Assembly (NCBI RefSeq): GCF_003991135.1
Contig: NZ_CP016379.1
Coordinates: 806,001 to 870,000, forward strand
Length of the DNA: 64,000 bases
Reading direction: 5' to 3'
DNA from: Anoxybacter fermentans
GTDB lineage: Bacteria; Bacillota; Halanaerobiia; DY22613
Shown here: in pieces, positions 1-64,000 of the stretch
Layout: each line of letters begins with the position of its first letter
How positions within the stretch are numbered: the stretch's first letter is position 1
Position numbers and translations under genes: made by a program
Notes under the pieces: model-generated
What the model was told of the DNA's origin: nothing
Databases searched by the model: none
Seen by the model: only the letters and a program-made list of their open reading frames with translations

Positions 1-310
1 GGGGTTAGGTTATTTGGTGCAGAGTTAGGCCTAACATAATTATAAAAATAAATAAACATAAAGATAAGCTGATTAGCGGAAACAAAGTTATTAAAACCTT
101 TACGTTGCTTATACCAATCTTTAAAAGTTCCAAAGAAAGATTCAATTATATTAAAAAGACTTTACTTGAATATGTTTTGAGCCATCAAAGATTGATTTGA
201 TTGGTACACGATAAGCGGCTAATCTGTCAGAAACAATGGAATTTGGTTTTCCATGATACTTTTTAGCATCATGAAGAAGGATAAAGGCTTGTTTAGAATT
301 ACGGTAAGGT
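1..310 (-). pseudogene. IS6-like DDE transposase remnant
   Basis: Reading the minus strand, the fragment gives HGKPNSIVSDRLAAYRVP followed, after a frame break near position 165, by NIIESFFGTFKDWYKQRKGF and FYNYVRPNSAP. This is the C-terminal half of an IS6/IS240-type transposase, with a catalytic Asp region, the IES...GTFKD motif and the final YN-VRP motif. The frame break and lack of an N-terminus show that it is dead. It runs off the left window edge, and its upstream end joins directly to the IS3 remnant, so one element inserted into or recombined with the other. Confidence 0.75.
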
Positions 311-890
311 GAGAGATATAATACTTCATATAATCACTTACAATATCATATACTTCCATAAAACTGTTAAACTTATTACGACTATAACATTTTTCTTCAA
401 GTATCGAATGAAATGATTCTATATGGGCATTCATATTTGGTGTTTTTACAGGAATTCTTTGATGTTCCATGTTAATACCTTATATATGTTTTCAAATTCA
501 TTAGAAATAAACTGGGGACCGTTATCTGTTCTTATTTTTGGTATCTTTATCCCTTTAATTAACTGTCTTATTCTCAACGAGTTCTTAAGAACTCTACAGG
601 CATTTTTAGCAGTACATAGTAATCCTAAATGATAATCGATTACTTGACGATCAAAAACATCTATCAGTGATAATGGAAAGAAAAATTGCTCAGTACCATG
701 TATGTAGCTATATTTTATATCTATTTCCTAGAGTTGATTTGATGAATCTATCTTATCCCTTTTTGTTAATCTTCGAGGGTATTTCTTTTTAACTTTACGC
801 TGTGGTTTTAAGATATTTAGTTCCTTGCAAAGTCTGTAAACTTTCTTATGATTGATTTGAAGGTAATAATCTTGCTGAAGACATACTGTT
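310..890 (-). pseudogene. IS3-family OrfB transposase remnant
   Basis: Minus-strand translation shows HKKVYRLCKELNILKPQRK, then EIDIKYSYIHGTEQFFFPLS, IDVFDRQVIDYHLG, IRTDNGPQFISNEFENIY and, in another frame, HIESFHSILEEKCYSRNKF. These match the rve integrase core of IS3/IS150 OrfB, with the three catalytic positions visible as D in EIDIKY, D in TDNGPQF and E in HIESFH. An in-frame stop near 730 and a frameshift near 475 make it non-functional. The N-terminal helix-turn-helix ORF is absent. It truncates the PPC-domain gene fragment that follows. Confidence 0.85.
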
Positions 891-897
891 AATTTAC

Positions 898-1257
898 GCA
901 GTTAAAGTTGTAGCTAACCTTCCCGGTATCGGTATTACTCAACCAGATCATCAAGCATGGACTGATTCTCTGATTGATAGTGGGGATTATGATCTGTACA
1001 CCATCTATGTTGATACTTTGGATTACTTAATTGGTGTAAACCTGATAATTTCCGATTGGTGTAAGGTAACTCCAGTAAGAGCAGCTCCAGATTTTAATCT
1101 GTTCCTGTATGATCCAAGTGGAAACTTAGTTGCATCTTCTGAAGGAACTGAGTGTCAGGAAGATATTAAATTTTTCCTAACAGTGACCGGTACTTATACC
1201 ATCAAGGTTTACTCTTATAGTGGTGATGTCGATTACGTATTAGATGTAAGCAATTAA
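898..1257 (+). pseudogene. Truncated tail of a secreted protein with PPC-like beta domain
   Basis: An open frame of 119 codons without its own start begins where the IS3 remnant ends. The sequence has the pattern of a bacterial pre-peptidase C-terminal (PPC) domain: DYDLYTIYVDTLDYLIGVNL, then DFNLFLYDPSGNLVASS, and GTYTIKVYSYSGDVDYVLDV at the end. PPC domains sit at the C-terminus of exported proteases and surface proteins. The start and any signal peptide lie outside the preserved part, so this is a 5'-truncated gene. An ATG at 1018 could start a 79-residue product, but it has no ribosome binding site and would begin inside the domain. The domain call is by pattern only. Confidence 0.6.
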
Positions 1258-1270
1258 TAGAATAAAAATA

Positions 1271-1300
1271 CCTGAATCCGGTTTTAGGATTCAGGTTTCT
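1271..1300 (+). terminator. Intrinsic terminator after the PPC fragment
   Basis: A perfect 9-bp stem, CCTGAATCC / GGATTCAGG, is followed by TTTCT. It lies 14 bases after the stop codon of the truncated surface-protein gene and is probably its original terminator. Confidence 0.75.
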
Positions 1301-1304
1301 ATAG

Positions 1305-1336
1305 AAAAAGGGCCTCTAGTGTAGGGGTCCTTTTTT
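1305..1336 (+). terminator. Second terminator in tandem
   Basis: The hairpin AAAAAGGGCCTCTA / TAGGGGTCCTTTTTT, with two G-T pairs, ends in a run of six T. Because the A-run precedes and the T-run follows the stem, it can work in both directions. Confidence 0.7.
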
Positions 1337-1420
1337 ATTGGGTTAGTTAGGATTATTTTGAGATCGTTAAATTCCATAATTTACATAATGAATTGGCTGG
1401 ATTTCTTTCAAAAGCCATGC

Positions 1421-1480
1421 TATAATAGATTCCGATGAGAGGACTGGGTATAAAAGAGCATCAATTGCTCTTTTCTTTTT
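1421..1480 (+). other. Possible short transcript: TATAAT box followed by a terminator
   Basis: A perfect TATAAT lies at 1421-1426, and 26 bases further a hairpin AAAAGAGCA / TGCTCTTTT (1452-1474) ends in CTTTTT. There is no ORF between them. A matching -35 box is weak (TGGATT at 1398), so this may be a small RNA or a leader attenuator for the gene at 1538. Confidence 0.35.
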
Positions 1481-1537
1481 GTATTATCGAATACAGTAAA
1501 TGTAAATACAGTTTATTATTGAAAGGAGGACCTGAAA

Positions 1538-2095
1538 GTGTTCCTTAAAGGAATTCGTCCGGTGGTTGTTCTTATTGCATTGATAATAGGACTTGTTGTA
1601 ATTTTTGGTACTCAATATATGGTGCAAACAAAATTTTTGGAAGAGCCCTTTAAAAAAAAGGTCCTCTCTATTGACGGAATTGAAGATGTAAAATTAATTG
1701 AGACAGAAAATGGAAAACAAGTATATTTGATAATGAGGTCTGATGTAGAATTGAAAGATGCATTTCTGGAAGTGAACAGGCTTGCACAGGAGATGTTAAG
1801 TGGGCGGATTGAGATAAAGATTGAGAATCAGGTTTCTCAAGATATGAAAGAACTTTATAAGAGAATGCATTTTGTAATTTATGAGGGGATTGCCAGTGGA
1901 AAATTTACCTGGATGGCTGCTCAGCTTGAGGCTATTGGATTAGAAGCTCAGCTTCAGGATCTGGATGTTCAGGTTGATAACAACTTTGTATATGTAAAAA
2001 TGATTAAGAATGGTGAAGTATTTTGTAAGGTAGTGCCTCGCAAAGCTGAAGGGCTGGCATATATGAAGGAAGAAAGGGGTGAATCCCAATGGTAA
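1538..2095 (+). CDS. Membrane-anchored protein of unknown function, partner of FtsH-like protease
   Basis: The product is 185 residues. Residues 8-29 form one clear N-terminal transmembrane helix; the remaining ~155 residues are soluble, charged and mixed alpha/beta, with no motif I recognise. The start is GTG, chosen because GAAAGGAGG lies at ideal spacing just upstream. Its last codons overlap the start of the FtsH-like gene by 7 bases, so the two are translationally coupled and likely act together. One possibility is that it supplies the extracytoplasmic part that the short FtsH-like protein lacks. It could equally be an adaptor or an inhibitor of the protease. No homologue is recognised with confidence. 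Confidence 0.8.
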   Translation: MFLKGIRPVVVLIALIIGLVVIFGTQYMVQTKFLEEPFKKKVLSIDGIEDVKLIETENGKQVYLIMRSDVELKDAFLEVNRLAQEMLSGRIEIKIENQVSQDMKELYKRMHFVIYEGIASGKFTWMAAQLEAIGLEAQLQDLDVQVDNNFVYVKMIKNGEVFCKVVPRKAEGLAYMKEERGESQW

Positions 2096-3579
2096 AGGAG
2101 ATTGGAATTGGTCTGGGATTGGCAGTTCTAATTTTTTTAGGTATTCAAGGTATTAATATTTTTCCATTTCTTTTTTTTGTAGGAATGTCATATATTCTAC
2201 TAAACTTAATGGAAGCAAGAAGTGGAGGTATGTCGGATAAGTTTGGTAACATTAAAGCAAAAAAATCCTATACTTCCATTCCTAAAGTCACCTTTAATGA
2301 CATTGGTGGACAGGAAACTGCAAAAAAAGAACTTATGGAAGCTCTGGATTTCATCAAAGATGCAGAAAAAATTAAACGCCTGGGAATTCGCCCGCTTAAA
2401 GGAATTCTGTTAACTGGGCCTCCAGGCACGGGTAAAACTTTAATGGCTAAAGCTGCTGCTAATTTAACAGGTTCTGTATTTATAAGTGCTTCAGGTAGTG
2501 AATTTATCGAAATGTATGCTGGTGTAGGTGCTAAAAGGGTAAGGCAGTTGTTTAGTAGAGCACGTGAAATAGCCCGAAGAACTAATGTAAATAATGCTAT
2601 TATCTTTATTGATGAAATTGAGGTATTGGGTGGAAAACGTGGTAGTCACTCAGGTCATATGGAATATGACCAGACTTTAAATCAACTCTTAGTTGAAATG
2701 GACGGACTTTCTATTGATGATGAAGTGAGAATTTTGGTTATAGGCGCCACAAACCGAATTGATATTCTGGATCCAGCTATTCTTCGCCCGGGTCGCTTTG
2801 ACCGGGTTGTAAAGGTGGATTTACCTGATAAAGAAGGTAGACTTCATATCTTAAAAATTCATACTGCTAATAAACCTCTGGCTGATGATGTTAACTTAGA
2901 ACAGATTGCCCGGGAAACTTTTGGTTTTTCCGGTGCTCATCTGGAGAGCCTGACAAATGAGGCTGCTATCCTGGCCTGGAGAGAGAATCAAACCAGGATT
3001 AGTCAAAAACACTTTTTAGAAGCCATAGATAAGGTAATGATGGGTGAGAAGCTGAACCGTAAACCTCAAAAAGAGGAATTGAGGCGTATTGCTGTTCATG
3101 AAACTGGTCATGCTTTGGTAAGTGAACTGGTTCGCCCGGGTTCAGTTTCAAACATTACCATTACTTCCAGAGGACAGGCTTTGGGTTATGTTCGTCATAA
3201 TCCACAAGATGATTTCTATCTTTATACCCAGGATTATCTGGAAGATCAGATAGCCGTTTGCATTGCTGGTGCAGCAGCAGAAGAGTTGATTTTGGGTAAC
3301 CGCAGTACCGGTGCTCAGAATGACTTTCAAAAGGCAGCAGATCTGGCAAAGAAGATTATTTTCTCTGGTATGACATCATTGGGTGTTGTAACTGAAAAAG
3401 ATTTGCCAGTAAATTTAAAACATGAAGAAATGTCCCGGATTCTTAAGGAACAGGAAGAACGGGTTAAAAAATATTTGATCGAAAATAAAGATATTATCCT
3501 GACCATTACCGAAAAACTTCTTAAAGAAGAGAGTTTTACCGGTGATAAATTGAGGAAAATGTTAAAAGAGGTGGCTTAA
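2089..3579 (+). CDS. FtsH-like membrane AAA+ zinc metalloprotease, short form
   Basis: This 496-residue protein is an ATP-dependent protease of the FtsH family, which extracts and degrades membrane and soluble proteins. Residues 5-43 are two closely spaced hydrophobic helices. The AAA+ module has Walker A GPPGTGKT (110-117), Walker B IIFIDE (171-176) and the second region of homology near 221-240 with the arginine-rich ILRPGRFDRV. The peptidase has the zinc motif HETGH (337-341), and the third ligand Asp is visible in NDFQKA. FtsH usually has about 600-650 residues with a ~70-residue periplasmic domain between its two helices; that domain is missing here. The overlapping upstream gene may compensate. 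The family call is firm; the exact role is not known. Confidence 0.9.
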   Translation: MVKEIGIGLGLAVLIFLGIQGINIFPFLFFVGMSYILLNLMEARSGGMSDKFGNIKAKKSYTSIPKVTFNDIGGQETAKKELMEALDFIKDAEKIKRLGIRPLKGILLTGPPGTGKTLMAKAAANLTGSVFISASGSEFIEMYAGVGAKRVRQLFSRAREIARRTNVNNAIIFIDEIEVLGGKRGSHSGHMEYDQTLNQLLVEMDGLSIDDEVRILVIGATNRIDILDPAILRPGRFDRVVKVDLPDKEGRLHILKIHTANKPLADDVNLEQIARETFGFSGAHLESLTNEAAILAWRENQTRISQKHFLEAIDKVMMGEKLNRKPQKEELRRIAVHETGHALVSELVRPGSVSNITITSRGQALGYVRHNPQDDFYLYTQDYLEDQIAVCIAGAAAEELILGNRSTGAQNDFQKAADLAKKIIFSGMTSLGVVTEKDLPVNLKHEEMSRILKEQEERVKKYLIENKDIILTITEKLLKEESFTGDKLRKMLKEVA

Positions 3580-3640
3580 GATAAATTAGAGGGGCTGTCC
3601 CAAAAGTCCCTTTATAACCCCCAAAAGTAAATATTAAAAG

Positions 3641-3680
3641 AAAGGTGTTGTCAGAAATTTTTATAAAGACAACACCTTTT
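3641..3680 (+). terminator. Hairpin at the left end of the IS, upstream of its transposase
   Basis: AAAGGTGTTGTC and GACAACACCTTT form a 12-bp perfect stem followed by more T. Insertion sequences often carry such a barrier against transcription entering from outside; it would also end the ftsH-like transcript. Confidence 0.7.
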
Positions 3681-3699
3681 TTTATGGTAAAATATAAAT

Positions 3700-5323
3700 A
3701 TGAAGAGGAAAAACCATAATAAAAAGACATTTATTGAATATAATATGAATCAGACAATGTTGCCTTTGAGTTTTGATGTGTTTATTCCTGAGAATCATTT
3801 AGTAAGGGTGGTAAATTCAGCTATAGAAAGGATGAATATTGAACCCCTGCTTGAAAAATATAAAGGTGGGGGTAGAAGCAGCTACCATCCGAAAATGATG
3901 CTTAAGGTTATAGTATATGCCTATACTCAGAGAATATATTCATCAAGACGAATTGCCAAGGCACTTCGGGAAAATATTTATTTTATGTGGCTTAGTGGTA
4001 ACAATAAACCTGATTTTCGGACGATAAACCGATTCAGATCAGAGATCATGAAAGATGTTATTGATGAGGTATTTGCATCAGTATTGGAACTTCTTATAGA
4101 AGAAGGATATGTAAAGTTAGAGAATTACTTTTTAGATGGTACAAAAATAGAAGCTAATGCAAACAAATATAGCTTTGTCTGGGGAAAAGCGACAAAGAAG
4201 TACAAAGCAAGGCTTAGGGCAAAAATTAATGAACTTTTAAAAGAGATTGAGAAAACCAACGAAGAAGTACAAAGCAAGGCTTAGGGCAAAAATTAATGAA
4301 CTTTTAAAAGAGATTGAGAAAACCAACGAAGAAGAGAATAGATTGTATGGGGATAATGACCTGGAGGAGATGGGTGAAGGAAAAGAAATAGATTCAAAGA
4401 AACTCGAAGAAAAAATTAAGGAACTTGAAGAACGTCTAGAAAAGAACTCCAAAAACAAGAAGTTAAAGAAAACAATTAAAGAGCTCAAGACTAAATGTCT
4501 TCCCAGAATGAAAAAATATGAGCAACAGGAAGAGATTTTAAATGGACGAAACAGTTATTCTAAAACAGATACTGATGCAACTTTTATGAGAATGAAAGAA
4601 GACCACATGAAAAATGGGCAATTGAAGCCCGCATATAATGTTCAGATAGGTACAGAGAATCAGTTTGTAGTTGGTTATAGTATTCATCAAAGGCCGGCAG
4701 ATTCAAGATGCTTAATACCTCATTTAGAAAAAGTAAAAGAAGTTACAGGTAAGATTCCGGAGAATGTGATAGCTGATTCAGGTTATGGTAGTGAGGAAAA
4801 TTATGATTACTTAGAGAAAGCTAATACTAATATTTATGTTAAGTATAATACTTTTCATAAAGAACAAAAGAAGAAGTTTAAAAATGATATATTTAAAGTA
4901 GAAAACTGGCCGTATGATAAAGAAAACGACGAGTTTATTTGTCCTGTTCAAAGAAGACTCATTTACTGTAAGACAAAAGAAATTAAGACTGAAAATGGAT
5001 ATACTAAACAAATTAGATATTACAAATGCGAAAATTGTGATGAGTGTGAGTTAAAAGAAAATTGTACCAAGGCCAAAGGTGATCGAGTAATAAGAATAAA
5101 TTTTAAATTACGTGAATATAAGCAAAAGGTAAAGGAAAACCTTTGTTCCGATAAAGGTATGAAACTCCGTTCTCAAAGAGCAATAGAAGCGGAATCTGTC
5201 TTTGGAAGGATCAAAGGTAATTGGTCATTCCGGAGATTTCTGCTTCGTGGCCTTGAGAAAGTAAAAATTGAATGGGGTTTACTGTGTATAGCCCATAACC
5301 TGGCTAAACTGGCAACAGTATAG
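3700..5323 (+). pseudogene. IS1182-family transposase, frameshifted by a 67-bp duplication
   Basis: The N-terminal part (from 3700) has the DUF772-type domain of IS1182 transposases, with FIPENHLVRVVNSAIERM and FRTINRFRSE. The C-terminal part has the DDE core, including DSGYGSEENYDYLEKA and a C-terminal cysteine cluster CENCDECELKENC. A 67-bp tandem duplication at 4197-4330 shifts the frame, so the first frame ends at 4284 and the rest continues in the next frame from 4247. Removal of one duplicate copy would restore one uninterrupted gene. The sequence is otherwise intact, which suggests recent inactivation. Confidence 0.88.
4197..4330 (+). repeat. 67-bp tandem duplication inside the transposase gene
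   Basis: The segment starting GAAGTACAAAGCAAGGC occurs at 4197 and again at 4264, exactly 67 bases apart, and is identical over the full unit. Since 67 is not a multiple of three, it breaks the reading frame. Confidence 0.95.
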
Positions 5324-5446
5324 AATGTCAGGTATGGGTTTTTATTTTCTTAACAGAAGAATTTTCAATGAATTTGAAATGAACAATGAAAAAAGGGGCC
5401 ATGCCCAAAAGTAATTAATTACTTTTGGGACAGCCCCTTTATTTAT

Positions 5447-5545
5447 TCATCACTTCCTGTGATGAGGACATTCTTTTCAATCTTACAAAAAGGCAAAACG
5501 AAAAATTTCTATGGAGCTCAAAATTAACTTTTTTATAGTTTAATC
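5447..5545 (-). repeat. Repeat element 1, copy A (half copy next to IS1182)
   Basis: In minus orientation this stretch keeps the inner hairpin (TCATCACTTCCTGTGATGA), the arm TTCTTTTCAATCTTAC, then ACGAAAAATTTCTATGG and the end TAGTTTAATC. The other half is missing at the IS1182 boundary. Confidence 0.8.
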
Positions 5546-5649
5546 ATAATATTTCTTTTTGACTTAAAGGGAGATCTCATTAAATCCCGAAATATTTAAA
5601 AGAAGAAAACTCATAAAAAGCTGGGGTAGGAGGGGAAAGGCAAATCAGA

Positions 5650-7206
5650 ATGATAAGATGGAAAATAACCACTGGAAATAGGGTTGGGATGGTTTATGAT
5701 GTATTACGAGTTTTTGCAGAAGAGAATATCAGTATAATTTCTATGGAAGTAATACCGGAACAGATTCACTTAAAGATAGAACGGCTAAATCAGACTACTG
5801 TTAAAAAATTAAAACAAAAATTATTTAAGATACCGGAGGTTTACAATATTGAATCTGTGGAAGTGATGCCTCAAGAAGAGCGAGAACAGCAGTTGCGTAC
5901 TGTACTCGATTCTATAAGTGAAGGGATTATTGCTATCAATAGAGAAGGAAGAATTACCACTTTAAATCCAGCTTCTGAGAAAATTTTTCACTGCCCTCAA
6001 GAAAAATTATTGAATCAGCCGATTCAGGAATTTTTAGGAGAAGAAGTACCCATTATTTCCTGTCTTCGAGAGGGTAAAAGTTATGATAATAAAGAGATGA
6101 TGATTGATACTCCAGAGGGGAGATCCCACTATTTGACCAGTGGTCGCCCTATTCGGGATGAACACGGTAATGTGATTGGTGCAGTCGCAGTAATGAAAGA
6201 TATTCACCAGGTCCGGCAGTTGATTTATAAAATGACCCAACCATCTATGATTACTTTTGATGATATTATCTATCAAAGTCAGGCTATGCAGCAGGTAGTC
6301 AAATTGGCTGAAAAAGCGGCGCGAAGTAATTCAACTATTTTAATCCGTGGTGAGAGCGGTACCGGCAAAGAACTTTTTGCCAGGGCCATCCATATGTCCA
6401 GTATGCGTAGAGATAAGCCCTTTATCCCCATTAACTGTGGTGCCCTACCTGACTCTTTACTTGAGAGTGAGCTTTTTGGATATGAAGAAGGAACATTTAC
6501 AGGTGCAAGAAAAGGTGGTAAACAGGGGTTATTTGAATTGGCCCAGGGCGGAACACTTTTTTTAGATGAGATTGGGGAATTACCAACCCATTTGCAGGTA
6601 AAACTTCTCCGTGTGCTTCAGGAAGGAAAGGTACGGAGATTGGGAAGCTCGAAGGAACAGACGGTGGATGTTAGAATTATCTCTGCTACTAATAAAAATT
6701 TAGAAAAGATGGTTCAGCATAAGGAATTTAGAGAAGATCTCTATTATAGGTTAAATGTAATTCCCATTAATATTCCACCCCTTCGTCAGCGGCGGGAAGA
6801 TATTCCTCTCCTAATCGATTATTTTTTACAGCTTTTTTCAAGGGAAGTGGGTAAATCCGATCTAAAAATTGAAGATAAGGCAATGAAGGGGCTTTTAGAA
6901 TATGATTGGCCTGGTAATGTAAGGGAACTGAGAAATGCCATAGAAAGGGCTGTTTATCTAACGAATAATAATCGAATAACCTGGTCTGATCTTTTTCCAG
7001 AACAACCGGAATTAAATAAAAGTAATGCAGCAGTTGAAGTCAAAATAAACAGGATTACTGCATTAGAAGAAGTTGTAGCTGCTGCAGAACGCTCATTGCT
7101 GCAAAAGGTGGTAAAAGAATACAACAGTTCACGACAGATGGGAAAAGTATTAGGAGTCTCCCATACTACGGTTTTAAACAAGTTAAAAAAATATAATCTT
7201 CTATAA
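5650..7206 (+). CDS. TyrR-like sigma-54-dependent activator (ACT-PAS-AAA+-HTH)
   Basis: This 518-residue regulator has the TyrR order of domains: an ACT amino-acid-sensing domain (about 3-70), a PAS domain (about 80-190), a sigma-54-interacting AAA+ domain with Walker A GESGTGKE (234-241), and a C-terminal Fis-type helix-turn-helix ending GVSHTTVLNKLKKYNLL, which is close to the TyrR recognition helix. The loop that contacts sigma-54 reads GTFTGA (281-286) instead of GAFTGA. The next gene is a PLP gamma-lyase preceded by TyrR-type boxes and a sigma-54 promoter, so this protein most likely switches on that gene in response to an amino acid. Which amino acid is not visible. Confidence 0.93.
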   Translation: MIRWKITTGNRVGMVYDVLRVFAEENISIISMEVIPEQIHLKIERLNQTTVKKLKQKLFKIPEVYNIESVEVMPQEEREQQLRTVLDSISEGIIAINREGRITTLNPASEKIFHCPQEKLLNQPIQEFLGEEVPIISCLREGKSYDNKEMMIDTPEGRSHYLTSGRPIRDEHGNVIGAVAVMKDIHQVRQLIYKMTQPSMITFDDIIYQSQAMQQVVKLAEKAARSNSTILIRGESGTGKELFARAIHMSSMRRDKPFIPINCGALPDSLLESELFGYEEGTFTGARKGGKQGLFELAQGGTLFLDEIGELPTHLQVKLLRVLQEGKVRRLGSSKEQTVDVRIISATNKNLEKMVQHKEFREDLYYRLNVIPINIPPLRQRREDIPLLIDYFLQLFSREVGKSDLKIEDKAMKGLLEYDWPGNVRELRNAIERAVYLTNNNRITWSDLFPEQPELNKSNAAVEVKINRITALEEVVAAAERSLLQKVVKEYNSSRQMGKVLGVSHTTVLNKLKKYNLL

Positions 7207-7231
7207 TTAGTGTAAAAAAAATTTTCCGTTC

Positions 7232-7249
7232 TGTAAAAAAAACTTTACA
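7232..7249 (+). promoter_or_regulatory. TyrR-type box 1 (probable upstream activator site)
   Basis: TGTAAA-N6-TTTACA is an exact match to the TyrR box consensus. It lies about 170 bases upstream of the sigma-54 promoter, a normal distance for an enhancer-binding protein. A degenerate half box (TGTAAA-N6-TTTCCG) precedes it at 7211-7228. Confidence 0.8.
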
Positions 7250-7310
7250 AGGATTATATTCTGTACTGAAGCTGTTTTCTTTAAATAATTTGGACAATAA
7301 ATCTCTTATC

Positions 7311-7328
7311 TGTAAAAAAAAATTTACA
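7311..7328 (+). promoter_or_regulatory. TyrR-type box 2 (probable upstream activator site)
   Basis: A second perfect TGTAAA-N6-TTTACA palindrome. It is 79 bases from box 1 and about 75 bases upstream of the -24 element, fitting binding by the TyrR-like protein encoded immediately upstream and DNA looping to the promoter. Confidence 0.82.
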
Positions 7329-7402
7329 ATTCCCTTTGGATAATCAGGATGAGAACGTTTGATAGTCCTGTCAATATTGAATTTAAGGCTTTCTTGGTTA
7401 TC

Positions 7403-7418
7403 TGGCATGAAATTTGCA
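7403..7418 (+). promoter_or_regulatory. Sigma-54 promoter of the gamma-lyase gene
   Basis: TGGCAT-N5-TTGCA keeps the essential GG (-24) and GC (-12) dinucleotides with standard spacing. Transcription should begin near 7429, about 50 bases upstream of the start codon. Confidence 0.85.
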
Positions 7419-7481
7419 TAATTATCATGGTGAAATCAAAAAAATCATAAAATTTTGACTGTGATAGGGGGATATAATTTA

Positions 7482-8684
7482 ATGAAGAAAAAGCATCACC
7501 ATGATAAGAACTGGGGCTTTGCAACCCGGGCTGTTCATGTTGGAAGTGAGCCGTGTCCTGTAACAGGTGCTTTAACAACACCTATTTATCAAACATCCAC
7601 TTTTGTTTTCGATGATGTGGATCAGGGAGCCAGACGCTTTGCTGGTGAGGAGGAAGGTTATATTTATACCCGTTTAGGTAATCCTACCCAGCGTGCTCTG
7701 GAAATAAAGATTGCTGATTTAGAAGGTGGAGATGATGCTATTGTTTGCGGTTCTGGAATGGCTGCTGTTTCTGGAATTTTCTTCAGTTTAGTGCGTCAGG
7801 GTGATCATATTGTCGCTGGTGAATCCATTTATGGTTGCACCCATGTTTTTTTATCCGAAATGCTACCGAAATACGGGGTTAATACAACCTTTGTTGATAC
7901 TACTAAACTTGAAAATATTGAAGCTGCTATCCGGAAAAATACAAAAGTTATCTATATCGAATCTCCTACCAATCCGACTATGAGTCTTACTGATATTGAA
8001 GGTGTGGTAGCGCTAGCTAGAAAATATAATTGTAAGGTAGTTATGGATAATACTTTTATGTCACCTTATTTTCAGCGGCCCTTGGAAATGGGAGTGGATA
8101 TTGTTTTACATAGTGCGACGAAATATATCAATGGTCATGGCGATGTAGTGGCAGGAGTTATCATTGGTGACCAGGAATTTATTGATCATTGCCGGATGAC
8201 AGCTATTAAAGATATAGGTGGAATCATTGGACCATTTGAGTGTTATTTGATGATCAGGGGATTGAAAACTTTAGCCATAAGAATGGAAAAATGTAATGCA
8301 AATGCTATGGAGATTGCTCAATTCCTTGAAAATCATCCAAAGGTGGAACGGGTTTACTATCCGGGCTTAAAAAGCCATCCGCAGCATGAACTGGCCAAAA
8401 AACAGATGACTGGATTTGGTGGCATGATGAGTTTTGAACTAATTGGCGGTATTGAAGCAGGTAAGATATTAATGAATAATGTTCAACTCTGTAAATTAGC
8501 TGTTAGTTTAGGGGATGTTGATACATTGATTCAGCATCCGGCCTCTATGACCCACTCTATAGTGCCGCGGGAAGAAAGATTGAAAGCAGGTATCACCGAT
8601 GGGTTGGTCAGGTTATCTGTTGGTATTGAGGATGTGGAAGATATTATTGCTGATTTAGATCAGGCTTTAAATAAAATTAAATAA
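7482..8684 (+). CDS. PLP-dependent Cys/Met metabolism gamma-lyase, probably methionine gamma-lyase
   Basis: This 400-residue enzyme belongs to the cystathionine gamma-synthase/lyase family (fold type I). Seen are the N-terminal [28 protein letters not shown] (contacts PLP phosphate of the partner subunit), and the PLP lysine in [12 protein letters not shown]. Strong match to the methionine gamma-lyase branch, which splits methionine to methanethiol, ammonia and 2-oxobutyrate; a cystathionine lyase or O-acetylhomoserine enzyme cannot be ruled out by eye. The start is ATG at 7482 because AGGGGG lies eight bases upstream. It is a single gene transcribed from the sigma-54 promoter and ends at a repeat element and a terminator. 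Confidence 0.9.
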
Positions 8685-8687
8685 AAT

Positions 8688-8813
8688 GATTTTACTGCAA
8701 AAAGCTAATTTTTCGCTTCAAAAGAAATTTTTCGAACCATTTAAAGTTCGATTTCAGTATGGTTAAACGAAAAATTTCTATGGTGCTCAAAATTAGCTTT
8801 TTGCAGTTTGATT
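8688..8813 (-). repeat. Repeat element 1, copy B (internally deleted)
   Basis: Minus orientation, 126 bp, both ends present but the two internal hairpins deleted. Flanked by ATAAAAT (8681-8687) and ATAAAAC (8814-8820), a target duplication with one change. It was inserted between the stop codon of the gamma-lyase gene and its terminator. Confidence 0.85.
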
Positions 8814-8830
8814 ATAAAACAAGTTTTTGG

Positions 8831-8871
8831 AATAGGTAGACAGTTTGTAACTTGTCTACCTATTATTTTTT
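8831..8871 (+). terminator. Terminator of the gamma-lyase transcript
   Basis: AATAGGTAGACA and TGTCTACCTATT form a 12-bp perfect stem followed by ATTTTTT. Element 1 copy B has been inserted between it and the gene. Confidence 0.85.
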
Positions 8872-8961
8872 GTATGGAAAACTTTCTTAAATAATCATTA
8901 AAGGTTTTTTGTTAATTAATATTTTACAGGTTTTCTGTGTAAAAAATAATCTCTTAATCTA

Positions 8962-8990
8962 TTGACATTTCCAGAAATAGATTTTACAAT
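8962..8990 (+). promoter_or_regulatory. SigmaA-type promoter for the decarboxylase
   Basis: TTGACA, a 17-base spacer and TACAAT. Transcription would start near 8997 and leave a leader of about 80 bases. Confidence 0.75.
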
Positions 8991-9080
8991 GATGGAGATT
9001 GGGAAAAGTAAAAGAAAAGGTTCTATGAAATTATAAAATTACACTCTTTAACATAGTGGTTTAAAGGAGTGAGGGCTATA

Positions 9081-10547
9081 ATGGAAAGAACGGATTTTGA
9101 TCACAGTAAAACACCTATTTTTTCATTTTTACAGGAGTATATTAAAAAGGATATAATACCTTTTTTTGTACCTGGCCATAAGCACGGTAGAGGTTTAAAA
9201 GAGTTTACCGATTTTTTGGGTAAAACGGTTTTAAACATTGATATTCCCAGTCTTCCGGAGACTGATAATCTTGCTAATCCCATTGGTATTATTCGGGAAG
9301 CGCAGGAACTTATGGCCGATGCCTTTGGGGCTGAACATGCTTATTTTTTAGTGAATGGGACCAGTGAAGGGGTACAGGCAATGATTCGCAGTGCTGTCAA
9401 ACCTGGTGAAGAAATTATTATTCCCCGAAATGCCCATAAGTCCACAATAGGAGGTTTGATTTTATCCGGTGCTGTACCTGTTTACGTTTATCCTGAAATA
9501 GATCCCGAATTGGGAATTACAACTGTGGTTTCCAGTTCGACAATTAAACAAGCTTTCAAACAAAATCCATTTGCTAAAGCGGTTTTTGTTATTAACCCTA
9601 CTTATTATGGAATGGTTTCTGATTTGAAGACTATTGTCCGTACCGCCCACCGGAAGGGAGCAGTAGTTTTAGTGGATGAAGCTCATGGAGCTCATATGGG
9701 TTTTCATGATGATTTTCCATTGACTGGGATGGAAGTAGGAGCAGATATGAGTGCTGCCAGTTTACACAAGACTGGAGGGTCGATGACCCAGAGTTCAGTT
9801 CTACTGCTTAGAGGTAATCGGATTCCTGAAGAAAATGTAAAACAAACTTTAAATTTAACCAGAACTACCAGTCCATCCTATGTATTAATGGCTTCTTTAG
9901 ATGTAGCAAGAAAACAGTTGGCACTTTATGGTGATGAGCTTTTAGAAAAGACTCTGGAATTGGCCCGTTATGCCAGAGAAGAGATTAACAAGATTGAGGG
10001 AATATATGCTTTTGATCATTCTCTTGTGGGTAAATATGGAATTTATGATTTAGATGAAACCAAGCTGAGTATTTATACTGGTAGGTTAGGAATTTCCGGT
10101 TTTACTTTAGAGAGAGAGCTGATGACCAGATTTGGTATTGGTCTTGAGTTGGCAGAACTGAACACAGTTCTGGCTCTTATTACTATTGGTGATACTAAGG
10201 AATCTGTGGATCGTTTGATTGAAGCATTAAAAATTATCGCTTCAGAACGGGAAATTCAGGACCCGAAAAAGATTTCTGAATTACCGGAGATGCCAGATTT
10301 GATAGTTAGTCCACGGGAAGCTTACTATGGTACCAAAAAGACTGTACCGTTAGAAAAGGCGGTTGGAGAAATCAGTGGAGAGATGTTAATGGCCTACCCT
10401 CCTGGCATCCCAATTGTTTGTCCTGGTGAGCGGATTACACAGGATATTTTGGATTATGTAAAGATTTTAAAAGAACAACATGCCATGTTACAGGGAACAG
10501 CAGATCCGTATGCAAACTATATCCGTGTTCTGGGCCATGATAGTTAA
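9081..10547 (+). CDS. Orn/Lys/Arg decarboxylase family protein (fold type I)
   Basis: The product is 488 residues and matches the Gram-positive SpeA/YaaO-type group of PLP decarboxylases, which act on arginine, lysine or ornithine. Recognisable parts are the N-terminal FFVPGHKHGRGL, the PLP-binding VDEAHGAHMGF, the Schiff-base lysine in ASLHKTGGSMTQSSVLL and a C-terminal domain with YYGTKKTVPLEKAVG and AYPPGIPIVCPGE. The substrate cannot be read from the sequence; arginine to agmatine is commonest. GTG at 9069 is also possible, but AAAGGAG overlaps it, so the ATG at 9081 is preferred. It is monocistronic; a decayed duplicate of its C-terminus follows directly. Confidence 0.9.
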   Translation: MERTDFDHSKTPIFSFLQEYIKKDIIPFFVPGHKHGRGLKEFTDFLGKTVLNIDIPSLPETDNLANPIGIIREAQELMADAFGAEHAYFLVNGTSEGVQAMIRSAVKPGEEIIIPRNAHKSTIGGLILSGAVPVYVYPEIDPELGITTVVSSSTIKQAFKQNPFAKAVFVINPTYYGMVSDLKTIVRTAHRKGAVVLVDEAHGAHMGFHDDFPLTGMEVGADMSAASLHKTGGSMTQSSVLLLRGNRIPEENVKQTLNLTRTTSPSYVLMASLDVARKQLALYGDELLEKTLELARYAREEINKIEGIYAFDHSLVGKYGIYDLDETKLSIYTGRLGISGFTLERELMTRFGIGLELAELNTVLALITIGDTKESVDRLIEALKIIASEREIQDPKKISELPEMPDLIVSPREAYYGTKKTVPLEKAVGEISGEMLMAYPPGIPIVCPGERITQDILDYVKILKEQHAMLQGTADPYANYIRVLGHDS

Positions 10548-10553
10548 TGGAAA

Positions 10554-10703
10554 TGGCTGGGCGAACAGATAATCAAAGATGTGGTAGATTATATAGAAAT
10601 ATTAAAGAAACAGCATACACACCTCCAGGGTACCGTAAATTCCAATGCAGATTATATTCGTTTTCTTCATCACAGAACAGTAAAGATGAGAAAAAATGGG
10701 TAA
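10554..10703 (+). pseudogene. Decayed duplicate of the decarboxylase C-terminus
   Basis: Starting seven bases after the stop of the previous gene, an open stretch reads GEQIIKDVVDYIEILKKQH, then LQGTVNSNADYIRFLHH. It aligns codon for codon with the real C-terminus (GERITQDILDYVKILKEQH, LQGTADPYANYIRVLGH) at roughly half identity. So a second decarboxylase gene once stood here in tandem, or the 3' end was duplicated, and all but about 50 codons have been lost. It has no start signal. Confidence 0.8.
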
Positions 10704-10728
10704 CCGTTTTATGGTGCCCGTTTTTTTT
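10698..10728 (+). terminator. Weak terminator after the decarboxylase remnant
   Basis: GGGTAACC and GGTGCCC form an imperfect stem, followed by GTTTTTTTT. Confidence 0.5.
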
Positions 10729-10804
10729 AATACAGGGAAAATTATACAACTGTGGATAATTTCCTGGCATTAAAAATATTGTAGCCGAAGGCCAATTTAT
10801 TTTA

Positions 10805-10834
10805 TTGACTTGTTAAATTTGTTATCAGTGTAAT
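10805..10834 (+). promoter_or_regulatory. SigmaA-type promoter for cinA
   Basis: TTGACT and TGTAAT are separated by 18 bases, about 80 bases upstream of the cinA start. Confidence 0.6.
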
Positions 10835-10915
10835 TAACCAAAAAACAGGATTTTATTAGATTTTTAAAGAATAATACTTTTATAGATGAACTATTTACAT
10901 AAGGAGAGTGGAATC

Positions 10916-12187
10916 ATGAAAGCAGAAATTATCTGTGTAGGAACAGAACTCCTTTTAGGGGATATTATCAATACTAATGCGACATGGTTGGCCAATCAGC
11001 TAAAAGATCTGGGGATAGATTTATATTATATTAGTACTGTTGGTGATAACCGTCGGCGAATGGAAGAGGTTTTTAAAACTGCCTATCAACGTTCTGATCT
11101 GGTTATTATTACCGGTGGCCTCGGACCCACAGAAGACGATTTAACAAGGGAAGTCGTAAGTGCGGTAACGGGGCGGAGATTAAGGTTTTATCAAGAATTA
11201 GCGGATCAAATTAACGAAAAGTTTAAAAAGTTTAAGCGCAAGATGACACCCAATAATTTGCGTCAGGCATATTTGCCAGAAGGAGCAGAAGTGATTAAAA
11301 ATCGAGTGGGAACTGCACCGGGATTATATTTGAAAGTAAATAATACCATTTTTGTGGCTCTCCCGGGTGTACCGCGGGAGATGAAGATAAACTTTACGGA
11401 AGAAGTATTGCCGCGTTTAAAAAAAGAGCTTCCCGAAAAGGGAATAATTCTTTCCAGGCTGCTTAGAATATGCGGGATCGGTGAATCCGCAATGGAAGAG
11501 AAGGTAAAAGATATAATCCAGAATCAATCTAACCCTACGATTGCTCCACTTGCCGGGAACAGTGAAGTTTATCTTAAAGTAACTGCCAAAGCTGCCAGTA
11601 AAAAAGAGGCAGAAGCTCTTTTGAAAGATACTGTGGATCAGCTATATCAAAGGCTTGGTATGTATATTTATGGAGAGAATGATGAGACTCTGGAATTGGT
11701 TGTGGGAAAAATTTTAAAGAAACATGGTTTAAAATTGGCGATTGCTGAATCCTGTACTGGTGGATTGATTGGTCATAGGATTACCAATATACCGGGAAGT
11801 TCAGATTATTTCGAGCGAGGGTTTGTCACATATAGTAATGAAGCTAAAATTGAAGAATTAGGAGTTCCGGAAGATGTGATTGTCAGGTATGGAGCTGTTA
11901 GTCCAGAAACGGCAAAAGCTATGGCGGAAGGGGTTTTGGAAAACTCCAGAGCCGATATAGCTGTTGCGGTTACCGGAATTGCTGGCCCCGGTGGAGGTAC
12001 TCCTGAAAAACCTGTTGGTTTGGTTTACTGTGCCATTGCGGATAAATCCGGTCGAGTTGATTTATACGATTTCCATTTTTGGGGTGAGCGGGAATGGATC
12101 AAGTATTCTACTTCTCAATATACTCTTTACCATCTCTGGAAATACCTAATAAATAAATTTTCTGTTGAACCAAAAAATACTCAATAG
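10916..12187 (+). CDS. cinA: CinA family protein (nicotinamide-nucleotide amidase / ADP-ribose pyrophosphatase)
   Basis: This 423-residue protein has both CinA domains. The N-terminal COG1058/MoCF-like domain (1-170) starts AEIICVGTELLLGDIINTN and includes TGGLGPTEDDLT. The C-terminal amidase domain (about 260-415) has IAESCTGGLI and AVTGIAGPGGGTPEKPVG. CinA recycles pyridine nucleotides by deamidating nicotinamide mononucleotide and is often linked with recA and competence genes. The start is ATG at 10916, nine bases after AAGGAG; an in-frame ATG at 10886 lacks this. The secretion operon follows after about 150 bases and recA lies 12 kb away, so the classical cinA-recA pairing is not kept. 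Confidence 0.95.
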   Translation: MKAEIICVGTELLLGDIINTNATWLANQLKDLGIDLYYISTVGDNRRRMEEVFKTAYQRSDLVIITGGLGPTEDDLTREVVSAVTGRRLRFYQELADQINEKFKKFKRKMTPNNLRQAYLPEGAEVIKNRVGTAPGLYLKVNNTIFVALPGVPREMKINFTEEVLPRLKKELPEKGIILSRLLRICGIGESAMEEKVKDIIQNQSNPTIAPLAGNSEVYLKVTAKAASKKEAEALLKDTVDQLYQRLGMYIYGENDETLELVVGKILKKHGLKLAIAESCTGGLIGHRITNIPGSSDYFERGFVTYSNEAKIEELGVPEDVIVRYGAVSPETAKAMAEGVLENSRADIAVAVTGIAGPGGGTPEKPVGLVYCAIADKSGRVDLYDFHFWGEREWIKYSTSQYTLYHLWKYLINKFSVEPKNTQ

Positions 12188-12335
12188 TTATTCGCTGTTT
12201 AGAAAATTATATAAAATTTTTTTGAATTTAGGTAAAAAAAGCAGGAAAAAAACCATTTACGAAGAATCTAAAAATAAATGGAATTTACAACAAACGAAGG
12301 AAAAATAATATGAAATGGATAAAGGTGGAATTAAG

Positions 12336-13832
12336 ATGGTATTTCAAAAAAATATAACTGAGGTAGGTTATCGTTTACCTCGGGATTATGTACAAAAACA
12401 TAGGGTGGTCCCTCTGGGGTTGGAAGAAGGAAAACCGGTTATTGCCATTCCTGAGGGATTATCTTTAGAAATCCGTCAGGAATTAGAAATTTTTTTCAAC
12501 CAAAAATTGATTTTTCGTACCTATGAATCTGATGAGCTTGACAAATTTGTTCAGGAATTTCTGGACTCAGAGGGTGAGACTATCGAGGGGATGTTAGAAA
12601 GCATCAACTCGGATGATTATGCAGGAAGTGACCTTTATTTTAGTCAAAATATTGAGAACCTAGAGGATCTGGCCCAGGAAGCTCCTATCATTCGATTGGT
12701 AAACTTAATAATTAGTGAAGCTTTAAAAGAGAGGGCCAGTGATATTCACTTAGAACCTTTTGAGGACCATGTCAAACTTCGTTACCGTATTGATGGAATT
12801 CTTTATGAAAAGACTCCACCTCCTAAAAATCTATTTCCTGCAATCATTACCCGGATAAAAATCATGGCCAATCTGGATATTGCTGAGCGTCGTTTGCCCC
12901 AGGATGGACGGATTAGAATTAGAATTGCCGGTCGAGAAGTTGATATTCGAGTATCAACAGTTCCTACTATTTATGGTGAAAGTCTGGTTATGCGTCTATT
13001 AGATCAAAGCTCTGTTCTGCTAAATCTGGAAGAGCTGGGATTTGAACCAGATACTTTAGAACAGGTCTATAAAAATCTCAACTTTATAAATGGAATTATT
13101 CTGGTAACAGGTCCTACAGGCAGTGGTAAAACAACTACTCTCTATTCCTGTTTAAATCGGATGAATGTTCCTGAGAAAAAGATTCTAACTGTAGAAGATC
13201 CGGTAGAATATCATTTGGCGGGAATTAATCAGATGCAGGTAAATGAAAAGATTGGTTTTACTTTTGCTACAGGTCTTCGTTCTATTTTGCGTCAAGACCC
13301 GGATATAATTATGGTTGGTGAGATGCGTGATTTAGAGACTGCCAGGATGGGAATTCAGGCAGCTTTAACAGGTCACCTGGTCTTTTCTACTATACATACC
13401 AATGATTCGGCAAGTACTATTACCCGTTTAATAGATATGGGGGTGGAAGATTACCTTGTGGCCTCAACTTTGAGATGTATTCTGGCACAGCGTCTTGTAA
13501 GGAGAATTTGTTCCAATTGTAAAGAAGAGTATAAGCCCCATCTGGCAGAAATAAAGGCCATTGGATTATCTGACGATCTTAACATCACATTTTACCGTGG
13601 TAGGGGCTGTGAGGAATGTAATTATAGTGGTTATAGGGGACGGATAGGAATTTATGAATTGATGAATATCACCCCTGAAATTGAAGAGATGATTACCCAA
13701 AGACGGAATGCCAATGAAATTAAGAAAGTTGCCTGTGGGCAGGGTATGGTTACTTTACGGGAAGATGGTCTTAGAAAGGTAAAACGGGGAATAACTACCA
13801 TAGAAGAAGTTCTACGGGTTACTCAGGTATAG
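12336..13832 (+). CDS. gspE: Type II secretion ATPase GspE
   Basis: This 498-residue cytoplasmic ATPase drives pseudopilus assembly. An N-terminal MshEN-like region (1-100) precedes the core with the Arg finger segment RASDIHLEPF, Walker A GPTGSGKTT, the Asp box and the His box STIHTNDSAST. A zinc-binding pair CSNC...CEEC near residues 395-430 is typical of GspE/PilB. The start is ATG at 12336, seven bases after AAGGTGG. It is the first gene of an eleven-gene operon gspE-F-G-H-I-J-K-L-M-C-D with overlaps or tiny gaps throughout. PilB of type IV pili is the alternative, but GspG, GspK and the secretin order favour type II secretion. Confidence 0.93.
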   Translation: MVFQKNITEVGYRLPRDYVQKHRVVPLGLEEGKPVIAIPEGLSLEIRQELEIFFNQKLIFRTYESDELDKFVQEFLDSEGETIEGMLESINSDDYAGSDLYFSQNIENLEDLAQEAPIIRLVNLIISEALKERASDIHLEPFEDHVKLRYRIDGILYEKTPPPKNLFPAIITRIKIMANLDIAERRLPQDGRIRIRIAGREVDIRVSTVPTIYGESLVMRLLDQSSVLLNLEELGFEPDTLEQVYKNLNFINGIILVTGPTGSGKTTTLYSCLNRMNVPEKKILTVEDPVEYHLAGINQMQVNEKIGFTFATGLRSILRQDPDIIMVGEMRDLETARMGIQAALTGHLVFSTIHTNDSASTITRLIDMGVEDYLVASTLRCILAQRLVRRICSNCKEEYKPHLAEIKAIGLSDDLNITFYRGRGCEECNYSGYRGRIGIYELMNITPEIEEMITQRRNANEIKKVACGQGMVTLREDGLRKVKRGITTIEEVLRVTQV

Positions 13833-13845
13833 AGGTGAGAATTTG

Positions 13846-15051
13846 ATGGTTGAATATAGATATCAGGCGGTTGACCGTACGGGTCAGGTTGTGAGGGGTA
13901 AAATTATAGCAGAGTCTGTAGAACAGGCGGCTATAAAGGTCAAAAACGAACTGGGTCTGGTCCCTGTAGAGATTAGTGAGGATCTTCCAAAATTTAGACG
14001 GAAAAGCCGGATAGGTGGCTCTAAACAAAATTTTCTATTGAGATTTACTCAACAATTGGCTGATCTCTTAAACTCTGGTATTCAGGTAGATGATGCACTT
14101 GGAGTTTTAATTCAATTAACTGGAGATTTGGAATTTAAAAAAAAGATTGAAGAGATTCGTGATGATATTCAGGGAGGAGCAGACCTTTCTCAGGCGTTGA
14201 CTAAACACCCCGATCTTTTTAATGAATCTTACGTCAATATGGTTCGTGCCGGTGAGAGTGGTGGTGTTTTAGGTCTCTGCTTTCAGAGGTTGGCAGATTA
14301 TATTGAACAGGATAAAGAATTTCGCGGTTCGATTAAATCAGCTCTGGTATATCCCTTTATTGTTATGTCAATGGGTTTAATTGCTGTGGTTGTCCTATTT
14401 ATTTTCGTTATACCGCGGTTTGTAAATCTTTTTAATGATCTAGGCCAGACTTTACCACTGCCAACCCGGATTTTACTCGGTATTAGTAACATTTTTCTTA
14501 ACTATTGGTTATTTATTTTAATCGGATTAGCTGCAGTGATTTCAAGTTATATTTACTATAAGCAAACCCCAGATGGTAAATATCAGGTAGATGTGATCAA
14601 AAATAAAATTCCCTTTTTTGGTCAGGTGAGAATTAAGTTAACCGTTTCCCGATTCTGCCGCATTTTAGGAACCATGCTTGAAAGTGGTGTACCGTTGCTT
14701 AAAGGTCTGGAGATTGCTAAAAGTACTATTAATAATCAGGTTTTTATAAGAATTTTAGATAATCTATATGAAGCTGTGCGCAAAGGTGAAACCCTTTCTG
14801 GCTTTCTTAAAAATGAACCGGATTTTCCTGAATTGGCAGTATTTCTAATCGGTGTTGGGGAACGGACTGGCAATCTGGAAGGGATGTTGACTCGGATTGC
14901 AGAAACTTTTGCAAAAGAGGTTAAGCGGAGTCTGGATGCCTTTTTAACCATATTCGAACCGATGGTTATTTTAATACTCGGAATTTTTGTACTTTTTGTT
15001 GTAATTTCGATTCTTCTGCCTATATTTTCGCTCCAGCAGATGCCATTTTAA
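13846..15051 (+). CDS. gspF: Type II secretion inner membrane protein GspF
   Basis: The product, 402 residues, is the polytopic platform protein that links the ATPase to the pseudopilus. It has two repeated T2SSF domains (about 65-190 and 265-390), each with the FxxxLAxLLxSGxPL pattern (FTQQLADLLNSGIQVDDAL; FCRILGTMLESGVPLLKGL), and three transmembrane segments near 165-190, 215-235 and 370-395. The start ATG follows GAGGTG by eight bases and lies 13 bases after gspE. Confidence 0.93.
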   Translation: MVEYRYQAVDRTGQVVRGKIIAESVEQAAIKVKNELGLVPVEISEDLPKFRRKSRIGGSKQNFLLRFTQQLADLLNSGIQVDDALGVLIQLTGDLEFKKKIEEIRDDIQGGADLSQALTKHPDLFNESYVNMVRAGESGGVLGLCFQRLADYIEQDKEFRGSIKSALVYPFIVMSMGLIAVVVLFIFVIPRFVNLFNDLGQTLPLPTRILLGISNIFLNYWLFILIGLAAVISSYIYYKQTPDGKYQVDVIKNKIPFFGQVRIKLTVSRFCRILGTMLESGVPLLKGLEIAKSTINNQVFIRILDNLYEAVRKGETLSGFLKNEPDFPELAVFLIGVGERTGNLEGMLTRIAETFAKEVKRSLDAFLTIFEPMVILILGIFVLFVVISILLPIFSLQQMPF

Positions 15052-15087
15052 AAATAATTACATTGAAAGAAAGGAAGGGATGTTTAA

Positions 15088-15546
15088 ATGAAAAAATTAC
15101 AACAGTGTTTACGAAATCAGAAAGGTTTTACTTTTGTTGAAATTATGATTGTAGTAGTTATTATTGGCTTTCTGACTTCGGTGGTGGTTCCTCAGATTAT
15201 TGGTAGGGTTGGAAAAGCCAAACAGGTTACTGCTCAAAACCAGATTAACAATTTAGAACTGGCATTAGACCAGTATTACCTGGATTGCGGACGTTATCCT
15301 ACAACTGAGCAGGGTCTTCAAGCTCTGGTGAAAAAACCTACTATTTCACCTATTCCAAAAGGTTGGGATGGTCCATATTTTAAAAAGGATATTCCTAAAG
15401 ATCCCTGGGGGAATGATTATATTTACAAATACCCTGGTGAACATAATCCCGATAGTTATGATCTTTACTCTTTAGGTAGAGATGGCCAGGAAGGTGGTAC
15501 CGGGGAAGATGCAGATATTACCAATTGGTCTAATCTGGAAGAGTAA
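15088..15546 (+). CDS. gspG: Major pseudopilin GspG
   Basis: This 152-residue prepilin has a short leader ending in Gly, cleavage before FTFVEIMIVVVIIGF, the conserved Glu5, and the characteristic GspG C-terminus with QYYLDCGRYPTTEQGLQAL, DGPYFKKDIPKDPWGNDY and GTGEDADITNW, which includes calcium-binding acidic residues. The major pseudopilin polymerises into the periplasmic piston. The prepilin peptidase that would cleave it is not in this window. Confidence 0.96.
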   Translation: MKKLQQCLRNQKGFTFVEIMIVVVIIGFLTSVVVPQIIGRVGKAKQVTAQNQINNLELALDQYYLDCGRYPTTEQGLQALVKKPTISPIPKGWDGPYFKKDIPKDPWGNDYIYKYPGEHNPDSYDLYSLGRDGQEGGTGEDADITNWSNLEE

Positions 15547-15970
15547 AAAAGGATTTACATTTTTAGAGATCATCTTTGTGTTGGTTATTATGTCTTTAAT
15601 GTTTACCCTTGTTGTTCCCAACTTTCATCGAATGTTTGCTTCTGTTGAAAGGACCCGCGAAGGTCAGAAAGTATTTCATCTTTTAGAGAAAGCCCGGGCT
15701 GAAGCTATCCTTAATGCTGAACCGGTAGATATCACCTTTTATACTAATGGCCTCTGTATTTTTCACTACAGGGGCAAAATTCTAGAATATGAAGATTTAA
15801 GGATGAAAATTCTTTTGAATGATAAAGACCGGATTGTTCAGACCTTTTATCCTGATGGTACTGCAAAACATCCAGAATTAACATTTAAAACCAATGAAGG
15901 TAAATATCTAATTTATAAATTTAATCCCATCAGTGGGAAAATTGAGATGGAACGGAGTCCGACATTATGA
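15509..15970 (+). CDS. gspH: Minor pseudopilin GspH
   Basis: A prepilin of about 153 residues with KKGFTFLEIIFVLVIMSL after a 15-residue leader. The gene overlaps the end of gspG. Two starts are possible, 15482 and 15509; the latter gives a leader length like its neighbours and has AAGGTGG upstream, so it is preferred with low certainty. The rest has the GspH pattern of a beta-rich domain (ITFYTNGLCIF). GspH is assigned from order and length. Confidence 0.82.
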   Translation: MQILPIGLIWKSKKGFTFLEIIFVLVIMSLMFTLVVPNFHRMFASVERTREGQKVFHLLEKARAEAILNAEPVDITFYTNGLCIFHYRGKILEYEDLRMKILLNDKDRIVQTFYPDGTAKHPELTFKTNEGKYLIYKFNPISGKIEMERSPTL

Positions 15971-16338
15971 AAGAAGTACTTACAAAAAACACAGGTTTTA
16001 CCCTTATAGAAATTATGGTTGCTGTGACCATTGTAGGTATCTCCTTTGCTGTGATTGTAGAAGGTTATATATCGATGAGTGGTCTTGTACAGCAGATGCG
16101 GGAATATCAACTGGTCAGTTCTTTTGCCAAAGAGAAGTTAAATCAGCTAATCCATAAGGTTGATTTAAGTTCAGCTGGAACTGAGGAATTGGGAAACTTG
16201 GAGGTTACCTGGAAGTCGATGAATCAGGATGTGGGTGATGGAGTAAGGCAGGTAATGATCATTGTGGAGTGGCGGGGTCGTAAAGGTCCAAGATCATATC
16301 AATTGACAACACTGATTGAAGGTGGAACCTATGAGTAA
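15967..16338 (+). CDS. gspI: Minor pseudopilin GspI
   Basis: A 123-residue prepilin with leader MKEVLTKNTG and cleavage before FTLIEIMVAVTIVGISF. The size and the C-terminal VTWKSMNQDVGDGVRQVMII pattern match the small GspI, which with J and K caps the pseudopilus tip. Start overlaps the gspH stop by four bases. Confidence 0.87.
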   Translation: MKEVLTKNTGFTLIEIMVAVTIVGISFAVIVEGYISMSGLVQQMREYQLVSSFAKEKLNQLIHKVDLSSAGTEELGNLEVTWKSMNQDVGDGVRQVMIIVEWRGRKGPRSYQLTTLIEGGTYE

Positions 16339-16897
16339 AATTTTAAGATCATATTCTGGATTTACCTTTATTGAGATTATTGTTGCCGTTACGATCCTGT
16401 CCATAATTATCCTGACTTTATATAGTCTTATGGATGTTGGTTTTTCTTTTTGGGATTATATTGATAATTCCCGTTGGAGCTATACTGACCTGCAGTTGGC
16501 CATTAATAAAATGGAAAAGGATTTTCGTTCCACTTTTTTTAGATCATCTTCTAAAAGGTATCCTTTTATAGGAAATATGTATCAGGTTCGATTTTTCACC
16601 CGGGATTTTGATTCGGGAAGGGTAGATGAGATACTTTATGAATATTCCCCGCTTGATGAGACATTATTTATGGTTAAAAATGATCAGCGGATACCTTTGT
16701 TGACCCAGATTAAAAGATGTAATTTTTACTTTTATCATCCCGAGTATCATTATTGGGATAACTATTGGCACAGTGATGATAAAAAAAGAGTACCTTTAAT
16801 GGTCAGAATAGAGTTTACTTTTACGGACCAGGATGATGAAGTATATAGATTTGATTTTCCAATTTATATTGAGCGGAAGGGAATTAGTGAAAAATGA
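16331..16897 (+). CDS. gspJ: Minor pseudopilin GspJ
   Basis: A 188-residue prepilin with leader MSKILRSYSG and the helix FTFIEIIVAVTILSIIILTL. The long C-terminal domain includes LQLAINKMEKDFRSTFF, typical of GspJ. The ATG at 16331 is seven bases after GAAGGTGG; the gene overlaps gspI by eight bases and gspK by four. Confidence 0.87.
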   Translation: MSKILRSYSGFTFIEIIVAVTILSIIILTLYSLMDVGFSFWDYIDNSRWSYTDLQLAINKMEKDFRSTFFRSSSKRYPFIGNMYQVRFFTRDFDSGRVDEILYEYSPLDETLFMVKNDQRIPLLTQIKRCNFYFYHPEYHYWDNYWHSDDKKRVPLMVRIEFTFTDQDDEVYRFDFPIYIERKGISEK

Positions 16898-17919
16898 AAC
16901 CATTGAGATCTGAAGATGGTATTGCTTTGATTATGGTTCTCTGGACAATTGTTATCTTAAGCTTTCTTATGATTTCTCTTTCTGAGGATATACAACTTGA
17001 GAGTTTTTTGACCCGGAATTTAATGGAACAAAACCAGGTTCAATTTATTGCCCAGGCAGGAATTGCCAGAGGATTGGCAGAACTTAAGGGAGATAAAACC
17101 CTTGCCGATGGTAAACAGGAACACTGGTTGATACCGATTAAGGGTCAGATTGAAGACCGGGGAACTTTTGAAGTAGTGATTGAAGATATAGGTAGTCGTT
17201 TTAACATTAACTATATAGGTGAACCTGTACTTAGCCATATAGTTGTAGATTTCAGTAAGGAGTTTGCTGGATGGCGGAAGGAGAAGTTTCCGTTTTATTT
17301 ACTGCAGGAGTTGGAGGAGTTTGGAAAACAGGATTTTCAGACCATTGAAGATCAAATAACATTTTATGGTAAGTTTAATCTAAATACAGATGACTATGAA
17401 ATATTAAAAGAGATAATGGTGAGAAAAAAGATTTCAGAATGGACTGCGAATCAGGTAATTCAGGAATTGAGTAAGATTGACCAACCTTTGCTTTCAATAG
17501 ATGATCTTCTCTTAAAAGTACCGAGTCTGGATCTTTCTACTTTAGAAGAAATTCGTGATGAAATCGACGTTAAGGGAAATATCAATATTAATCTTGTTGA
17601 TGAAGAGATACTGGTAATTTTGATGGATAGTCTTGATATTCCCCAGGATCGGGTGACAACAATTACAACTATAAGGGATAAAGAAACTATTAAAAATCTG
17701 AATATATTGAAAAGACCAATAGGTGAGGAATACTTTAAAAAATTATTTCCTTATTTTGATGTTACATCTAAGTATTTTCGGATCACAAGTTTTGCTAAAT
17801 CTGCTTCATCTTCAATTCAAAAAACTATTGTGGTAGAGGTGGAGAGAATTCCTGAAAAAGTTGCCCAGGGACGGGTGTTAGAGTGGAGAACAAAAATTTT
17901 ATCCTGGGTAGAGTCTTAA
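16894..17919 (+). CDS. gspK: Minor pseudopilin GspK
   Basis: A 341-residue protein with the leader MKPLRSEDG followed by IALIMVLWTIVILSFLMISL. GspK differs from the other pseudopilins by lacking Glu5 and by a large alpha-helical insertion; both are seen here. It is the tip subunit. Residues 180-280 contain helix-hairpin-helix-like repeats (INLVDEEILVILMDSLDIP), common in the GspK insertion. Confidence 0.88.
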   Translation: MKPLRSEDGIALIMVLWTIVILSFLMISLSEDIQLESFLTRNLMEQNQVQFIAQAGIARGLAELKGDKTLADGKQEHWLIPIKGQIEDRGTFEVVIEDIGSRFNINYIGEPVLSHIVVDFSKEFAGWRKEKFPFYLLQELEEFGKQDFQTIEDQITFYGKFNLNTDDYEILKEIMVRKKISEWTANQVIQELSKIDQPLLSIDDLLLKVPSLDLSTLEEIRDEIDVKGNININLVDEEILVILMDSLDIPQDRVTTITTIRDKETIKNLNILKRPIGEEYFKKLFPYFDVTSKYFRITSFAKSASSSIQKTIVVEVERIPEKVAQGRVLEWRTKILSWVES

Positions 17920-17934
17920 AAAGTAGGTGAAATT

Positions 17935-19182
17935 ATGCGAAAAAGAAAAAGAGTATTTGCCACCATTGATCTAGGGGCAGAAAAAATTAAATTGGCCGTA
18001 ATAAAAAAAGGAATTACCGGGATGAAAGTTCTGGTTAATGAGATCTTTTCAAAAGAAGAAGTTTCTTTAGTAGGCCAAAAGATTCAGCAATATCGCCCCA
18101 AGGAGGTTATATTAATTCTGCCGCAGGAACGGGTTATAATACGTGATATAACCCTTCCTCCGGTGGACAAAAATAAAATTAAATCTATGCTTTATTTTGA
18201 GCTATCAGGAACACTTCCATATGCAATAGAACAGGTTGAACTTGATTACATTTTATTACATAAATCAAGAAAGGAGACAAAAGTAAAGGTTTTTGTTGTT
18301 CCCGACCAATTAAATCGTGATGTTGAGTTTTTGCGTGGAGCAGGGATTTATGTCACTCGTTTGATTCCAAGGGGATTAGCCATAACAGCATATCTTAATA
18401 AAAATGGAGTTCAAAATCGATTAGTAAAATTAAATACTTTATCGGGACAGCTGGTGGTATACCCCGATTTTATGAATTATTTTAGCCGATTCTATTATAG
18501 TGGGCAGCCAATCAATGAAGATGAACTGAAAGAAGCACTGATTGAGCGGGGGATTGATCTTAATCGATGGGATTTGATGGAATTGACTGGGCCAGAACCT
18601 GAATTATTGGGTGCTATTTATTTTCACTGCAAATATCCAGAATTTAGTCTTTTACAGGTTCCGGTGGAAGAAAGTTCACAAGGGCTTAAAATTGCGATTA
18701 TTTTGACCCTGATAGCCATTTTAATCGTTAATGCCGGGACTTTATATTTAAATTATACGATGAAACTTAAAGAACTTCAGGTTTATCAGGAACGTCTGGA
18801 CATACTTATTCCCCGTACAGAAAAGGTAAAAGAACTTAAAGGGGGAATTTCCAGAATTAGAGATAACTTTGATAGATTAGAGAAGATATATCAGAAAAAT
18901 AGAGATTATCTTATCTGGCTAAGGGAACTTCATCTGTTGTTACAGGAGGATACCGAAGTGAACATTCTGGTTTTTGAAGATAATCTGTTACGTGAACTGC
19001 ACGGTAAAGCGCCGTCTGCCACCAAAGTTAGTGCACGACTTGCTGATTCGCCTTATTTTTCTGACCCTGAGTTTATATCCCCCATTACCCCGAGAGAAGA
19101 TCAAGGGAAAATGATAGAAGAATTCAGTATTACTGCTACTCTGGTTGACCCACAAAGAAAGGGGGATGGGGTAGATGAGTAA
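17935..19182 (+). CDS. gspL: GspL-like assembly protein (PilM-PilN type fusion)
   Basis: This 415-residue protein has an actin-like N-terminal domain (IDLGAEKIKLAVIK, then LPPVDKNKIKSMLYFELSGT), a single transmembrane helix near 255-275 and a short coiled coil followed by a periplasmic ferredoxin-like domain. This is the layout of GspL, equal to PilM and PilN joined. It recruits GspE to the membrane. Sequence conservation is low, so the name rests on position and domain plan. Confidence 0.82.
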   Translation: MRKRKRVFATIDLGAEKIKLAVIKKGITGMKVLVNEIFSKEEVSLVGQKIQQYRPKEVILILPQERVIIRDITLPPVDKNKIKSMLYFELSGTLPYAIEQVELDYILLHKSRKETKVKVFVVPDQLNRDVEFLRGAGIYVTRLIPRGLAITAYLNKNGVQNRLVKLNTLSGQLVVYPDFMNYFSRFYYSGQPINEDELKEALIERGIDLNRWDLMELTGPEPELLGAIYFHCKYPEFSLLQVPVEESSQGLKIAIILTLIAILIVNAGTLYLNYTMKLKELQVYQERLDILIPRTEKVKELKGGISRIRDNFDRLEKIYQKNRDYLIWLRELHLLLQEDTEVNILVFEDNLLRELHGKAPSATKVSARLADSPYFSDPEFISPITPREDQGKMIEEFSITATLVDPQRKGDGVDE

Positions 19183-19744
19183 ACTTACACCCCGTGAAAA
19201 ACGGACTTTGATATTTGGGATGGGATTTCTGATGATATTTTCATTGGTTTATTGGGGATTGCTACCTGCCTGGGAAGAATTTGAATGGGTAAATACCAAA
19301 TTACGCGAGGCAAAACGGTTATATATTCAGGCAGTGCGTACTGTACGTATGGAACGGGATTATTTGGAGAAATATGAGGCATATAACCGGGCATATCAGG
19401 AACTTAAATCTCATTATTATTCCAATATGGGTGAAAAAGAGGCAATGATTAAGTTTCTGGCCCAGGTAGAGGAGATTGCTCAAAAGAGCGGAGTCAACAT
19501 TATTAGTAAAAACCCTATGGGTATAAATATGGTAGATGGTTATAAAGCATTGAAGGTGAATCTGACTTTAAAAGGAACACCAGCTCAGTTGACAGAACTC
19601 TTGCTTAAGATTAGAAATGCTCCAATCGCTATTAATGTCAATCGGTTAAGGATTGATCTGGATCAGAGAAATCGTCTTTTGCAGATAAAGATGATTGTTT
19701 CTACATTGCTTATTGATGAAGAAGGTGATGGAGATGAAGGATAG
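19175..19744 (+). CDS. gspM: GspM/PilO-like assembly protein
   Basis: A 189-residue protein with one N-terminal transmembrane helix (13-32), a coiled coil to about residue 90 and a small C-terminal domain (LKVNLTLKGTPAQLTELLLK) of the PilO/GspM ferredoxin-like type. It overlaps gspL by eight bases and forms the GspL-M inner membrane platform. Confidence 0.82.
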   Translation: MSKLTPREKRTLIFGMGFLMIFSLVYWGLLPAWEEFEWVNTKLREAKRLYIQAVRTVRMERDYLEKYEAYNRAYQELKSHYYSNMGEKEAMIKFLAQVEEIAQKSGVNIISKNPMGINMVDGYKALKVNLTLKGTPAQLTELLLKIRNAPIAINVNRLRIDLDQRNRLLQIKMIVSTLLIDEEGDGDEG

Positions 19745-20261
19745 GAATAGTCGAAATCGCCGTATCCTTCTTTTACTTATCTTTATTCTGCTCATAAGTA
19801 TTTCTTACCTGGCTTTGGAATTTTCTATTTACGTTGATGGAAGATGGCAAATAGTACAGGGCCAGGAAATTGGCGTTAAGACAAACAAAGATATAGAAAC
19901 TTTGAAGATAGAACTTCCAAAAAAGATTGATTATGGTAATGATTATTGGAATGTATTAAGAGAGGGACGGCTTTTCTTTAAATCTCTTCCTGAAAAACGG
20001 ACAGTCCCAACAAATCCCCAACCTAAAGATCAGCCGGTTACTCCAGTAACTCTTATAAAACCTGTCTGTCCCTGGGTTGCAGTAGGGGTTCTTTTGGGAG
20101 AAGAACCAACAGCTATTCTGGCACATAAACAAAATCAAACAAGCCAGACCGTAAAGGTTGGTGATAAATTGGGAGAATATGAAGTTATGCAGATTGAAAA
20201 GGATTTTGTACTTTTAAAAAGTCCTGATGGTGAATTTAAATTAGAATTGGGAGGTTTTTAA
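19734..20261 (+). CDS. gspC: GspC-like periplasmic linker
   Basis: The product, 175 residues, has a transmembrane helix near 10-28, a proline-rich linker (TNPQPKDQPVTPVT) and a compact C-terminal domain with WVAVGVLLGEEPTAILAHKQ and VKVGDKLGEYEVMQIEKDFV. The last part is the homology-region (HR) pattern of GspC/PilP, which binds the N0 domain of the secretin. There is no PDZ domain. The ATG at 19734 overlaps gspM and follows AAGGTG. It stands directly before gspD. Confidence 0.8.
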   Translation: MKDRNSRNRRILLLLIFILLISISYLALEFSIYVDGRWQIVQGQEIGVKTNKDIETLKIELPKKIDYGNDYWNVLREGRLFFKSLPEKRTVPTNPQPKDQPVTPVTLIKPVCPWVAVGVLLGEEPTAILAHKQNQTSQTVKVGDKLGEYEVMQIEKDFVLLKSPDGEFKLELGGF

Positions 20262-20262
20262 G

Positions 20263-22050
20263 TTGAAGAGAAAAACAATTTTGACTATTGTCATAATATG
20301 TTTTTTATCATTCTTTTCAACCGTTTTTGCTGAAGGTTTAATCACCTTAAGTATTAAAGAAGGGGATATACGGGATGTTTTAAAAATGATGGGAGAGCAG
20401 AGCGGAATTAATATTGTTCCCGACTCGTCAGTAAGAGGTCAGGTAACTTTAACTCTGACAGATGTGACAGTAGAGGATGCTTTAGAGACTCTTTTAAAAG
20501 TCTATCACTATTATTATGAAAAGGTGAATAGTAATACCTATATCATAAGTCAGGAACCGCTAAAAGAACCTTATTTAATCGAAGTGGAAGATGGAAAATT
20601 AACTCTTGTTGCCCAGAATATAGATATCAAACGGATTATAAATGATATTGCCAGAAAAGGTCAGTTAAATATTATTTATGATCAGAGCATAAATGGTCAG
20701 GTAAATGCTAATTTGATATTGGTAGATATTTATGAAGGTCTAAAATCCCTATGTTCTGCTAACAACCTGCTTTTAATGGAAAGAGAAGGTATTTATACTA
20801 TCACTACCGGCATGGTGGGCCAGAAAGGGCGCCAGATGGTAGTAAACTACTCTAAAGGTCTCTTATCAATTGATGTAAAAAGTGGGGATTTGACTGATCT
20901 GCTCCGGGCCATTGCAGAGCAGAGTGGTATAGATATTGTTCTATTTGGTGGAAACCATCAATTGGTGGATCTTAAGCTTAAGAATATTCCTGTTGATGAT
21001 GCCATTGAGATGATTTTATCAGGTACCCGCTATACATATAAAAAAGTCGGAAATGTTTATTTGATTGGGGATAAGAGTATCAATAGTCCGTCATCATCTC
21101 TATTAATCCGTAATGAAGTTATTCATCTTAGATATCTTCAGGCAGAGAAAGTACCTGCGATGCTGCCAAATATTTTTCCTGCTACCAATATCAAAGTGAT
21201 AAAAGAGCTTAATGCTCTGGCTGTTATTGGAACACAGGACGATATTAATGAGCTGAAGGCTTATCTGGAAAAAATAGATAAAAAGATACCGCAAATTGTA
21301 ATTGAAGCGATTATTATTGAAGTTTCACGTAATGAGAATAATGGTCCACTTTATAAGTTGGGAATTAAATCTGACGCGCAGGAAGGTAGTACGGTTCTTT
21401 TAGATACTGTTCTGGGTAAATTAACATATAATTCAGTAATTAAATTAACACCGGAATTTTATATTCATCTGGAGAATTTGATTGATCAGGGTGTTGTGAC
21501 AGTTAAGGCAAGGCCGAAGATTACAACATTGAACGGCTGTCAGGCCAAGATTAATGTAGGAACGGTTCAGTATTATAAGACCACAACACCGGCCGGCGAT
21601 AATAATCAACAGCCCCAGACCCAGTATCAGAGTATTAATGCTGGTATAACTTTAGATGTGATTCCGTGGGTAAGTAGTACTGATGAAATTACTTTAGAAC
21701 TACATCCTAATGTGAGCAATCTGGGTGGTGCTACTTCTGATGGTCCACCTCAGGTAAGCCAGCGACAGATTGATACCACTGTCCGGGTTAAGAGTGGTGA
21801 GACTATTATTATCGGTGGTCTAATCCAGGATGTTAAGACCGATACTGTTTCCAAAGTGCCAATTTTAGGTGATCTGCCGTGGATTGGTAAGCTGTTTCAG
21901 AGAAAAACTACTAACCAAAACCAGAATGAATTGATTATTTATATTACTCCTCATATTCTGGATGAAGAGAATGAGACTATTACTCCTGAAGAGATGCAGC
22001 AGACAATTGAAGATATGGAAACACGTTATAATAGTGTAGTTGGTGAGTGA
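20263..22050 (+). CDS. gspD: Outer membrane secretin GspD
   Basis: A 595-residue secretin with a signal peptide (cleavage after VFA, about residue 23). Three STN-like repeats follow (about 25-95, 105-185, 200-275: ITLSIKEGDIRDVLKMMGEQ; LTLVAQNIDIKRIINDIARK; LSIDVKSGDLTDLLRAIAEQ), then one NolW domain and the C-terminal beta-barrel part with VPILGDLPWIGKLFQ and ELIIYITPHIL. It forms the outer membrane gate, so the cell must be diderm. TTG is the start, ten bases after GGGAGG. The three STN repeats with a single NolW module are closer to PilQ-like secretins than to proteobacterial GspD. Confidence 0.93.
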   Translation: MKRKTILTIVIICFLSFFSTVFAEGLITLSIKEGDIRDVLKMMGEQSGINIVPDSSVRGQVTLTLTDVTVEDALETLLKVYHYYYEKVNSNTYIISQEPLKEPYLIEVEDGKLTLVAQNIDIKRIINDIARKGQLNIIYDQSINGQVNANLILVDIYEGLKSLCSANNLLLMEREGIYTITTGMVGQKGRQMVVNYSKGLLSIDVKSGDLTDLLRAIAEQSGIDIVLFGGNHQLVDLKLKNIPVDDAIEMILSGTRYTYKKVGNVYLIGDKSINSPSSSLLIRNEVIHLRYLQAEKVPAMLPNIFPATNIKVIKELNALAVIGTQDDINELKAYLEKIDKKIPQIVIEAIIIEVSRNENNGPLYKLGIKSDAQEGSTVLLDTVLGKLTYNSVIKLTPEFYIHLENLIDQGVVTVKARPKITTLNGCQAKINVGTVQYYKTTTPAGDNNQQPQTQYQSINAGITLDVIPWVSSTDEITLELHPNVSNLGGATSDGPPQVSQRQIDTTVRVKSGETIIIGGLIQDVKTDTVSKVPILGDLPWIGKLFQRKTTNQNQNELIIYITPHILDEENETITPEEMQQTIEDMETRYNSVVGE

Positions 22051-22080
22051 AATACAGGCATTTAGGTGTCTGTATTTTTT
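22051..22080 (+). terminator. Terminator of the secretion operon
   Basis: AATACAG and CTGTATT form the stem and TTTTT follows, directly after the gspD stop. Confidence 0.75.
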
Positions 22081-22167
22081 ATTATCAAGAAAATTATATC
22101 GTTATGGATACTTTCATCTCTGCTATCAAGAAATTTTTCTTATAAAAATTTTGTTTTCCGAACTATC

Positions 22168-22196
22168 TTGAATATTGATAGGACTTAAGGTATGAT
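22168..22196 (+). promoter_or_regulatory. SigmaA-type promoter for the EamA transporter
   Basis: TTGAAT and TATGAT are separated by 17 bases, 45 bases upstream of the start codon. Confidence 0.7.
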
Positions 22197-22240
22197 AGAA
22201 GAGGTATATTTTAACTTCATTCTGGGGAGGGAAATAGCTA

Positions 22241-23164
22241 ATGCACAAGCAGAGTGATTTAATGCCTATTTTAGCAGGAATTATAGTTTCATTCATCTTT
22301 GGCTTATCATTTACCTTTACTGCACAGGCATTGGATGAAATTGCACCCATGCATCTTTTAGGTTATAGATTTGCTTTTGCAGCATTGGGTCTGACCGTTT
22401 TACAGTTTACTGGTCTAATAAAAATTAATTTTCGGGGGAAACGATTAGGAACTCTCATGATCCTGGCGCTCTTTCAACCTGTGATCTATTTTATCTTTGA
22501 AACTATAGGGATTAAGATGACTTCTGCATCGGAAGGTGGAATGATCATTGCTACTATTCCTGTTGTTGTGACTTTTTTATCTGCAATTTTTTTAAAGGAA
22601 CGACCTACCATCTTTCAGGTTGGTTCCATCATACTTTCAGTAAGTGGAGTAATGTTTATTGTCTGGATGAAGGGAACCTCAGATACAGGGGGAAATATCA
22701 TCGGATTATTATTTCTCTTCGGGGCTGTAATTGCTGCTGGAATCTACAACATACTTTCAAGAAAACTTTCTATCTCTTTTATGCCTATTGAGATTACCTT
22801 TATGATGATGTGGTTTGGAGCTATTACCTTTAATGCTATTGCTATTATTCAACATTTTGCAGCAGGAGAGATAAACCAATATTTTTATCCCTTAAGCAAT
22901 GGTAAGGTGCTTTTATCAGTATTTTATTTAGGAATACTTTCTTCTATTGGGGCATTTTTTCTTGTAAATTACATGCTTTCCAGAATGGAAGCATCCCGTT
23001 CTGCTGTATTCAGTAATTTGACTACTGTTGTTGCAATTATAGCAGGGGTTTTATTTCGGGGTGATTCATTCTACTGGTATCATGCTGTTGGTAGTTTATT
23101 GATCATTCTTGGTGTTTATGGAACTAACTATTTTAGTGCCCGGAAAGAGCAGTATAGAGGTTAG
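22241..23164 (+). CDS. DMT-superfamily transporter (EamA domain)
   Basis: A 307-residue membrane protein with ten hydrophobic segments in two EamA repeats (about 5-140 and 150-295). Repeat marks include GLSFTFTAQALDEIAP in the first and a final LIILGVYGTNYF. EamA proteins export or import small metabolites such as amino acids; the substrate is not readable. GGGGAGG lies upstream of the ATG. It is a single gene with its own promoter. Confidence 0.9.
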   Translation: MHKQSDLMPILAGIIVSFIFGLSFTFTAQALDEIAPMHLLGYRFAFAALGLTVLQFTGLIKINFRGKRLGTLMILALFQPVIYFIFETIGIKMTSASEGGMIIATIPVVVTFLSAIFLKERPTIFQVGSIILSVSGVMFIVWMKGTSDTGGNIIGLLFLFGAVIAAGIYNILSRKLSISFMPIEITFMMMWFGAITFNAIAIIQHFAAGEINQYFYPLSNGKVLLSVFYLGILSSIGAFFLVNYMLSRMEASRSAVFSNLTTVVAIIAGVLFRGDSFYWYHAVGSLLIILGVYGTNYFSARKEQYRG

Positions 23165-23204
23165 TCTAACCTTTTAAAATATTGCAGACTTAATCACAGT
23201 CTAT

Positions 23205-23426
23205 GATTATACTGCAAAAAGCTAATTTTGAGCGACATAGAAATTTTTCGCTAAACCATCTTAGCGAGATTTCAGCCGAAATAAGGCCTCATTACAGGAT
23301 GTGATGAGCTAATCAAGGGCCAAGGACGACCCTTTGATTAGGAAGCCTTATTTCGGCTGAAATCGAGCTTTAGATGGTTCTAAAAATTTCTCAAAGAGCG
23401 AAAAATTAGCTTTTTGCAGTATAATC
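23205..23426 (+). repeat. Repeat element 1, copy C (best-preserved copy)
   Basis: A 222-bp copy flanked by a perfect 7-bp target duplication, AGTCTAT at 23198-23204 and 23427-23433. The ends GATTATACTGCAAAAAGC and its exact complement pair. The inner arm TTTCAGCCGAAATAAGGC pairs perfectly with GCCTTATTTCGGCTGAAA. Between them are hairpin 1 (CTCATTACAGGATGTGATGAG minus one base change, loop GGA) and hairpin 2 (CTAATCAAGGG...CCCTTTGATTAG, loop with AAGGAC). It sits 117 bases upstream of thpR. Confidence 0.95.
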
Positions 23427-23542
23427 AGTCTATTGATTGTGAAAGAGCAAGTATTCTTGACAATGAGATAGTAATTTTAAAAAGGAAAATATTTTTTGAT
23501 CACGAAATAGATAAAATAAGTGTTTTTTTAAGGAGGAGAAAA

Positions 23543-24112
23543 ATGGCAAAGATAAGGACGTTTATTGCAGTTGAGTTTAGTGAGGAATTAAAAAAGGAGA
23601 TTATTCAGATTCAACAGAGGTTGAAAAGAGATTTAAGAAATCTTAAATGGGTGCCTTATAGTAATTTTCATTTAACTCTTAAGTTTTTGGGGGATGTTGA
23701 GTCAAAGAGGATACCTGAAATGGCAGAGGGACTGGCATTAGCTATTGAAGGAATTAAAACATTTTCAGTAGGATTTGCTGGTCTTGGGGGTTTTCCAGAG
23801 ATATTAAAACCGCGGGTGATATGGTTAGGAGTAGATCGTGGGAAAAAGGAACTAATTCAGCTACAGGAAGCTGTAGAAAAGGAACTGACTTTTCAGGGAT
23901 TTGCTCCTGAAAAAAAGCCCTATAGCCCACATCTGACCCTGGCCCGTTCCAGGAGGGATACCAATTTACGGGTTGTTGGTGAGCTATTAAGCCAGATTAA
24001 GGTCCAGCCTACCAGGACTGATTTAATTCAGTCTATAAGAATTATGAAAAGTGATCTGCGACCTCAAGGACCAATTTATACCTGTTTAAAGGAGATACCC
24101 CTGTTAGGATGA
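23543..24112 (+). CDS. thpR: RNA 2',3'-cyclic phosphodiesterase ThpR
   Basis: The product has 189 residues and the 2H phosphoesterase fold. The two catalytic motifs are visible as FHLTLKFLGD and PHLTLARSR. It hydrolyses 2',3'-cyclic phosphodiester ends of RNA and was once called a 2'-5' RNA ligase. The ATG at 23543 follows AAGGAGGAG; an upstream in-frame extension begins inside repeat copy C and is not credible. recA follows about 130 bases later. Confidence 0.92.
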   Translation: MAKIRTFIAVEFSEELKKEIIQIQQRLKRDLRNLKWVPYSNFHLTLKFLGDVESKRIPEMAEGLALAIEGIKTFSVGFAGLGGFPEILKPRVIWLGVDRGKKELIQLQEAVEKELTFQGFAPEKKPYSPHLTLARSRRDTNLRVVGELLSQIKVQPTRTDLIQSIRIMKSDLRPQGPIYTCLKEIPLLG

Positions 24113-24180
24113 AATTTATAGTTAAAAGATGGTATGGTGAGTATGAAAGAGATTGTTTGAAATAATAGTAATTATTTTTC

Positions 24181-24209
24181 TTGCGTAAGCCAAACAAATG
24201 TTCTATAAT
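24181..24209 (+). promoter_or_regulatory. recA promoter with a LexA-like box in the spacer
   Basis: TTGCGT and a perfect TATAAT lie 17 bases apart. The spacer contains AAACAAATGTTC (24192-24203), one base off the Gram-positive LexA/DinR core GAAC-N4-GTTC. A repressor bound there would block the polymerase, as expected for SOS control of recA. Confidence 0.75.
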
Positions 24210-24245
24210 AGAATTGATACTTAGGGCATAAGGAGTGTGAATGAG

Positions 24246-25292
24246 ATGACCAAAGATAAAGAAAAAGCCCTTGAGATTGCGGTCAAACAGATTGAACGAC
24301 AATTTGGACAGGGTTCTATTATGCGCTTAGGGGAAGCTGCATCTATGAAAGTAGAAGTGATTCCGACTGGGGCTATTACTCTGGATTTGGCTTTAGGAGT
24401 AGGAGGTGTACCCAGAGGTAGAATTATTGAGATTTTTGGCCCTGAATCTTCCGGTAAGACTACAGTAGCTCTGCACATAATTGCTGAAGCGCAAAAACGG
24501 GGCGGAATAGCGGCTTTTATTGATGCTGAACATGCCCTTGATCCCAAATATGCGAAAGCAATTGGTGTAAATATTGACAATCTTTTAATTTCTCAGCCTG
24601 ATACTGGTGAACAGGCTTTAGAGATTTGTGAAGCTTTAGTCCGTAGTGGTGCAATTGATGTCATTGTAGTTGACTCTGTAGCAGCATTGGTACCTAAAGC
24701 TGAGATTGAAGGAGAAATGGGAGATAGTCATGTTGGTTTGCAGGCCAGATTGATGTCGCAGGCGATGAGAAAACTTTCGGGTTCTGTATCCAAATCTAAA
24801 ACTGTCTGCATTTTTATTAACCAGCTTCGTGAAAAGGTTGGTGTCATGTTCGGTAATCCGGAAGTTACTCCAGGTGGACGGGCTTTGAAGTTCTATGCTT
24901 CAGTCCGGATGGATGTAAGGAAGATCCAGTCTATTAAAGCCAGCTCCAGTAGTGATGATTATATTGGTAACAGAGTCAAGGTTAAGGTAGTTAAGAACAA
25001 AGTTGCGCCACCTTTTAAAACTGCAGAGTTTGATATCATTTATGGTGAGGGAATTTCCTCTATTGGGTGTATTTTAGATGAAGCTGTAAATGCTGAGATC
25101 ATTAGCAAAGCTGGCTCCTGGTATTCTTACGGAGATGAACGTTTAGGTCAAGGCCGGGAGAATGTAAAAGAATTTTTGAAAAAGAATCCGGATATTTTAC
25201 AGGCGATTGAGAAAGAGCTGAAAACAAAGTTGGGATTGATAGAAGCTACTTCAGATGAAGAAAAATCTTCTTCAGATGAAGAATCTGCATAA
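24246..25292 (+). CDS. recA: Recombinase RecA
   Basis: A 348-residue recombinase with Walker [10 protein letters not shown] (about 65), the L1/L2 region, and [20 protein letters not shown]. It forms the filament for homologous recombination and SOS induction. The C-terminal tail is acidic and serine-rich ([13 protein letters not shown]). The ATG at 24246 is ten bases after AAGGAG; the upstream GTG at 24237 touches the ribosome binding site and is unlikely. recX follows. Confidence 0.98.
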
Positions 25293-25294
25293 AA

Positions 25295-25318
25295 AGCCTC
25301 TGAATATATTCAGGGGCT
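25295..25318 (+). terminator. Hairpin between recA and recX
   Basis: AGCCTCTGAA and TTCAGGGGCT form a 10-bp stem with one G-T pair. The following bases are ATTAAATTA, a poor T-run, so it may only attenuate transcription from recA into recX. Confidence 0.5.
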
Positions 25319-25362
25319 ATTAAATTACCTGGGTTTGGAAAAATAAAATGGAGAGTTGAAAA

Positions 25363-25851
25363 ATGAGGGAAAATAATCCGGAATTTCAGAAAGCCAAAAA
25401 ACAGGTGTTTAGATACTTAAGATATCGGGAGCGGAGCGAAAAAGAAGTTAGGGATTATTTAAGGCGAAAAGGTTATAGGAGTGAAGTAATTAAGGCAGTT
25501 ATTGAGAGGCTTAAAGAACTGGATTATTTAAATGATCGGCGTTTTGCCGAACTCTGGGTTAAAAACCGGACAAATTCGGGTCGGAGAGGACCAATATTGG
25601 TAAAAAAAGAACTACAGGAAAAAGGAATTGATCATAATCTTATCGAAGATATTATTTCGGTAGAATATACTCCAGGACGTGAGTTTGATATAGCCTGTGA
25701 ACTATTAAAAAAGAAAATTAAACTTTATCAAGGTGAAAATTTTGAGACTGTTAAGGCCCGATTATGGAAACTGTTAGAAAGGAAAGGTTTTCGGTATCAG
25801 GTTATAGAAAATGTGGTTGAGCAGGTATTAAAAGAAGAGATTAAAAATTGA
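25363..25851 (+). CDS. recX: RecA regulator RecX
   Basis: A 162-residue helical protein with RecX repeats: [20 protein letters not shown], then [20 protein letters not shown] and the third repeat near 110-160. RecX binds RecA filaments and limits their activity. A normal length for the family, and the position after recA is classic. Confidence 0.93.
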
Positions 25852-25855
25852 TTTC

Positions 25856-25884
25856 TTGACAGTTAAAATAAAAAGAGATAAAAT
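25856..25884 (+). promoter_or_regulatory. SigmaA promoter for rny
   Basis: TTGACA and TAAAAT are separated by 17 bases, just after the recX stop codon. Gives a leader of about 80 bases. Confidence 0.8.
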
Positions 25885-25972
25885 AGATTCGAGATGCTTT
25901 TTCTTAAGCTCAACCCCAATCATGAAGAATAATGTTTTTTCGATAAGACAATGGAATAGGAGAGGGGAGGTG

Positions 25973-27511
25973 ATGCTTATTTTCTCTATTTTATATATGT
26001 CTATCTCCCTGTCAATTGGTTTGGCAATTGGTTATTTGATTAGGAAATATATTGCGGAAGCTAAGATACAGTCGGCAGAACAGGAAGCTGCTAAGATTAT
26101 AGAAGAGGCTAATCGTACTGCAGAGTCCAGGAAGCGGGAAGTACTTCTTGAAGCAAAAGAAGAAGCACATCAAATTAAAGAAGAGATTGAAAGAGAGTGC
26201 CGTGAAAGAAGAAATGAGTTGCAGCGTTTTGAACGGCGATTGATGCAAAAAGAGGAAAATCTGGAGCGTAAGGCAGATATTCTTGAAAAGAAAGAAGAGG
26301 CGTTACAACGGCGTGAACGTCAGGTTAGTCAGATGGAAGAAGAAATTGGAAAATTGAGAGACAAACAGATTGCTGAATTGGAACGTCTTTCCAGATTGAC
26401 CTCGGAAGAAGCAAAAGAAATTTTGATGCGCAATGTTGAACAGGAGATTGAGCATGATCTGGCAAGAATGATAAAAGAAAAGGAACAGCAGGCCATTGAA
26501 GAATCAGAAAAAAGGGCTCGTGAAATTATTTCTCTTGCTATTCAACGTTGTGCTGCCGACCATGTGGCAGAAACGACCGTTTCCGTGGTAAATCTTCCGA
26601 ATGATGAAATGAAGGGCCGGATTATTGGCCGGGAAGGTCGAAATATTCGGGCTTTAGAGAACTTGACAGGGATTGACTTAATTATTGACGATACTCCAGA
26701 AGCAGTCATTCTATCAGGATTTGACCCAATCCGTCGCGAGATAGCACGGGTTGCTTTAGAAAAGTTGATTATAGATGGTAGGATTCATCCGGCACGGATT
26801 GAAGAGATGGTTGAGAAAGCTCGCAAAGAGATTGAATCAAGGATTCGTGAGGAGGGTGAACAGGCCGCTTTTGAAACTGGTGTTCACGGCCTGCATAGCG
26901 AACTGATTAAACTGCTTGGCCGTCTCAAGTTCCGGACCAGTTATGGTCAAAATGTATTAAAACATTCTATTGAAGTGGCACACCTGGCAGGTGTAATGGC
27001 TGCTGAATTAGGTGCTGATGTAAATGTTGCTAAACGTGCTGGGCTTTTGCATGATTTAGGTAAGGCTGTTGACCATGAAGTGGAAGGTCCCCATGTACAG
27101 ATTGGGGCTGATTTAGCCAAAAAATATGGCGAGTCTGAAGCCGTAGTTCATGCCATTGCTGCACATCATGGTGATATTGAGGCAGAGACTATTGAGGCTG
27201 TTCTGGTAGCTGCGGCAGATGCTATTTCTGCTGCACGTCCTGGAGCAAGAAGAGAAACTTTAGAGTCTTATATTAAACGTCTCGAAAACCTTGAAAAGAT
27301 TGCTGATTCTTTTGATGGGGTTGAAAAAGCTTATGCTATTCAAGCTGGTCGTGAGATTCGGATTATGGTGAAACCTGATAAAATTGATGATGAGGCTGCT
27401 CCAAAACTGGCGCGGGATATTGTTAAAAATATTGAGCAGGATCTGGATTATCCAGGTCAGATTAAAGTTACCGTTATACGTGAAACCCGTGTGGTTGATT
27501 ATGCAAAATAA
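25973..27511 (+). CDS. rny: Ribonuclease Y
   Basis: A 512-residue membrane-bound endoribonuclease that starts mRNA decay. It has an N-terminal transmembrane helix (2-22), a long charged coiled coil (about 25-190), a KH domain ([15 protein letters not shown]) and an HD domain with [10 protein letters not shown] and [12 protein letters not shown]. The ATG at 25973 gives the standard family length and has AGGAG nine bases upstream; the longer frame from 25856 would start inside the promoter. ymdB, its frequent partner, is two genes further. Confidence 0.97.
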
Positions 27512-27537
27512 GCTAAATAATAAATTTCGAAAATAAA

Positions 27538-27563
27538 GGGCTTCTCATTTTGAGAAGCCTTAT
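27538..27563 (+). terminator. Terminator of rny
   Basis: GGCTTCTCA and TGAGAAGCC form a perfect 9-bp stem followed by TTATT. Confidence 0.75.
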
Positions 27564-27682
27564 TCATATGGAAAAAAACGACTAGAATCCTATAAATTTC
27601 TTTCTACAAAAAGCAGGAATTGGGCTTTCAGTAGCGAATAGTATGAGAAGATAAGCGCTGGAATAGTGGAGAGGTGGAACTT

Positions 27683-28207
27683 ATGACAAATCAATTTCAA
27701 AAAGATGATGGAATAAACGACAGTATAGAACTTATGATTTCAATTTTGATTCGGTATCCTGAGATCAACATGATCAAGACTGATCCAAAAACCCAGGAAA
27801 TTATTTTTTCTTTTCTTTTGAAGAAGAAATTGACCCAGGTAGAGTTTTTTACTCTGCAGAAAGAACTTATTAAAAATATTGAGACATTTTTATTTATCCA
27901 GAATAAAAAACCTAACAGTATTCGATTGCAGCTGCAGTCATATGGAGATTATTCCTTTGTTGAAGTAATCCGTGATTTTAAGACCATCAGTCAACGTGAA
28001 ATTTCTTTATTGATTCATTTAATTAGCAGTGAATTTGGCACTTATTTATTAACTGAAGTTGATGAAAATCAGGATTTAGAAGATCTTAAAAATCAGGAAA
28101 AAATAATTGATGATTTACTGACCCGATTGCAATATCAGAGACAGCAGGATTTAATTGGCTTTAGGGAGGCCGGTAAAGTAATGGTCTTTCAGAAAAATGG
28201 TGTATAA
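27683..28207 (+). CDS. Conserved-looking protein of unknown function between rny and ymdB
   Basis: A soluble protein of 174 residues without signal peptide, predicted mixed alpha/beta at the N-terminus (LMISILIRYPEINMIK, QEIIFSFLLKKKLT) and a charged coiled-coil-like C-terminus (residues 135-165). I do not recognise the family. GGAGAGGTGG precedes the ATG, and a strong terminator follows, so it is a real gene. A place between two RNA-decay-related genes is suggestive only. Confidence 0.75.
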   Translation: MTNQFQKDDGINDSIELMISILIRYPEINMIKTDPKTQEIIFSFLLKKKLTQVEFFTLQKELIKNIETFLFIQNKKPNSIRLQLQSYGDYSFVEVIRDFKTISQREISLLIHLISSEFGTYLLTEVDENQDLEDLKNQEKIIDDLLTRLQYQRQQDLIGFREAGKVMVFQKNGV

Positions 28208-28234
28208 TCTCCACAGTATGTGGAGATTTTTTTA
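28206..28234 (+). terminator. Terminator after the unknown gene
   Basis: ATCTCCACA and TGTGGAGAT form a perfect stem with a loop of three, followed by seven T. It overlaps the stop codon. Confidence 0.88.
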
Positions 28235-28347
28235 TTTAAAAGAAGGTGAATCCTGAAGTTTTGGAGAAATTATGAAAGCAAATCAGTAAAATAAGTTTAC
28301 CAGAATAAGTAATACTGGAAACAGTCTAGAATTAGGGGTGAAATTAG

Positions 28348-29136
28348 ATGAAAATTTTATGTATCGGAGATATTGTCGGCCGTCCTGGTCGCAGAGCGGT
28401 AAGAGAATTGCTGCCAAAGATTAAAGAAAAGCACAAGATTGACCTTGTTCTTGCCAATGGCGAAAATGCGGCTGGAGGTGTGGGATTGACCCGTAAGGTG
28501 ACAGAAGAACTTTTAAGTTATGGAATAGAGATTATCACTTTAGGTAATCATACCTGGGATAATCGTGAAATTTTTAAGTTTATTGATGATGATCAACTAC
28601 CGTTAGTTCGTCCTGCCAATTATCCACCTAAAACTCCAGGCAAGGGATATCGAATCTTTGAATATGAGGAAGCAAGAATTGGTATTATTAATATGTTGGG
28701 GCGGGTTTTTTTGGGTGATTTTGACTGTCCCTTTAGAACTTTTGACCAAATTTATGAAAAGATCAAGGATGAGACAGATTTCATTCTTGTGGATTTCCAT
28801 GCTGAGGCAACAGCAGAGAAGATGGCCTTTGGCTGGTATCTTGATGGTCGGGCAACAGCGGTATTTGGTACCCATACCCATATCCAGACAGCGGATGAAA
28901 GGATTTTGCCAGGTGGTACAGGATATATCACCGATTTAGGGATGACAGGACCTATTGATTCTGTCATTGGAGTTAAAAAAGATGTAGTGATAGAGAAGTT
29001 TCTTACTCAATTGCCAAAGCAATTTGAAGTGGCTAAGGGAGATGTTCAGCTCTGTGGTATTATTTTAGATATTACTGAAGTTTCCGGTAAAGTCCGCGAT
29101 ATTCAAAGAATTCAGGAAAATTCGTATAATGACTAG
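28348..29136 (+). CDS. ymdB: YmdB-type metallophosphoesterase
   Basis: The product, 262 residues, belongs to the TIGR00282 / YmdB group of calcineurin-like phosphoesterases; B. subtilis YmdB acts on 2',3'-cyclic nucleotides and affects sporulation and biofilm choices. Metal-binding motifs are complete: GDIVGRPGRR, NGENAAGGVG, GNHTWD, VDFHAEATAEK and GTHTHIQTAD. spoVS follows, the usual gene order in spore formers. Confidence 0.93.
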   Translation: MKILCIGDIVGRPGRRAVRELLPKIKEKHKIDLVLANGENAAGGVGLTRKVTEELLSYGIEIITLGNHTWDNREIFKFIDDDQLPLVRPANYPPKTPGKGYRIFEYEEARIGIINMLGRVFLGDFDCPFRTFDQIYEKIKDETDFILVDFHAEATAEKMAFGWYLDGRATAVFGTHTHIQTADERILPGGTGYITDLGMTGPIDSVIGVKKDVVIEKFLTQLPKQFEVAKGDVQLCGIILDITEVSGKVRDIQRIQENSYND

Positions 29137-29299
29137 TCATATTTTCCGGATGTGCTGAATAAAATGCCATTAGTAAAGAATTGAAAAAATTTTTTGAAAA
29201 AAATTTTGAGCAAAAGCAGGAATTTTAAAATTTTTGACTAAATAAATATATACATAAGAAGTAGGAATTTTTAACAAAAAGAGGAGGTATTTAACTAGC

Positions 29300-29560
29300 A
29301 TGGAAGTATTAAAGGTATCATCTAAATCAAGTCCAAATGCAGTTGCTGGAGCGTTGGCTGGAGTTTTAAGGGAAAAGGGATCTGCTGAATTGCAGGCCAT
29401 CGGTGCAGGAGCTATAAATCAGGGAATTAAAGCTGTTGCTATTGCTAGAGGTTTTGTAGCTCCAAGTGGTATTGACTTAATCTGTATCCCGGCTTTTACA
29501 GACATTGAAATCGATGGAGAAGAAAGAACAGCAATTAAATTAATTGTCGAACCTAGATAA
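29300..29560 (+). CDS. spoVS: Stage V sporulation protein S (SpoVS)
   Basis: An 86-residue Alba-fold protein, nearly the canonical sequence: KVSSKSSPNAVAGALAGVLR, then LQAIGAGAINQGIKAVAIAR and the end IKLIVEPR. It controls late sporulation, so the host is or was a spore former. GGAGGT precedes the ATG. Confidence 0.97.
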   Translation: MEVLKVSSKSSPNAVAGALAGVLREKGSAELQAIGAGAINQGIKAVAIARGFVAPSGIDLICIPAFTDIEIDGEERTAIKLIVEPR

Positions 29561-29581
29561 GAAAGTAACTTATATATGTTT

Positions 29582-29618
29582 AAAAGCCTGTTTGCAGAAG
29601 CTGCAAACAGGCTTTTTT
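29582..29618 (+). terminator. Terminator of spoVS
   Basis: AAAAGCCTGTTTGCAG and CTGCAAACAGGCTTTT form a 16-bp perfect stem with more T following. Confidence 0.92.
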
Positions 29619-29629
29619 ATGTATCTGAA

Positions 29630-29811
29630 GATTAAACTGCAAAAAGCTAATTTTGAGCGCCATAGAAATTTTTTGTTAAACCATCTTAGTGAGATTGAAA
29701 AGAATGACTTCATATGAGGAGGTAATGAGCTAATCAAGTCACTGAAATCAAACTTTAGATGGTTCGAAAAATTTTTTATAAAGTGAAAAATTGGCTTTTT
29801 GCAGTGAAATC
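29630..29811 (+). repeat. Repeat element 1, copy D
   Basis: A 182-bp copy with perfect 7-bp flanking duplications, ATCTGAA at 29623-29629 and 29812-29818. Hairpin 2 is shortened. It lies just after the spoVS terminator and 107 bases before the hydantoinase. Confidence 0.92.
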
Positions 29812-29918
29812 ATCTGAAAGTTATAAAAAATTTGAAAAAAGGAGGATTACCTTAATTTTTATTGAATATATTTATTAAAGTTAAATGATATTTAAATACC
29901 TCGAATGGAGGTGTGAAG

Positions 29919-31313
29919 GTGCAAAAACTATTAAAAGGCGGCATTCTTGTTACAGATGAAGGTACTTTTCAAGGCAATATACTCATTGAAGGTGAGAAGA
30001 TTGCCCGGATTGGAAAATTTGATGTAGAGGAATTGGATACAGACTGTGAGGTTATTGATGTAATGGGAAAATTGATAATGCCCGGAATTGTTGATGCTCA
30101 TACTCATTATCAGTTAAAATCGCGGAATACAATAACGGCAGATGATTTTGTCAGCGGTTCTATCTCTGCAGCTTGTGGTGGAGTGACAACTTTTATAGAT
30201 TATGCTGATCATTTACCTGATCATTCACTTAAGGAAGCTGCGCAGTTAAGGATTGACGAAGCTCTGGGTAAAACAGTATTAGATTTTACATTACATCAAA
30301 CCATCACCCATTTTGATGAAACAATAAGTCAGGAGATGGTTGATCTTGTAAAGATGGGGATTAGCAGCATTAAAATTTTTACCACCTACCGTCGGGAAGG
30401 TTATATGATTCCAACCGGGCAATGGGAGTATGTCTTTAGACGGTTAAAAGAGTTGGAGATTCTTTTAACAGTCCATGCTGAAGATGATGATATAATTATG
30501 CGTTTAGAAGAGGAATTTAAAAAAAGAGGTCAGCTTTCTCCCGATATGCACCCAAAAATTCGTCCTTCAAAAGCTGAAGAGATTGCTATAGAAAAGGTGG
30601 GAGAACTGGCCAGAAAAGTAGGAATTCCGATATATATTGCTCACCTATCATCAAAAGCTGGTTATGAGGCTCTTAAAAGGGTAAAACAAAGGGGTGGAGC
30701 GATATATGCTGAGACTACTCCTCATTACCTTTTATTGGACGAAGGAAGCTTGAAAGAGCCGATGGCGCAAAGATTTATTATGACACCACCTTTGCGCACC
30801 AAAAAAGATCAAAAGGCTCTCTGGGAAGGTTTAAAGGCTGGGGATATACAGGTAGTTGCTACAGATCATTGTTCTTTTACTCTTGAGCAAAAATTGAGTG
30901 ATGATTGCTGTTTGACTATTCTACCGGGATTACCCGGTTCTGAAACGCTGCTTCCGCTGATTCATCACTTTGGTGTAGGGCAGGGATTATTAGAGTATCC
31001 TCAATTGGTAAGAATTCTTTCTTCAGAACCGGCTAAAATTTTTGGACTTTATCCAGAAAAAGGCAGTTTAAAGCCCGGTACCGATGCTGACCTGGTAGTT
31101 TTTGATCCGAAGAAAAAAGTAACCCTTACTCATTCTAATTTACATTCGAAAGCTGATTATACTCCTTATGAGGGAATGGAGGTTCAGGGATATCCTGTAA
31201 TGACTTTTTTAAGGGGAGAATTAGTGGTTAGAAATGGAGAGTTTTGTGGGCAAATCGGTCAGGGGCGGTTTATCAAGGCTAAGAGGTCAAAGTTGTACAA
31301 AAAAGTAGTATAA
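29919..31313 (+). CDS. Hydantoinase / dihydropyrimidinase-family amidohydrolase
   Basis: A 464-residue cyclic amidohydrolase. The metal site is visible: HTH in VDAHTHYQL, the carboxylated lysine in SIKIFTTY, HAEDDD, IAHLSSKAG and ATDHCSF. The family opens hydantoin, dihydropyrimidine or allantoin rings. The location just upstream of a molybdenum hydroxylase operon suggests purine or other N-heterocycle breakdown. The exact substrate cannot be told. The GTG at 29919 is seven bases after GGAGG; the GTG at 29913 overlaps that site. Confidence 0.9.
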   Translation: MQKLLKGGILVTDEGTFQGNILIEGEKIARIGKFDVEELDTDCEVIDVMGKLIMPGIVDAHTHYQLKSRNTITADDFVSGSISAACGGVTTFIDYADHLPDHSLKEAAQLRIDEALGKTVLDFTLHQTITHFDETISQEMVDLVKMGISSIKIFTTYRREGYMIPTGQWEYVFRRLKELEILLTVHAEDDDIIMRLEEEFKKRGQLSPDMHPKIRPSKAEEIAIEKVGELARKVGIPIYIAHLSSKAGYEALKRVKQRGGAIYAETTPHYLLLDEGSLKEPMAQRFIMTPPLRTKKDQKALWEGLKAGDIQVVATDHCSFTLEQKLSDDCCLTILPGLPGSETLLPLIHHFGVGQGLLEYPQLVRILSSEPAKIFGLYPEKGSLKPGTDADLVVFDPKKKVTLTHSNLHSKADYTPYEGMEVQGYPVMTFLRGELVVRNGEFCGQIGQGRFIKAKRSKLYKKVV

Positions 31314-31382
31314 ATTTCGTAGAAATTTTATCTTTTTAAAATATTGTCTTAAAATTTAGAAATTAAAATAGGAGGTGTTATG

Positions 31383-33686
31383 ATGTATAGGTATATACGT
31401 CAGGCTGTTCCCAAGGTCGACATCAAAGAGAAAGTCACTGGAAAAGCAAAGTATGGTGGAGATTTAAAATTTGATGGAATGTTATATGCCAGAACTGTAT
31501 ATAGTAAACATCCCCATGCCCGGATTTTAAATATTGATACATCTGCAGCAGAGAAGATTCCGGGGGTAGTTACCGTTCTTACTGTCAAAGATATTCCTGG
31601 TTCTAATACTCTTTTTGGCGGATTTCATGTTCTTACAGGAGATAAGGTGAGATTTATCGGTGATGGAGTAGCATTAGTAGTGGCTAAAGATCCTGCTATA
31701 GCTGATAAGGCAAGGAAAGCTGTAAAGGTAAAATATGAACCATTACCTGCTGTTTTTACTATCGATGAGGCATTAGCCGAAGATGCTCCACAGATTCATG
31801 AATCTGCAGAAGGAAATATTATTGATAACAGCCGTCATTGCCTTATTAAAGGTGATGTTGAAGCAGGTTTTGCTGAAGCTGATATAATTATAGAACGGAC
31901 TTATGAGACCCAATTTGTTGAACATGCTTATATCGAGCCGGAAGCGGTAGTGGCTGTTCCAGATCCCATAGAAAAATTTATAACCATATATGGTTCTATT
32001 CAAAATCCATTTTCTGTCAGAGGCAATGTAGCTGATGCTTTAGGTTGGAATATGAGCCAGGTGCGTGTTGTCCAGAGTACCTTGGGAGGAACCTTTGGAG
32101 GAAAAGATGAAAGTGCTATGGTTCTCTCTGCTAGAGCAGCTGTTGCAGCCTTTCTCACCGGCCGTCCGGTAAAGATTGTTCTGAGTAGAGAGGAATCTAT
32201 GCTGGAAAGTTCCAAACGACATCCATATCGCTTTAACTTTAAAGTGGGTGTAAAAAAAGATGGTAGGATAACAGCGATGGAGACAGTTGTTATAGCTCAG
32301 GGGGGCGGCTATAATAACAAAGCACAGTTTACTAACTGGCGTGCTTCAATCCATGCTACCGGACCATACCGGGTTCCCAACATCAAAACAGAGGTATTTG
32401 GGGTATATACCAACACCATTTACGGTGGAGCAATGCGCGGATTTTCTTCTCCACAATGCATCTTTGCTGTAGAGTCTCTAATGGATGAGATTGCAGAAGA
32501 GTTAGGTTTAGATCCCCTTAAGATCCGTGAGATCAATGCTTTAAGACCGGGGGATACTACCCCAAGTAGTCAACCTTTAGGTCCAGGAGCCATCCCTGCT
32601 CCACTTCTTAAAATGCTTAAAGATGTGACAGAAAAGACTGATTTTTTAAGAAAGAGAGAAGAATATTCTAAAACCAACACCGGGCCAATTAAGCGCGGTA
32701 TAGGTCTTGCAGTCGCTTTCCGTGGTGCCGGCCTGGGCGGTGAAGCTTTGGATGCTACTGGAGCAATGGTTTCCATTCAGGCTGATGGAAGTGTGACTAT
32801 TATTAGTGGTCTGACTGAGAACGGTCAAGGTCTAAAGACTGTTCATTCCCAGATTGTTGCAGAAACTTTGGGAATTTCCATGGATCGGATTGTTTATCCA
32901 AATGTGGATACTACAATTATTCCCGATGGTGGCCCAACTGTTGCTTCACGTGGTACTATGATTGGTGGTAAAGCTATGGTCATGGCAGCAGAAGAGGTGA
33001 AAGGCAAATTGTTGCAGGTTGCAGGAGAGATGTTAAACTGTAATCCTTCTGAACTGGTAATTGAAAATGAAAGAATTTATTCAACTTCTAATCCTGAGCT
33101 GTCGACAACGTATATGGAAGTTGTTGAAAAAGCCAGATCTATTGGGGTTATGCTGGCAGCTTTAAGTTGGTTCAGTCCCGGTGTTGCTGACTTAGATCAC
33201 CATACTAATCAGGGTGAAGCTTTTCCAACTTACGTATGGGGTGTTGTAGTTGCTGAAGTAGAAGTTGATACTGAAACAGGTAAAGTTGAAGTAGTAAAAG
33301 TTACCTCTGCTCATGATGTGGGTACAGCAGTCAATCCGGAAAATATCAAAGGACAGGTATATGGCGGAATTGTCATGGCCCAGGGTATGGGTGTTTTAGA
33401 AGAGATGGAAGTGGAGGATGGGTTTGTAAAGAGTTTGAACTTAGATGAATATTTGATTCCCACAGCTATGGATATTCCTGAGATGGATGTTATGATCGTT
33501 GAGACAGATGACTCTTTTGGACCATATGGTGCTAAGAGTGTAGGTGAACCTTCTACCGAAATTCCTGCAGCGGCTATCGCTAATGCTATTGCCCATGCAA
33601 CAGGTAAACGGATTCGTAATCTGCCGTGTAATTTAGAACGGGTTCTTTTAGGTCACAAATTGACTAGAAAGGGGGTCAGGAAATGA
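31383..33686 (+). CDS. Xanthine dehydrogenase-family molybdenum hydroxylase, Mo-binding subunit
   Basis: A 767-residue large subunit that binds the molybdopterin cofactor and oxidises the substrate. Seen are the aldehyde oxidase/xanthine dehydrogenase hammerhead domain (18-125), the cofactor segments STLGGTFGGKDES and GGAMRGFSSPQ, and the catalytic Glu in GAKSVGEPSTEIPA. The order Mo, FAD, FeS subunits with 4-base overlaps makes one operon. In anaerobes such sets with a hydantoinase are associated with purine catabolism, sometimes selenium-dependent; no selenium genes are present here. Two adjacent ATGs exist; the second is better spaced from GGAGG. Confidence 0.93.
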   Translation: MYRYIRQAVPKVDIKEKVTGKAKYGGDLKFDGMLYARTVYSKHPHARILNIDTSAAEKIPGVVTVLTVKDIPGSNTLFGGFHVLTGDKVRFIGDGVALVVAKDPAIADKARKAVKVKYEPLPAVFTIDEALAEDAPQIHESAEGNIIDNSRHCLIKGDVEAGFAEADIIIERTYETQFVEHAYIEPEAVVAVPDPIEKFITIYGSIQNPFSVRGNVADALGWNMSQVRVVQSTLGGTFGGKDESAMVLSARAAVAAFLTGRPVKIVLSREESMLESSKRHPYRFNFKVGVKKDGRITAMETVVIAQGGGYNNKAQFTNWRASIHATGPYRVPNIKTEVFGVYTNTIYGGAMRGFSSPQCIFAVESLMDEIAEELGLDPLKIREINALRPGDTTPSSQPLGPGAIPAPLLKMLKDVTEKTDFLRKREEYSKTNTGPIKRGIGLAVAFRGAGLGGEALDATGAMVSIQADGSVTIISGLTENGQGLKTVHSQIVAETLGISMDRIVYPNVDTTIIPDGGPTVASRGTMIGGKAMVMAAEEVKGKLLQVAGEMLNCNPSELVIENERIYSTSNPELSTTYMEVVEKARSIGVMLAALSWFSPGVADLDHHTNQGEAFPTYVWGVVVAEVEVDTETGKVEVVKVTSAHDVGTAVNPENIKGQVYGGIVMAQGMGVLEEMEVEDGFVKSLNLDEYLIPTAMDIPEMDVMIVETDDSFGPYGAKSVGEPSTEIPAAAIANAIAHATGKRIRNLPCNLERVLLGHKLTRKGVRK

Positions 33687-34552
33687 GAGAATTTAATTTT
33701 ATTCAACCAAAGAGTGTTGATGAAGTATTAGAGCTTTTGAATATTTATGGATCAAAGGCAAAGGTTGTGGCAGGTGGGACCGATTTGATTGTTGAATTGA
33801 GAAAAGATGAGGGCCCCAAAGATCTGGAGGTTGTGATCAATATTGCCCATTTGGATGATTTGAATTATATAAAAGATGATGGCGAGTGGGTACGGATTGG
33901 TGCTGCTACACCCCATGCTAAGGTAGTTAAATCTGGGCTGATTCAAAAGGAAATTCCTGCTCTGGCTTATGCGGCCAATAGTGTAGGTTCTCCCCAGATC
34001 CGCAACCGGGGTACCATTGGTGGAAATATCATGAATGCTTCGCCAGCAGCAGATACGGTACCGGTGCTGGTGGCTCTGGATGCTGTTTTAACTTTCAGAT
34101 CTGTATCAGGTAAACGCCGGGTACCGATTACCGATATCTACGTCAAACCTTATAAAACCAATGTGCCGCCTGAGGAGTTATTGGTTGAAGTATCTTTCAA
34201 AAAATTACCTGCCACTGCATCTAGCGCTTTTATTAAATTGGGGCGAAGGAATGCTTTAGCCATTTCCAGAATGAATGTGGCAGTGATTCTGGATCGTGAT
34301 GCTGAGGGAGTTATCAAAGATATCAGAATCGCTCCTGGTTCAACTACACCTGTACCATCCAGAATAAAATGTGCTGAAGAAGTACTTTTGGGTAAGAAGC
34401 CAACTGATGAGCTGATTGAGTTGGCAGGATCAAAGGTGTCAGAAGAGATGATTAGAATAAGCGGTTACAGGTGGTCTACTGAGTATAAAAAGCCGGTTAT
34501 TGAAGCTTTAACAAGAAGAGGAATCCGTAAAGCATTGGGGGGGCAGCAATGA
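33683..34552 (+). CDS. Molybdenum hydroxylase, FAD-binding subunit
   Basis: A 289-residue subunit with the two FAD motifs of the CoxM family, VVAGGTDLIVEL and IRNRGTIGGNIMNASPAAD, and a C-terminal CO-dehydrogenase flavoprotein domain. It passes electrons from the iron-sulfur subunit to an acceptor. It overlaps both neighbours by four bases. Confidence 0.94.
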   Translation: MREFNFIQPKSVDEVLELLNIYGSKAKVVAGGTDLIVELRKDEGPKDLEVVINIAHLDDLNYIKDDGEWVRIGAATPHAKVVKSGLIQKEIPALAYAANSVGSPQIRNRGTIGGNIMNASPAADTVPVLVALDAVLTFRSVSGKRRVPITDIYVKPYKTNVPPEELLVEVSFKKLPATASSAFIKLGRRNALAISRMNVAVILDRDAEGVIKDIRIAPGSTTPVPSRIKCAEEVLLGKKPTDELIELAGSKVSEEMIRISGYRWSTEYKKPVIEALTRRGIRKALGGQQ

Positions 34553-35022
34553 AGAAGATTAAACTTAAATTTACAGTTAATAATAAGCCATATGAGTTGG
34601 AAGTTAATCCTAATGCACGTCTTCTGGATGTTTTGAGAGATGAATTGAATCTGACCGGAACAAAAGAAGGTTGCGGTGTAGGTGAGTGTGGAGCCTGTAC
34701 TGTGATCATGAATGGTCAGGCTGTCAACTCCTGTTTGGTCTTAGCTGGTCAGGCCCAGGGGGCTAAAATTATTACTATTGAAGGAGTACAGGGTGAGAAT
34801 GGTGAACTCCATCCCATCCAACAGGCTTTTATCGATAAAGGTGCTGTTCAGTGTGGATATTGTACTCCCGGGATGATCTTAAGTGCTAAGGCACTGTTAG
34901 ATCAAAATCCCAATCCAACTGTAGAAGAAATTAAAGAGGGGATTTCGGGTAATCTCTGCCGCTGTACTGGCTATCAGCAGATTATTGAAGCTGTACAGGA
35001 AGCGGCAAAACGGATGGAATGA
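34549..35022 (+). CDS. Molybdenum hydroxylase, [2Fe-2S] subunit
   Basis: A 157-residue protein with a plant-type ferredoxin cluster (GCGVGECGACTVIMNG, distal Cys in NSCLV) and a second helical cluster (QCGYCTPGM and LCRCTGYQQI). All eight cysteines are present. Its stop codon TGA is made by the last T of a target duplication and the first GA of repeat copy E, so the 3' end of the gene has been rebuilt by the insertion. Confidence 0.95.
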   Translation: MKKIKLKFTVNNKPYELEVNPNARLLDVLRDELNLTGTKEGCGVGECGACTVIMNGQAVNSCLVLAGQAQGAKIITIEGVQGENGELHPIQQAFIDKGAVQCGYCTPGMILSAKALLDQNPNPTVEEIKEGISGNLCRCTGYQQIIEAVQEAAKRME

Positions 35023-35239
35023 TTAAACTATAAAAAGCTAATTTTGAGCGCGATTGAAATTTTACGTTAAAAACCGTCTTAGTGAGGTTGAAAAGAATGG
35101 TCTCATCTGTGGATGTGATGAGCTAATCATGGGTCATAAGGACCCATTGATTAGTGTGCCTTATTTTAACTGAAATTGAACTTTAGATGGTTCGAAAAAT
35201 TTTTTATGAAGTGAAAAATTAGCTTTTTGCAGTAAGATT
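35021..35239 (+). repeat. Repeat element 1, copy E
   Basis: A 219-bp copy flanked by ATGGAAT (35014-35020) and ATGAAAT (35240-35246), a 7-bp duplication with one difference. Its first two bases are part of the stop codon of the [2Fe-2S] subunit gene. Both GGA hairpins are present. Confidence 0.92.
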
Positions 35240-35257
35240 ATGAAATGAATTTTATAA

Positions 35258-35565
35258 AAAATGGCATGTTTTATTAAAAACTATGCCATTTTGAGCTTGT
35301 TGACAAACCTTTCTTTTTTAGAGACTTGCCCGTGCACTGCCAGAAAAACTAAATATAATTTCTGAAGTGTATAAGTCAAGGCTTAAAGCCAGGAGGGTGG
35401 AAGCCTTGACTTTTAAGGACGCGTAGCCAGGATGGCGGAGCGTCTGGTAGTAGAAGAAATTATATTTAGTTTTTTGTTCCTCTGTGGGAGCAAGTTGTGT
35501 GTACCTCCTCTTTTTCAACAACCTGAAATTGCATGGTTTATTAAGGACCATGCCGTTTTTTTCTG
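35258..35565. repeat. Element 2: nested inverted-repeat element with two AGGAN hairpins
   Basis: The outer ends (AAAAAATGGCATG...CTATGCC and GCATGG...CCATGCCGTTTTTT) are inverted copies of each other and each is itself a hairpin. Inside are paired TTGTTGA / TCAACAA (35298, 35514), CTTGCCC / GGGAGCAAG (35334, 35487) and a perfect 20-bp stem at 35344-35363 and 35455-35474. The centre holds two hairpins: stem AAGTCAAGGCTT / AAGCCTTGACTT with GCCAGGAGGG in the loop, and GACGC-GTA-GCC-AGGAT-GGC-GGA-GCGTC. No credible ORF is present. The plan matches element 1 although the sequence does not. Confidence 0.75.
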
Positions 35566-35628
35566 GATTATTTCGGGTTTCTATGATAAGATAAAATCAA
35601 AATCTGGATATTCGTAGGAGGGAGAAGC

Positions 35629-36591
35629 ATGGATTATTTGACCCTGCATAAAGAGCTTTTTGTAGTCAATGCCCATCTGGATTCGATTCTTTCTATTGTG
35701 AATGGTAGGCTAGATTATACTATCCGCAATAACCGTGGGCACAGCGATATTCCCCGCATCCGTGAGGGTGGGGTTGATCTTTTAGTATTTGCAGTTTATG
35801 TGGAGCAACATTACAAGCCTGAAGGTGCTCTTAAACGCACTATGGAGCTAATAGATGCTATTTATCAGTTAGTGGATTCTTCACCTGATCTGGAACTGGT
35901 GTTGACAGCTAAAGATGTTGAGCGTATCCGGCAGGAGGGCAAAATTGGCATTTTACTGGCCATTGAAGGTGCAGATGGAGTGATGAATATTGGCTGTTTG
36001 AGAAACTTTTATAGGTTAGGAGTACGTCTGATTACGCTGACCTGGAGCAATAGTAATTTACTTGCTGCTGGTGTTGATGAGGAGAAAGGCTGGGGGCTTA
36101 CCAACTTTGGGCGTGAATGTTTAGAAGAGATGAATGATCTGGGGATTATCGTGGATGTTTCCCACCTGGCTTTAGAAGGATTCTGGGATGTAATAAAACT
36201 GTCCAAAGCGCCGATAGTGGCTTCTCATTCCAATGCTAGAGCTATTTGCAATCACCGGCGCAATCTGACCGATGAGCAGTTATTGGCCTTAAAAGAAAAT
36301 GGCGGTGTAATTGGGCTTTGCTATGCTCCAGGACACCTGCGTGAAGGTGGAGGGGCGGATGTGGATGATATTTTTAAACATCTCTATTACATAAAAGATT
36401 TGATCGGTATTGATCATGTGGGTCTTGGAACCGATTTTGATGGTATAGTAGAAGCCCCACGTGGAATGGAAGATATCAGTAAAACTCCTCTAATAACAAA
36501 AAGAATGTTGGAAGAAGGTTTTAGCCGGGAAGATATAGCTAAAGTAATGGGTGAGAATTTCTTAAGGGTGATAAAACAGGTTTTAAAGTGA
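35629..36591 (+). CDS. Membrane dipeptidase (peptidase family M19)
   Basis: A 320-residue zinc dipeptidase. Motifs include NAHLDSI near the N-terminus (variant of the HxD metal pair), LLAIEGAD, LTWSNSNLLAAG, VDVSHLALEGFWDV, ASHSNARAICNHRRNL and GLGTDFDG. Family members split dipeptides, some with D-residues, or related amides. It may process products of the hydantoinase and hydroxylase upstream, but it is separated from them by two repeat elements. GGAGGG precedes the ATG. Confidence 0.92.
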   Translation: MDYLTLHKELFVVNAHLDSILSIVNGRLDYTIRNNRGHSDIPRIREGGVDLLVFAVYVEQHYKPEGALKRTMELIDAIYQLVDSSPDLELVLTAKDVERIRQEGKIGILLAIEGADGVMNIGCLRNFYRLGVRLITLTWSNSNLLAAGVDEEKGWGLTNFGRECLEEMNDLGIIVDVSHLALEGFWDVIKLSKAPIVASHSNARAICNHRRNLTDEQLLALKENGGVIGLCYAPGHLREGGGADVDDIFKHLYYIKDLIGIDHVGLGTDFDGIVEAPRGMEDISKTPLITKRMLEEGFSREDIAKVMGENFLRVIKQVLK

Positions 36592-36603
36592 ATGAGATGA
36601 CAA

Positions 36604-36632
36604 AACCTCCTGGTCAAGGTAGCCAGGAGGTT
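36604..36632. terminator. Bidirectional terminator between convergent genes
   Basis: AACCTCCTGG and CCAGGAGGTT form a perfect 10-bp stem. It lies between the dipeptidase gene and the convergent exporter genes. Confidence 0.75.
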
Positions 36633-37053
36633 ATGATTTTATCCTGGGTGGAATAGCACCCACAATGGCTATGGCAAGAGCGATAGCTCCTGCAATCATT
36701 AGGGTATCAATTCCGGTCTTGACTCCTTCAAGGTATTGGCCCTTGATCAGAAAGAGCATTGTATCATAAGCGGGAATTCCCGGTACTAAGGGGATGATTC
36801 CGGCAATGACAAAGACGGTTACGGGAAGACGCATTATTCGGGCAAAGATTTCGCCACAGATTCCCACAAGGATAGAAGCGATAAATGAAGCGATGACAAC
36901 ATTACCAATCAGATGTTTGGAGAGCAAAAATCCTGCCCAACTGATAGTACCGGTAAGGCCTAGAAGCCATAGGCTTTTTTTTGGTGCTTGAAATAGAATT
37001 CCAAAGGTCAGTACCATTACAAAAGCTGCAAACAATTCAGTGATTATTTTCAT
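36631..37053 (-). CDS. ThrE-type threonine/serine exporter, small subunit (YjjB-like)
   Basis: A 140-residue membrane protein with about four or five hydrophobic helices, containing GIIPLVPGIPAYDTML, the hallmark of the DUF3815/ThrE_2 half of the ThrE exporter. The other half is the overlapping upstream gene. Together they form a split ThrE, thought to export threonine, serine or dicarboxylates. Confidence 0.9.
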   Translation of the reverse strand: MKIITELFAAFVMVLTFGILFQAPKKSLWLLGLTGTISWAGFLLSKHLIGNVVIASFIASILVGICGEIFARIMRLPVTVFVIAGIIPLVPGIPAYDTMLFLIKGQYLEGVKTGIDTLMIAGAIALAIAIVGAIPPRIKS

Positions 37054-37805
37054 GTATAAAACACCCCCAGTGCCAGTGCAACACCAATAGCCAGACTAAT
37101 AGCAATTAAACCAGCTTCCATCCCGCGGCTGTTGGCAGAGATAAGATCTCCATTGATGGCATCACGGATAGCATTGGTGAGAGAAACTCCCGGTACAAAG
37201 GGGAGGATGGAACTAACAATAATGGTACTCAAATGATCTCCTAATCCATATTGATAACAAAAAAGGGAGATTAACCCGGCGATAAATCCAGCAACTATTT
37301 CCGGTACAAAGTTTACATCTTTTAAGAAATCAATTTTAACGACTAATTGGGCTCCCAGGCTGGCTAATAATGCAGGAATGATGTTGATATAGCTCTTTTT
37401 CATCAAAATTACATTCATGGAAGAGCCCAGAGAAATCCAGAGAATAACGGCGGTTAAACTATATTCATTTTTATCATTGCTAATTTTTTCTAATTCTTTC
37501 ATAGCTGTGGCATAGTCCATAGGATTTTTTTGTAATTTCCGTGAGAATTCATTGACTTGACTGATTTTGGTCAAATTCACACACCGCCGATGGATTCTTC
37601 TCACTACCGTTTCTGAGATATTGTCTCCATCGTCAATGGAAATAAAAATCCCTGTGGGTGTAACCAGGCTCTGAACATATTTTATTCCATAGGCCTGGCA
37701 AATCCGGATAATGGTATCTTCTGTCCGGTAGATTTCTGCACCGTTGGCAAGAATAATTTCACCTGCATATGATGCAATATCCAGAATTTGTTTAGGTGTG
37801 AGCAT
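37050..37805 (-). CDS. ThrE-type threonine/serine exporter, large subunit (YjjP-like)
   Basis: A 251-residue protein. The soluble N-terminus with GAEIYRTEDTIIRICQAYG is the DUF1212/ThrE signature, followed by five helices and SSILPFVPGVSLTNAIRD. AAAGGAGGG precedes the ATG. Its stop overlaps the next start by four bases. Repeat copy F lies only 39 bases upstream of the start codon, so the original promoter has been displaced or the element must carry or tolerate transcription. Confidence 0.92.
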   Translation of the reverse strand: MLTPKQILDIASYAGEIILANGAEIYRTEDTIIRICQAYGIKYVQSLVTPTGIFISIDDGDNISETVVRRIHRRCVNLTKISQVNEFSRKLQKNPMDYATAMKELEKISNDKNEYSLTAVILWISLGSSMNVILMKKSYINIIPALLASLGAQLVVKIDFLKDVNFVPEIVAGFIAGLISLFCYQYGLGDHLSTIIVSSILPFVPGVSLTNAIRDAINGDLISANSRGMEAGLIAISLAIGVALALGVFYT

Positions 37806-37843
37806 TGAAACCCTCCTTTAAGAGTAGATGATTTGCATACTAT

Positions 37844-38061
37844 GATTAAACTGCAAAAAGCTAATGTTGAGCGCTATTGAAATTTTTCGTTAAACTATCT
37901 TAGTAAGATTGAAAAGAATGGTCTCATCACAGGATGTAATTAGCTAATCAAGGGCCAGGAGGATCCATTGATTAATGTGCCTTATTTCGACTGAAATCGA
38001 ATTTTAGATGGTTCGAAAAATTTCTTTATGAAGCGAAAAATTAGCTTTTTGCAGTAAGATC
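37844..38061 (+). repeat. Repeat element 1, copy F
   Basis: A 218-bp copy with perfect 7-bp target duplications, ATACTAT at 37837-37843 and 38062-38068. It is inserted in the leader of the exporter genes on the other strand. Confidence 0.94.
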
Positions 38062-38119
38062 ATACTATGTAATTGTATCATAAGCTATTGATATTGACCA
38101 GTATCATTATTACTGATGA

Positions 38120-38287
38120 TGGTTGGTAAAAAAAGTATTCTTTAAATGGAAGATTATTATAGAAATTCTATGGCAATATATACTGAAAGTAGATGTTGAG
38201 ACTAGTAATGATGATATTGAAATTTTAAGATTTGTAAAAAAGCAAAGATATCATGAAGTTAGTTATTTTAACGCTTTAAACACTTAA
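38120..38287 (+). pseudogene. Short open remnant of unknown origin
   Basis: An open stretch of 55 codons without start reads VDVETSNDDIEILRFVKKQR and ends at 38287. It looks like the tail of a decayed gene, but I cannot name the family. The rest of the 38062-38495 gap is AT-rich; a possible TTGACT (about 38363) with a TATGAT-like box 15-17 bases on could drive the transporter genes. Confidence 0.3.
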
Positions 38288-38495
38288 AGTATAAGTAAGT
38301 AATTTTTTCAAAAAAAATAATTTTTAAAAAGGAATATTTGATGTTTATGTAGAATAAAGAATTGACTAAATTTACGTAATATTATGATAGATATTCTACA
38401 TCGATATATGGAATGAAAGGGGGGGTTAATTAAAAAAGGATTTTTAGTTTGAGAGGGAAGGTTGTATTAAAAAACTTTTAGGAGGAGGAGAAAAA

Positions 38496-40148
38496 ATGAA
38501 GAAAAATTTGATTTTGGTAGTAATCTCTATTTTAGTTCTGAGTTTAAATGTTTTTGCTTCTGGTCCAGTTGAAGAAATTGATGAGTACATTTATGGTGGT
38601 ACTTTACATCTGGCTCGTTTCCAGGCTCCAGAAGGTATGTTTAACCCAATTCTTTCTGAGACTGTTTATGATAATGACATCTGGGAATTGGTTTTTGATG
38701 GTCTGATTACTACTAATAAGTACTTTGAACCAGTTCCTAAATTAGCAGAAAAATGGGAAATTTCTGATGATAACTTAACTTATACTTTCTATTTGAAAAA
38801 AGGAGTACTTTTCCATGATGGCCATGAGTTAACTACTGAAGATGTTTATTATACACTTATGACCATCTTACATCCAGACTATCCAGGTGTACGTGCTTCT
38901 AACTTTATGACTATTCTTGGAGCTGAAGAATATAAAGCTGGTAAAGCTGATACCGTTGAAGGAATTAAAGTTATTGATGATTATACCATTTCTATTACTC
39001 TGAAAGAAGTTACTGCTCCATTCCTGGTAAGTGCTATGTATATGGGTATTCTGCCGGCTCATATTTTGAAGGATGTCCCAGTAGCTGATATTGATAAAAT
39101 TGAATTTAACCGTAAGCCAATCGGTACTGGTCCATTCAAGTTTGTTGAATACGTAACTGACCAGTATTGTAAACTGGCAGCTTTTGAAGATTATCATAAT
39201 GGTCGTCCATATCTAGATTATGTTATTTATCATTATTTAGGTGATGACGCTCGTCTGATCAAATTGGAAAAAGGTGAAATTGACTGGGCAGAAATCCCAG
39301 GTTATGAGTTTGAAAAAGTTAAGAAAATGGAAAATGTTACTCTGCACAAGCAAATCCGGAACGGTTATGGTTACATTGGATTCCGTGTAGCAAATAAAGA
39401 CTCTGTTGTTTCTAATAAAATCGTTCGTCAAGCTATTGCTTATGGTATAAACCGTCAAGGCTTTGTTGACAAGGTAATGAACGGTTTTGCAATTGTTCCT
39501 AACTCTCCAATCTCTCAAGCAAGTTGGGCTTATGCTAACCCACGCGATTTAAATCAATATCCGTATAATCCAAAGAAAGCCAGAGAACTTCTGGAATCTG
39601 ATGGCTGGAAATTTAATAAGAAGACTGGTTACTATGAAAAAGATGGTAAAGTATGTGAATTTGAACTGATGGCTTCTTCCGGTAGTGAATTTATTGATCA
39701 ATTAATGGCTCTGGTTCAGGATAACCTGAGAGAAGTTGGTATTAAAGTAAATCTGGTTCGTCTAGAGTTCAATGCAATGAGAGAGAAAATTAATGCTGGT
39801 GAGTATGAAGCTACTTTCATGGGTTGGAGTTTAGGTGCTGACCCAGATCCTTATAATGTATGGCATTCTAAGGGTTCCTGGAATAGAACCGGTTATAGCA
39901 ATCCAGAAGCTGACAAGTTGATTGAAGCTGCAAGAGCTACTCTGGATAGAGCTGAAAGAAAGAATTACTATGTAAAATGGCAAAAGATTATGAATGAAGA
40001 TCTGCCATATATCTATATGTATGCTAATACTTATATCCATGCAGTTAATAAGAGAGTCCGCGGTTTCGACCCAAATCCATTGGCAGCAAATCCATTCTGG
40101 AGAGGTTTAGAGCACGTCTGGATTCCTAAGGAGTTTCGGCGCAAATAA
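38496..40148 (+). CDS. Peptide/nickel-type ABC transporter substrate-binding protein (SBP_bac_5)
   Basis: A 550-residue exported protein with a signal peptide ending near SLNVFA (residue 22). It lacks a lipobox cysteine, which in a diderm fits a periplasmic binding protein. Family marks are LAEKWEISDDNLTYTFYLKK, GVLFHDGHELTTEDV, KPIGTGPFKFVEY and RQAIAYGINRQ. It captures oligopeptides or similar ligands for the two permeases that follow. GGAGGAGG precedes the ATG. Codon use is cleaner and less varied than in neighbours, suggesting high expression. Confidence 0.93.
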   Translation: MKKNLILVVISILVLSLNVFASGPVEEIDEYIYGGTLHLARFQAPEGMFNPILSETVYDNDIWELVFDGLITTNKYFEPVPKLAEKWEISDDNLTYTFYLKKGVLFHDGHELTTEDVYYTLMTILHPDYPGVRASNFMTILGAEEYKAGKADTVEGIKVIDDYTISITLKEVTAPFLVSAMYMGILPAHILKDVPVADIDKIEFNRKPIGTGPFKFVEYVTDQYCKLAAFEDYHNGRPYLDYVIYHYLGDDARLIKLEKGEIDWAEIPGYEFEKVKKMENVTLHKQIRNGYGYIGFRVANKDSVVSNKIVRQAIAYGINRQGFVDKVMNGFAIVPNSPISQASWAYANPRDLNQYPYNPKKARELLESDGWKFNKKTGYYEKDGKVCEFELMASSGSEFIDQLMALVQDNLREVGIKVNLVRLEFNAMREKINAGEYEATFMGWSLGADPDPYNVWHSKGSWNRTGYSNPEADKLIEAARATLDRAERKNYYVKWQKIMNEDLPYIYMYANTYIHAVNKRVRGFDPNPLAANPFWRGLEHVWIPKEFRRK

Positions 40149-40160
40149 TAATTGATTATT

Positions 40161-40199
40161 AAAAGTAGATGTGGCTTTTATTAAGCCACATCTACTTTT
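40161..40199 (+). terminator. Strong hairpin between binding-protein and permease genes
   Basis: AAAAGTAGATGTGGCTT and its exact complement form a 17-bp stem with a TTATT loop, ending in TTTT. It most likely causes partial termination or protects the upstream mRNA, so that the binding protein is made in excess over the permeases. Confidence 0.75.
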
Positions 40200-40227
40200 G
40201 AATGCAGCAAAAAAGGGGGTAAAAAAA

Positions 40228-41184
40228 TTGCGTAAATATGTTCTTCGAAGAATATTGCAGTCTATTCCAATTATTTTAGCCATAACTTTTATTGTTTTTG
40301 TTCTTATTAATGCAGCTCCAGGAGATCCATTAGCAAGATTAGAAGATCCCAGTATTACTAAGGAAGATTTGATGAATAAGTTAGAAAAAATGGGAATGAA
40401 TGATCCACTTATTGTTCGATATGGCCGTTGGTTGAAAAATCTGGTCTTGAAAGGCCATTTAGGATATTCAATGGACTCAGCCAGAAGACCTGTAACCGAA
40501 ATGATTCTGGAAAGATTGCCTGCTACTTTATTTTTGAGTGTAGGCTCTCTGCTGTTCAGTTTTATATTTGCAATACCTATAGGTATAATCTCTGCTACAA
40601 AACAATATTCTAAGTTCGACTATGGAGTAACAATAATTGCTTTCCTTGGTATTTCTATGCCATCCTTTTATCTGGCATTGTTGATGCTTTATAGTTTTTC
40701 ATTAAAGATACCCATTTTTCCCTCTGGTGGTTTTTATTCTCCAGATGGTAATAATGGCTTTTTTATGTTATTATATCGATCTATACTTCCAATGTTCTGT
40801 CTCGGTTTTGGTGGACTTGCTTCTTTAACCAGATATATGAGATCCAGTATGCTAGAGGTTATTCGTGAAGATTACATCAGAACTGCTAGGGCCAAAGGCC
40901 TTGCAGAAAAGGTAGTTGTTTATAAACATGCATTTAGAAATGCTTTAATTCCTGTTATTACAATTCTGGGTCTTTCTCTGCCGGGATTAATGTCTGGTTC
41001 AGTACTTATAGAGAGAATTTTCTCCTGGCCAGGTATGGGTAAAATGTATGTACAAGCAATTTTTAGTCGAAACTATACACTTATAATGGGTTATATGTTT
41101 ATTTACGCTGTCTTAGTCTATCTAGGTAATCTGATTGCTGATATCAGTTATGCATTAGCTGATCCACGAATCAGATATGATTAA
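40228..41184 (+). CDS. Peptide ABC transporter permease (DppB/OppB type)
   Basis: A 318-residue inner membrane protein with six helices. The N-terminal LRRILQSIPIILAITFIVFV and the EAA loop EDYIRTARAKGLAEKVVVYKHAFRNALIP (shown only as a family signature) are typical. TTG at 40228 is the start, after GGGGG at good spacing; an in-frame ATG at 40171 lies inside the upstream hairpin. No ATPase gene follows the permeases. Confidence 0.92.
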   Translation: MRKYVLRRILQSIPIILAITFIVFVLINAAPGDPLARLEDPSITKEDLMNKLEKMGMNDPLIVRYGRWLKNLVLKGHLGYSMDSARRPVTEMILERLPATLFLSVGSLLFSFIFAIPIGIISATKQYSKFDYGVTIIAFLGISMPSFYLALLMLYSFSLKIPIFPSGGFYSPDGNNGFFMLLYRSILPMFCLGFGGLASLTRYMRSSMLEVIREDYIRTARAKGLAEKVVVYKHAFRNALIPVITILGLSLPGLMSGSVLIERIFSWPGMGKMYVQAIFSRNYTLIMGYMFIYAVLVYLGNLIADISYALADPRIRYD

Positions 41185-41202
41185 TTAAGGAGGGAAGAGT
41201 AA

Positions 41203-42102
41203 ATGGCTGAAGTTCAGGAAGTAAGAAATGTAGCCCAAGAATTGAGAGGTAATATGGAATCTCCATGGCGGTTGGTCTGGAAACGCTTTAAGAAGAATAA
41301 ATTAGCTTTAATTGGTTTGGTTATATTAACTATTATTGCTCTATGCTCTATTTTTGCACCATTTTTAACCAAACATGATCCGTATAAAACCAATATTTTG
41401 GATTCCAGAAGTGCACCTAATTCTAAATACTGGTTGGGTACTGATAGTGTTGGCCGTGATATTTATACCAGGCTTTTATATGGTGGTCGGATCAGTTTAA
41501 CAGTAGGATTGGTCTCCATGTCCATCTCTGTTTTGATTGGAACTATTTTAGGAAGTATAGCAGGTTATTACGGCGGTTGGATTGATAATTTGATCTGTCG
41601 TTTAGTAGATATCTTCAATTGTTTCCCAACATTGATTCTGGCTCCTACAGTTATGGTTGTATTTGGTCCAAGTATTTACAACGTAATGATTGTAATTGGA
41701 CTTCTAAGTTGGCAGGGTACATGCCGTCTGGTACGTGGAGAATTTCTCTCCTTACGGGAACGGGAGTTTGTTGAAGCTGCCCGGGCTTTAGGAGAAAAGG
41801 ATTTCCGGATTATCTTTAAACATATTCTCCCTAATGCTTTTGCTCCGATTATTGTATCCTCTACATTAAAGGTGGCATATGCAATTCTGTTAGAGGCATC
41901 TTTAAGTTTCCTTGGAATAGGGGTTCAACCTCCCATTCCCAGCTGGGGAAATATGTTGACCGAAGCCAAGAATATCGTGATTCTCGAGGATATGCCATGG
42001 TTCTGGATTCCACCAGGGATTATGGTTATCCTGTCAGTATTGAGTATTAACTTTATCGGAGATGGTTTACGGGACGCTTTAGATCCCAAGTTGAAGGAAT
42101 AA
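41203..42102 (+). CDS. Peptide ABC transporter permease (DppC/OppC type)
   Basis: A 299-residue permease with the OppC N-terminal domain (WKRFKKNKLALIGLVILTII), the segment YWLGTDSVGRDIYTRLLYGG, and an EAA loop with AARALGEKDFRIIFKHILPN. It ends the operon at a strong terminator. DppD/DppF ATPases are absent, so the importer must borrow ATPases from another locus. Confidence 0.94.
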   Translation: MAEVQEVRNVAQELRGNMESPWRLVWKRFKKNKLALIGLVILTIIALCSIFAPFLTKHDPYKTNILDSRSAPNSKYWLGTDSVGRDIYTRLLYGGRISLTVGLVSMSISVLIGTILGSIAGYYGGWIDNLICRLVDIFNCFPTLILAPTVMVVFGPSIYNVMIVIGLLSWQGTCRLVRGEFLSLREREFVEAARALGEKDFRIIFKHILPNAFAPIIVSSTLKVAYAILLEASLSFLGIGVQPPIPSWGNMLTEAKNIVILEDMPWFWIPPGIMVILSVLSINFIGDGLRDALDPKLKE

Positions 42103-42142
42103 AATTGAAACGAGTTATGGTAATGATTTACATAAAGTGAGC

Positions 42143-42182
42143 AGAGCCAACTTTATTTTTGTCAGAAGTTGGCTCTTTTTTA
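42143..42182 (+). terminator. Terminator of the peptide transporter operon
   Basis: AGAGCCAACTT and AAGTTGGCTCT form a perfect 11-bp stem followed by six T. Confidence 0.92.
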
Positions 42183-42194
42183 ACAAAAAAAATT

Positions 42195-42284
42195 TGTCAG
42201 GGGGATTCATTGATCAATATACCTTGTTTCGACTGAAATCGAACTTTAGTTTGAAACGAACAATTAGCTTTTTGCAGTAAGCTT
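42195..42284 (+). repeat. Repeat element 1, copy G (right half only)
   Basis: Only the right arm is kept: ATTGATCAATATACC, TTTCGACTGAAATCGAAC and the end TTAGCTTTTTGCAGTAAG. The left half is lost. It marks the start of a decayed 1-kb region. Confidence 0.75.
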
Positions 42285-42352
42285 AAGATAGTTTTGAAAA
42301 GGAGAAAAAATGTGCGGTATTAAGTTACTATAAAAATCTCAAGAACTTGATC

Positions 42353-42381
42353 TTGACATAGAAACATGACTATGCTATAAT
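42353..42381 (+). promoter_or_regulatory. Consensus sigmaA promoter without an obvious gene
   Basis: TTGACA and TATAAT are separated by exactly 17 bases, a perfect consensus. No intact ORF follows for over 900 bases, so it drives an RNA, a leader or the ruins of a lost gene. Confidence 0.7.
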
Positions 42382-42602
42382 TACACCAAAAATAAATATA
42401 AGTGCTTGCAAAACTAGTGTTTTTAATTCATAACCAGGTACCGAAAGTTTTTGATATTATCGAAATCGGCATCGGTAGTTAAGAAATTATAGAGTATGTT
42501 CATGATATTGCCGAAATATTACATTTCATACATATCGGGTTGTTGTTTAAACTTGTACCGGTTTAATCATAGGTGAAATGATTGTTATTGTATGTCAACT
42601 CG

Positions 42603-42643
42603 AATTTTTCTTTTGTTTTAGTATGTGAAACAGTTCACAAAAA
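42603..42643 (+). repeat. 41-bp direct repeat, unit 1, with TGTGAA-N4-TTCACA palindrome
   Basis: This unit differs from unit 2 (42781-42821) at only two positions. The palindrome TGTGAAACAGTTCACA at 42624-42639 fits a Rex-type redox operator (TTGTGAA-N4-TTCACAA) and also the CRP/FNR-family pattern TGTGA-N6-TCACA. Confidence 0.7.
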
Positions 42644-42780
42644 GGAACAAATTCCTGTAATTAAAAGTCGGTGAGTTTCATCAAATGATCCAAAGCATAT
42701 GATATTGGAACTATTATTCAAATTAATACTGATATAAGTATAGATGAAATGCCCGTTATTGAATATTAATTTAAAATTTA

Positions 42781-42821
42781 AATTTTTCTTTTGTTTTAAT
42801 ATGTGAAACAATTCACAAAAA
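42781..42821 (+). repeat. 41-bp direct repeat, unit 2, with TGTGAA-N4-TTCACA palindrome
   Basis: The second unit lies 178 bases after the first and carries TGTGAAACAATTCACA at 42802-42817. The two differences between units fall in or beside the spacer, leaving both half-sites unchanged. Confidence 0.7.
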
Positions 42822-43328
42822 AATCAGGTTTACCCTATATTTCAAGAAAAGTAACAAACAACTCCACGGAAATTCTAGTGGATAGGATAAATGGCCGGTT
42901 TGCTTATAGATTAAGTAAGCTTTAGCTTTCGGGAAATAGTTTTTGATATGCCTACATATGCTCTCAGAGATCATCTCGTAGAGGGAATTCTAGAAGAAAA
43001 ACACTTGGGGTTTTGCAAGTGCCTAGTATAAATTCTCGGAAGATCATAGAAGCTATTCACGAAGGTTTTCGACGAGCTTATAGCTTATAATTAACTTACC
43101 TTTCATTTTGGATGATAACTTTAAACCTGAAAATTCTCATTTAAAGTTGAATGGGGTTGTTTTAGCTGCTGGTTTGTTTAAATTCTTTGGACAGGTTACA
43201 GAATGTTTACTTATGGGGATACCTCATAAGAAAAATTCTAGAGAAAAGAGGTGATTTTTGCCAAACACAAAAAAATCTTTTAAATATCAATTATTTTAAA
43301 CCTAGCAATAAATCAAGGAGGGGTTAAT

Positions 43329-45284
43329 ATGGCTTGTTTTCCTAATCTTTTTTCGGAAGGTCGGATAGGTAATTTAACAATCCGGAACCGTATTGTTATG
43401 CCACCTATGGCAACAAATCTTGCCAACGAAGATGGTTCGGTAAGCCAAAGACTTATTGACTATTATGTAGAACGTGCAAAAGGCGGAGTAGGACTTATAA
43501 TTCTGGAAAATGTCCAGGTTGATTACCCGCAGGGTAAAAATGTTGCCTGTCAGTTGCGATTGGATGACGATAAATACATGGCTGGCTTTTTCGAACTGGC
43601 AGAATCTGTTCATAACTATGGTGCCAAGATTTTTATGCAAATACATCATGCAGGGCGTCAGACTACTCCTGGTATAACAGAAGGTCGCCAACCGGTGGCA
43701 CCATCACCTGTTCCCTGCTCTTTTCTTGGTGTTCAACCTCGAGAACTCACAATCAATGAGATTGAAAACATAATTCGGAAGTTTGTCAACACTGCTGTAA
43801 GAGCTAAAGGAGCAATGTTCGATGGGATAGAGCTGCACGGTGCTCACGGATATCTTATCGGGCAATTCATGTCCCCACGGACAAATCGGCGTGTTGACCA
43901 GTATGGTGGTAGCTTTGAAAGAAGAATGCGTTTTCCGCTTGAGATAATCAGGAGAATTAAAGAAGCTGTTGGAAATGACTATCCCATCTGTTTCCGCTTT
44001 AGTGCTGATGAGTTTATTGATGGTGGCAATACCCTGGAAGAAGGTAAACAAGTCGCCAGGATGCTGGAAGAGGCCGGAGTACATGTATTACATGTGAGTT
44101 CAGGAATTTATGAGTCCATGCCGACACTTCTTGAGCCATCAAGGTTCGAGCAAGGATGGCGGGTATATCTTGCTGAAGAAATAAAGAAAGTAGTAAAGAT
44201 CCCGGTAATTACAGTAGGCGTAATTCGCGAACCGGAATTTGCTGAAAAGGTTATTGCTGATGGAAAGGCAGATTTCGTTGCTATCGGCCGTGGGTTGATA
44301 GCTGATCCGGAATGGCCCAAGAAAGCACAGGAAGGACGTTCCAATGAGATCCGTAAATGTATTTCTTGTAACGTTGGATGTATAGGTGGTCGTGTTTTCA
44401 AGAATCTTCGATTACGTTGCAGCGTTAATCCAGTGGTGGGTCATGAGGCTGTTTATAGTAAAATTAAGCAAAGCCCTGTAAAGAAAAAAGTCGTTGTTGT
44501 TGGTGGAGGGCCGGCAGGTATGCAAGCTGCTATTACCGCTGCGAAACGAGGTCATCAGGTAACGCTTTTCGAGAAGGAGCAGCGTCTAGGAGGTCAGTTA
44601 GAGCTTGCCGCGGTACCTCCGGGAAAAGCCAAAATTGGTTGGTTCCACAGTTGGCTTGAGGAAGAGCTTTCAAGAGTTGGTGTAGAAGTCAAACTTGGCG
44701 CTCCTGCAACCGTTGAAAGCATTGTGGCGCTTTCACCAGATTACGTAATTCTTGCTACCGGTTCACTACCTGTAGAGCCAAAGATCAAAGGAGCAGGACC
44801 AGAAAAAGGACTTGCCATCCAGGCATGGGATGTTCTATCAGGTAAGGTATCTTTTGGAACAGATGAAGAAGTTGTTATCGTAGGTGGCGGATTAGTGGGT
44901 TGTGAAACTGCCCATTACCTTGCAGAAAAGGGAGTTAAGGTTACTATACTGGAAATGTTACCTGATATCGCAACAGATATGGAACCTATTAGCCGCTTCG
45001 ATCTGATGCAAAGCTTTAATGAGTTGAGCATAGTGGTACGGACTGATACAATAGTAACAGAGATAACCTCTGATGGTGTATCGGTGGTTAGCAAGGATGG
45101 GAGACAGGACTTCATAAAAGCAAAGAAGGTGATTCTGGCTATTGGTCAATCACCGGTAGGAAGGGAATTTAAGAAAGCCTTAGAGAAACAAGGTATCCCG
45201 GTAAAGGTTGCCGGAGACGCTTCGGAGGTTGGTAAGATTATAGACGCAGTTGCTAATGGTTTTCAGGCTGGCTGGCAACTATAG
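43329..45284 (+). CDS. Old yellow enzyme family oxidoreductase (2,4-dienoyl-CoA reductase-like, FMN/FAD/4Fe-4S)
   Basis: A 651-residue flavoenzyme. The N-terminal FMN barrel (1-340) has NRIVMPPMATNLA and FDGIELHGAHGYLIGQFMSP with active-site Tyr/His residues. A cysteine cluster CISCNVGC...RCSVNP (near 345-375) binds 4Fe-4S, and the C-terminal part binds FAD (VVVVGGGPAGMQAAITAAKRG) and NAD(P)H (VIVGGGLVGCETAHYL). The family reduces C=C bonds of enoyl compounds, including flavin-dependent enoate reduction. GGAGGGG precedes the ATG. It stands alone; the redox-operator-like repeats 500-700 bases upstream may be relevant. Confidence 0.92.
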   Translation: MACFPNLFSEGRIGNLTIRNRIVMPPMATNLANEDGSVSQRLIDYYVERAKGGVGLIILENVQVDYPQGKNVACQLRLDDDKYMAGFFELAESVHNYGAKIFMQIHHAGRQTTPGITEGRQPVAPSPVPCSFLGVQPRELTINEIENIIRKFVNTAVRAKGAMFDGIELHGAHGYLIGQFMSPRTNRRVDQYGGSFERRMRFPLEIIRRIKEAVGNDYPICFRFSADEFIDGGNTLEEGKQVARMLEEAGVHVLHVSSGIYESMPTLLEPSRFEQGWRVYLAEEIKKVVKIPVITVGVIREPEFAEKVIADGKADFVAIGRGLIADPEWPKKAQEGRSNEIRKCISCNVGCIGGRVFKNLRLRCSVNPVVGHEAVYSKIKQSPVKKKVVVVGGGPAGMQAAITAAKRGHQVTLFEKEQRLGGQLELAAVPPGKAKIGWFHSWLEEELSRVGVEVKLGAPATVESIVALSPDYVILATGSLPVEPKIKGAGPEKGLAIQAWDVLSGKVSFGTDEEVVIVGGGLVGCETAHYLAEKGVKVTILEMLPDIATDMEPISRFDLMQSFNELSIVVRTDTIVTEITSDGVSVVSKDGRQDFIKAKKVILAIGQSPVGREFKKALEKQGIPVKVAGDASEVGKIIDAVANGFQAGWQL

Positions 45285-45308
45285 GTAAATTCTTATATAT
45301 AATGGGGA

Positions 45309-45355
45309 GCCTCGCATGGGGAGTTAGAGAAATCCCATGCGAGGCATTTTATTTT
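45309..45355 (+). terminator. Terminator of the oxidoreductase gene
   Basis: GCCTCGCATGGG and CCCATGCGAGGC form a 12-bp perfect stem, followed by ATTTTATTTT. Confidence 0.88.
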
Positions 45356-45498
45356 GGGTAATTATCTACCACAGCCATATTTTTAGGCAAGAAAGTTTCG
45401 CACATGAATACTGACGTAAATGAAGCAAATTATTCAAATAAACCAGGAAGGATTAACGGGAAAATTGTCGAATGCTGTTTTTTAGGGGGTTGATAAAG

Positions 45499-47202
45499 AT
45501 GTTAAAAAACTTAAAATTATCGCAGAAGATGGTGCTGGGTGTTATATTGGTGATAATGCTAACCTGTATTATGGGCATAATGGGAATAATTTATTTACGT
45601 AATTTAGAAATTTTAATGGAAACTATGTACAAACATCCTTTTACTATTAGTAATACAGCCTTAGAAATTGAGTCTAATATAGCAAAAATGTATAAAGAGA
45701 TGAAAGATATTGCTCTAGCTACTGATAATTCTCAAATAGAAAATTCTATAAAAAAGATAAATGAATTAGAAGATAAAGTAAACAAAAGTTTTGAAATTAT
45801 TTATGAACGTTTTCTTGGAGATAAAAAAATGATTGATGAGGCTTACCAGGCTTTTAAAGATTGGAAGCTGATTCGAGATGAGATTATTAGATTAACAATG
45901 AATGATAATAAAACAGAGGCAGCGATTATCCAGGAAAAAAGTGCTAAAGAGGTTGCAGTACTAGATAGCAAAATAAATGAATTGCTTAACTTTGCTCAAA
46001 ATCATGCAGAAAAATTTTACATACATGCCTCTAATAATGCTGGGAAAGCTCGTATAATTGTATTGATTATGTTGGTAGTAACTTCTTTGGTGGCTTTTTT
46101 TATTGCAATGATAATTGTTAAAAGTATCATTAGCCCCATAACTAAGTTGGTAGAGTTTGCCCAGGAAATTGCCAACGGTAATCTGGCAGTAGAAGAAATG
46201 AAATACAAAGGTAAAGATGAAATTGGTATTTTAGCTAAAGCATTTAATGAGATGCGTAACAATTTAAGAGCAATAATTGAACAGGTAACACTCAATATGG
46301 GTGAGTTGAGTGTATCCAGTCAGGAATTGAGTGCTGCTGTTGAAAAGATCAATGCTCAGACTCAGAGTATTAATTCTGGTACCCAGGAGATTGCTGCTGG
46401 TATGGAAGAGACAAGTGTTTCAACAGAAGAGATAAGTTCCTCTGTCCAGGAAATTAATAGATCTTCAAAAGATCTGGCCCAAAAAGCTGAGGAAAGTAAC
46501 CGCTCTGTAAAAGAGATTGAAAGTCGGGTCAGCGAAATGAAAACCAATGCTGAAGAGTCATGGAAAATTGCACGGAAAATGTATGAAGAAAGACAGGCTG
46601 CCATTTTAAAAGCTATTGAGGAAAGTAAAGTGGTAAAAGAAATTGAGAAAATGGCGGGTATTATTTCTGAAATTGCCAATCAGACCAATCTATTGGCTTT
46701 AAATGCCGCTATTGAAGCTGCAAGAGCAAGGGAACAGGGCCAGGGTTTTGCCGTTGTAGCTGATGAAATTCGTCAGTTAGCAGAACAATCAGCTGAAACT
46801 GTAGCAGGTATTCAGGAAATTACAAAGCAGGTTCAAGCTGCTTTCCAGAACCTTTTGAAGAATGCAGAAAGTATTTTAGAATTCATAAATGAAAAGGTTG
46901 CTTCTGATTATGAGATTTTGGTGAAAACAGGCGAACAGTATTTGCAGGATGTTGAATTTATTAGAAGTCTGGTAGAGGATCTGGCAATAACGACAGAACA
47001 AATTTCTTCTTCTATTGAACAGGTTAATCAAGCCATTGCGTCAGTTGCTATTACTGTAGATCAGGCTGCTAATAACTCCCAGGAAATCTCAGAAAGTATT
47101 GCAGAAACAACAAAAGCAGTAGAAGAGGTTGCTGTAATTGCTCAGAAACAGAGTGGATTAGTGCAGAATCTGCATATGCTGGTGCAGAAGTTTAAAGTTT
47201 AG
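45499..47202 (+). CDS. Methyl-accepting chemotaxis protein
   Basis: A 567-residue chemoreceptor. Helices at about 12-33 and 185-208 flank a periplasmic four-helix-bundle sensor (35-180). A HAMP domain follows (210-262), then the cytoplasmic signalling hairpin with the invariant tip [20 protein letters not shown] and [17 protein letters not shown]. It signals to CheA; no other chemotaxis gene is nearby. ATG at 45499 follows AGGGGG by eight bases. The ligand is unknown. Confidence 0.94.
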
Positions 47203-47341
47203 GCGTAATAGATTCTGGAATGTGGATAAAGTTAGCACCAGTTGCGGTAGAGGAAAGTTATCGTTAAAATTAAAGATGTCATATTAACAAAGTCCATAAC
47301 TTCTTTGATGATGTTGCCAATGTTTGAAAGCTAATTTAAAT

Positions 47342-47504
47342 GATTAAACTGCAAAAAACTAATTTTGGGCGCTATTGAAATTTTTTATTAAACCATCTTA
47401 TTGAGATTGAAGTTGATTAGTGTGCCTTATTTTGCTTGAAATTGAACTTTAGATGGTTCGAAAAATTTCTTTTAAAGCGAAAGATTAGCTTTTTGTAGAA
47501 AAAT
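47342..47504 (+). repeat. Repeat element 1, copy H (internally deleted)
   Basis: A 163-bp copy lacking both inner hairpins. ATTTAAAT at 47334-47341 and 47505-47512 is a perfect 8-bp flanking duplication. The 47203-47754 gap otherwise holds only the next terminator. Confidence 0.88.
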
Positions 47505-47546
47505 CATTTAAATAAAATTAAAGCATTTTTTGAGTAAATGAATGGA

Positions 47547-47588
47547 CCTGTAAGATACCGATATAAAGGTATTTTACAGGTTTTATTT
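47547..47588 (+). terminator. Terminator-like hairpin CCTGTAA...TTACAGG
   Basis: CCTGTAA-GA-TACC and GGTA-TT-TTACAGG form a stem with one internal loop, followed by TTTTATTTT. A close relative lies at 48285. Confidence 0.65.
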
Positions 47589-47754
47589 TATGTTATATCA
47601 GATCTATTGAAGTTTACATTTGGTCTATTTGTTTCTGTTAGATTCTTTTTATCTGTTTGCCCACGTAAAGAAGGGATTTGACAAAAGTTATAGAAGTTGA
47701 AAATAATAAATTGAAATGCTTATCGTTAAGGGCAAGTGGGAGGAGGAATATAAA

Positions 47755-48156
47755 TTGTTTGATATATTTACTGAAAAAAACAAAAAAGTAGTTTATGAAA
47801 GTATTGCTTTAATCTTATTACTATCTATAATTATACACTTACTATTAGGAGTAAGAACATTTGATAAAAGATTATCAGAATGTGGAATAGCAGTTGTACT
47901 TTTTTTGTGGGGGTTAGGTGGGGGATTTGTTTTATTTAAATTACAGACCTTTACATGGTCAAAAAAGATATTAAGATTATTTTGTAATTTTACTATTTAT
48001 TTCTTTTCGATTTATTCATTAATTAACTTCATATCGCAAATATATTCTTTATTTGCGGCAAAAGAAAATGAAATTTATTTTATTGGTATATTTTTTGCGT
48101 TTGGAGTTGTTATTTCAGCTTATCATATCAAAATAAAATATGCTTCAAAATCGTAA
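47755..48156 (+). CDS. Small membrane protein of unknown function
   Basis: A 133-residue protein with four hydrophobic helices (about 12-32, 42-62, 75-92, 102-122) and no recognised motif. TTG at 47755 is chosen because AGGAGGA stands seven bases upstream; an in-frame ATG at 47716 has no site. Base composition is markedly AT-rich, and it lies alone between decayed stretches and repeats, which may mean recent acquisition. Confidence 0.65.
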   Translation: MFDIFTEKNKKVVYESIALILLLSIIIHLLLGVRTFDKRLSECGIAVVLFLWGLGGGFVLFKLQTFTWSKKILRLFCNFTIYFFSIYSLINFISQIYSLFAAKENEIYFIGIFFAFGVVISAYHIKIKYASKS

Positions 48157-48284
48157 AAAATAGCTCAACTTAAAGCCAGTTTTAAAGATATGTAATCTTT
48201 AATCTATCTCAAAAAAATTTATGGTAGAAAATAGTTGTATTGTTTTTAAATATAAAATTTAAGGCCTATCCAAAATAAGAAAAG

Positions 48285-48325
48285 ACCTGTAATTCACCCT
48301 TAATGGGTATTTTACGGGCCTTTTA
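48285..48325 (+). terminator. Terminator-like hairpin after the membrane protein
   Basis: CCTGTAA-TT-CACCC and GGGTATTTTACGGG pair, followed by CCTTTT. It resembles the hairpin at 47547, so the two may be copies of one small unit. Confidence 0.6.
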
Positions 48326-48512
48326 TAATTTTTATTGGCAATTTTTTGGTATCAATGGTATAATAAAAGAAATAAGAGGGTGTCTAAAGGATTGATTACT
48401 ATTTATTACTGGATATAGTTATGATGACTTAAGTCAATTTTACTTACTAACAGATGTGAAAATGGTGCAAACATGATCATGCTTATCATAGGTGAATGAG
48501 GAGGTTAATGGC

Positions 48513-48956
48513 ATGAAGATTGATCCAGGCAAAAGTCTTCGGCAAAATCTTCATTTGAATAGAAAATCCGGAGAACCGGCTCCTGCTGTTAAAGGAAAGT
48601 TCAAAAAAGTATTAATTGATGCACGGGAAATGGATGTTACTGCCCGATTGGATTATCTAATGGAAATTATTGAAGAGAAGGCAAAAAAGCTAAAAAAGAA
48701 TATGACGATCAAAAATCTTTCTGAGTATAGGCACTATGTAAAAAAATTCCTTAAGATTTTTAATGAAGAATTTCTTGAGATAAACCAGACATTCAGTTGG
48801 AATCGCGGGTCTATGAAAAGCTATACCATCATTAAAGAAATTGATGAAGGCCTTGAGACACTACGAAAATTATTTTTGGAAGAACAGAAAGATTCATTGG
48901 AGATAATCAAGCAAGTAGATGCCATCCGTGGTCTTTTAATGGACCTATATATTTAG
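48513..48956 (+). CDS. YaaR-family protein (DUF327)
   Basis: A 147-residue helical protein of the YaaR family: FKKVLIDAREMDVTARLDYL, then LSEYRHYVKKFLKIFNEEFL and the end AIRGLLMDLYI. The function is unknown; in Firmicutes it is often found near DNA replication genes and tied to sporulation, but here it stands alone. The ATG at 48513 follows GAGGAGG; a GTG at 48492 is less likely. Confidence 0.88.
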   Translation: MKIDPGKSLRQNLHLNRKSGEPAPAVKGKFKKVLIDAREMDVTARLDYLMEIIEEKAKKLKKNMTIKNLSEYRHYVKKFLKIFNEEFLEINQTFSWNRGSMKSYTIIKEIDEGLETLRKLFLEEQKDSLEIIKQVDAIRGLLMDLYI

Positions 48957-48976
48957 GTCTTAGTTATAAAATTTAC

Positions 48977-49005
48977 AAAACTGACCGTGAATGGTCAGTT
49001 TTTTA
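48977..49005 (+). terminator. Terminator of the yaaR-like gene
   Basis: AAAACTGACC and GGTCAGTTTT form a perfect 10-bp stem followed by TTATTT. Confidence 0.88.
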
Positions 49006-49045
49006 TTTAAACGTAATTATCAGGTGAAGAATTTTTCATATTTAT

Positions 49046-49274
49046 GATTAAACTGTAAAAAGTTAATAAAGCTAATTTTGAGTGTTATTGAAATTTTTTA
49101 TTAAATCATCTTAGTGAGATTTCAGTCGAAATAAGACTTCATCACAGGAGATGATGAGTTAATCAAGAGTCAGGATGACCCATTGATTAGTGTGTCTTAT
49201 TTCGACTGAAATCGAACTTTAGATGATTCGAAAAATTTTTTGAAGTAGAAAAATAGCTTTTTGCAGTAAAAATC
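49046..49274 (+). repeat. Repeat element 1, copy I
   Basis: A 229-bp copy. Its inner arm reads TTTCAGTCGAAATAAGAC and pairs with GTCTTATTTCGACTGAAA, two positions changed on both sides relative to copy C. Flanking duplication is unclear (ATATTTAT / ATTTTTTAT). The left arm has a small insertion GTTAATAAA. Confidence 0.92.
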
Positions 49275-49619
49275 ATTTTTTATTTAAAGCAGGATTTTTT
49301 AACAGAAAGAAGAAATTATTTTAAATATAATCCAAAACACCGAAAAGGAGACGCTGAATATTGCAGTATAAGTCTTTATAAGTTCTGAGAACAACGGATA
49401 CTTATAGTGACATTCTTATACTCTTCGGATTGTAAAGGTTAGTTGATCATATTTTTCAACGAAGATTATATACCTTCATAAACTCTTTAATTTTGAGTTG
49501 AGAAAATATTAGCTGTTCAATTCAAGTCATATAGAATGAGATCAAATATTATTTTTACTATCTTTTATTGGTCAGGCTTTTGTGTATGGCAGACCAATTT
49601 TCCTTTGAAATTAATGAAA
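49275..49619. other. Intergenic stretch between two element-1 copies
   Basis: No ORF, promoter or repeat is convincing here. A hairpin TTGGTC / GACCAA followed by TTTT (about 49570-49604) may be an old terminator. The stretch ends with ATGAAA, the target duplication of copy J. Confidence 0.4.
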
Positions 49620-49836
49620 GATTAAACTGTGAAAAGCCAATTTTGGGCGCCATAGAAATTTTTCTTTTAACCATCTTAGTAAGATTGAAAAGAATGGCCT
49701 CATATGAGAAGGTGATGAGCTAATCATGGGCCAGGACAACCCATGATTAGTATGCCTTATTTCGACTGAAATCGAACTTTAGATGGTTCGAAAAATTTTT
49801 TTATGAAGTGAAAAATTAGCTTTTTGCAGTAAAATC
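49620..49836 (+). repeat. Repeat element 1, copy J
   Basis: A 217-bp copy flanked by ATGAAA at 49614-49619 and 49837-49842. The right-hand duplication runs into the AAAGGAG ribosome binding site of cas6, so the element sits directly at the 5' end of that gene. Confidence 0.92.
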
Positions 49837-49857
49837 ATGAAAAGGAGATTTAAAAGT

Positions 49858-50832
49858 ATGAATCTAAAAATTACTCAGCTTGACTTTTCTCTAACAGTTT
49901 TAACAAAAATGAGTTTACCTGAACATCCAGAGTCAAATTTTCGCGGAGCTTTTGGAAATGAGTTGCGTAAATTATGTTGTTTAACTGAAAAAGATATTTG
50001 TAAAGGATGTAGATATGAAGATCAATGCGCATACAGACAAATTTTTGAACCTGTAATGGATAGAGAAGAATTAGAAAAGACATCCAGGAGATTTTTAACC
50101 AAACCCCGTCCATATATTTTAGAGGTAAAAACTAATAGACAGATGGAATTTTTACCAGGTGATGAAATTAATTTACGGTTCCGTTTTTTTGGAGAGATCA
50201 ATACTTATCTGCCTTTTATCATTCTTAGCTGGCAGAAAGTAGGCCAGGTTGGGATTGGGCCAGATCAAGGAAAGTTTATCATATCAGAGGTATGGAATAC
50301 CAATCTTATGACTGGTAAGGCGAAGCGGATTTATTCTGAATATTTAAATCTGGTTTATAACATTGATTTATGTATGGAAATGAACCAAATAGATGCTCTG
50401 GTTAGTGAAATGCCTACAGATCAAATTCGGATTAAGCTGTTGACTCCTATGATGCTCAAGGCAAATGGGCGATTTGTCAAACGACTGGAGTTTGAACTGT
50501 TGATGAAAAATCTTTTCCGCCGTTTATCGAGTCTTGTTTTCTTTTATGGAGAGGGAGAATTGAATCTGGATTTTCCGACTATGTTGGAGAAAGCATCAGA
50601 GGTAAAATTAGTGAGGGATAATACCAGACTTGTTAGTTGGAGCAGATATTCTACTAGACAAAATCAGAAAATAGGGATGGCAGGACTTGTTGGTGAAGTT
50701 ATATATGAGGGGGAGCTTGGCCCATTTTTACCCTATCTGGTTTTGGGACAATATTGCTATGTAGGAAAAAATACAGTATTTGGGCAGGGAAATTATAAGA
50801 TTATACCGGGAAGATATAAGAACAAGCGGTGA
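49858..50832 (+). CDS. cas6: Cas6-like CRISPR RNA-processing endoribonuclease, orphan
   Basis: The product, 324 residues, has two RAMP/ferredoxin-like halves. The N-terminal part has NFRGAFGNELRKLCC with a cysteine cluster C-x5-C-x2-C-x6-C (DICKGCRYEDQCAY). The C-terminal part has the glycine-rich Cas6 loop GMAGLVGEVIYEGELGPFLP followed by GKNTVFGQGNYKI. Cas6 cuts CRISPR precursor RNA in its repeats. No CRISPR array or other cas gene is present in the window. ATG at 49858 is ten bases after AAAGGAG. Confidence 0.85.
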   Translation: MNLKITQLDFSLTVLTKMSLPEHPESNFRGAFGNELRKLCCLTEKDICKGCRYEDQCAYRQIFEPVMDREELEKTSRRFLTKPRPYILEVKTNRQMEFLPGDEINLRFRFFGEINTYLPFIILSWQKVGQVGIGPDQGKFIISEVWNTNLMTGKAKRIYSEYLNLVYNIDLCMEMNQIDALVSEMPTDQIRIKLLTPMMLKANGRFVKRLEFELLMKNLFRRLSSLVFFYGEGELNLDFPTMLEKASEVKLVRDNTRLVSWSRYSTRQNQKIGMAGLVGEVIYEGELGPFLPYLVLGQYCYVGKNTVFGQGNYKIIPGRYKNKR

Positions 50833-50837
50833 TCAGG

Positions 50838-50965
50838 ATGACGAACAAATTTTTAACCTATTATTTTAGTGGAATGGGAATTTCAGGCATTGTGCTGAGT
50901 AGATAAAAGAGGTTTTTTTAAATCAGGGATGGCAGGTTGACGTAGTTAATGTTAAAACAGAATAA
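50838..50965 (+). pseudogene. Flavodoxin-like gene remnant
   Basis: MTNKFLTYYFSGMGISGIVL reads like the FMN-binding start of an EFR1-type flavodoxin (YFSGTGNS). After a frame break the next piece IKEVFLNQGWQVDVVNVKTE continues as the second strand of the same fold and ends at a stop. Only about 40 codons survive. The following 150 bases show nothing I can name. Confidence 0.5.
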
Positions 50966-51109
50966 ATTCCTAAATAAAGTCTATTGCCTGGAAACCTTCG
51001 ACTTCAGTCGGAGGAGCAAAAGCAATTTAAGAAAATTTTTCTTGAAAGATATACCTGCATGGTGTAGAGTGTGAGTATGAAGAATGTCAAGCATAACAGA
51101 AATTGTGTG

Positions 51110-51411
51110 TATTAAACCACCTACCATATAATTTGGATTCCAAAGTATAGGCGAAAAGCACTTGTTGATGATGTTCGGGAGTTTACTATCAAAACCTTAT
51201 ACCAGATTGCGGAGGATAAAGGTTTTGAAATCTTAGTTTTGGGAGTTTGTCCTGATCACATACATCTGTTTATTTTATTTCTATTTCCCAGGCTGTTAAA
51301 TGCTTTAAAGGTACCAGTGCTTATCGGGTGTTGAAAGAATGTTCAGAAAGATTACTGACCACAGTAAAAGTATCTGTAGAGCATATTGTTCTTTATCAAG
51401 AAGGAAAATGA
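51110..51411 (+). pseudogene. IS200/IS605 TnpA transposase remnant
   Basis: YHIIWIPKYRRKALVDDVRE and CPDHIHLFI are the start and the metal-binding HxH motif of Y1 transposases. A frameshift follows; the next frame continues SQAVKCFKGTSAYRVLKECS and ends at 51411 before the catalytic tyrosine helix. The gene is dead and no TnpB is seen. Confidence 0.82.
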
Positions 51412-51509
51412 AATTATTTATAGAACTTTTTTTATATTATCTATAGAAAGAATAATTTTATGGATAATATTAAAAAATATTACACCAAGTATTAGAAAAC
51501 CAGGTTAAA

Positions 51510-51797
51510 ATGTATTCAAAAATCGAGAAATTAGAAGCTAATCAAGTAACTATACAAGCTGATATTAAGGAACTCAAAATCAACCAGGAGCATATTGCGA
51601 AAAAAATTGATGCTATTGCTGATCAAGTTGCCAGTTTAACGGAATTTAAAACAGAAACAATCAATAGGCTTGACAAAATAGCAGACGATCTTGATTTTAT
51701 AAAGCACAAAGGATTACAAAATAAAAAAGAGATTTTTCTTTTAAAGAAAAACTTCAAGTCTTCTCTCCGACCGTTCGTTTCTACAGTTTCTGTGTAA
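51510..51797 (+). CDS. Small coiled-coil protein, possibly a truncated gene
   Basis: A 95-residue, strongly helical sequence with heptads (IEKLEANQVTIQADIKELKI, IDAIADQVASLTEFKTETIN). It has no recognisable domain and no good ribosome binding site. It follows an insertion-sequence remnant, so it may be the tail of a larger gene. 51798-52089 shows nothing definite. Confidence 0.45.
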   Translation: MYSKIEKLEANQVTIQADIKELKINQEHIAKKIDAIADQVASLTEFKTETINRLDKIADDLDFIKHKGLQNKKEIFLLKKNFKSSLRPFVSTVSV

Positions 51798-52089
51798 GAG
51801 GGAGTTTGACATTATAGACATAATAGTTATGGAAAAATTGAAGAGCATCTGCCAGACTACTCACTTTAAAAGCTCGGCTATATTTATTACAATTTAATTA
51901 AGAGGGGTGTATAGTAAAATCTTGAATTAATAATAACTTTCAACTTTTTACCTACCTGGGTACAGTTACAATCTTGACTCCATTAAATGAGATATAAGGT
52001 TATGAGAAAATTTAGTAGATGAAATGTTTGCTGAATTTTTGGAAATAATAAATTAGTGAAAAGACATAGGGTCAAGGGGGTGAAAAGAA

Positions 52090-52341
52090 GTGGAATGTTC
52101 CACAATTATGGCAATTAAGATCAACAATCGAAATATAGATGCGCCCAAATTTCAGGAGCTGATTACAAAACATGGGTGCATTATTAAAACCCGTCTGGGC
52201 ATTCATGAAGTTGATAATTGTGCCAAAGAGGGTTTGATCATTTTGCAACTCTGTGGCAAAGATGAAGATATTCAAGCATTGGGAGAAGAGATCAACTCTC
52301 TGGATACAGTGAAAGCCAAATGGATGAAACTGGATTTTTAA
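52090..52341 (+). CDS. Small ACT-like protein resembling TM1266-type hydrogenase regulators
   Basis: An 83-residue protein with beta-alpha-beta pattern: a helix (FQELITKHGCIIKTRLGIHE), GLIILQLCGKDEDIQALGEE and VKAKWMKLDF. The spacing and KTRLGIHEV...GLIIL pattern resemble the ferredoxin/ACT-like TM1266 group, named as putative regulators of iron-only hydrogenase. The assignment is tentative. GTG start follows GGGGGTG, and a terminator follows, so it is a monocistronic gene. Confidence 0.65.
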   Translation: MECSTIMAIKINNRNIDAPKFQELITKHGCIIKTRLGIHEVDNCAKEGLIILQLCGKDEDIQALGEEINSLDTVKAKWMKLDF

Positions 52342-52343
52342 AT

Positions 52344-52370
52344 GACCCGCTTATTCGGGTCTTTTTTATT
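52344..52370 (+). terminator. Terminator of the small ACT-like gene
   Basis: GACCCG and CGGGTC with loop CTTATT, followed by TTTTTT. Confidence 0.88.
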
Positions 52371-52537
52371 GCCCAGGAAATTGTTCCTTGTGCAGCATGG
52401 TGAATAAATAATAGAGGTGTATGAGTTTGAAATGATATGATAATAATCCAATTAGTCATACTTTTTTAATACTTTTGTCATAATATTGTAATATTTGTGC
52501 CTTAATATTATAGTTAAAAAAATGAGAGGTGAGAGTA

Positions 52538-53008
52538 ATGAAAAAACTATTACTGGTTGGTGTAGTTCTGGGTGTTTTGGGTCTGGTTGTTATGCCTGCG
52601 ATGGCTCATGGAGGCTGGGGAGCTGGACCTGGAGCTTTTATGAATTCTCTCTCTGAAGAAGATTATGCAAAATGGCTTGAAGATCAGGTGGAAAATGGTT
52701 GGTTAACTCAAAAACAGGCTGATTACATGTTGGAAAAGTTCAAAAGAAGAAATCTGGAATGGACAGAAGAAGAATTTAATGCCTGGGTTGACCAACAATT
52801 GAAAGATGGCTGGATTACTGAAAAGCAGGCAGAGTATCTTAAAGAACATTATAACATATATAAAGAAAGACCCGGCAGTTGGGGTCCGTTTATGAGATCG
52901 GGCGGTTTCTGGGGATGTTTTGGATGGCCAACTGATCAAAAAAGATTTAATGTCTATACCAGATGGGGTCATGGCTCCGGTATGATGGGAAGAGGATGGA
53001 GGTGGTAA
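52538..53008 (+). CDS. Exported protein with duplicated EF/DUF2680-like motif, Gly/Trp-rich ends
   Basis: A 156-residue protein with a signal peptide (cleavage after AMA, about residue 24). Two similar helical units follow: YAKWLEDQVENGWLTQKQAD and FNAWVDQQLKDGWITEKQAE, each ending in a helix turn of the kind seen in small DUF2680/YckD-like exported proteins. The C-terminus is rich in Gly, Trp and Arg (GHGSGMMGRGWRW). The function is unknown. The ATG at 52538 follows GAGGTGAG. Confidence 0.75.
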   Translation: MKKLLLVGVVLGVLGLVVMPAMAHGGWGAGPGAFMNSLSEEDYAKWLEDQVENGWLTQKQADYMLEKFKRRNLEWTEEEFNAWVDQQLKDGWITEKQAEYLKEHYNIYKERPGSWGPFMRSGGFWGCFGWPTDQKRFNVYTRWGHGSGMMGRGWRW

Positions 53009-53042
53009 ATGTAAAAGGAGTCCTTTCCTCAATAAAAATTAT

Positions 53043-53066
53043 TTAGCCCCTGTCTTGCAGGGGCTT
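53043..53066. terminator. Bidirectional terminator between convergent genes
   Basis: AGCCCCTG and CAGGGGCT form a perfect stem. The A/T tracts on both sides fit use by the exported-protein gene and by the Mn catalase gene on the other strand. Confidence 0.75.
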
Positions 53067-53078
53067 AAATTTAACATT

Positions 53079-53753
53079 TTAGTGTTGCCTGGGGTTTTGG
53101 AAACCTGGACTTGTGGGTTGGGGATCTTTAAAGTACTGACCGGGTGCGGAAAGATCAAAGTACAGTCTAGCATCTTCGTCAACACCATAGTCTTTACCCG
53201 AACCTTTACCCTGGATTTTATTTAATGCTTCGCGGAAGAGAGCGTTGTGGGCTTCTTCTCTGTTAAGCAGGAAGTCAATTGTCTCCCTTACGCCTTTATC
53301 ATTGATTTGCCTGTAGAGGTATTCATATACCACTTTTGCTCCCTGTTCTGCAGCTACGTTTGAAAGAATGTCTGCTGCCAGGTCTCCAGTGGCACTAATA
53401 TAATTTCCGGTAAATGGAGCACCGGAAGCGTTGGTAAGCATGGGGGTAAGCCCACTCAATACCTGAGGTTCGATAGTTCCGCTCATTACTACTTGACCCT
53501 CTACATCATGACCGTTCAACATGTTAATCATTGTAGCTACCATTTCCATATGACCTAATTCTTCGGCAGCAATATCCAGGAATAAATCCTTAATTTCTTT
53601 GTCTTTAATCCGGAAGCTCTGGGCAAGATATTGGAGTGCGGCTTTTAGCTCACCATTAGCACCGCCTAGCTGTTCCTGTAACATGGCTGCATAGGTGGGG
53701 TTGGGGCGATCTACTTTTACTTCGTGAAGTAGGTGTTTTTCGTGTTTAAACAT
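53079..53753 (-). CDS. Manganese catalase / CotJC-family protein
   Basis: A 224-residue ferritin-like protein. Metal ligands are visible in QEQLGGANGELKAALQYL, in AAEELGHMEMVATMINML, and in AAEQGAKVVYEYL with NREEAHNALF, matching the dinuclear manganese site. It removes hydrogen peroxide or belongs to the spore coat (CotJC). The ATG at 53753 follows AGAGGTG at nine bases. Element 1 copy K lies about 70 bases upstream. Confidence 0.93.
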   Translation of the reverse strand: MFKHEKHLLHEVKVDRPNPTYAAMLQEQLGGANGELKAALQYLAQSFRIKDKEIKDLFLDIAAEELGHMEMVATMINMLNGHDVEGQVVMSGTIEPQVLSGLTPMLTNASGAPFTGNYISATGDLAADILSNVAAEQGAKVVYEYLYRQINDKGVRETIDFLLNREEAHNALFREALNKIQGKGSGKDYGVDEDARLYFDLSAPGQYFKDPQPTSPGFQNPRQH

Positions 53754-53822
53754 TAGTTTCACCTCTTTTGAGTTTTTCTAATATTCTTTCCTAAACGATA
53801 ATTTAGTATTCAAACAATTCAA

Positions 53823-53958
53823 GATTATACTGCAAAAAGCTAATTTTGAGCGACATAAAAATTTTTCGCCAAACCATTTTATTTCGATTGAAATCGAGCT
53901 TTTAGATGCTTTGAAAAATTTCTCTTTAAGCGAAAAATTAGCTTTTTGCAGTTTAACC
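53823..53958 (+). repeat. Repeat element 1, copy K (internally deleted)
   Basis: A 136-bp copy lacking the two inner hairpins. ATTCAA at 53817-53822 and 53959-53964 is a perfect 6-bp flanking duplication. It separates the Mn catalase and NDH-2 genes. Confidence 0.9.
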
Positions 53959-53966
53959 ATTCAATA

Positions 53967-53999
53967 AAAAAGCCAACTCCCCAAAAAGGAGTTAGCTTT
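53967..53999 (-). terminator. Terminator of the NDH-2/DoxX gene
   Basis: On the minus strand AAAGCTAACTCC and GGAGTTGGCTTT pair (one G-T), followed by TTTTATTG. Confidence 0.85.
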
Positions 54000-54016
54000 C
54001 TAAATTTCTGTCGCTT

Positions 54017-55762
54017 TTATTGTTCAAAGGTAATGTGTTTTGGATATGATACTGGTTTTTTGGAGAGGCTAAAGAGCCAGGGCAGTACATAATAGTCTAA
54101 ACCGAAAGCACGACCGGCTCCACCTAAAAGAGCAAAGGAACCGACGAACAGCATTAATGGATCCCAGATTGGGCCGCCCCATGCTGCCATGATAAAGCTT
54201 GCACTCATTGCCATAGTACCTAAGGCAGCCAGAACTGTAAAGAGACCAAAAATCAGCAACAGACCAAGACCGATTTCAGTAATTACAATTACTTTTTGTA
54301 AGAAGATCTGGTGAGGTACAACAAAAGTCTTCATCAAAGAAACATACCACTGTGGAGTACCCTCGCCCCACAGCACAGAAGAAGCACCGGATGCTAACTT
54401 TTCCCATTCACCGAACCAACCATCCTGTATTTTATGAATACCTTCTGTTAAGAACCGCAGGCCGATAATTATACGTAGCAATATCAACCAGAAAGCATTA
54501 ATTTTTTTGGACATATGACGTACTAACACACCGATTCCCCCTTTTATTTCACTAAATTCATGTGCAATATATTCCCAGACTAATTTAAAACCATTAACCT
54601 CCCACAGATAGTGCATATCAACCAGATGTTTCATCATCATGGCCACAAACCCCCACATTGGGATTCCCATTATATCTGCCACTGCATAGTTACCACCGAT
54701 AGAAACCATGACACCATGAAGTTTTGGTTTTAGAGGTTTCTTTTCTTGACCCTTAAGATCTGCTACAATATTTTTAGCAGCAGTTTTAGCGGTTTGCATA
54801 GCGGCCTCAACCAATGCAGGGAGAACCATTCCTTTTTCATCTATAAAAAAGGAGTTATCTCCTACAGCATATACATTTTCATAGCAGGTTTGACAGTATT
54901 CATTTACTTCAATCCTATCCCGCTTGTTTAATGGTAAGCCAAGATTTTTCACAAAGTTGTTTGCCTTGACTCCACCGGTCCAGATTAAGGTTCTGGTGGG
55001 AATAGTCTCATTTTCTAAAACAATATGCTCAGGATGTACTTCACAGATCGGTGAGTTGGTCTTAATCTCAACATTAAGTGTATTGGTTAAATATTCTATT
55101 GCACGATCAACCAGGCCTTTCTTTTTCAGGACAGGTAAAATATTTGGCAAAGCTTCGACAACGATCAGGCGAACATCATCCCGATCTACATTATAAATTT
55201 GACAGAGATCTCTAACCCATTCTGCTAATTCTCCTATCATTTCGATACCGGTAAAACCACCGCCACCTACAACGAAGGTTAACATAGCTTCTCTTTTTTT
55301 AGGATCAACTTCTTGAGAAGCAGCTATAAACATAGAGCGGATATGAGCTTTGATCTTTTTAGCATCTTCTAAAGACCAGAGTGTAAGGCTATGCTCTTTC
55401 ATACCAGGGATACCATAATAGGTAGGTTCACTACCTGTACCAATAATCAGATAATCATAATTATACTGACCATTGCTCCCCTTAAGGATTTGTTTTTCAA
55501 AATCAATGCTTTTAATCTGATCCTCTACAACTTCGATCTTTGTTCCCTCAAAAACATCTTTCAAGGAGATCTGGACATCACTGGGTCGTATCCGGTTGCC
55601 AGCTACTTCATGTAACTGAGTTAACAGTACATGAAAGGGGCTTTGAGAAATCAATCGAACCCGCACAGTCGGGTCTTTACATAACTTTTTGTGAAGCGTT
55701 TTAGCGGCCGTAACACCTGCATAACCTGCTCCCAGGATGACAATTTCTTTTAACTTATTCAT
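54017..55762 (-). CDS. Type II NADH dehydrogenase fused to a DoxX membrane domain
   Basis: The product, 581 residues, joins two functions. Residues 1-400 are an NDH-2-type flavoprotein with the FAD motif GAGYAGVTAAKTL (11-23), the NADH motif VVGGGGFTGIEMIGELAEW and the C-terminal FAD contact NVYAVGDNSFF. Residues about 425-560 are four hydrophobic helices of DoxX type (LRIIIGLRFLTEGIHKIQDG). NDH-2 passes electrons from NADH to a membrane quinone. The divergent neighbour is an exported FMN protein, and ApbE and a polyprenyl synthase follow, which suits extracellular electron transfer. AAGGAGG precedes the ATG. Confidence 0.93.
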   Translation of the reverse strand: MNKLKEIVILGAGYAGVTAAKTLHKKLCKDPTVRVRLISQSPFHVLLTQLHEVAGNRIRPSDVQISLKDVFEGTKIEVVEDQIKSIDFEKQILKGSNGQYNYDYLIIGTGSEPTYYGIPGMKEHSLTLWSLEDAKKIKAHIRSMFIAASQEVDPKKREAMLTFVVGGGGFTGIEMIGELAEWVRDLCQIYNVDRDDVRLIVVEALPNILPVLKKKGLVDRAIEYLTNTLNVEIKTNSPICEVHPEHIVLENETIPTRTLIWTGGVKANNFVKNLGLPLNKRDRIEVNEYCQTCYENVYAVGDNSFFIDEKGMVLPALVEAAMQTAKTAAKNIVADLKGQEKKPLKPKLHGVMVSIGGNYAVADIMGIPMWGFVAMMMKHLVDMHYLWEVNGFKLVWEYIAHEFSEIKGGIGVLVRHMSKKINAFWLILLRIIIGLRFLTEGIHKIQDGWFGEWEKLASGASSVLWGEGTPQWYVSLMKTFVVPHQIFLQKVIVITEIGLGLLLIFGLFTVLAALGTMAMSASFIMAAWGGPIWDPLMLFVGSFALLGGAGRAFGLDYYVLPWLFSLSKKPVSYPKHITFEQ

Positions 55763-56086
55763 TTAATTAAATCAACCTCCTTTTTATTTGATCATATTAA
55801 AAATGGAAATTGATTATTATATATAAGAATGAGCAGTATTACGAAAAATACTTTTTGCTGAAAACATAGTTGATTAGTAGGATTTAATGGAGAAAAAAAA
55901 TAAGATTTTTTTATTGCTTACAAAAAACTTAAATAATTTTTTCACAAAAAGTTTTAAATTTTCATTAAAGATTATTCGACACAGGCAGGAAAAATCCTTT
56001 GTATGGCGAAATAAAAATATCGTAAATTTATAGTAATGGACTATGAATTTACATCCAAAATTGATTAGAGAAAGGAGGTGTATGTG
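55763..56086. promoter_or_regulatory. Divergent intergenic region between NDH-2 and FMN-protein genes
   Basis: A 324-base AT-rich gap that must contain the promoters of both divergent genes. I see no consensus promoter pair; a weak TTGTAT with TAAATT 18 bases on (about 55997-56026) could serve the plus-strand gene. Confidence 0.4.
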
Positions 56087-56779
56087 TTGAAAAGATTTTC
56101 AATAATTGTATTAGTAATCATGTTGATGGTAGGTGTTTTGGCCAACCTGTCTCTGGCAGCTGAGTACAAAGATGGTGAATACATTGGCTATGTTCCTAAT
56201 GAACACGGTGATGTTGTAATTGCTGTTGCAATTGTTAAAGGATTCATAACCAATGTAGAAATTTTGAGCCCTGTTAAGCATGTGTATAAATATGAACCAG
56301 GTCAAAAAGCTTTCTATGAGTATCCTCAGAAAGTTATTAAAGCCCAGTCTGCTGATATTGATGCAGTAGCTGGTGCTACCCATTCTTACCAGGATTATAA
56401 TAAGGCTGTTCAGATGGCTCTGGATATGGCCAGCGGTACTTACAAGGGCAATAAGTTTTACGGTTTGAGCCGTGATTATGCTCATGGCCATATTTTAGTT
56501 GAAGTTACTCTAAATGACGCCAGAGATAAAATTGTAGATATTCGTTTTATTACTCAAAATGAAAAACTTAAAGATATAGATACTCTGATGGCTGCTAAAA
56601 GCGATAAATATCCCCATGCTCCAGCAGTTGAGGCTTTCAAAAGCTTGCCAGAACAGGCTCTGAAAAGACAAAACGTACATGTAGATACTATTTCTGGCGC
56701 TACACATCTCAGTACTGGTTTTTATGAAGCACTATTACAGGCTTTAGATAGTGCTGGGGTTCGTAAGAAGTTTGAGTAA
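56087..56779 (+). CDS. Exported protein with two FMN-binding domains
   Basis: A 230-residue protein with a signal peptide ending near SLAA (residue 25) and no lipobox. Two FMN_bind domains follow (about 28-115 and 125-222). Each ends in the flavinylation motif: DAVAGATHS and DTISGATHL, where the Thr accepts FMN covalently. The second fits the D-x-x-S-G-A-T consensus fully; in the first Ala replaces Ser. ApbE, the enzyme that does this transfer, is the next gene. It resembles the PplA-type electron shuttle of flavin-based extracellular electron transfer. Starts at GTG 56078/56084 or TTG 56087; the last has the best spacing from AAAGGAGG. Confidence 0.9.
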   Translation: MKRFSIIVLVIMLMVGVLANLSLAAEYKDGEYIGYVPNEHGDVVIAVAIVKGFITNVEILSPVKHVYKYEPGQKAFYEYPQKVIKAQSADIDAVAGATHSYQDYNKAVQMALDMASGTYKGNKFYGLSRDYAHGHILVEVTLNDARDKIVDIRFITQNEKLKDIDTLMAAKSDKYPHAPAVEAFKSLPEQALKRQNVHVDTISGATHLSTGFYEALLQALDSAGVRKKFE

Positions 56780-56796
56780 CAAATTTACTGTTAATG

Positions 56797-56823
56797 AAAG
56801 AGTCTCGTTATTAGAGACTCTTT
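56797..56823 (+). terminator. Terminator of the FMN-binding protein gene
   Basis: AAAGAGTCTC and GAGACTCTTT form a perfect 10-bp stem, followed by CATTTTAT. Confidence 0.75.
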
Positions 56824-56887
56824 CATTTTATCTTTTGTTAGTGTAGGGGTGGCAATTTTTCGTACAAGTATGATATAATAATAATTA

Positions 56888-57107
56888 GTTAAATTGCAAG
56901 AAGCTAATTTTTCGCTTGAGGAGAAATTTTTCGAACCATATAAAGCTCGATTTCAGTTGAAATAAGGCTACCTAATCAAAGGGCCCTCCTGGCCCTTGAT
57001 TAGCTCATCACATCCTGTGTTGAGGCCTTGTTTCTCCTTCAATCTCACTAAGATGGTTTATCGAAAAATTTCTATATCGCTCAAAATTAGCTTTTTGCAG
57101 TAAGATC
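56888..57107 (-). repeat. Repeat element 1, copy L
   Basis: A 220-bp copy in minus orientation, flanked by ATAATTA (56881-56887) and ATAATTG (57108-57114). Hairpin 2 here is perfect: AAGGGCC / GGCCCTT around AGGAG when read in the element's own direction. It separates the FMN-protein gene from apbE. Confidence 0.93.
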
Positions 57108-57196
57108 ATAATTGTTTTAGTGTTATCTTTATGTTTTATTAAAGTTGTGTTTGAATAAATTTGCATAGTGTTTAGGGAAACGGAGGCTTTTATATT

Positions 57197-58228
57197 ATGA
57201 AGGTAAAACAAATAGCAGTCATATTTATTCTAATTTTCAGTTTAATTCTGGCTGGTTGTGGTAAAAAATCTTCTGAATATGAGCTTTCTGTCACAAGAAC
57301 AAGCTTTATAATGGGGACTTTAGTGACTGTAAAGGTTTATGGCCCTGATAGAGCCAAAATAGCTGATGAAGTTTTAGCTGAATTGAAACGTATCGAAGAA
57401 TTAATGAGCATTAATATTACCGAAAGTGAAGTTAATGAAATCAATTCAAATGCCGGTGTAAAACCGGTCAAGGTGAGTGAAGATACTTTTAAAGTTATTA
57501 AATTGGCAAAAGAATATGCTGAGATGACTAATGGATTATTTGATCCCAGTGTTGGTCCTTTAGTTCAACTCTGGGGAATTGGTACTAGACATAAAAAGGT
57601 CCCAACTAAGGAAGAATTGGCAGAAGTGTTACCTCTTATTAATTACAAGAATATTATTTTGGATGAAAAAAATCAGACGGTTTATCTTTCCAGACCTGGA
57701 ATGATGATTGATGTGGGTGGTATTGCTAAGGGGTATGCTGCTGATTTAGCAATTGATATCTTTAAAAAACACAAAGTAAAAAGTGGTTATGTTAATATAG
57801 GTGGAAATGTGATGGTTTATGGGAAAAAACCCGATAAATCCCTGTGGAGGATAGGGATTCAGGACCCACGGGCTCCGCGGGATGATTTGATGGCTGTAAT
57901 TAGCTTAGAAAATCAGGCTGTGGTTACTTCCGGAGATTATGAACGATATTTTATTGAGAATGGTATCAGGTATCATCATATTTTGAACCCTAAAACTGGA
58001 TATCCGGCAAGAACAGGTTTAATCAGTGCAACTGTTATTGGGGACAGCTCATTCCATGCTGATGCTCTTTCAACTTCTGTTTTTTTACTTGGTCCAGAAA
58101 AGGGAATGGCTTTAGCAAAAAAAATGGGGTATGAAGTAATGGTGATTACTGATGATAAAAAAGTCTTAATGTCAGAAGGTATCGAAGATAAAATGAAGAT
58201 TATAAATGAGGAGTATTCAAAAAAATGA
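57197..58228 (+). CDS. apbE: FAD:protein FMN transferase ApbE, lipoprotein
   Basis: A 343-residue protein with a lipobox LAGC (Cys21), so it is anchored outside the inner membrane. Family motifs are MGTLVTVKVYG, GLFDPSVGPLVQLWG, DVGGIAKGYAADLAID, YVNIGGNVMVYGKK and HILNPKTGYPA with HADALSTSVFLLG. It moves FMN from FAD onto Thr of target proteins; the FMN-binding protein upstream is the obvious target. It is the first of four tightly spaced genes (apbE, NusG-II protein, Gx transporter, polyprenyl synthase). Confidence 0.95.
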   Translation: MKVKQIAVIFILIFSLILAGCGKKSSEYELSVTRTSFIMGTLVTVKVYGPDRAKIADEVLAELKRIEELMSINITESEVNEINSNAGVKPVKVSEDTFKVIKLAKEYAEMTNGLFDPSVGPLVQLWGIGTRHKKVPTKEELAEVLPLINYKNIILDEKNQTVYLSRPGMMIDVGGIAKGYAADLAIDIFKKHKVKSGYVNIGGNVMVYGKKPDKSLWRIGIQDPRAPRDDLMAVISLENQAVVTSGDYERYFIENGIRYHHILNPKTGYPARTGLISATVIGDSSFHADALSTSVFLLGPEKGMALAKKMGYEVMVITDDKKVLMSEGIEDKMKIINEEYSKK

Positions 58229-58608
58229 AAGTAGGAGATAAAATTCTTATTCTGGTTATTTTATTGGTTGCTGTAGGTTTATATGCCTTTTATCAATTTC
58301 AAAGTCCCGATGGAAGTGGAAAGAAAATTATTATTGAAGTAGATGGTGTTGTTGTAAAGACTTTTGATCTTCCTCAAGAAGAATTGGTAGAATATAAAGT
58401 TGAGATTGATGAATATAATTATAATCTGATTCAGATTTTTAAAAACCGGGTACGGGTTGCAGAAGCAACCTGCCCAGAACAGATCGATGTTTTGCAAGGT
58501 TGGATAGAGAAACCTGGAGAAATGCTGGTCTGTTTGCCTCATAAGTTGATTGTTAAAATTGTTGGTGAAGACATTGAAAGTGATGAAGTAGATGTTAAAA
58601 CTTATTAG
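58225..58608 (+). CDS. NusG domain II protein (EetA-like)
   Basis: A 127-residue protein with one N-terminal membrane helix (8-24) and an external beta domain: KKIIIEVDGVVVKTFDLPQ, YNLIQIFKNRVRVAEATCPE, and GEMLVCLPHKLIVKIVG. The two cysteines, in the pattern ...C-P...V-C-L-P-H-K-L, are the NusG_II signature. Such proteins accompany Gx transporters in extracellular electron transfer loci. Starts overlapping apbE by four bases. Confidence 0.85.
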   Translation: MKVGDKILILVILLVAVGLYAFYQFQSPDGSGKKIIIEVDGVVVKTFDLPQEELVEYKVEIDEYNYNLIQIFKNRVRVAEATCPEQIDVLQGWIEKPGEMLVCLPHKLIVKIVGEDIESDEVDVKTY

Positions 58609-58632
58609 TTCATGATAGAAAGGGTTATATCG

Positions 58633-59145
58633 ATGTCCAGATATACACAGATAACCTATATTGGAATTCTTGTAGCTTTGGCTTTAGTTTTGCAGTTGGT
58701 AGAGGGGATGCTGCCCCTTCCATATATAGCTCCAGGTGTTAAATTGGGGTTAGCTAATATTGTTTCTTTGATTGCCATAATTTATTTTGGATTTAAAACA
58801 GCTTTTTTAGTTGTTCTATTTCGGACATTTATGGCTGCATTTTTGAGTGGACGTCCGTATGTTTTTCTCTATAGTGGAACTGGAGCTATTTTAAGTATAT
58901 TGGTTATGGGATTTGTTTATTGGAGATTTCGGAAATATTTCAGTATTCAGGGTATAAGTATTTTTGGAGCGGTGGCCCATAATATAGGCCAGATTTTCAT
59001 TGCCAGTCTTTTAATTGAGACAGTGAGTATTTTTTCATATTTACCCATTTTAATGGTCAGCGGAGTGATAACCGGATATTTTATCGGTTTGATTGTAAAT
59101 TTGTTAAAGCGAGTATTAGATCCTACATTAAAGGGGAAATTTTAA
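58633..59145 (+). CDS. Gx transporter family protein (Hpre_diP_synt_I; EetB-like)
   Basis: A 170-residue membrane protein with five or six helices. GVKLGLANIVSLIAIIYFG, VLFRTFMAAFLSGRPYVFLY and GAVAHNIGQIFIAS are hallmarks of this family, long named heptaprenyl diphosphate synthase component I but resembling ECF S-components. ATG 58633 is preferred, eight bases after GAAAGGG. It lies between the NusG-II gene and the polyprenyl synthase. Confidence 0.88.
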   Translation: MSRYTQITYIGILVALALVLQLVEGMLPLPYIAPGVKLGLANIVSLIAIIYFGFKTAFLVVLFRTFMAAFLSGRPYVFLYSGTGAILSILVMGFVYWRFRKYFSIQGISIFGAVAHNIGQIFIASLLIETVSIFSYLPILMVSGVITGYFIGLIVNLLKRVLDPTLKGKF

Positions 59146-59159
59146 GCAGGTGATAAAAA

Positions 59160-60122
59160 ATGAAGGAATTATGGGATAAATATCCTATTTTAAAGAAACA
59201 ATTAGAGGAGTTTGAACTCTATCTTTTAAAAATACTGGAAGTTCGGCAACCTTTAATCAGGGAAGCTATCCAGGAATTGGTGAAAGCAGGAGGAAAAAGG
59301 ATTCGTCCTGCGTTGGTCCTGGTATCCGGTCAATTTGGAAGAATTTCTCATGAAGAACTATTTCCTATTGCTGCTGCTATAGAGATTATACATATGGCAA
59401 CTCTGGTGCATGATGATATTATTGATGAAGCCAGGGTGCGGAGAGGTGTAGTTACTACTCAAGCTAAATATGGTAAAGATATTGCTGTTTTTACTGGGGA
59501 TTATCTTTTCGCTAAATCTTTTTTACTTTTATCTGGAAAAGTTGACCAGGAATTTTTAAGACGGATTGCTAGATCGGTTAAATATATTTGTGAGGGAGAA
59601 ATTGATCAATATCAGAATAGGTATAATTTAAATGTTAGTTATTTAAAATATTTCCGAAGGATCCGCAGAAAAACTGCCATTCTTTTTCAGGCCAGTTGTT
59701 TTTCTGGGGGTTTTAAGGCAAAATTGAAGAAAAAATACCAGATTGTACTGGCAAAATATGGTCATTATTTAGGGATGATCTTTCAAATAACTGATGATAT
59801 TCTTGATGTGACCAGCAATCAGGAAGTAACGGGAAAACCAGTAGGTAATGATTTTAGTCAAGGAGTGTACACATTACCACTAATTTTTGCTCTGGAAGAT
59901 AAAGAAGTTGGTCCGGAGCTTGGAAAAGCTTTAAAGGAAGAAGTAATAGATAAGGACAGAATTATTAAAATGATTCATTCTACCGATGCTTTAGAAAAGA
60001 CAAAAAGGGTTATTGAATTTTATACTGAAAAAGCCAGGGCCGAGATTGAGAAATTGCCATCTTCAAAACCTGCAAGATTTCTTGAAGATTTGCTTTATTA
60101 TATAGTTAGTCGTAATTATTAA
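59160..60122 (+). CDS. Polyprenyl (probably heptaprenyl) diphosphate synthase
   Basis: A 320-residue trans-isoprenyl synthase with the first Asp-rich motif LVHDDIIDEARVRRG, the second LGMIFQITDDILD, and GGKRIRPALVLV. It makes the isoprenoid tail of a quinone. Within this operon it would support a demethylmenaquinone-like carrier for the NDH-2. Chain length cannot be read. A UbiD-like pseudogene follows. Confidence 0.93.
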   Translation: MKELWDKYPILKKQLEEFELYLLKILEVRQPLIREAIQELVKAGGKRIRPALVLVSGQFGRISHEELFPIAAAIEIIHMATLVHDDIIDEARVRRGVVTTQAKYGKDIAVFTGDYLFAKSFLLLSGKVDQEFLRRIARSVKYICEGEIDQYQNRYNLNVSYLKYFRRIRRKTAILFQASCFSGGFKAKLKKKYQIVLAKYGHYLGMIFQITDDILDVTSNQEVTGKPVGNDFSQGVYTLPLIFALEDKEVGPELGKALKEEVIDKDRIIKMIHSTDALEKTKRVIEFYTEKARAEIEKLPSSKPARFLEDLLYYIVSRNY

Positions 60123-60139
60123 TAGTTTAAAAGGTGTTA

Positions 60140-60430
60140 AATAGAGAGCATATTAATTTAGATGAATTGCCAATTCTCAAATGTTGGCCCCGGGATGGTG
60201 GTAAATATATGACAATGTCGTTGGTTATTTGCAAAGATCCTTAGACTGAGATTCAAAGTCTGGTGATGTATATAAGTTACAGGTCTTTGATAAGAAAACA
60301 ACCGGAAAGCACTAGCATGTGTATAAAGATGAGGCCCGAATTTTTAAGAAATATAAAAATTTGGGCGAGAATGGAGATAGTCGTAGTTATTGGTGCTTAT
60401 TCTTCCACTGCTTTGCTGTTGCCGGGAATT
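60140..60430 (+). pseudogene. UbiD-family decarboxylase remnant
   Basis: In three frames one can read INLDELPILKCWPRDGGKYM, VYKLQVFDKKTTGKH, VYKDEA and MEIVVVIGAYSSTALLLPG. In that order these match UbiD decarboxylases (LPI..WP.DGG.., Y..QV.D..TTG.H, VAI G..P). At least two frameshifts and a stop kill it, and most of the gene is lost. UbiD acts in quinone biosynthesis and similar prenyl-flavin reactions, in keeping with its location after the polyprenyl synthase gene. Confidence 0.75.
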
Positions 60431-60456
60431 AATAAGATTTTTTTGCTGTTTTTTAA

Positions 60457-60486
60457 AAAAATCCCCGAAGCGGGGATTTTTATTTT
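60457..60486 (+). terminator. Terminator after the ubiD remnant
   Basis: AAAATCCCCG and CGGGGATTTT with an AAG loop, then TATTTT. Probably the old end of the electron-transfer operon. Confidence 0.88.
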
Positions 60487-60505
60487 GGCTAAAGTTTTAT
60501 TTAAG

Positions 60506-60643
60506 TGTAATCCATGGATCACCGCCCCATGGATTGGTTTATTAATTATAATTGTGATAAGGCCTTATTTCGACTTCAATCTTGCTAATATGGTTTAACG
60601 AAAATTTCTATGTCGCTCAAAATTGATTTTTTGCAGTATTATC
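60506..60643 (-). repeat. Repeat element 1, copy M (variant, one end lost)
   Basis: Minus orientation. Kept are GGCCTTATTTCGACTTCAATC, ACGAAAATTTCTATG and the end TTTTTTGCAGTATTATC (shown in parts). In place of the usual hairpin 2 it has AATCCATGG / CCATGGATT, also found in copy N, so M and N form a sub-family. Confidence 0.75.
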
Positions 60644-60756
60644 ATTTAATGTATAGTGAAAAAACCTAGCTCTCTAAACAATGTGATACCTGTCACTGAT
60701 TGAAATAAGATTAACAGGCAAAATTAAATTAGAAAATATAAGAGGGGAGGATAATT

Positions 60757-61779
60757 ATGAACATCAAAAAAATAGTTACAATTTTATCGTTTATCCTGGT
60801 TGTAGCTTTTGTTGCGGGTTGTACTTCTTTAACTGGGTTGAATGATGTAAGTTCTAATTTACCCCAGACAGGAAATTTGGTTTTATCAATTGTGGATGCA
60901 CCTGCCAATACTTATAAAGAAGTTCATGTTAACATTTTAAAGGTTTTTCTCAAACCTGTAGGTGGAGGAGAATGGGTTCAGGTAGGTGATTACACTTCAG
61001 AGCCTTATGGAATTAATTTATTGGACCTTAGAATTAATGAATTAGTACTTCCTTCATCAGATGTTCCAGTGGGAGATTATGAAGAAATCTGGCTTGTATT
61101 GGATAAATCTGGATATTTTGTATATAATGATGATCCACTGACTCCTTATCCGTTGGTTGTAGGTGAGATAGAAGAAGAGGAGGATGACGAAGAAGATGGT
61201 ATTTTGGGAAGTGATGAACAGGCTATTGAGATTGAATATCTATTTACAATTACAGAAGAGGCGATAACGGAAATTCTGATTGACTTTGACTTAACTGAAC
61301 TGATTGAGCAAGATAAAGAAACGGGAGAATATTTTTTAAATACAGAAGCTGTAAGCGCTATGGATAAAGCTGAGGCTGGAGAGATAGAAGGTAAAGTTAT
61401 TGCTGCAGATAGTACAGTGGATTATAATCCATTTGTTGATATATTAGTTACAGTTAAATTATATCCAGTATATCAAGAACAGGATCAAAATTCGGTTCCG
61501 GTAGCTTCTACCTGGGCTTTGTGGGAGGAAATGGATGATGAAGAAGAGGAGGATAAGATTGCAGAACCTGGTAAATTTAAATTAAGAGGAATTCCAGCTG
61601 GAACATATAAACTTGAAATTTCAGCTCCTGGCTATAATACAGTAACTATAAATAACCTGGTAATTGAAAATGGTGAAGAAATTGAAATTGGAGATGATGA
61701 AGAAGTCAACCAGAATTATGAGATTTCTGGTGGAACAATAAATGAAGAAGGATATATAGTTTTAGAGAAGGTTATTTAA
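60757..61779 (+). CDS. Lipoprotein with DUF4382-like and carboxypeptidase-regulatory-like domains
   Basis: A 340-residue lipoprotein with lipobox VAGC (Cys22). Residues 38-200 follow the DUF4382 pattern: GNLVLSIVDAPANTYKEVHV, then VGDYEEIWLVLDKSGYF. A strongly acidic insertion (EEEEDDEEDG, near 138-148) interrupts it. Residues 208-330 form a carboxypeptidase-regulatory/SpaA-like beta domain (GEIEGKVIAA, FKLRGIPAGTYKLEISAPGY). No enzyme motif is visible. Likely a cell-surface or periplasmic binding protein of unknown role. GGGGAGG precedes the ATG. Confidence 0.8.
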   Translation: MNIKKIVTILSFILVVAFVAGCTSLTGLNDVSSNLPQTGNLVLSIVDAPANTYKEVHVNILKVFLKPVGGGEWVQVGDYTSEPYGINLLDLRINELVLPSSDVPVGDYEEIWLVLDKSGYFVYNDDPLTPYPLVVGEIEEEEDDEEDGILGSDEQAIEIEYLFTITEEAITEILIDFDLTELIEQDKETGEYFLNTEAVSAMDKAEAGEIEGKVIAADSTVDYNPFVDILVTVKLYPVYQEQDQNSVPVASTWALWEEMDDEEEEDKIAEPGKFKLRGIPAGTYKLEISAPGYNTVTINNLVIENGEEIEIGDDEEVNQNYEISGGTINEEGYIVLEKVI

Positions 61780-61805
61780 AGAACGAAATATTCTATGGAC
61801 ACTTT

Positions 61806-61845
61806 ACTGTGGTCAGTTATCTTTCTGACCACAGTCTTTTTTTCT
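61806..61845 (+). terminator. Terminator of the lipoprotein gene
   Basis: ACTGTGGTCAG and CTGACCACAGT form a perfect 11-bp stem followed by CTTTTTTT. Confidence 0.92.
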
Positions 61846-62040
61846 GCAAAAAGCTAATTTTTCACTTTATAGTAAAGCTAATTTTTCACTTTATAGTAAA
61901 GCTAATTTTTCACTTTATAGTATAGAAGAAATTTTTCAAACCATTTAAAGTTCGATTTCAGTATAATCCATGGATTTTCGAGTCATGGATTGATTTATCA
62001 AATACTATGAATATGGCACTTCACTTTCAATCTCACTAAG
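61845..62040 (-). repeat. Repeat element 1, copy N (variant, both ends damaged)
   Basis: Minus orientation. It starts at TGCAAAAAGC fused to the preceding terminator, and ends at TTTCAATCTCACTAAG where another terminator begins. It carries AATCCATGGAT / CATGGATT like copy M, and the 24-bp triplication at 61850-61921. Confidence 0.75.
61850..61921 (+). repeat. 24-bp tandem triplication within copy N
   Basis: The unit beginning AAAGCTAATTTTTCACTTT is present three times without change, at 61850, 61874 and 61898. Confidence 0.95.
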
Positions 62041-62078
62041 AGACCGCCTGATTATTTTGGCAGTCTCTTATTTTTATG
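62038..62078 (+). terminator. Hairpin replacing the right end of copy N
   Basis: AAGAGACCGCC and GGCAGTCTCTT form a stem with one mismatch, followed by ATTTTTAT. Confidence 0.65.
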
Positions 62079-62092
62079 ATATAATATAATAT

Positions 62093-62203
62093 GATTAAAC
62101 TGAAAAAAGCTAATTTTGAGCGATATATAAAGTTTTTCGTTAAACCATCTAAGGTTCGAAAAATTTCTTTATGAAGTGAAAATTAGCTTTTTGCAGTAAA
62201 ATT
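62093..62203 (+). repeat. Repeat element 1, copy O (minimal copy)
   Basis: At 111 bp it is the shortest copy with both ends; the whole inner part after AAACCATCT is missing. Flanks ATAATAT (62086-62092) and ATGATAT (62204-62210) are a 7-bp duplication with one change. It ends 44 bases before the uracil-DNA glycosylase start. Confidence 0.9.
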
Positions 62204-62246
62204 ATGATATAATAAATTCCAGTTTAAATTGTGGAGGAGAAGGCAA

Positions 62247-62873
62247 ATGTTATTTTTGTCCAGAAATTTTTTGAACCGTTATCTGGAGGGTGAGATATTT
62301 CCTGATAAAGAAGCAAAGTTAGAAGAATTTCGTAAGGAGTATCTTTCCTGTTCCAGATGTCATTTAAGGGCCGGGTGTACTCAGGTAGTCTTTGGTGAAG
62401 GTAATCCACATACCAAACTGATGTTTGTTGGGGAAGGGCCAGGGGGAGATGAGGATATACAGGGTCGGCCTTTTGTGGGTAAAGCAGGCCAACTTTTGGA
62501 TAAAATCCTTGAAGCAGCAGAGATTCCACGTAAGAAAGTTTATATCTCAAATGTTGTTAAGTGCCGCCCTCCCTATAACAGAAAACCAACTCCAGAAGAG
62601 ATGAAAAAATGTTTAACTATACTTGCCGGTGAGATTCTCATTATTCGTCCAAAAATAATTGTTCTTTTGGGTTCTACTGCTTTACAGGGAACTATTGATC
62701 CAAAAGGCAGTATAACCAGAATGAGGGGAAAGTGGTTTGAGAAAGCCGGAATTAAATTTCTTCCAACCTATCATCCTGGGGCATTGCTTAGGGACGAGAG
62801 AAAAAAGCGGGATGTTTGGGAAGATTTTAAAAAAATCAGGGAAGTTTATAGAGCAATTGAAGGAAGCGAGTAG
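62247..62873 (+). CDS. Uracil-DNA glycosylase, family 4 ([4Fe-4S])
   Basis: A 208-residue DNA-repair enzyme that removes uracil from DNA. The active-site motif reads GEGPGGDEDIQGRPFVGKAG; the second motif is TYHPGALLR. Cluster cysteines are visible in SCSRCHLRAGC and in CRPPYNRKPTPEEMKKC. The length is standard. GGAGGAG precedes the ATG at 62247. It is followed only by gene debris. Confidence 0.93.
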   Translation: MLFLSRNFLNRYLEGEIFPDKEAKLEEFRKEYLSCSRCHLRAGCTQVVFGEGNPHTKLMFVGEGPGGDEDIQGRPFVGKAGQLLDKILEAAEIPRKKVYISNVVKCRPPYNRKPTPEEMKKCLTILAGEILIIRPKIIVLLGSTALQGTIDPKGSITRMRGKWFEKAGIKFLPTYHPGALLRDERKKRDVWEDFKKIREVYRAIEGSE

Positions 62874-62943
62874 TTATATTATGATCAGTTCTGCTTTGGG
62901 AATGCAGTATTTTGGAGAAGAATAAAATCAGAAGGAAAAGAGA

Positions 62944-63362
62944 GTGGCAAAATATAATTTAGAGTTATTCTTTTATCCAGATAGAAAACAATTGACGGGT
63001 GTTTGTCAGATTATATTTTCCAATCAATCTTCCCGGACATTAGAGAAAATATATTTGCGTTTGGATTTGAATCGATCTCAGGATAATCAATTTTTAGAAA
63101 GGTTTGATCAGGATAGTAGATGGATGAGAAATTAAGGAATCAGTTGTTCATGGAGGCTTACGTACTTCTACTTTTGTAGCCAGGGATGTACCATCTTTTG
63201 GAGTTTTTTTTAGTGGAGAATTCTGGATAAAGGGCAAAAAGGGTGGAGTTGTAAGAATATGGCGATTATGCAGCCTATCGTAAAGCTTGAACTTAAGAAT
63301 AGGGACTGGAATGGGTCGCTGGCCCATACCCTATGCCGGGGAGCCTATTGAGAAAATTTGAG
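62944..63362 (+). pseudogene. Remnant of an M1-like peptidase or related gene
   Basis: The first piece (62944-63135) starts with GTG and reads YNLELFFYPDRKQLTGVCQI, then LEKIYLRLDLN, the pattern of the N-terminal beta domain of M1 aminopeptidases. A later piece in another frame reads TFVARDVPSFGVFFSGEFWI, and another VAGPYPMPGSLLRKFEMEG. Multiple stops and frame changes show decay, and the HExxH region is absent. The family call is tentative. Confidence 0.5.
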
Positions 63363-63395
63363 ATGGAAGGAATAATTTATTAAAGGACCATTAAC

Positions 63396-63919
63396 AAAAG
63401 AAAGTTAAAGATTTTGTAGAGAGAAATAATCTGGACATTAAAGTAGAGTACCGTCTTTTAGATCTGATTTCGGAGTTAGGAGAGATGGCAAAAAGATTCT
63501 TAAAGTTACCGATTATAGAAAGACTAATTTTAATCCTTATGATAGAAGAACTGGGAGATCTTCTCTTTGCATTAATGATTAAATTGCAAAAAGCTAATTT
63601 TGAGCGACATTGAAATTTTTCGTTAAACCATCTTTAGTGATATTTCAATCGAAATAAGGCTTCATCACAGGATGTGATGAGCTAATCAAGGGTCAGGATG
63701 ATCCATTGATTAGTGTGCCTTATTTCGATTGAAATCGGATTTTAGATGGTTCGAAAAATTTCTCTTGAAGCGAAAAATTAGCTTTTTGCAGTAAAATCGT
63801 TAATCTGTATTGCTAATTCTTCTAATATTTATCTGGATAATATTTTGGAGGAGACTCTTAAAAAATATAAGAAAAGAATTAGTTATGGTGGGACGCCGGA
63901 TTCTAAACATGATTTATAA
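63396..63919 (+). pseudogene. MazG-like nucleotide pyrophosphohydrolase gene, split by element 1 copy P
   Basis: Before the element: KDFVERNNLDIKVEYRLLDL, ISELGEMAKRFLK and, after two frame changes, EELGDLLFAL. After the element: LICIANSSNIYLDNILEETL and KKYKKRISYGGTPDSKH, then a stop at 63919. Removing the element and one copy of its target duplication joins GDLLFAL directly to ICIANSS in one frame, the expected MazG-like helix. Frameshifts near 63400 and 63500 show that the gene is also decayed elsewhere. Confidence 0.85.
63577..63798 (+). repeat. Repeat element 1, copy P (inside the MazG-like gene)
   Basis: A 222-bp copy flanked by ATTAAT (63571-63576) and GTTAAT (63799-63804). Its inner arm reads TTTCAATCGAAATAAGGC and pairs with GCCTTATTTCGATTGAAA, again changed on both sides relative to copies C and I. 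Hairpins 1 (CTCATCACA-GGA-... type) and 2 are intact. Confidence 0.95.
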
Positions 63920-63965
63920 ATATAAAAAATAGTACTAAAAAATTATACAAAAAGGAGTTTTTACT

Positions 63966-64000
63966 ATGTCTCAAATCGAATTAATAGCTACTGCTGCTTT
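63966..64000 (+). CDS. Start of a gene cut by the window edge, probably a THUMP-domain RNA methyltransferase
   Basis: After AAAGGAG, an ATG opens the frame MSQIELIATAA(F), which matches the usual first residues of YpsC/RlmL-type class I SAM-dependent RNA methyltransferases (IELIATAAFGLE). Only 12 residues are visible, so the call is tentative. Confidence 0.5.
   Translation, partial: MSQIELIATAA

Follow-up and report, generated by a model that had tools for sequence, protein, structure and literature searches.

What is the 0.3-kb structure at positions 35258 to 35565 of the window, by which we mean the whole 64,000-nucleotide stretch of the Anoxybacter fermentans genome analysed here? An earlier note had described it as a single unit, element 2, composed of outer hairpins, nested arms and two central hairpins with AGGAG and AGGAT loops, and had proposed that it shares a function or a transposition mechanism with a second repeat of similar plan, element 1. 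All of these parts are present, and the fold lies far beyond that of shuffled sequences (z of -8.2 as DNA and -6.7 as RNA against 100 shuffles, 0/100 of which equaled it). The consensus of element 1, which we took to be the family of the neighboring copy E, likewise has two central hairpins carrying AGGA motifs. A check for a known structured RNA class came back empty, as an Rfam scan of the region gave no match at the gathering score. Element 2 lacks a transposase gene and contains no open reading frame (ORF) of 100 or more amino acids.

A search of the organism's own genome, a single 3.56-Mb contig, returned 61 matching stretches that represent approximately 40 separate full or partial copies of element 2, which rules out a single-copy accident. 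The search gave 81 candidates, of which 40 were scored and read as stretches, and weaker copies may be missed. When the copies were aligned together with their flanks, homology was found only between GAGCTTGTTGAC and CAACAGCCTG, corresponding to 35293 to 35525 in the window. The multiple copies, common ends and unrelated flanks bear out the suggestion that this is a transposable element. Among the copies with enough flank, 17 of 18 are intergenic, and of the 14 with both neighbors, 13 are situated downstream of one gene or more. Deletion forms also occur: several copies measure approximately 195 bp and have their two central hairpins fused; in a deletion subfamily comprising L027, L029 to L032 and L036, the fusion is at the AGGA motifs. 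Copy L040, at 59 bp, keeps little beyond the ends. A search of 150 relatives for element 2 yielded just two 27-bp matches, and a search for its exact core pattern in the contigs of other genomes found none.

The 0.3-kb structure is two things, a mobile element and the duplicated terminator hairpins of its host, arranged as follows.

35259 to 35292, no strand assigned: left copy of the duplicated target, a 34-bp terminator-type hairpin, 28/34 identical to 35526 to 35559 and abutting element 2 exactly.
35293 to 35525, forward strand: element 2 proper, 233 bp, GAGCTTGTTGAC...TTCAACAACCTG, bounded by the evidence of ~40 genomic copies and of where the duplicated flanks meet the element.
35293 to 35303, forward strand: left terminal inverted repeat GAGCTTGTTGA, matching the IS1182-family ends CAGGTTGTTGACAAA (L071) and GAGATTGCTGACAAACC (G079).
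35344 to 35363, forward strand: left internal arm AAAAACTAAATATAATTTCT, 20 bp, 100% complementary to 35455 to 35474.
35370 to 35415, forward strand: central hairpin 1 of the fold, with apical AGGAG at 35391 to 35395.
35417 to 35445, forward strand: central hairpin 2 of the fold, with apical AGGAT at 35429 to 35433.
35455 to 35474, forward strand: right internal arm, complementary to 35344 to 35363.
35515 to 35525, forward strand: right terminal inverted repeat TCAACAACCTG, matching the IS1182-family end TTTGTCAACAGCCTG.
35526 to 35559, no strand assigned: right copy of the duplicated target hairpin, folding end to end (-12.4 kcal/mol) and followed by TTTC, with the original downstream T-run kept.

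The outer hairpins abut element 2 on both sides and had been drawn as its own ends. The hairpins and arms of that nested plan are real, but copies cease to be homologous beyond 35293 and 35525, which places the outer hairpins outside the repeat. For 32 copies, we compared the left and right sequences, anchored at the junctions, with mismatched flank pairs. The mean direct-repeat score was 21.75 within a copy versus 3.50 for mismatched pairs (p = 1.4e-13). The flank repeat exceeded the 99th percentile of the null in 19 of the 32 copies, and in 13 of 32 none did. Hairpin sequence varied from site to site, while left and right agreed within a site. It is therefore next to impossible that the outer hairpins belong to element 2; those in the window represent a terminator hairpin of the host, present in two copies that have diverged.

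The duplications were 7 to 34 bp long and hairpin-sized in 14 of the 32 copies. Longer ones fold nearly end to end as hairpins (for example, at L006, L008, L010, L013, L016, L022, L023 and L028) and are perfect, at 25/25, in L010 and L016; the right hairpin copy is often followed by T's, as in a terminator. Some copies (L002, L021, L029 and L030) appear to have gone into a hairpin or next to one. Three copies (L010, with its perfect 25-bp duplication, L025 and L036) sit in the central hairpin of element 1, which suggests that the target is the stem-loop itself and not terminator function.

Patterns made from the ends of element 2 matched 39 and 49 places, compared with 2 and 0 for reversed controls, and led to a 1,530-bp insertion sequence (IS) at L071:648-2177 with ends CAGGTTGTTGACAAA and TTTGTCAACAGCCTG. 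Its broken frames match the IS1182 transposase model NF033551 (E = 1.7e-14 and 9.8e-19), and its ends agree with the terminal repeats of element 2 at approximately 14/15 positions on the left (best variant) and 14/16 on the right. This IS is decayed, and the search for an intact IS with element-2-type ends in this genome yielded only this broken partner and remnants at L078 to L080; a protein scan for the partner's N terminus gave nothing. Relatives of the L071 IS with open transposase frames exist in other genera, and those of G079 have ends, GAGATTGCTGACAAACC...CAGCCTC, close to those of element 2. Duplicated hairpins flank 8/8 IS copies examined in three other genera.

G079, IS copies L154, L161 and L168: hairpin duplications of 22, 22 and 17 bp.
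G033, IS copies L126, L184 and L214: hairpin duplications of 34, ~20 and 19 bp.
G194, IS copies L127 and L152: hairpin duplications of 18 to 19 bp.

Hairpin duplication is not family-wide, because another IS1182 group in G079 (L173, L177) has no flank repeat of at least 12 bp. ISfinder gives very variable direct repeats for the IS1182 family. Taken from its ends and flanks, element 2 is very probably a non-autonomous 233-bp IS1182-type MITE that targets and duplicates stem-loops and would depend for its movement on an IS1182-family DDE transposase acting in trans.

Two other candidates for the partner were rejected. An abundant, intact 1,785-bp IS1182 element (L086 to L102, plus partial copies) has the ends GGGGCTGTCCCAAAAGT; L108 has only a weak match to the IS1182 profile, and its ends do not match. 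A copy of the 1,785-bp element, with ends GGGGCTGTCCCAAAAGT, lies in the window at ~3589 to 5440 (L103, L106), where a 67-bp tandem duplication (4184 to 4317) appears to break the transposase; 17 open copies are found elsewhere in the genome. Solo palindromes of ~37 bp, AGGCTGTTGACnTTCTAACTTTGTCAACAGCCTG, at L072, L074, L075, L076, L081 and L084 resemble single ends of the partner IS, and on either side of the one at L081 lies a hairpin of the form GATAAAC...GTTTATC, the two being similar.

Within the IS1182 family, IS1272 replaces target hairpins, many of which are terminators (PMC5678879, PMC4923244). Element 2 resembles IS1272/TnSha1 in its assignment to this family by NCBIfam, in its use of stem-loop targets, often terminators, without sequence specificity, and in its insertion just behind genes. 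IS1272 removes the hairpin or takes its place, and no duplication results. Element 2 differs, as 14 of its 32 copies have a hairpin to their left and right, and stem-loop replacement with loss of the target was therefore rejected. Duplication instead corresponds to pathway b in Fig. 13 of PMC5678879 (2017), a model whereby the stem-loop would be duplicated through joining at its 5' feet. For palindromic targets in the IS1182 family, the same paper refers to Siguier et al. 2015, and the hairpin duplications of element 2 reveal targets of this kind. Other non-autonomous IS1182-family derivatives are those of ISMac2 in Methanosarcina acetivorans (160 and 169 bp), which, unlike element 2, are listed with 4-bp or no duplications, hairpin duplication not being stated (PMC3852290). 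The pneumococcal BOX, RUP and SPRITE repeats are also small, intergenic and mutually nested, with stable hairpins, but the review PMC10969869 does not link them to hairpin-sized target duplications. We found no paper on hairpin-duplicating MITEs in a literature search whose coverage of subscription journals was thin.

As the sequences show, element 2 sits between two copies of a pre-existing stem-loop, usually a rho-independent terminator. The duplication runs across the hairpin from one foot to the other, so that its length (15 to 34 bp) follows that of the hairpin; shorter duplications (7 to 13 bp) may reflect strand joining at the loop or later decay. Insertion just behind a gene would be nearly harmless with a hairpin kept on each side, and this would be why ~40 copies are tolerated. 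We put at about even the chance that the DDE transposase joins at both 5' feet of a cruciform, with duplication length set by the DNA hairpin of the target and not by the transposome, each insertion copying a terminator at almost no cost. Alternatively, a long target duplication could be set by transposome geometry and merely often fall in hairpins, as in IS1202-like elements, whose target duplications are 24 to 29 bp. Several duplications of 20 to 28 bp are in keeping with this, but lengths vary between 15 and 34 bp, most duplications fold over their full extent, foot to foot, and the cognate ends belong to IS1182 elements, making a geometric origin highly unlikely. Hairpin replacement by IS1272 is documented, and duplication has so far been a drawn pathway in the literature found; here, it is seen directly in dozens of independent insertions of a single MITE family and in eight IS copies from three other genera. 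Does a DDE transposase read DNA shape (a cruciform) instead of sequence, and does hairpin length set duplication length? These questions are testable, and the pattern suggests a route by which small elements build up downstream of genes, with a terminator preserved on either side.

If element 2 were instead a structured RNA with a regulatory role, either in the manner of a riboswitch or as a decoy with CAGGA(U/G)G loops for CsrA or Shine-Dalgarno-like loops, that role would account for its spread and retention. The genome has one csrA gene, CsrB-type repeats have the sequence CAGGA(U)G, the fold is stable, and AGGA loops occur in two unrelated families. Substitutions among the copies are mostly C>T and G>A (247/366), a bias like that of decaying copies in an AT-rich genome. 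After correction for this bias, the arms changed less than expected (13 changes versus 31), as did the first stem (17 versus 36), but the AGGA loops of element 2 had 20 changes versus 15.5 expected, and one element 1 loop had 36 versus 14.2, more than twice the expectation. Compensatory base pairs showed no excess, with pair counts matching shuffles, and copies occur in both orientations. With no Rfam match either, a regulatory RNA is very unlikely, and a CsrB-like CsrA-binding RNA, with conserved GGA loops and maintained stems, was rejected on the unconserved loops and lack of covariation. The shared RNA function proposed earlier for elements 1 and 2 is unsupported, since in both families the AGGA loops are no more conserved than chance and the pairing carries no compensatory signal. 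In the IS1182-type MITE, the nested arms and the AGGA hairpins at the center are carried as internal cargo whose function is not evident; conservation of the arms may come from a DNA-level need in transposition or from repair between arms. The apical AGGA(G/T) loops, common to two unrelated families and unconserved among copies, are a likeness that remains unexplained.

Element 1 is a MITE distinct from element 2. It is a palindrome of ~218 bp with ends GATTAAACTGC/GCAGTAAAATC, present at L041 to L070, at 35022 to 35239 in the window and at many other sites; 40 copies were scored, from 687 first-look candidate places in the 3.56-Mb genome. Its duplications are ~7 bp and AT-rich: at a length of 7, at least 6 positions match in 9 of 30 copies versus 2.4% by chance. 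No transposase partner of element 1 was found. The idea of a common transposition mechanism fails on the different ends and on the duplications, which are hairpin-sized (15 to 34 bp) for element 2 versus ~7 bp and AT-rich for element 1. Insertion between the two families is reciprocal, with element 2 in element 1 at L010, L025 and L036 and element 1 inside element 2 twice (L028, L033), flanked by AAATAT. The copy of element 1 next to element 2 in the window is as follows.

35022 to 35239, forward strand: copy E of element 1, between the stop codon of the upstream gene and its terminator, with the duplication ATGGAATG/ATGAAATG.

The insertion point of copy E is the stop codon of the ORF upstream (34549 to 35022), and the duplication ATGGAATG of this copy (35014 to 35022) ends inside the TGA.
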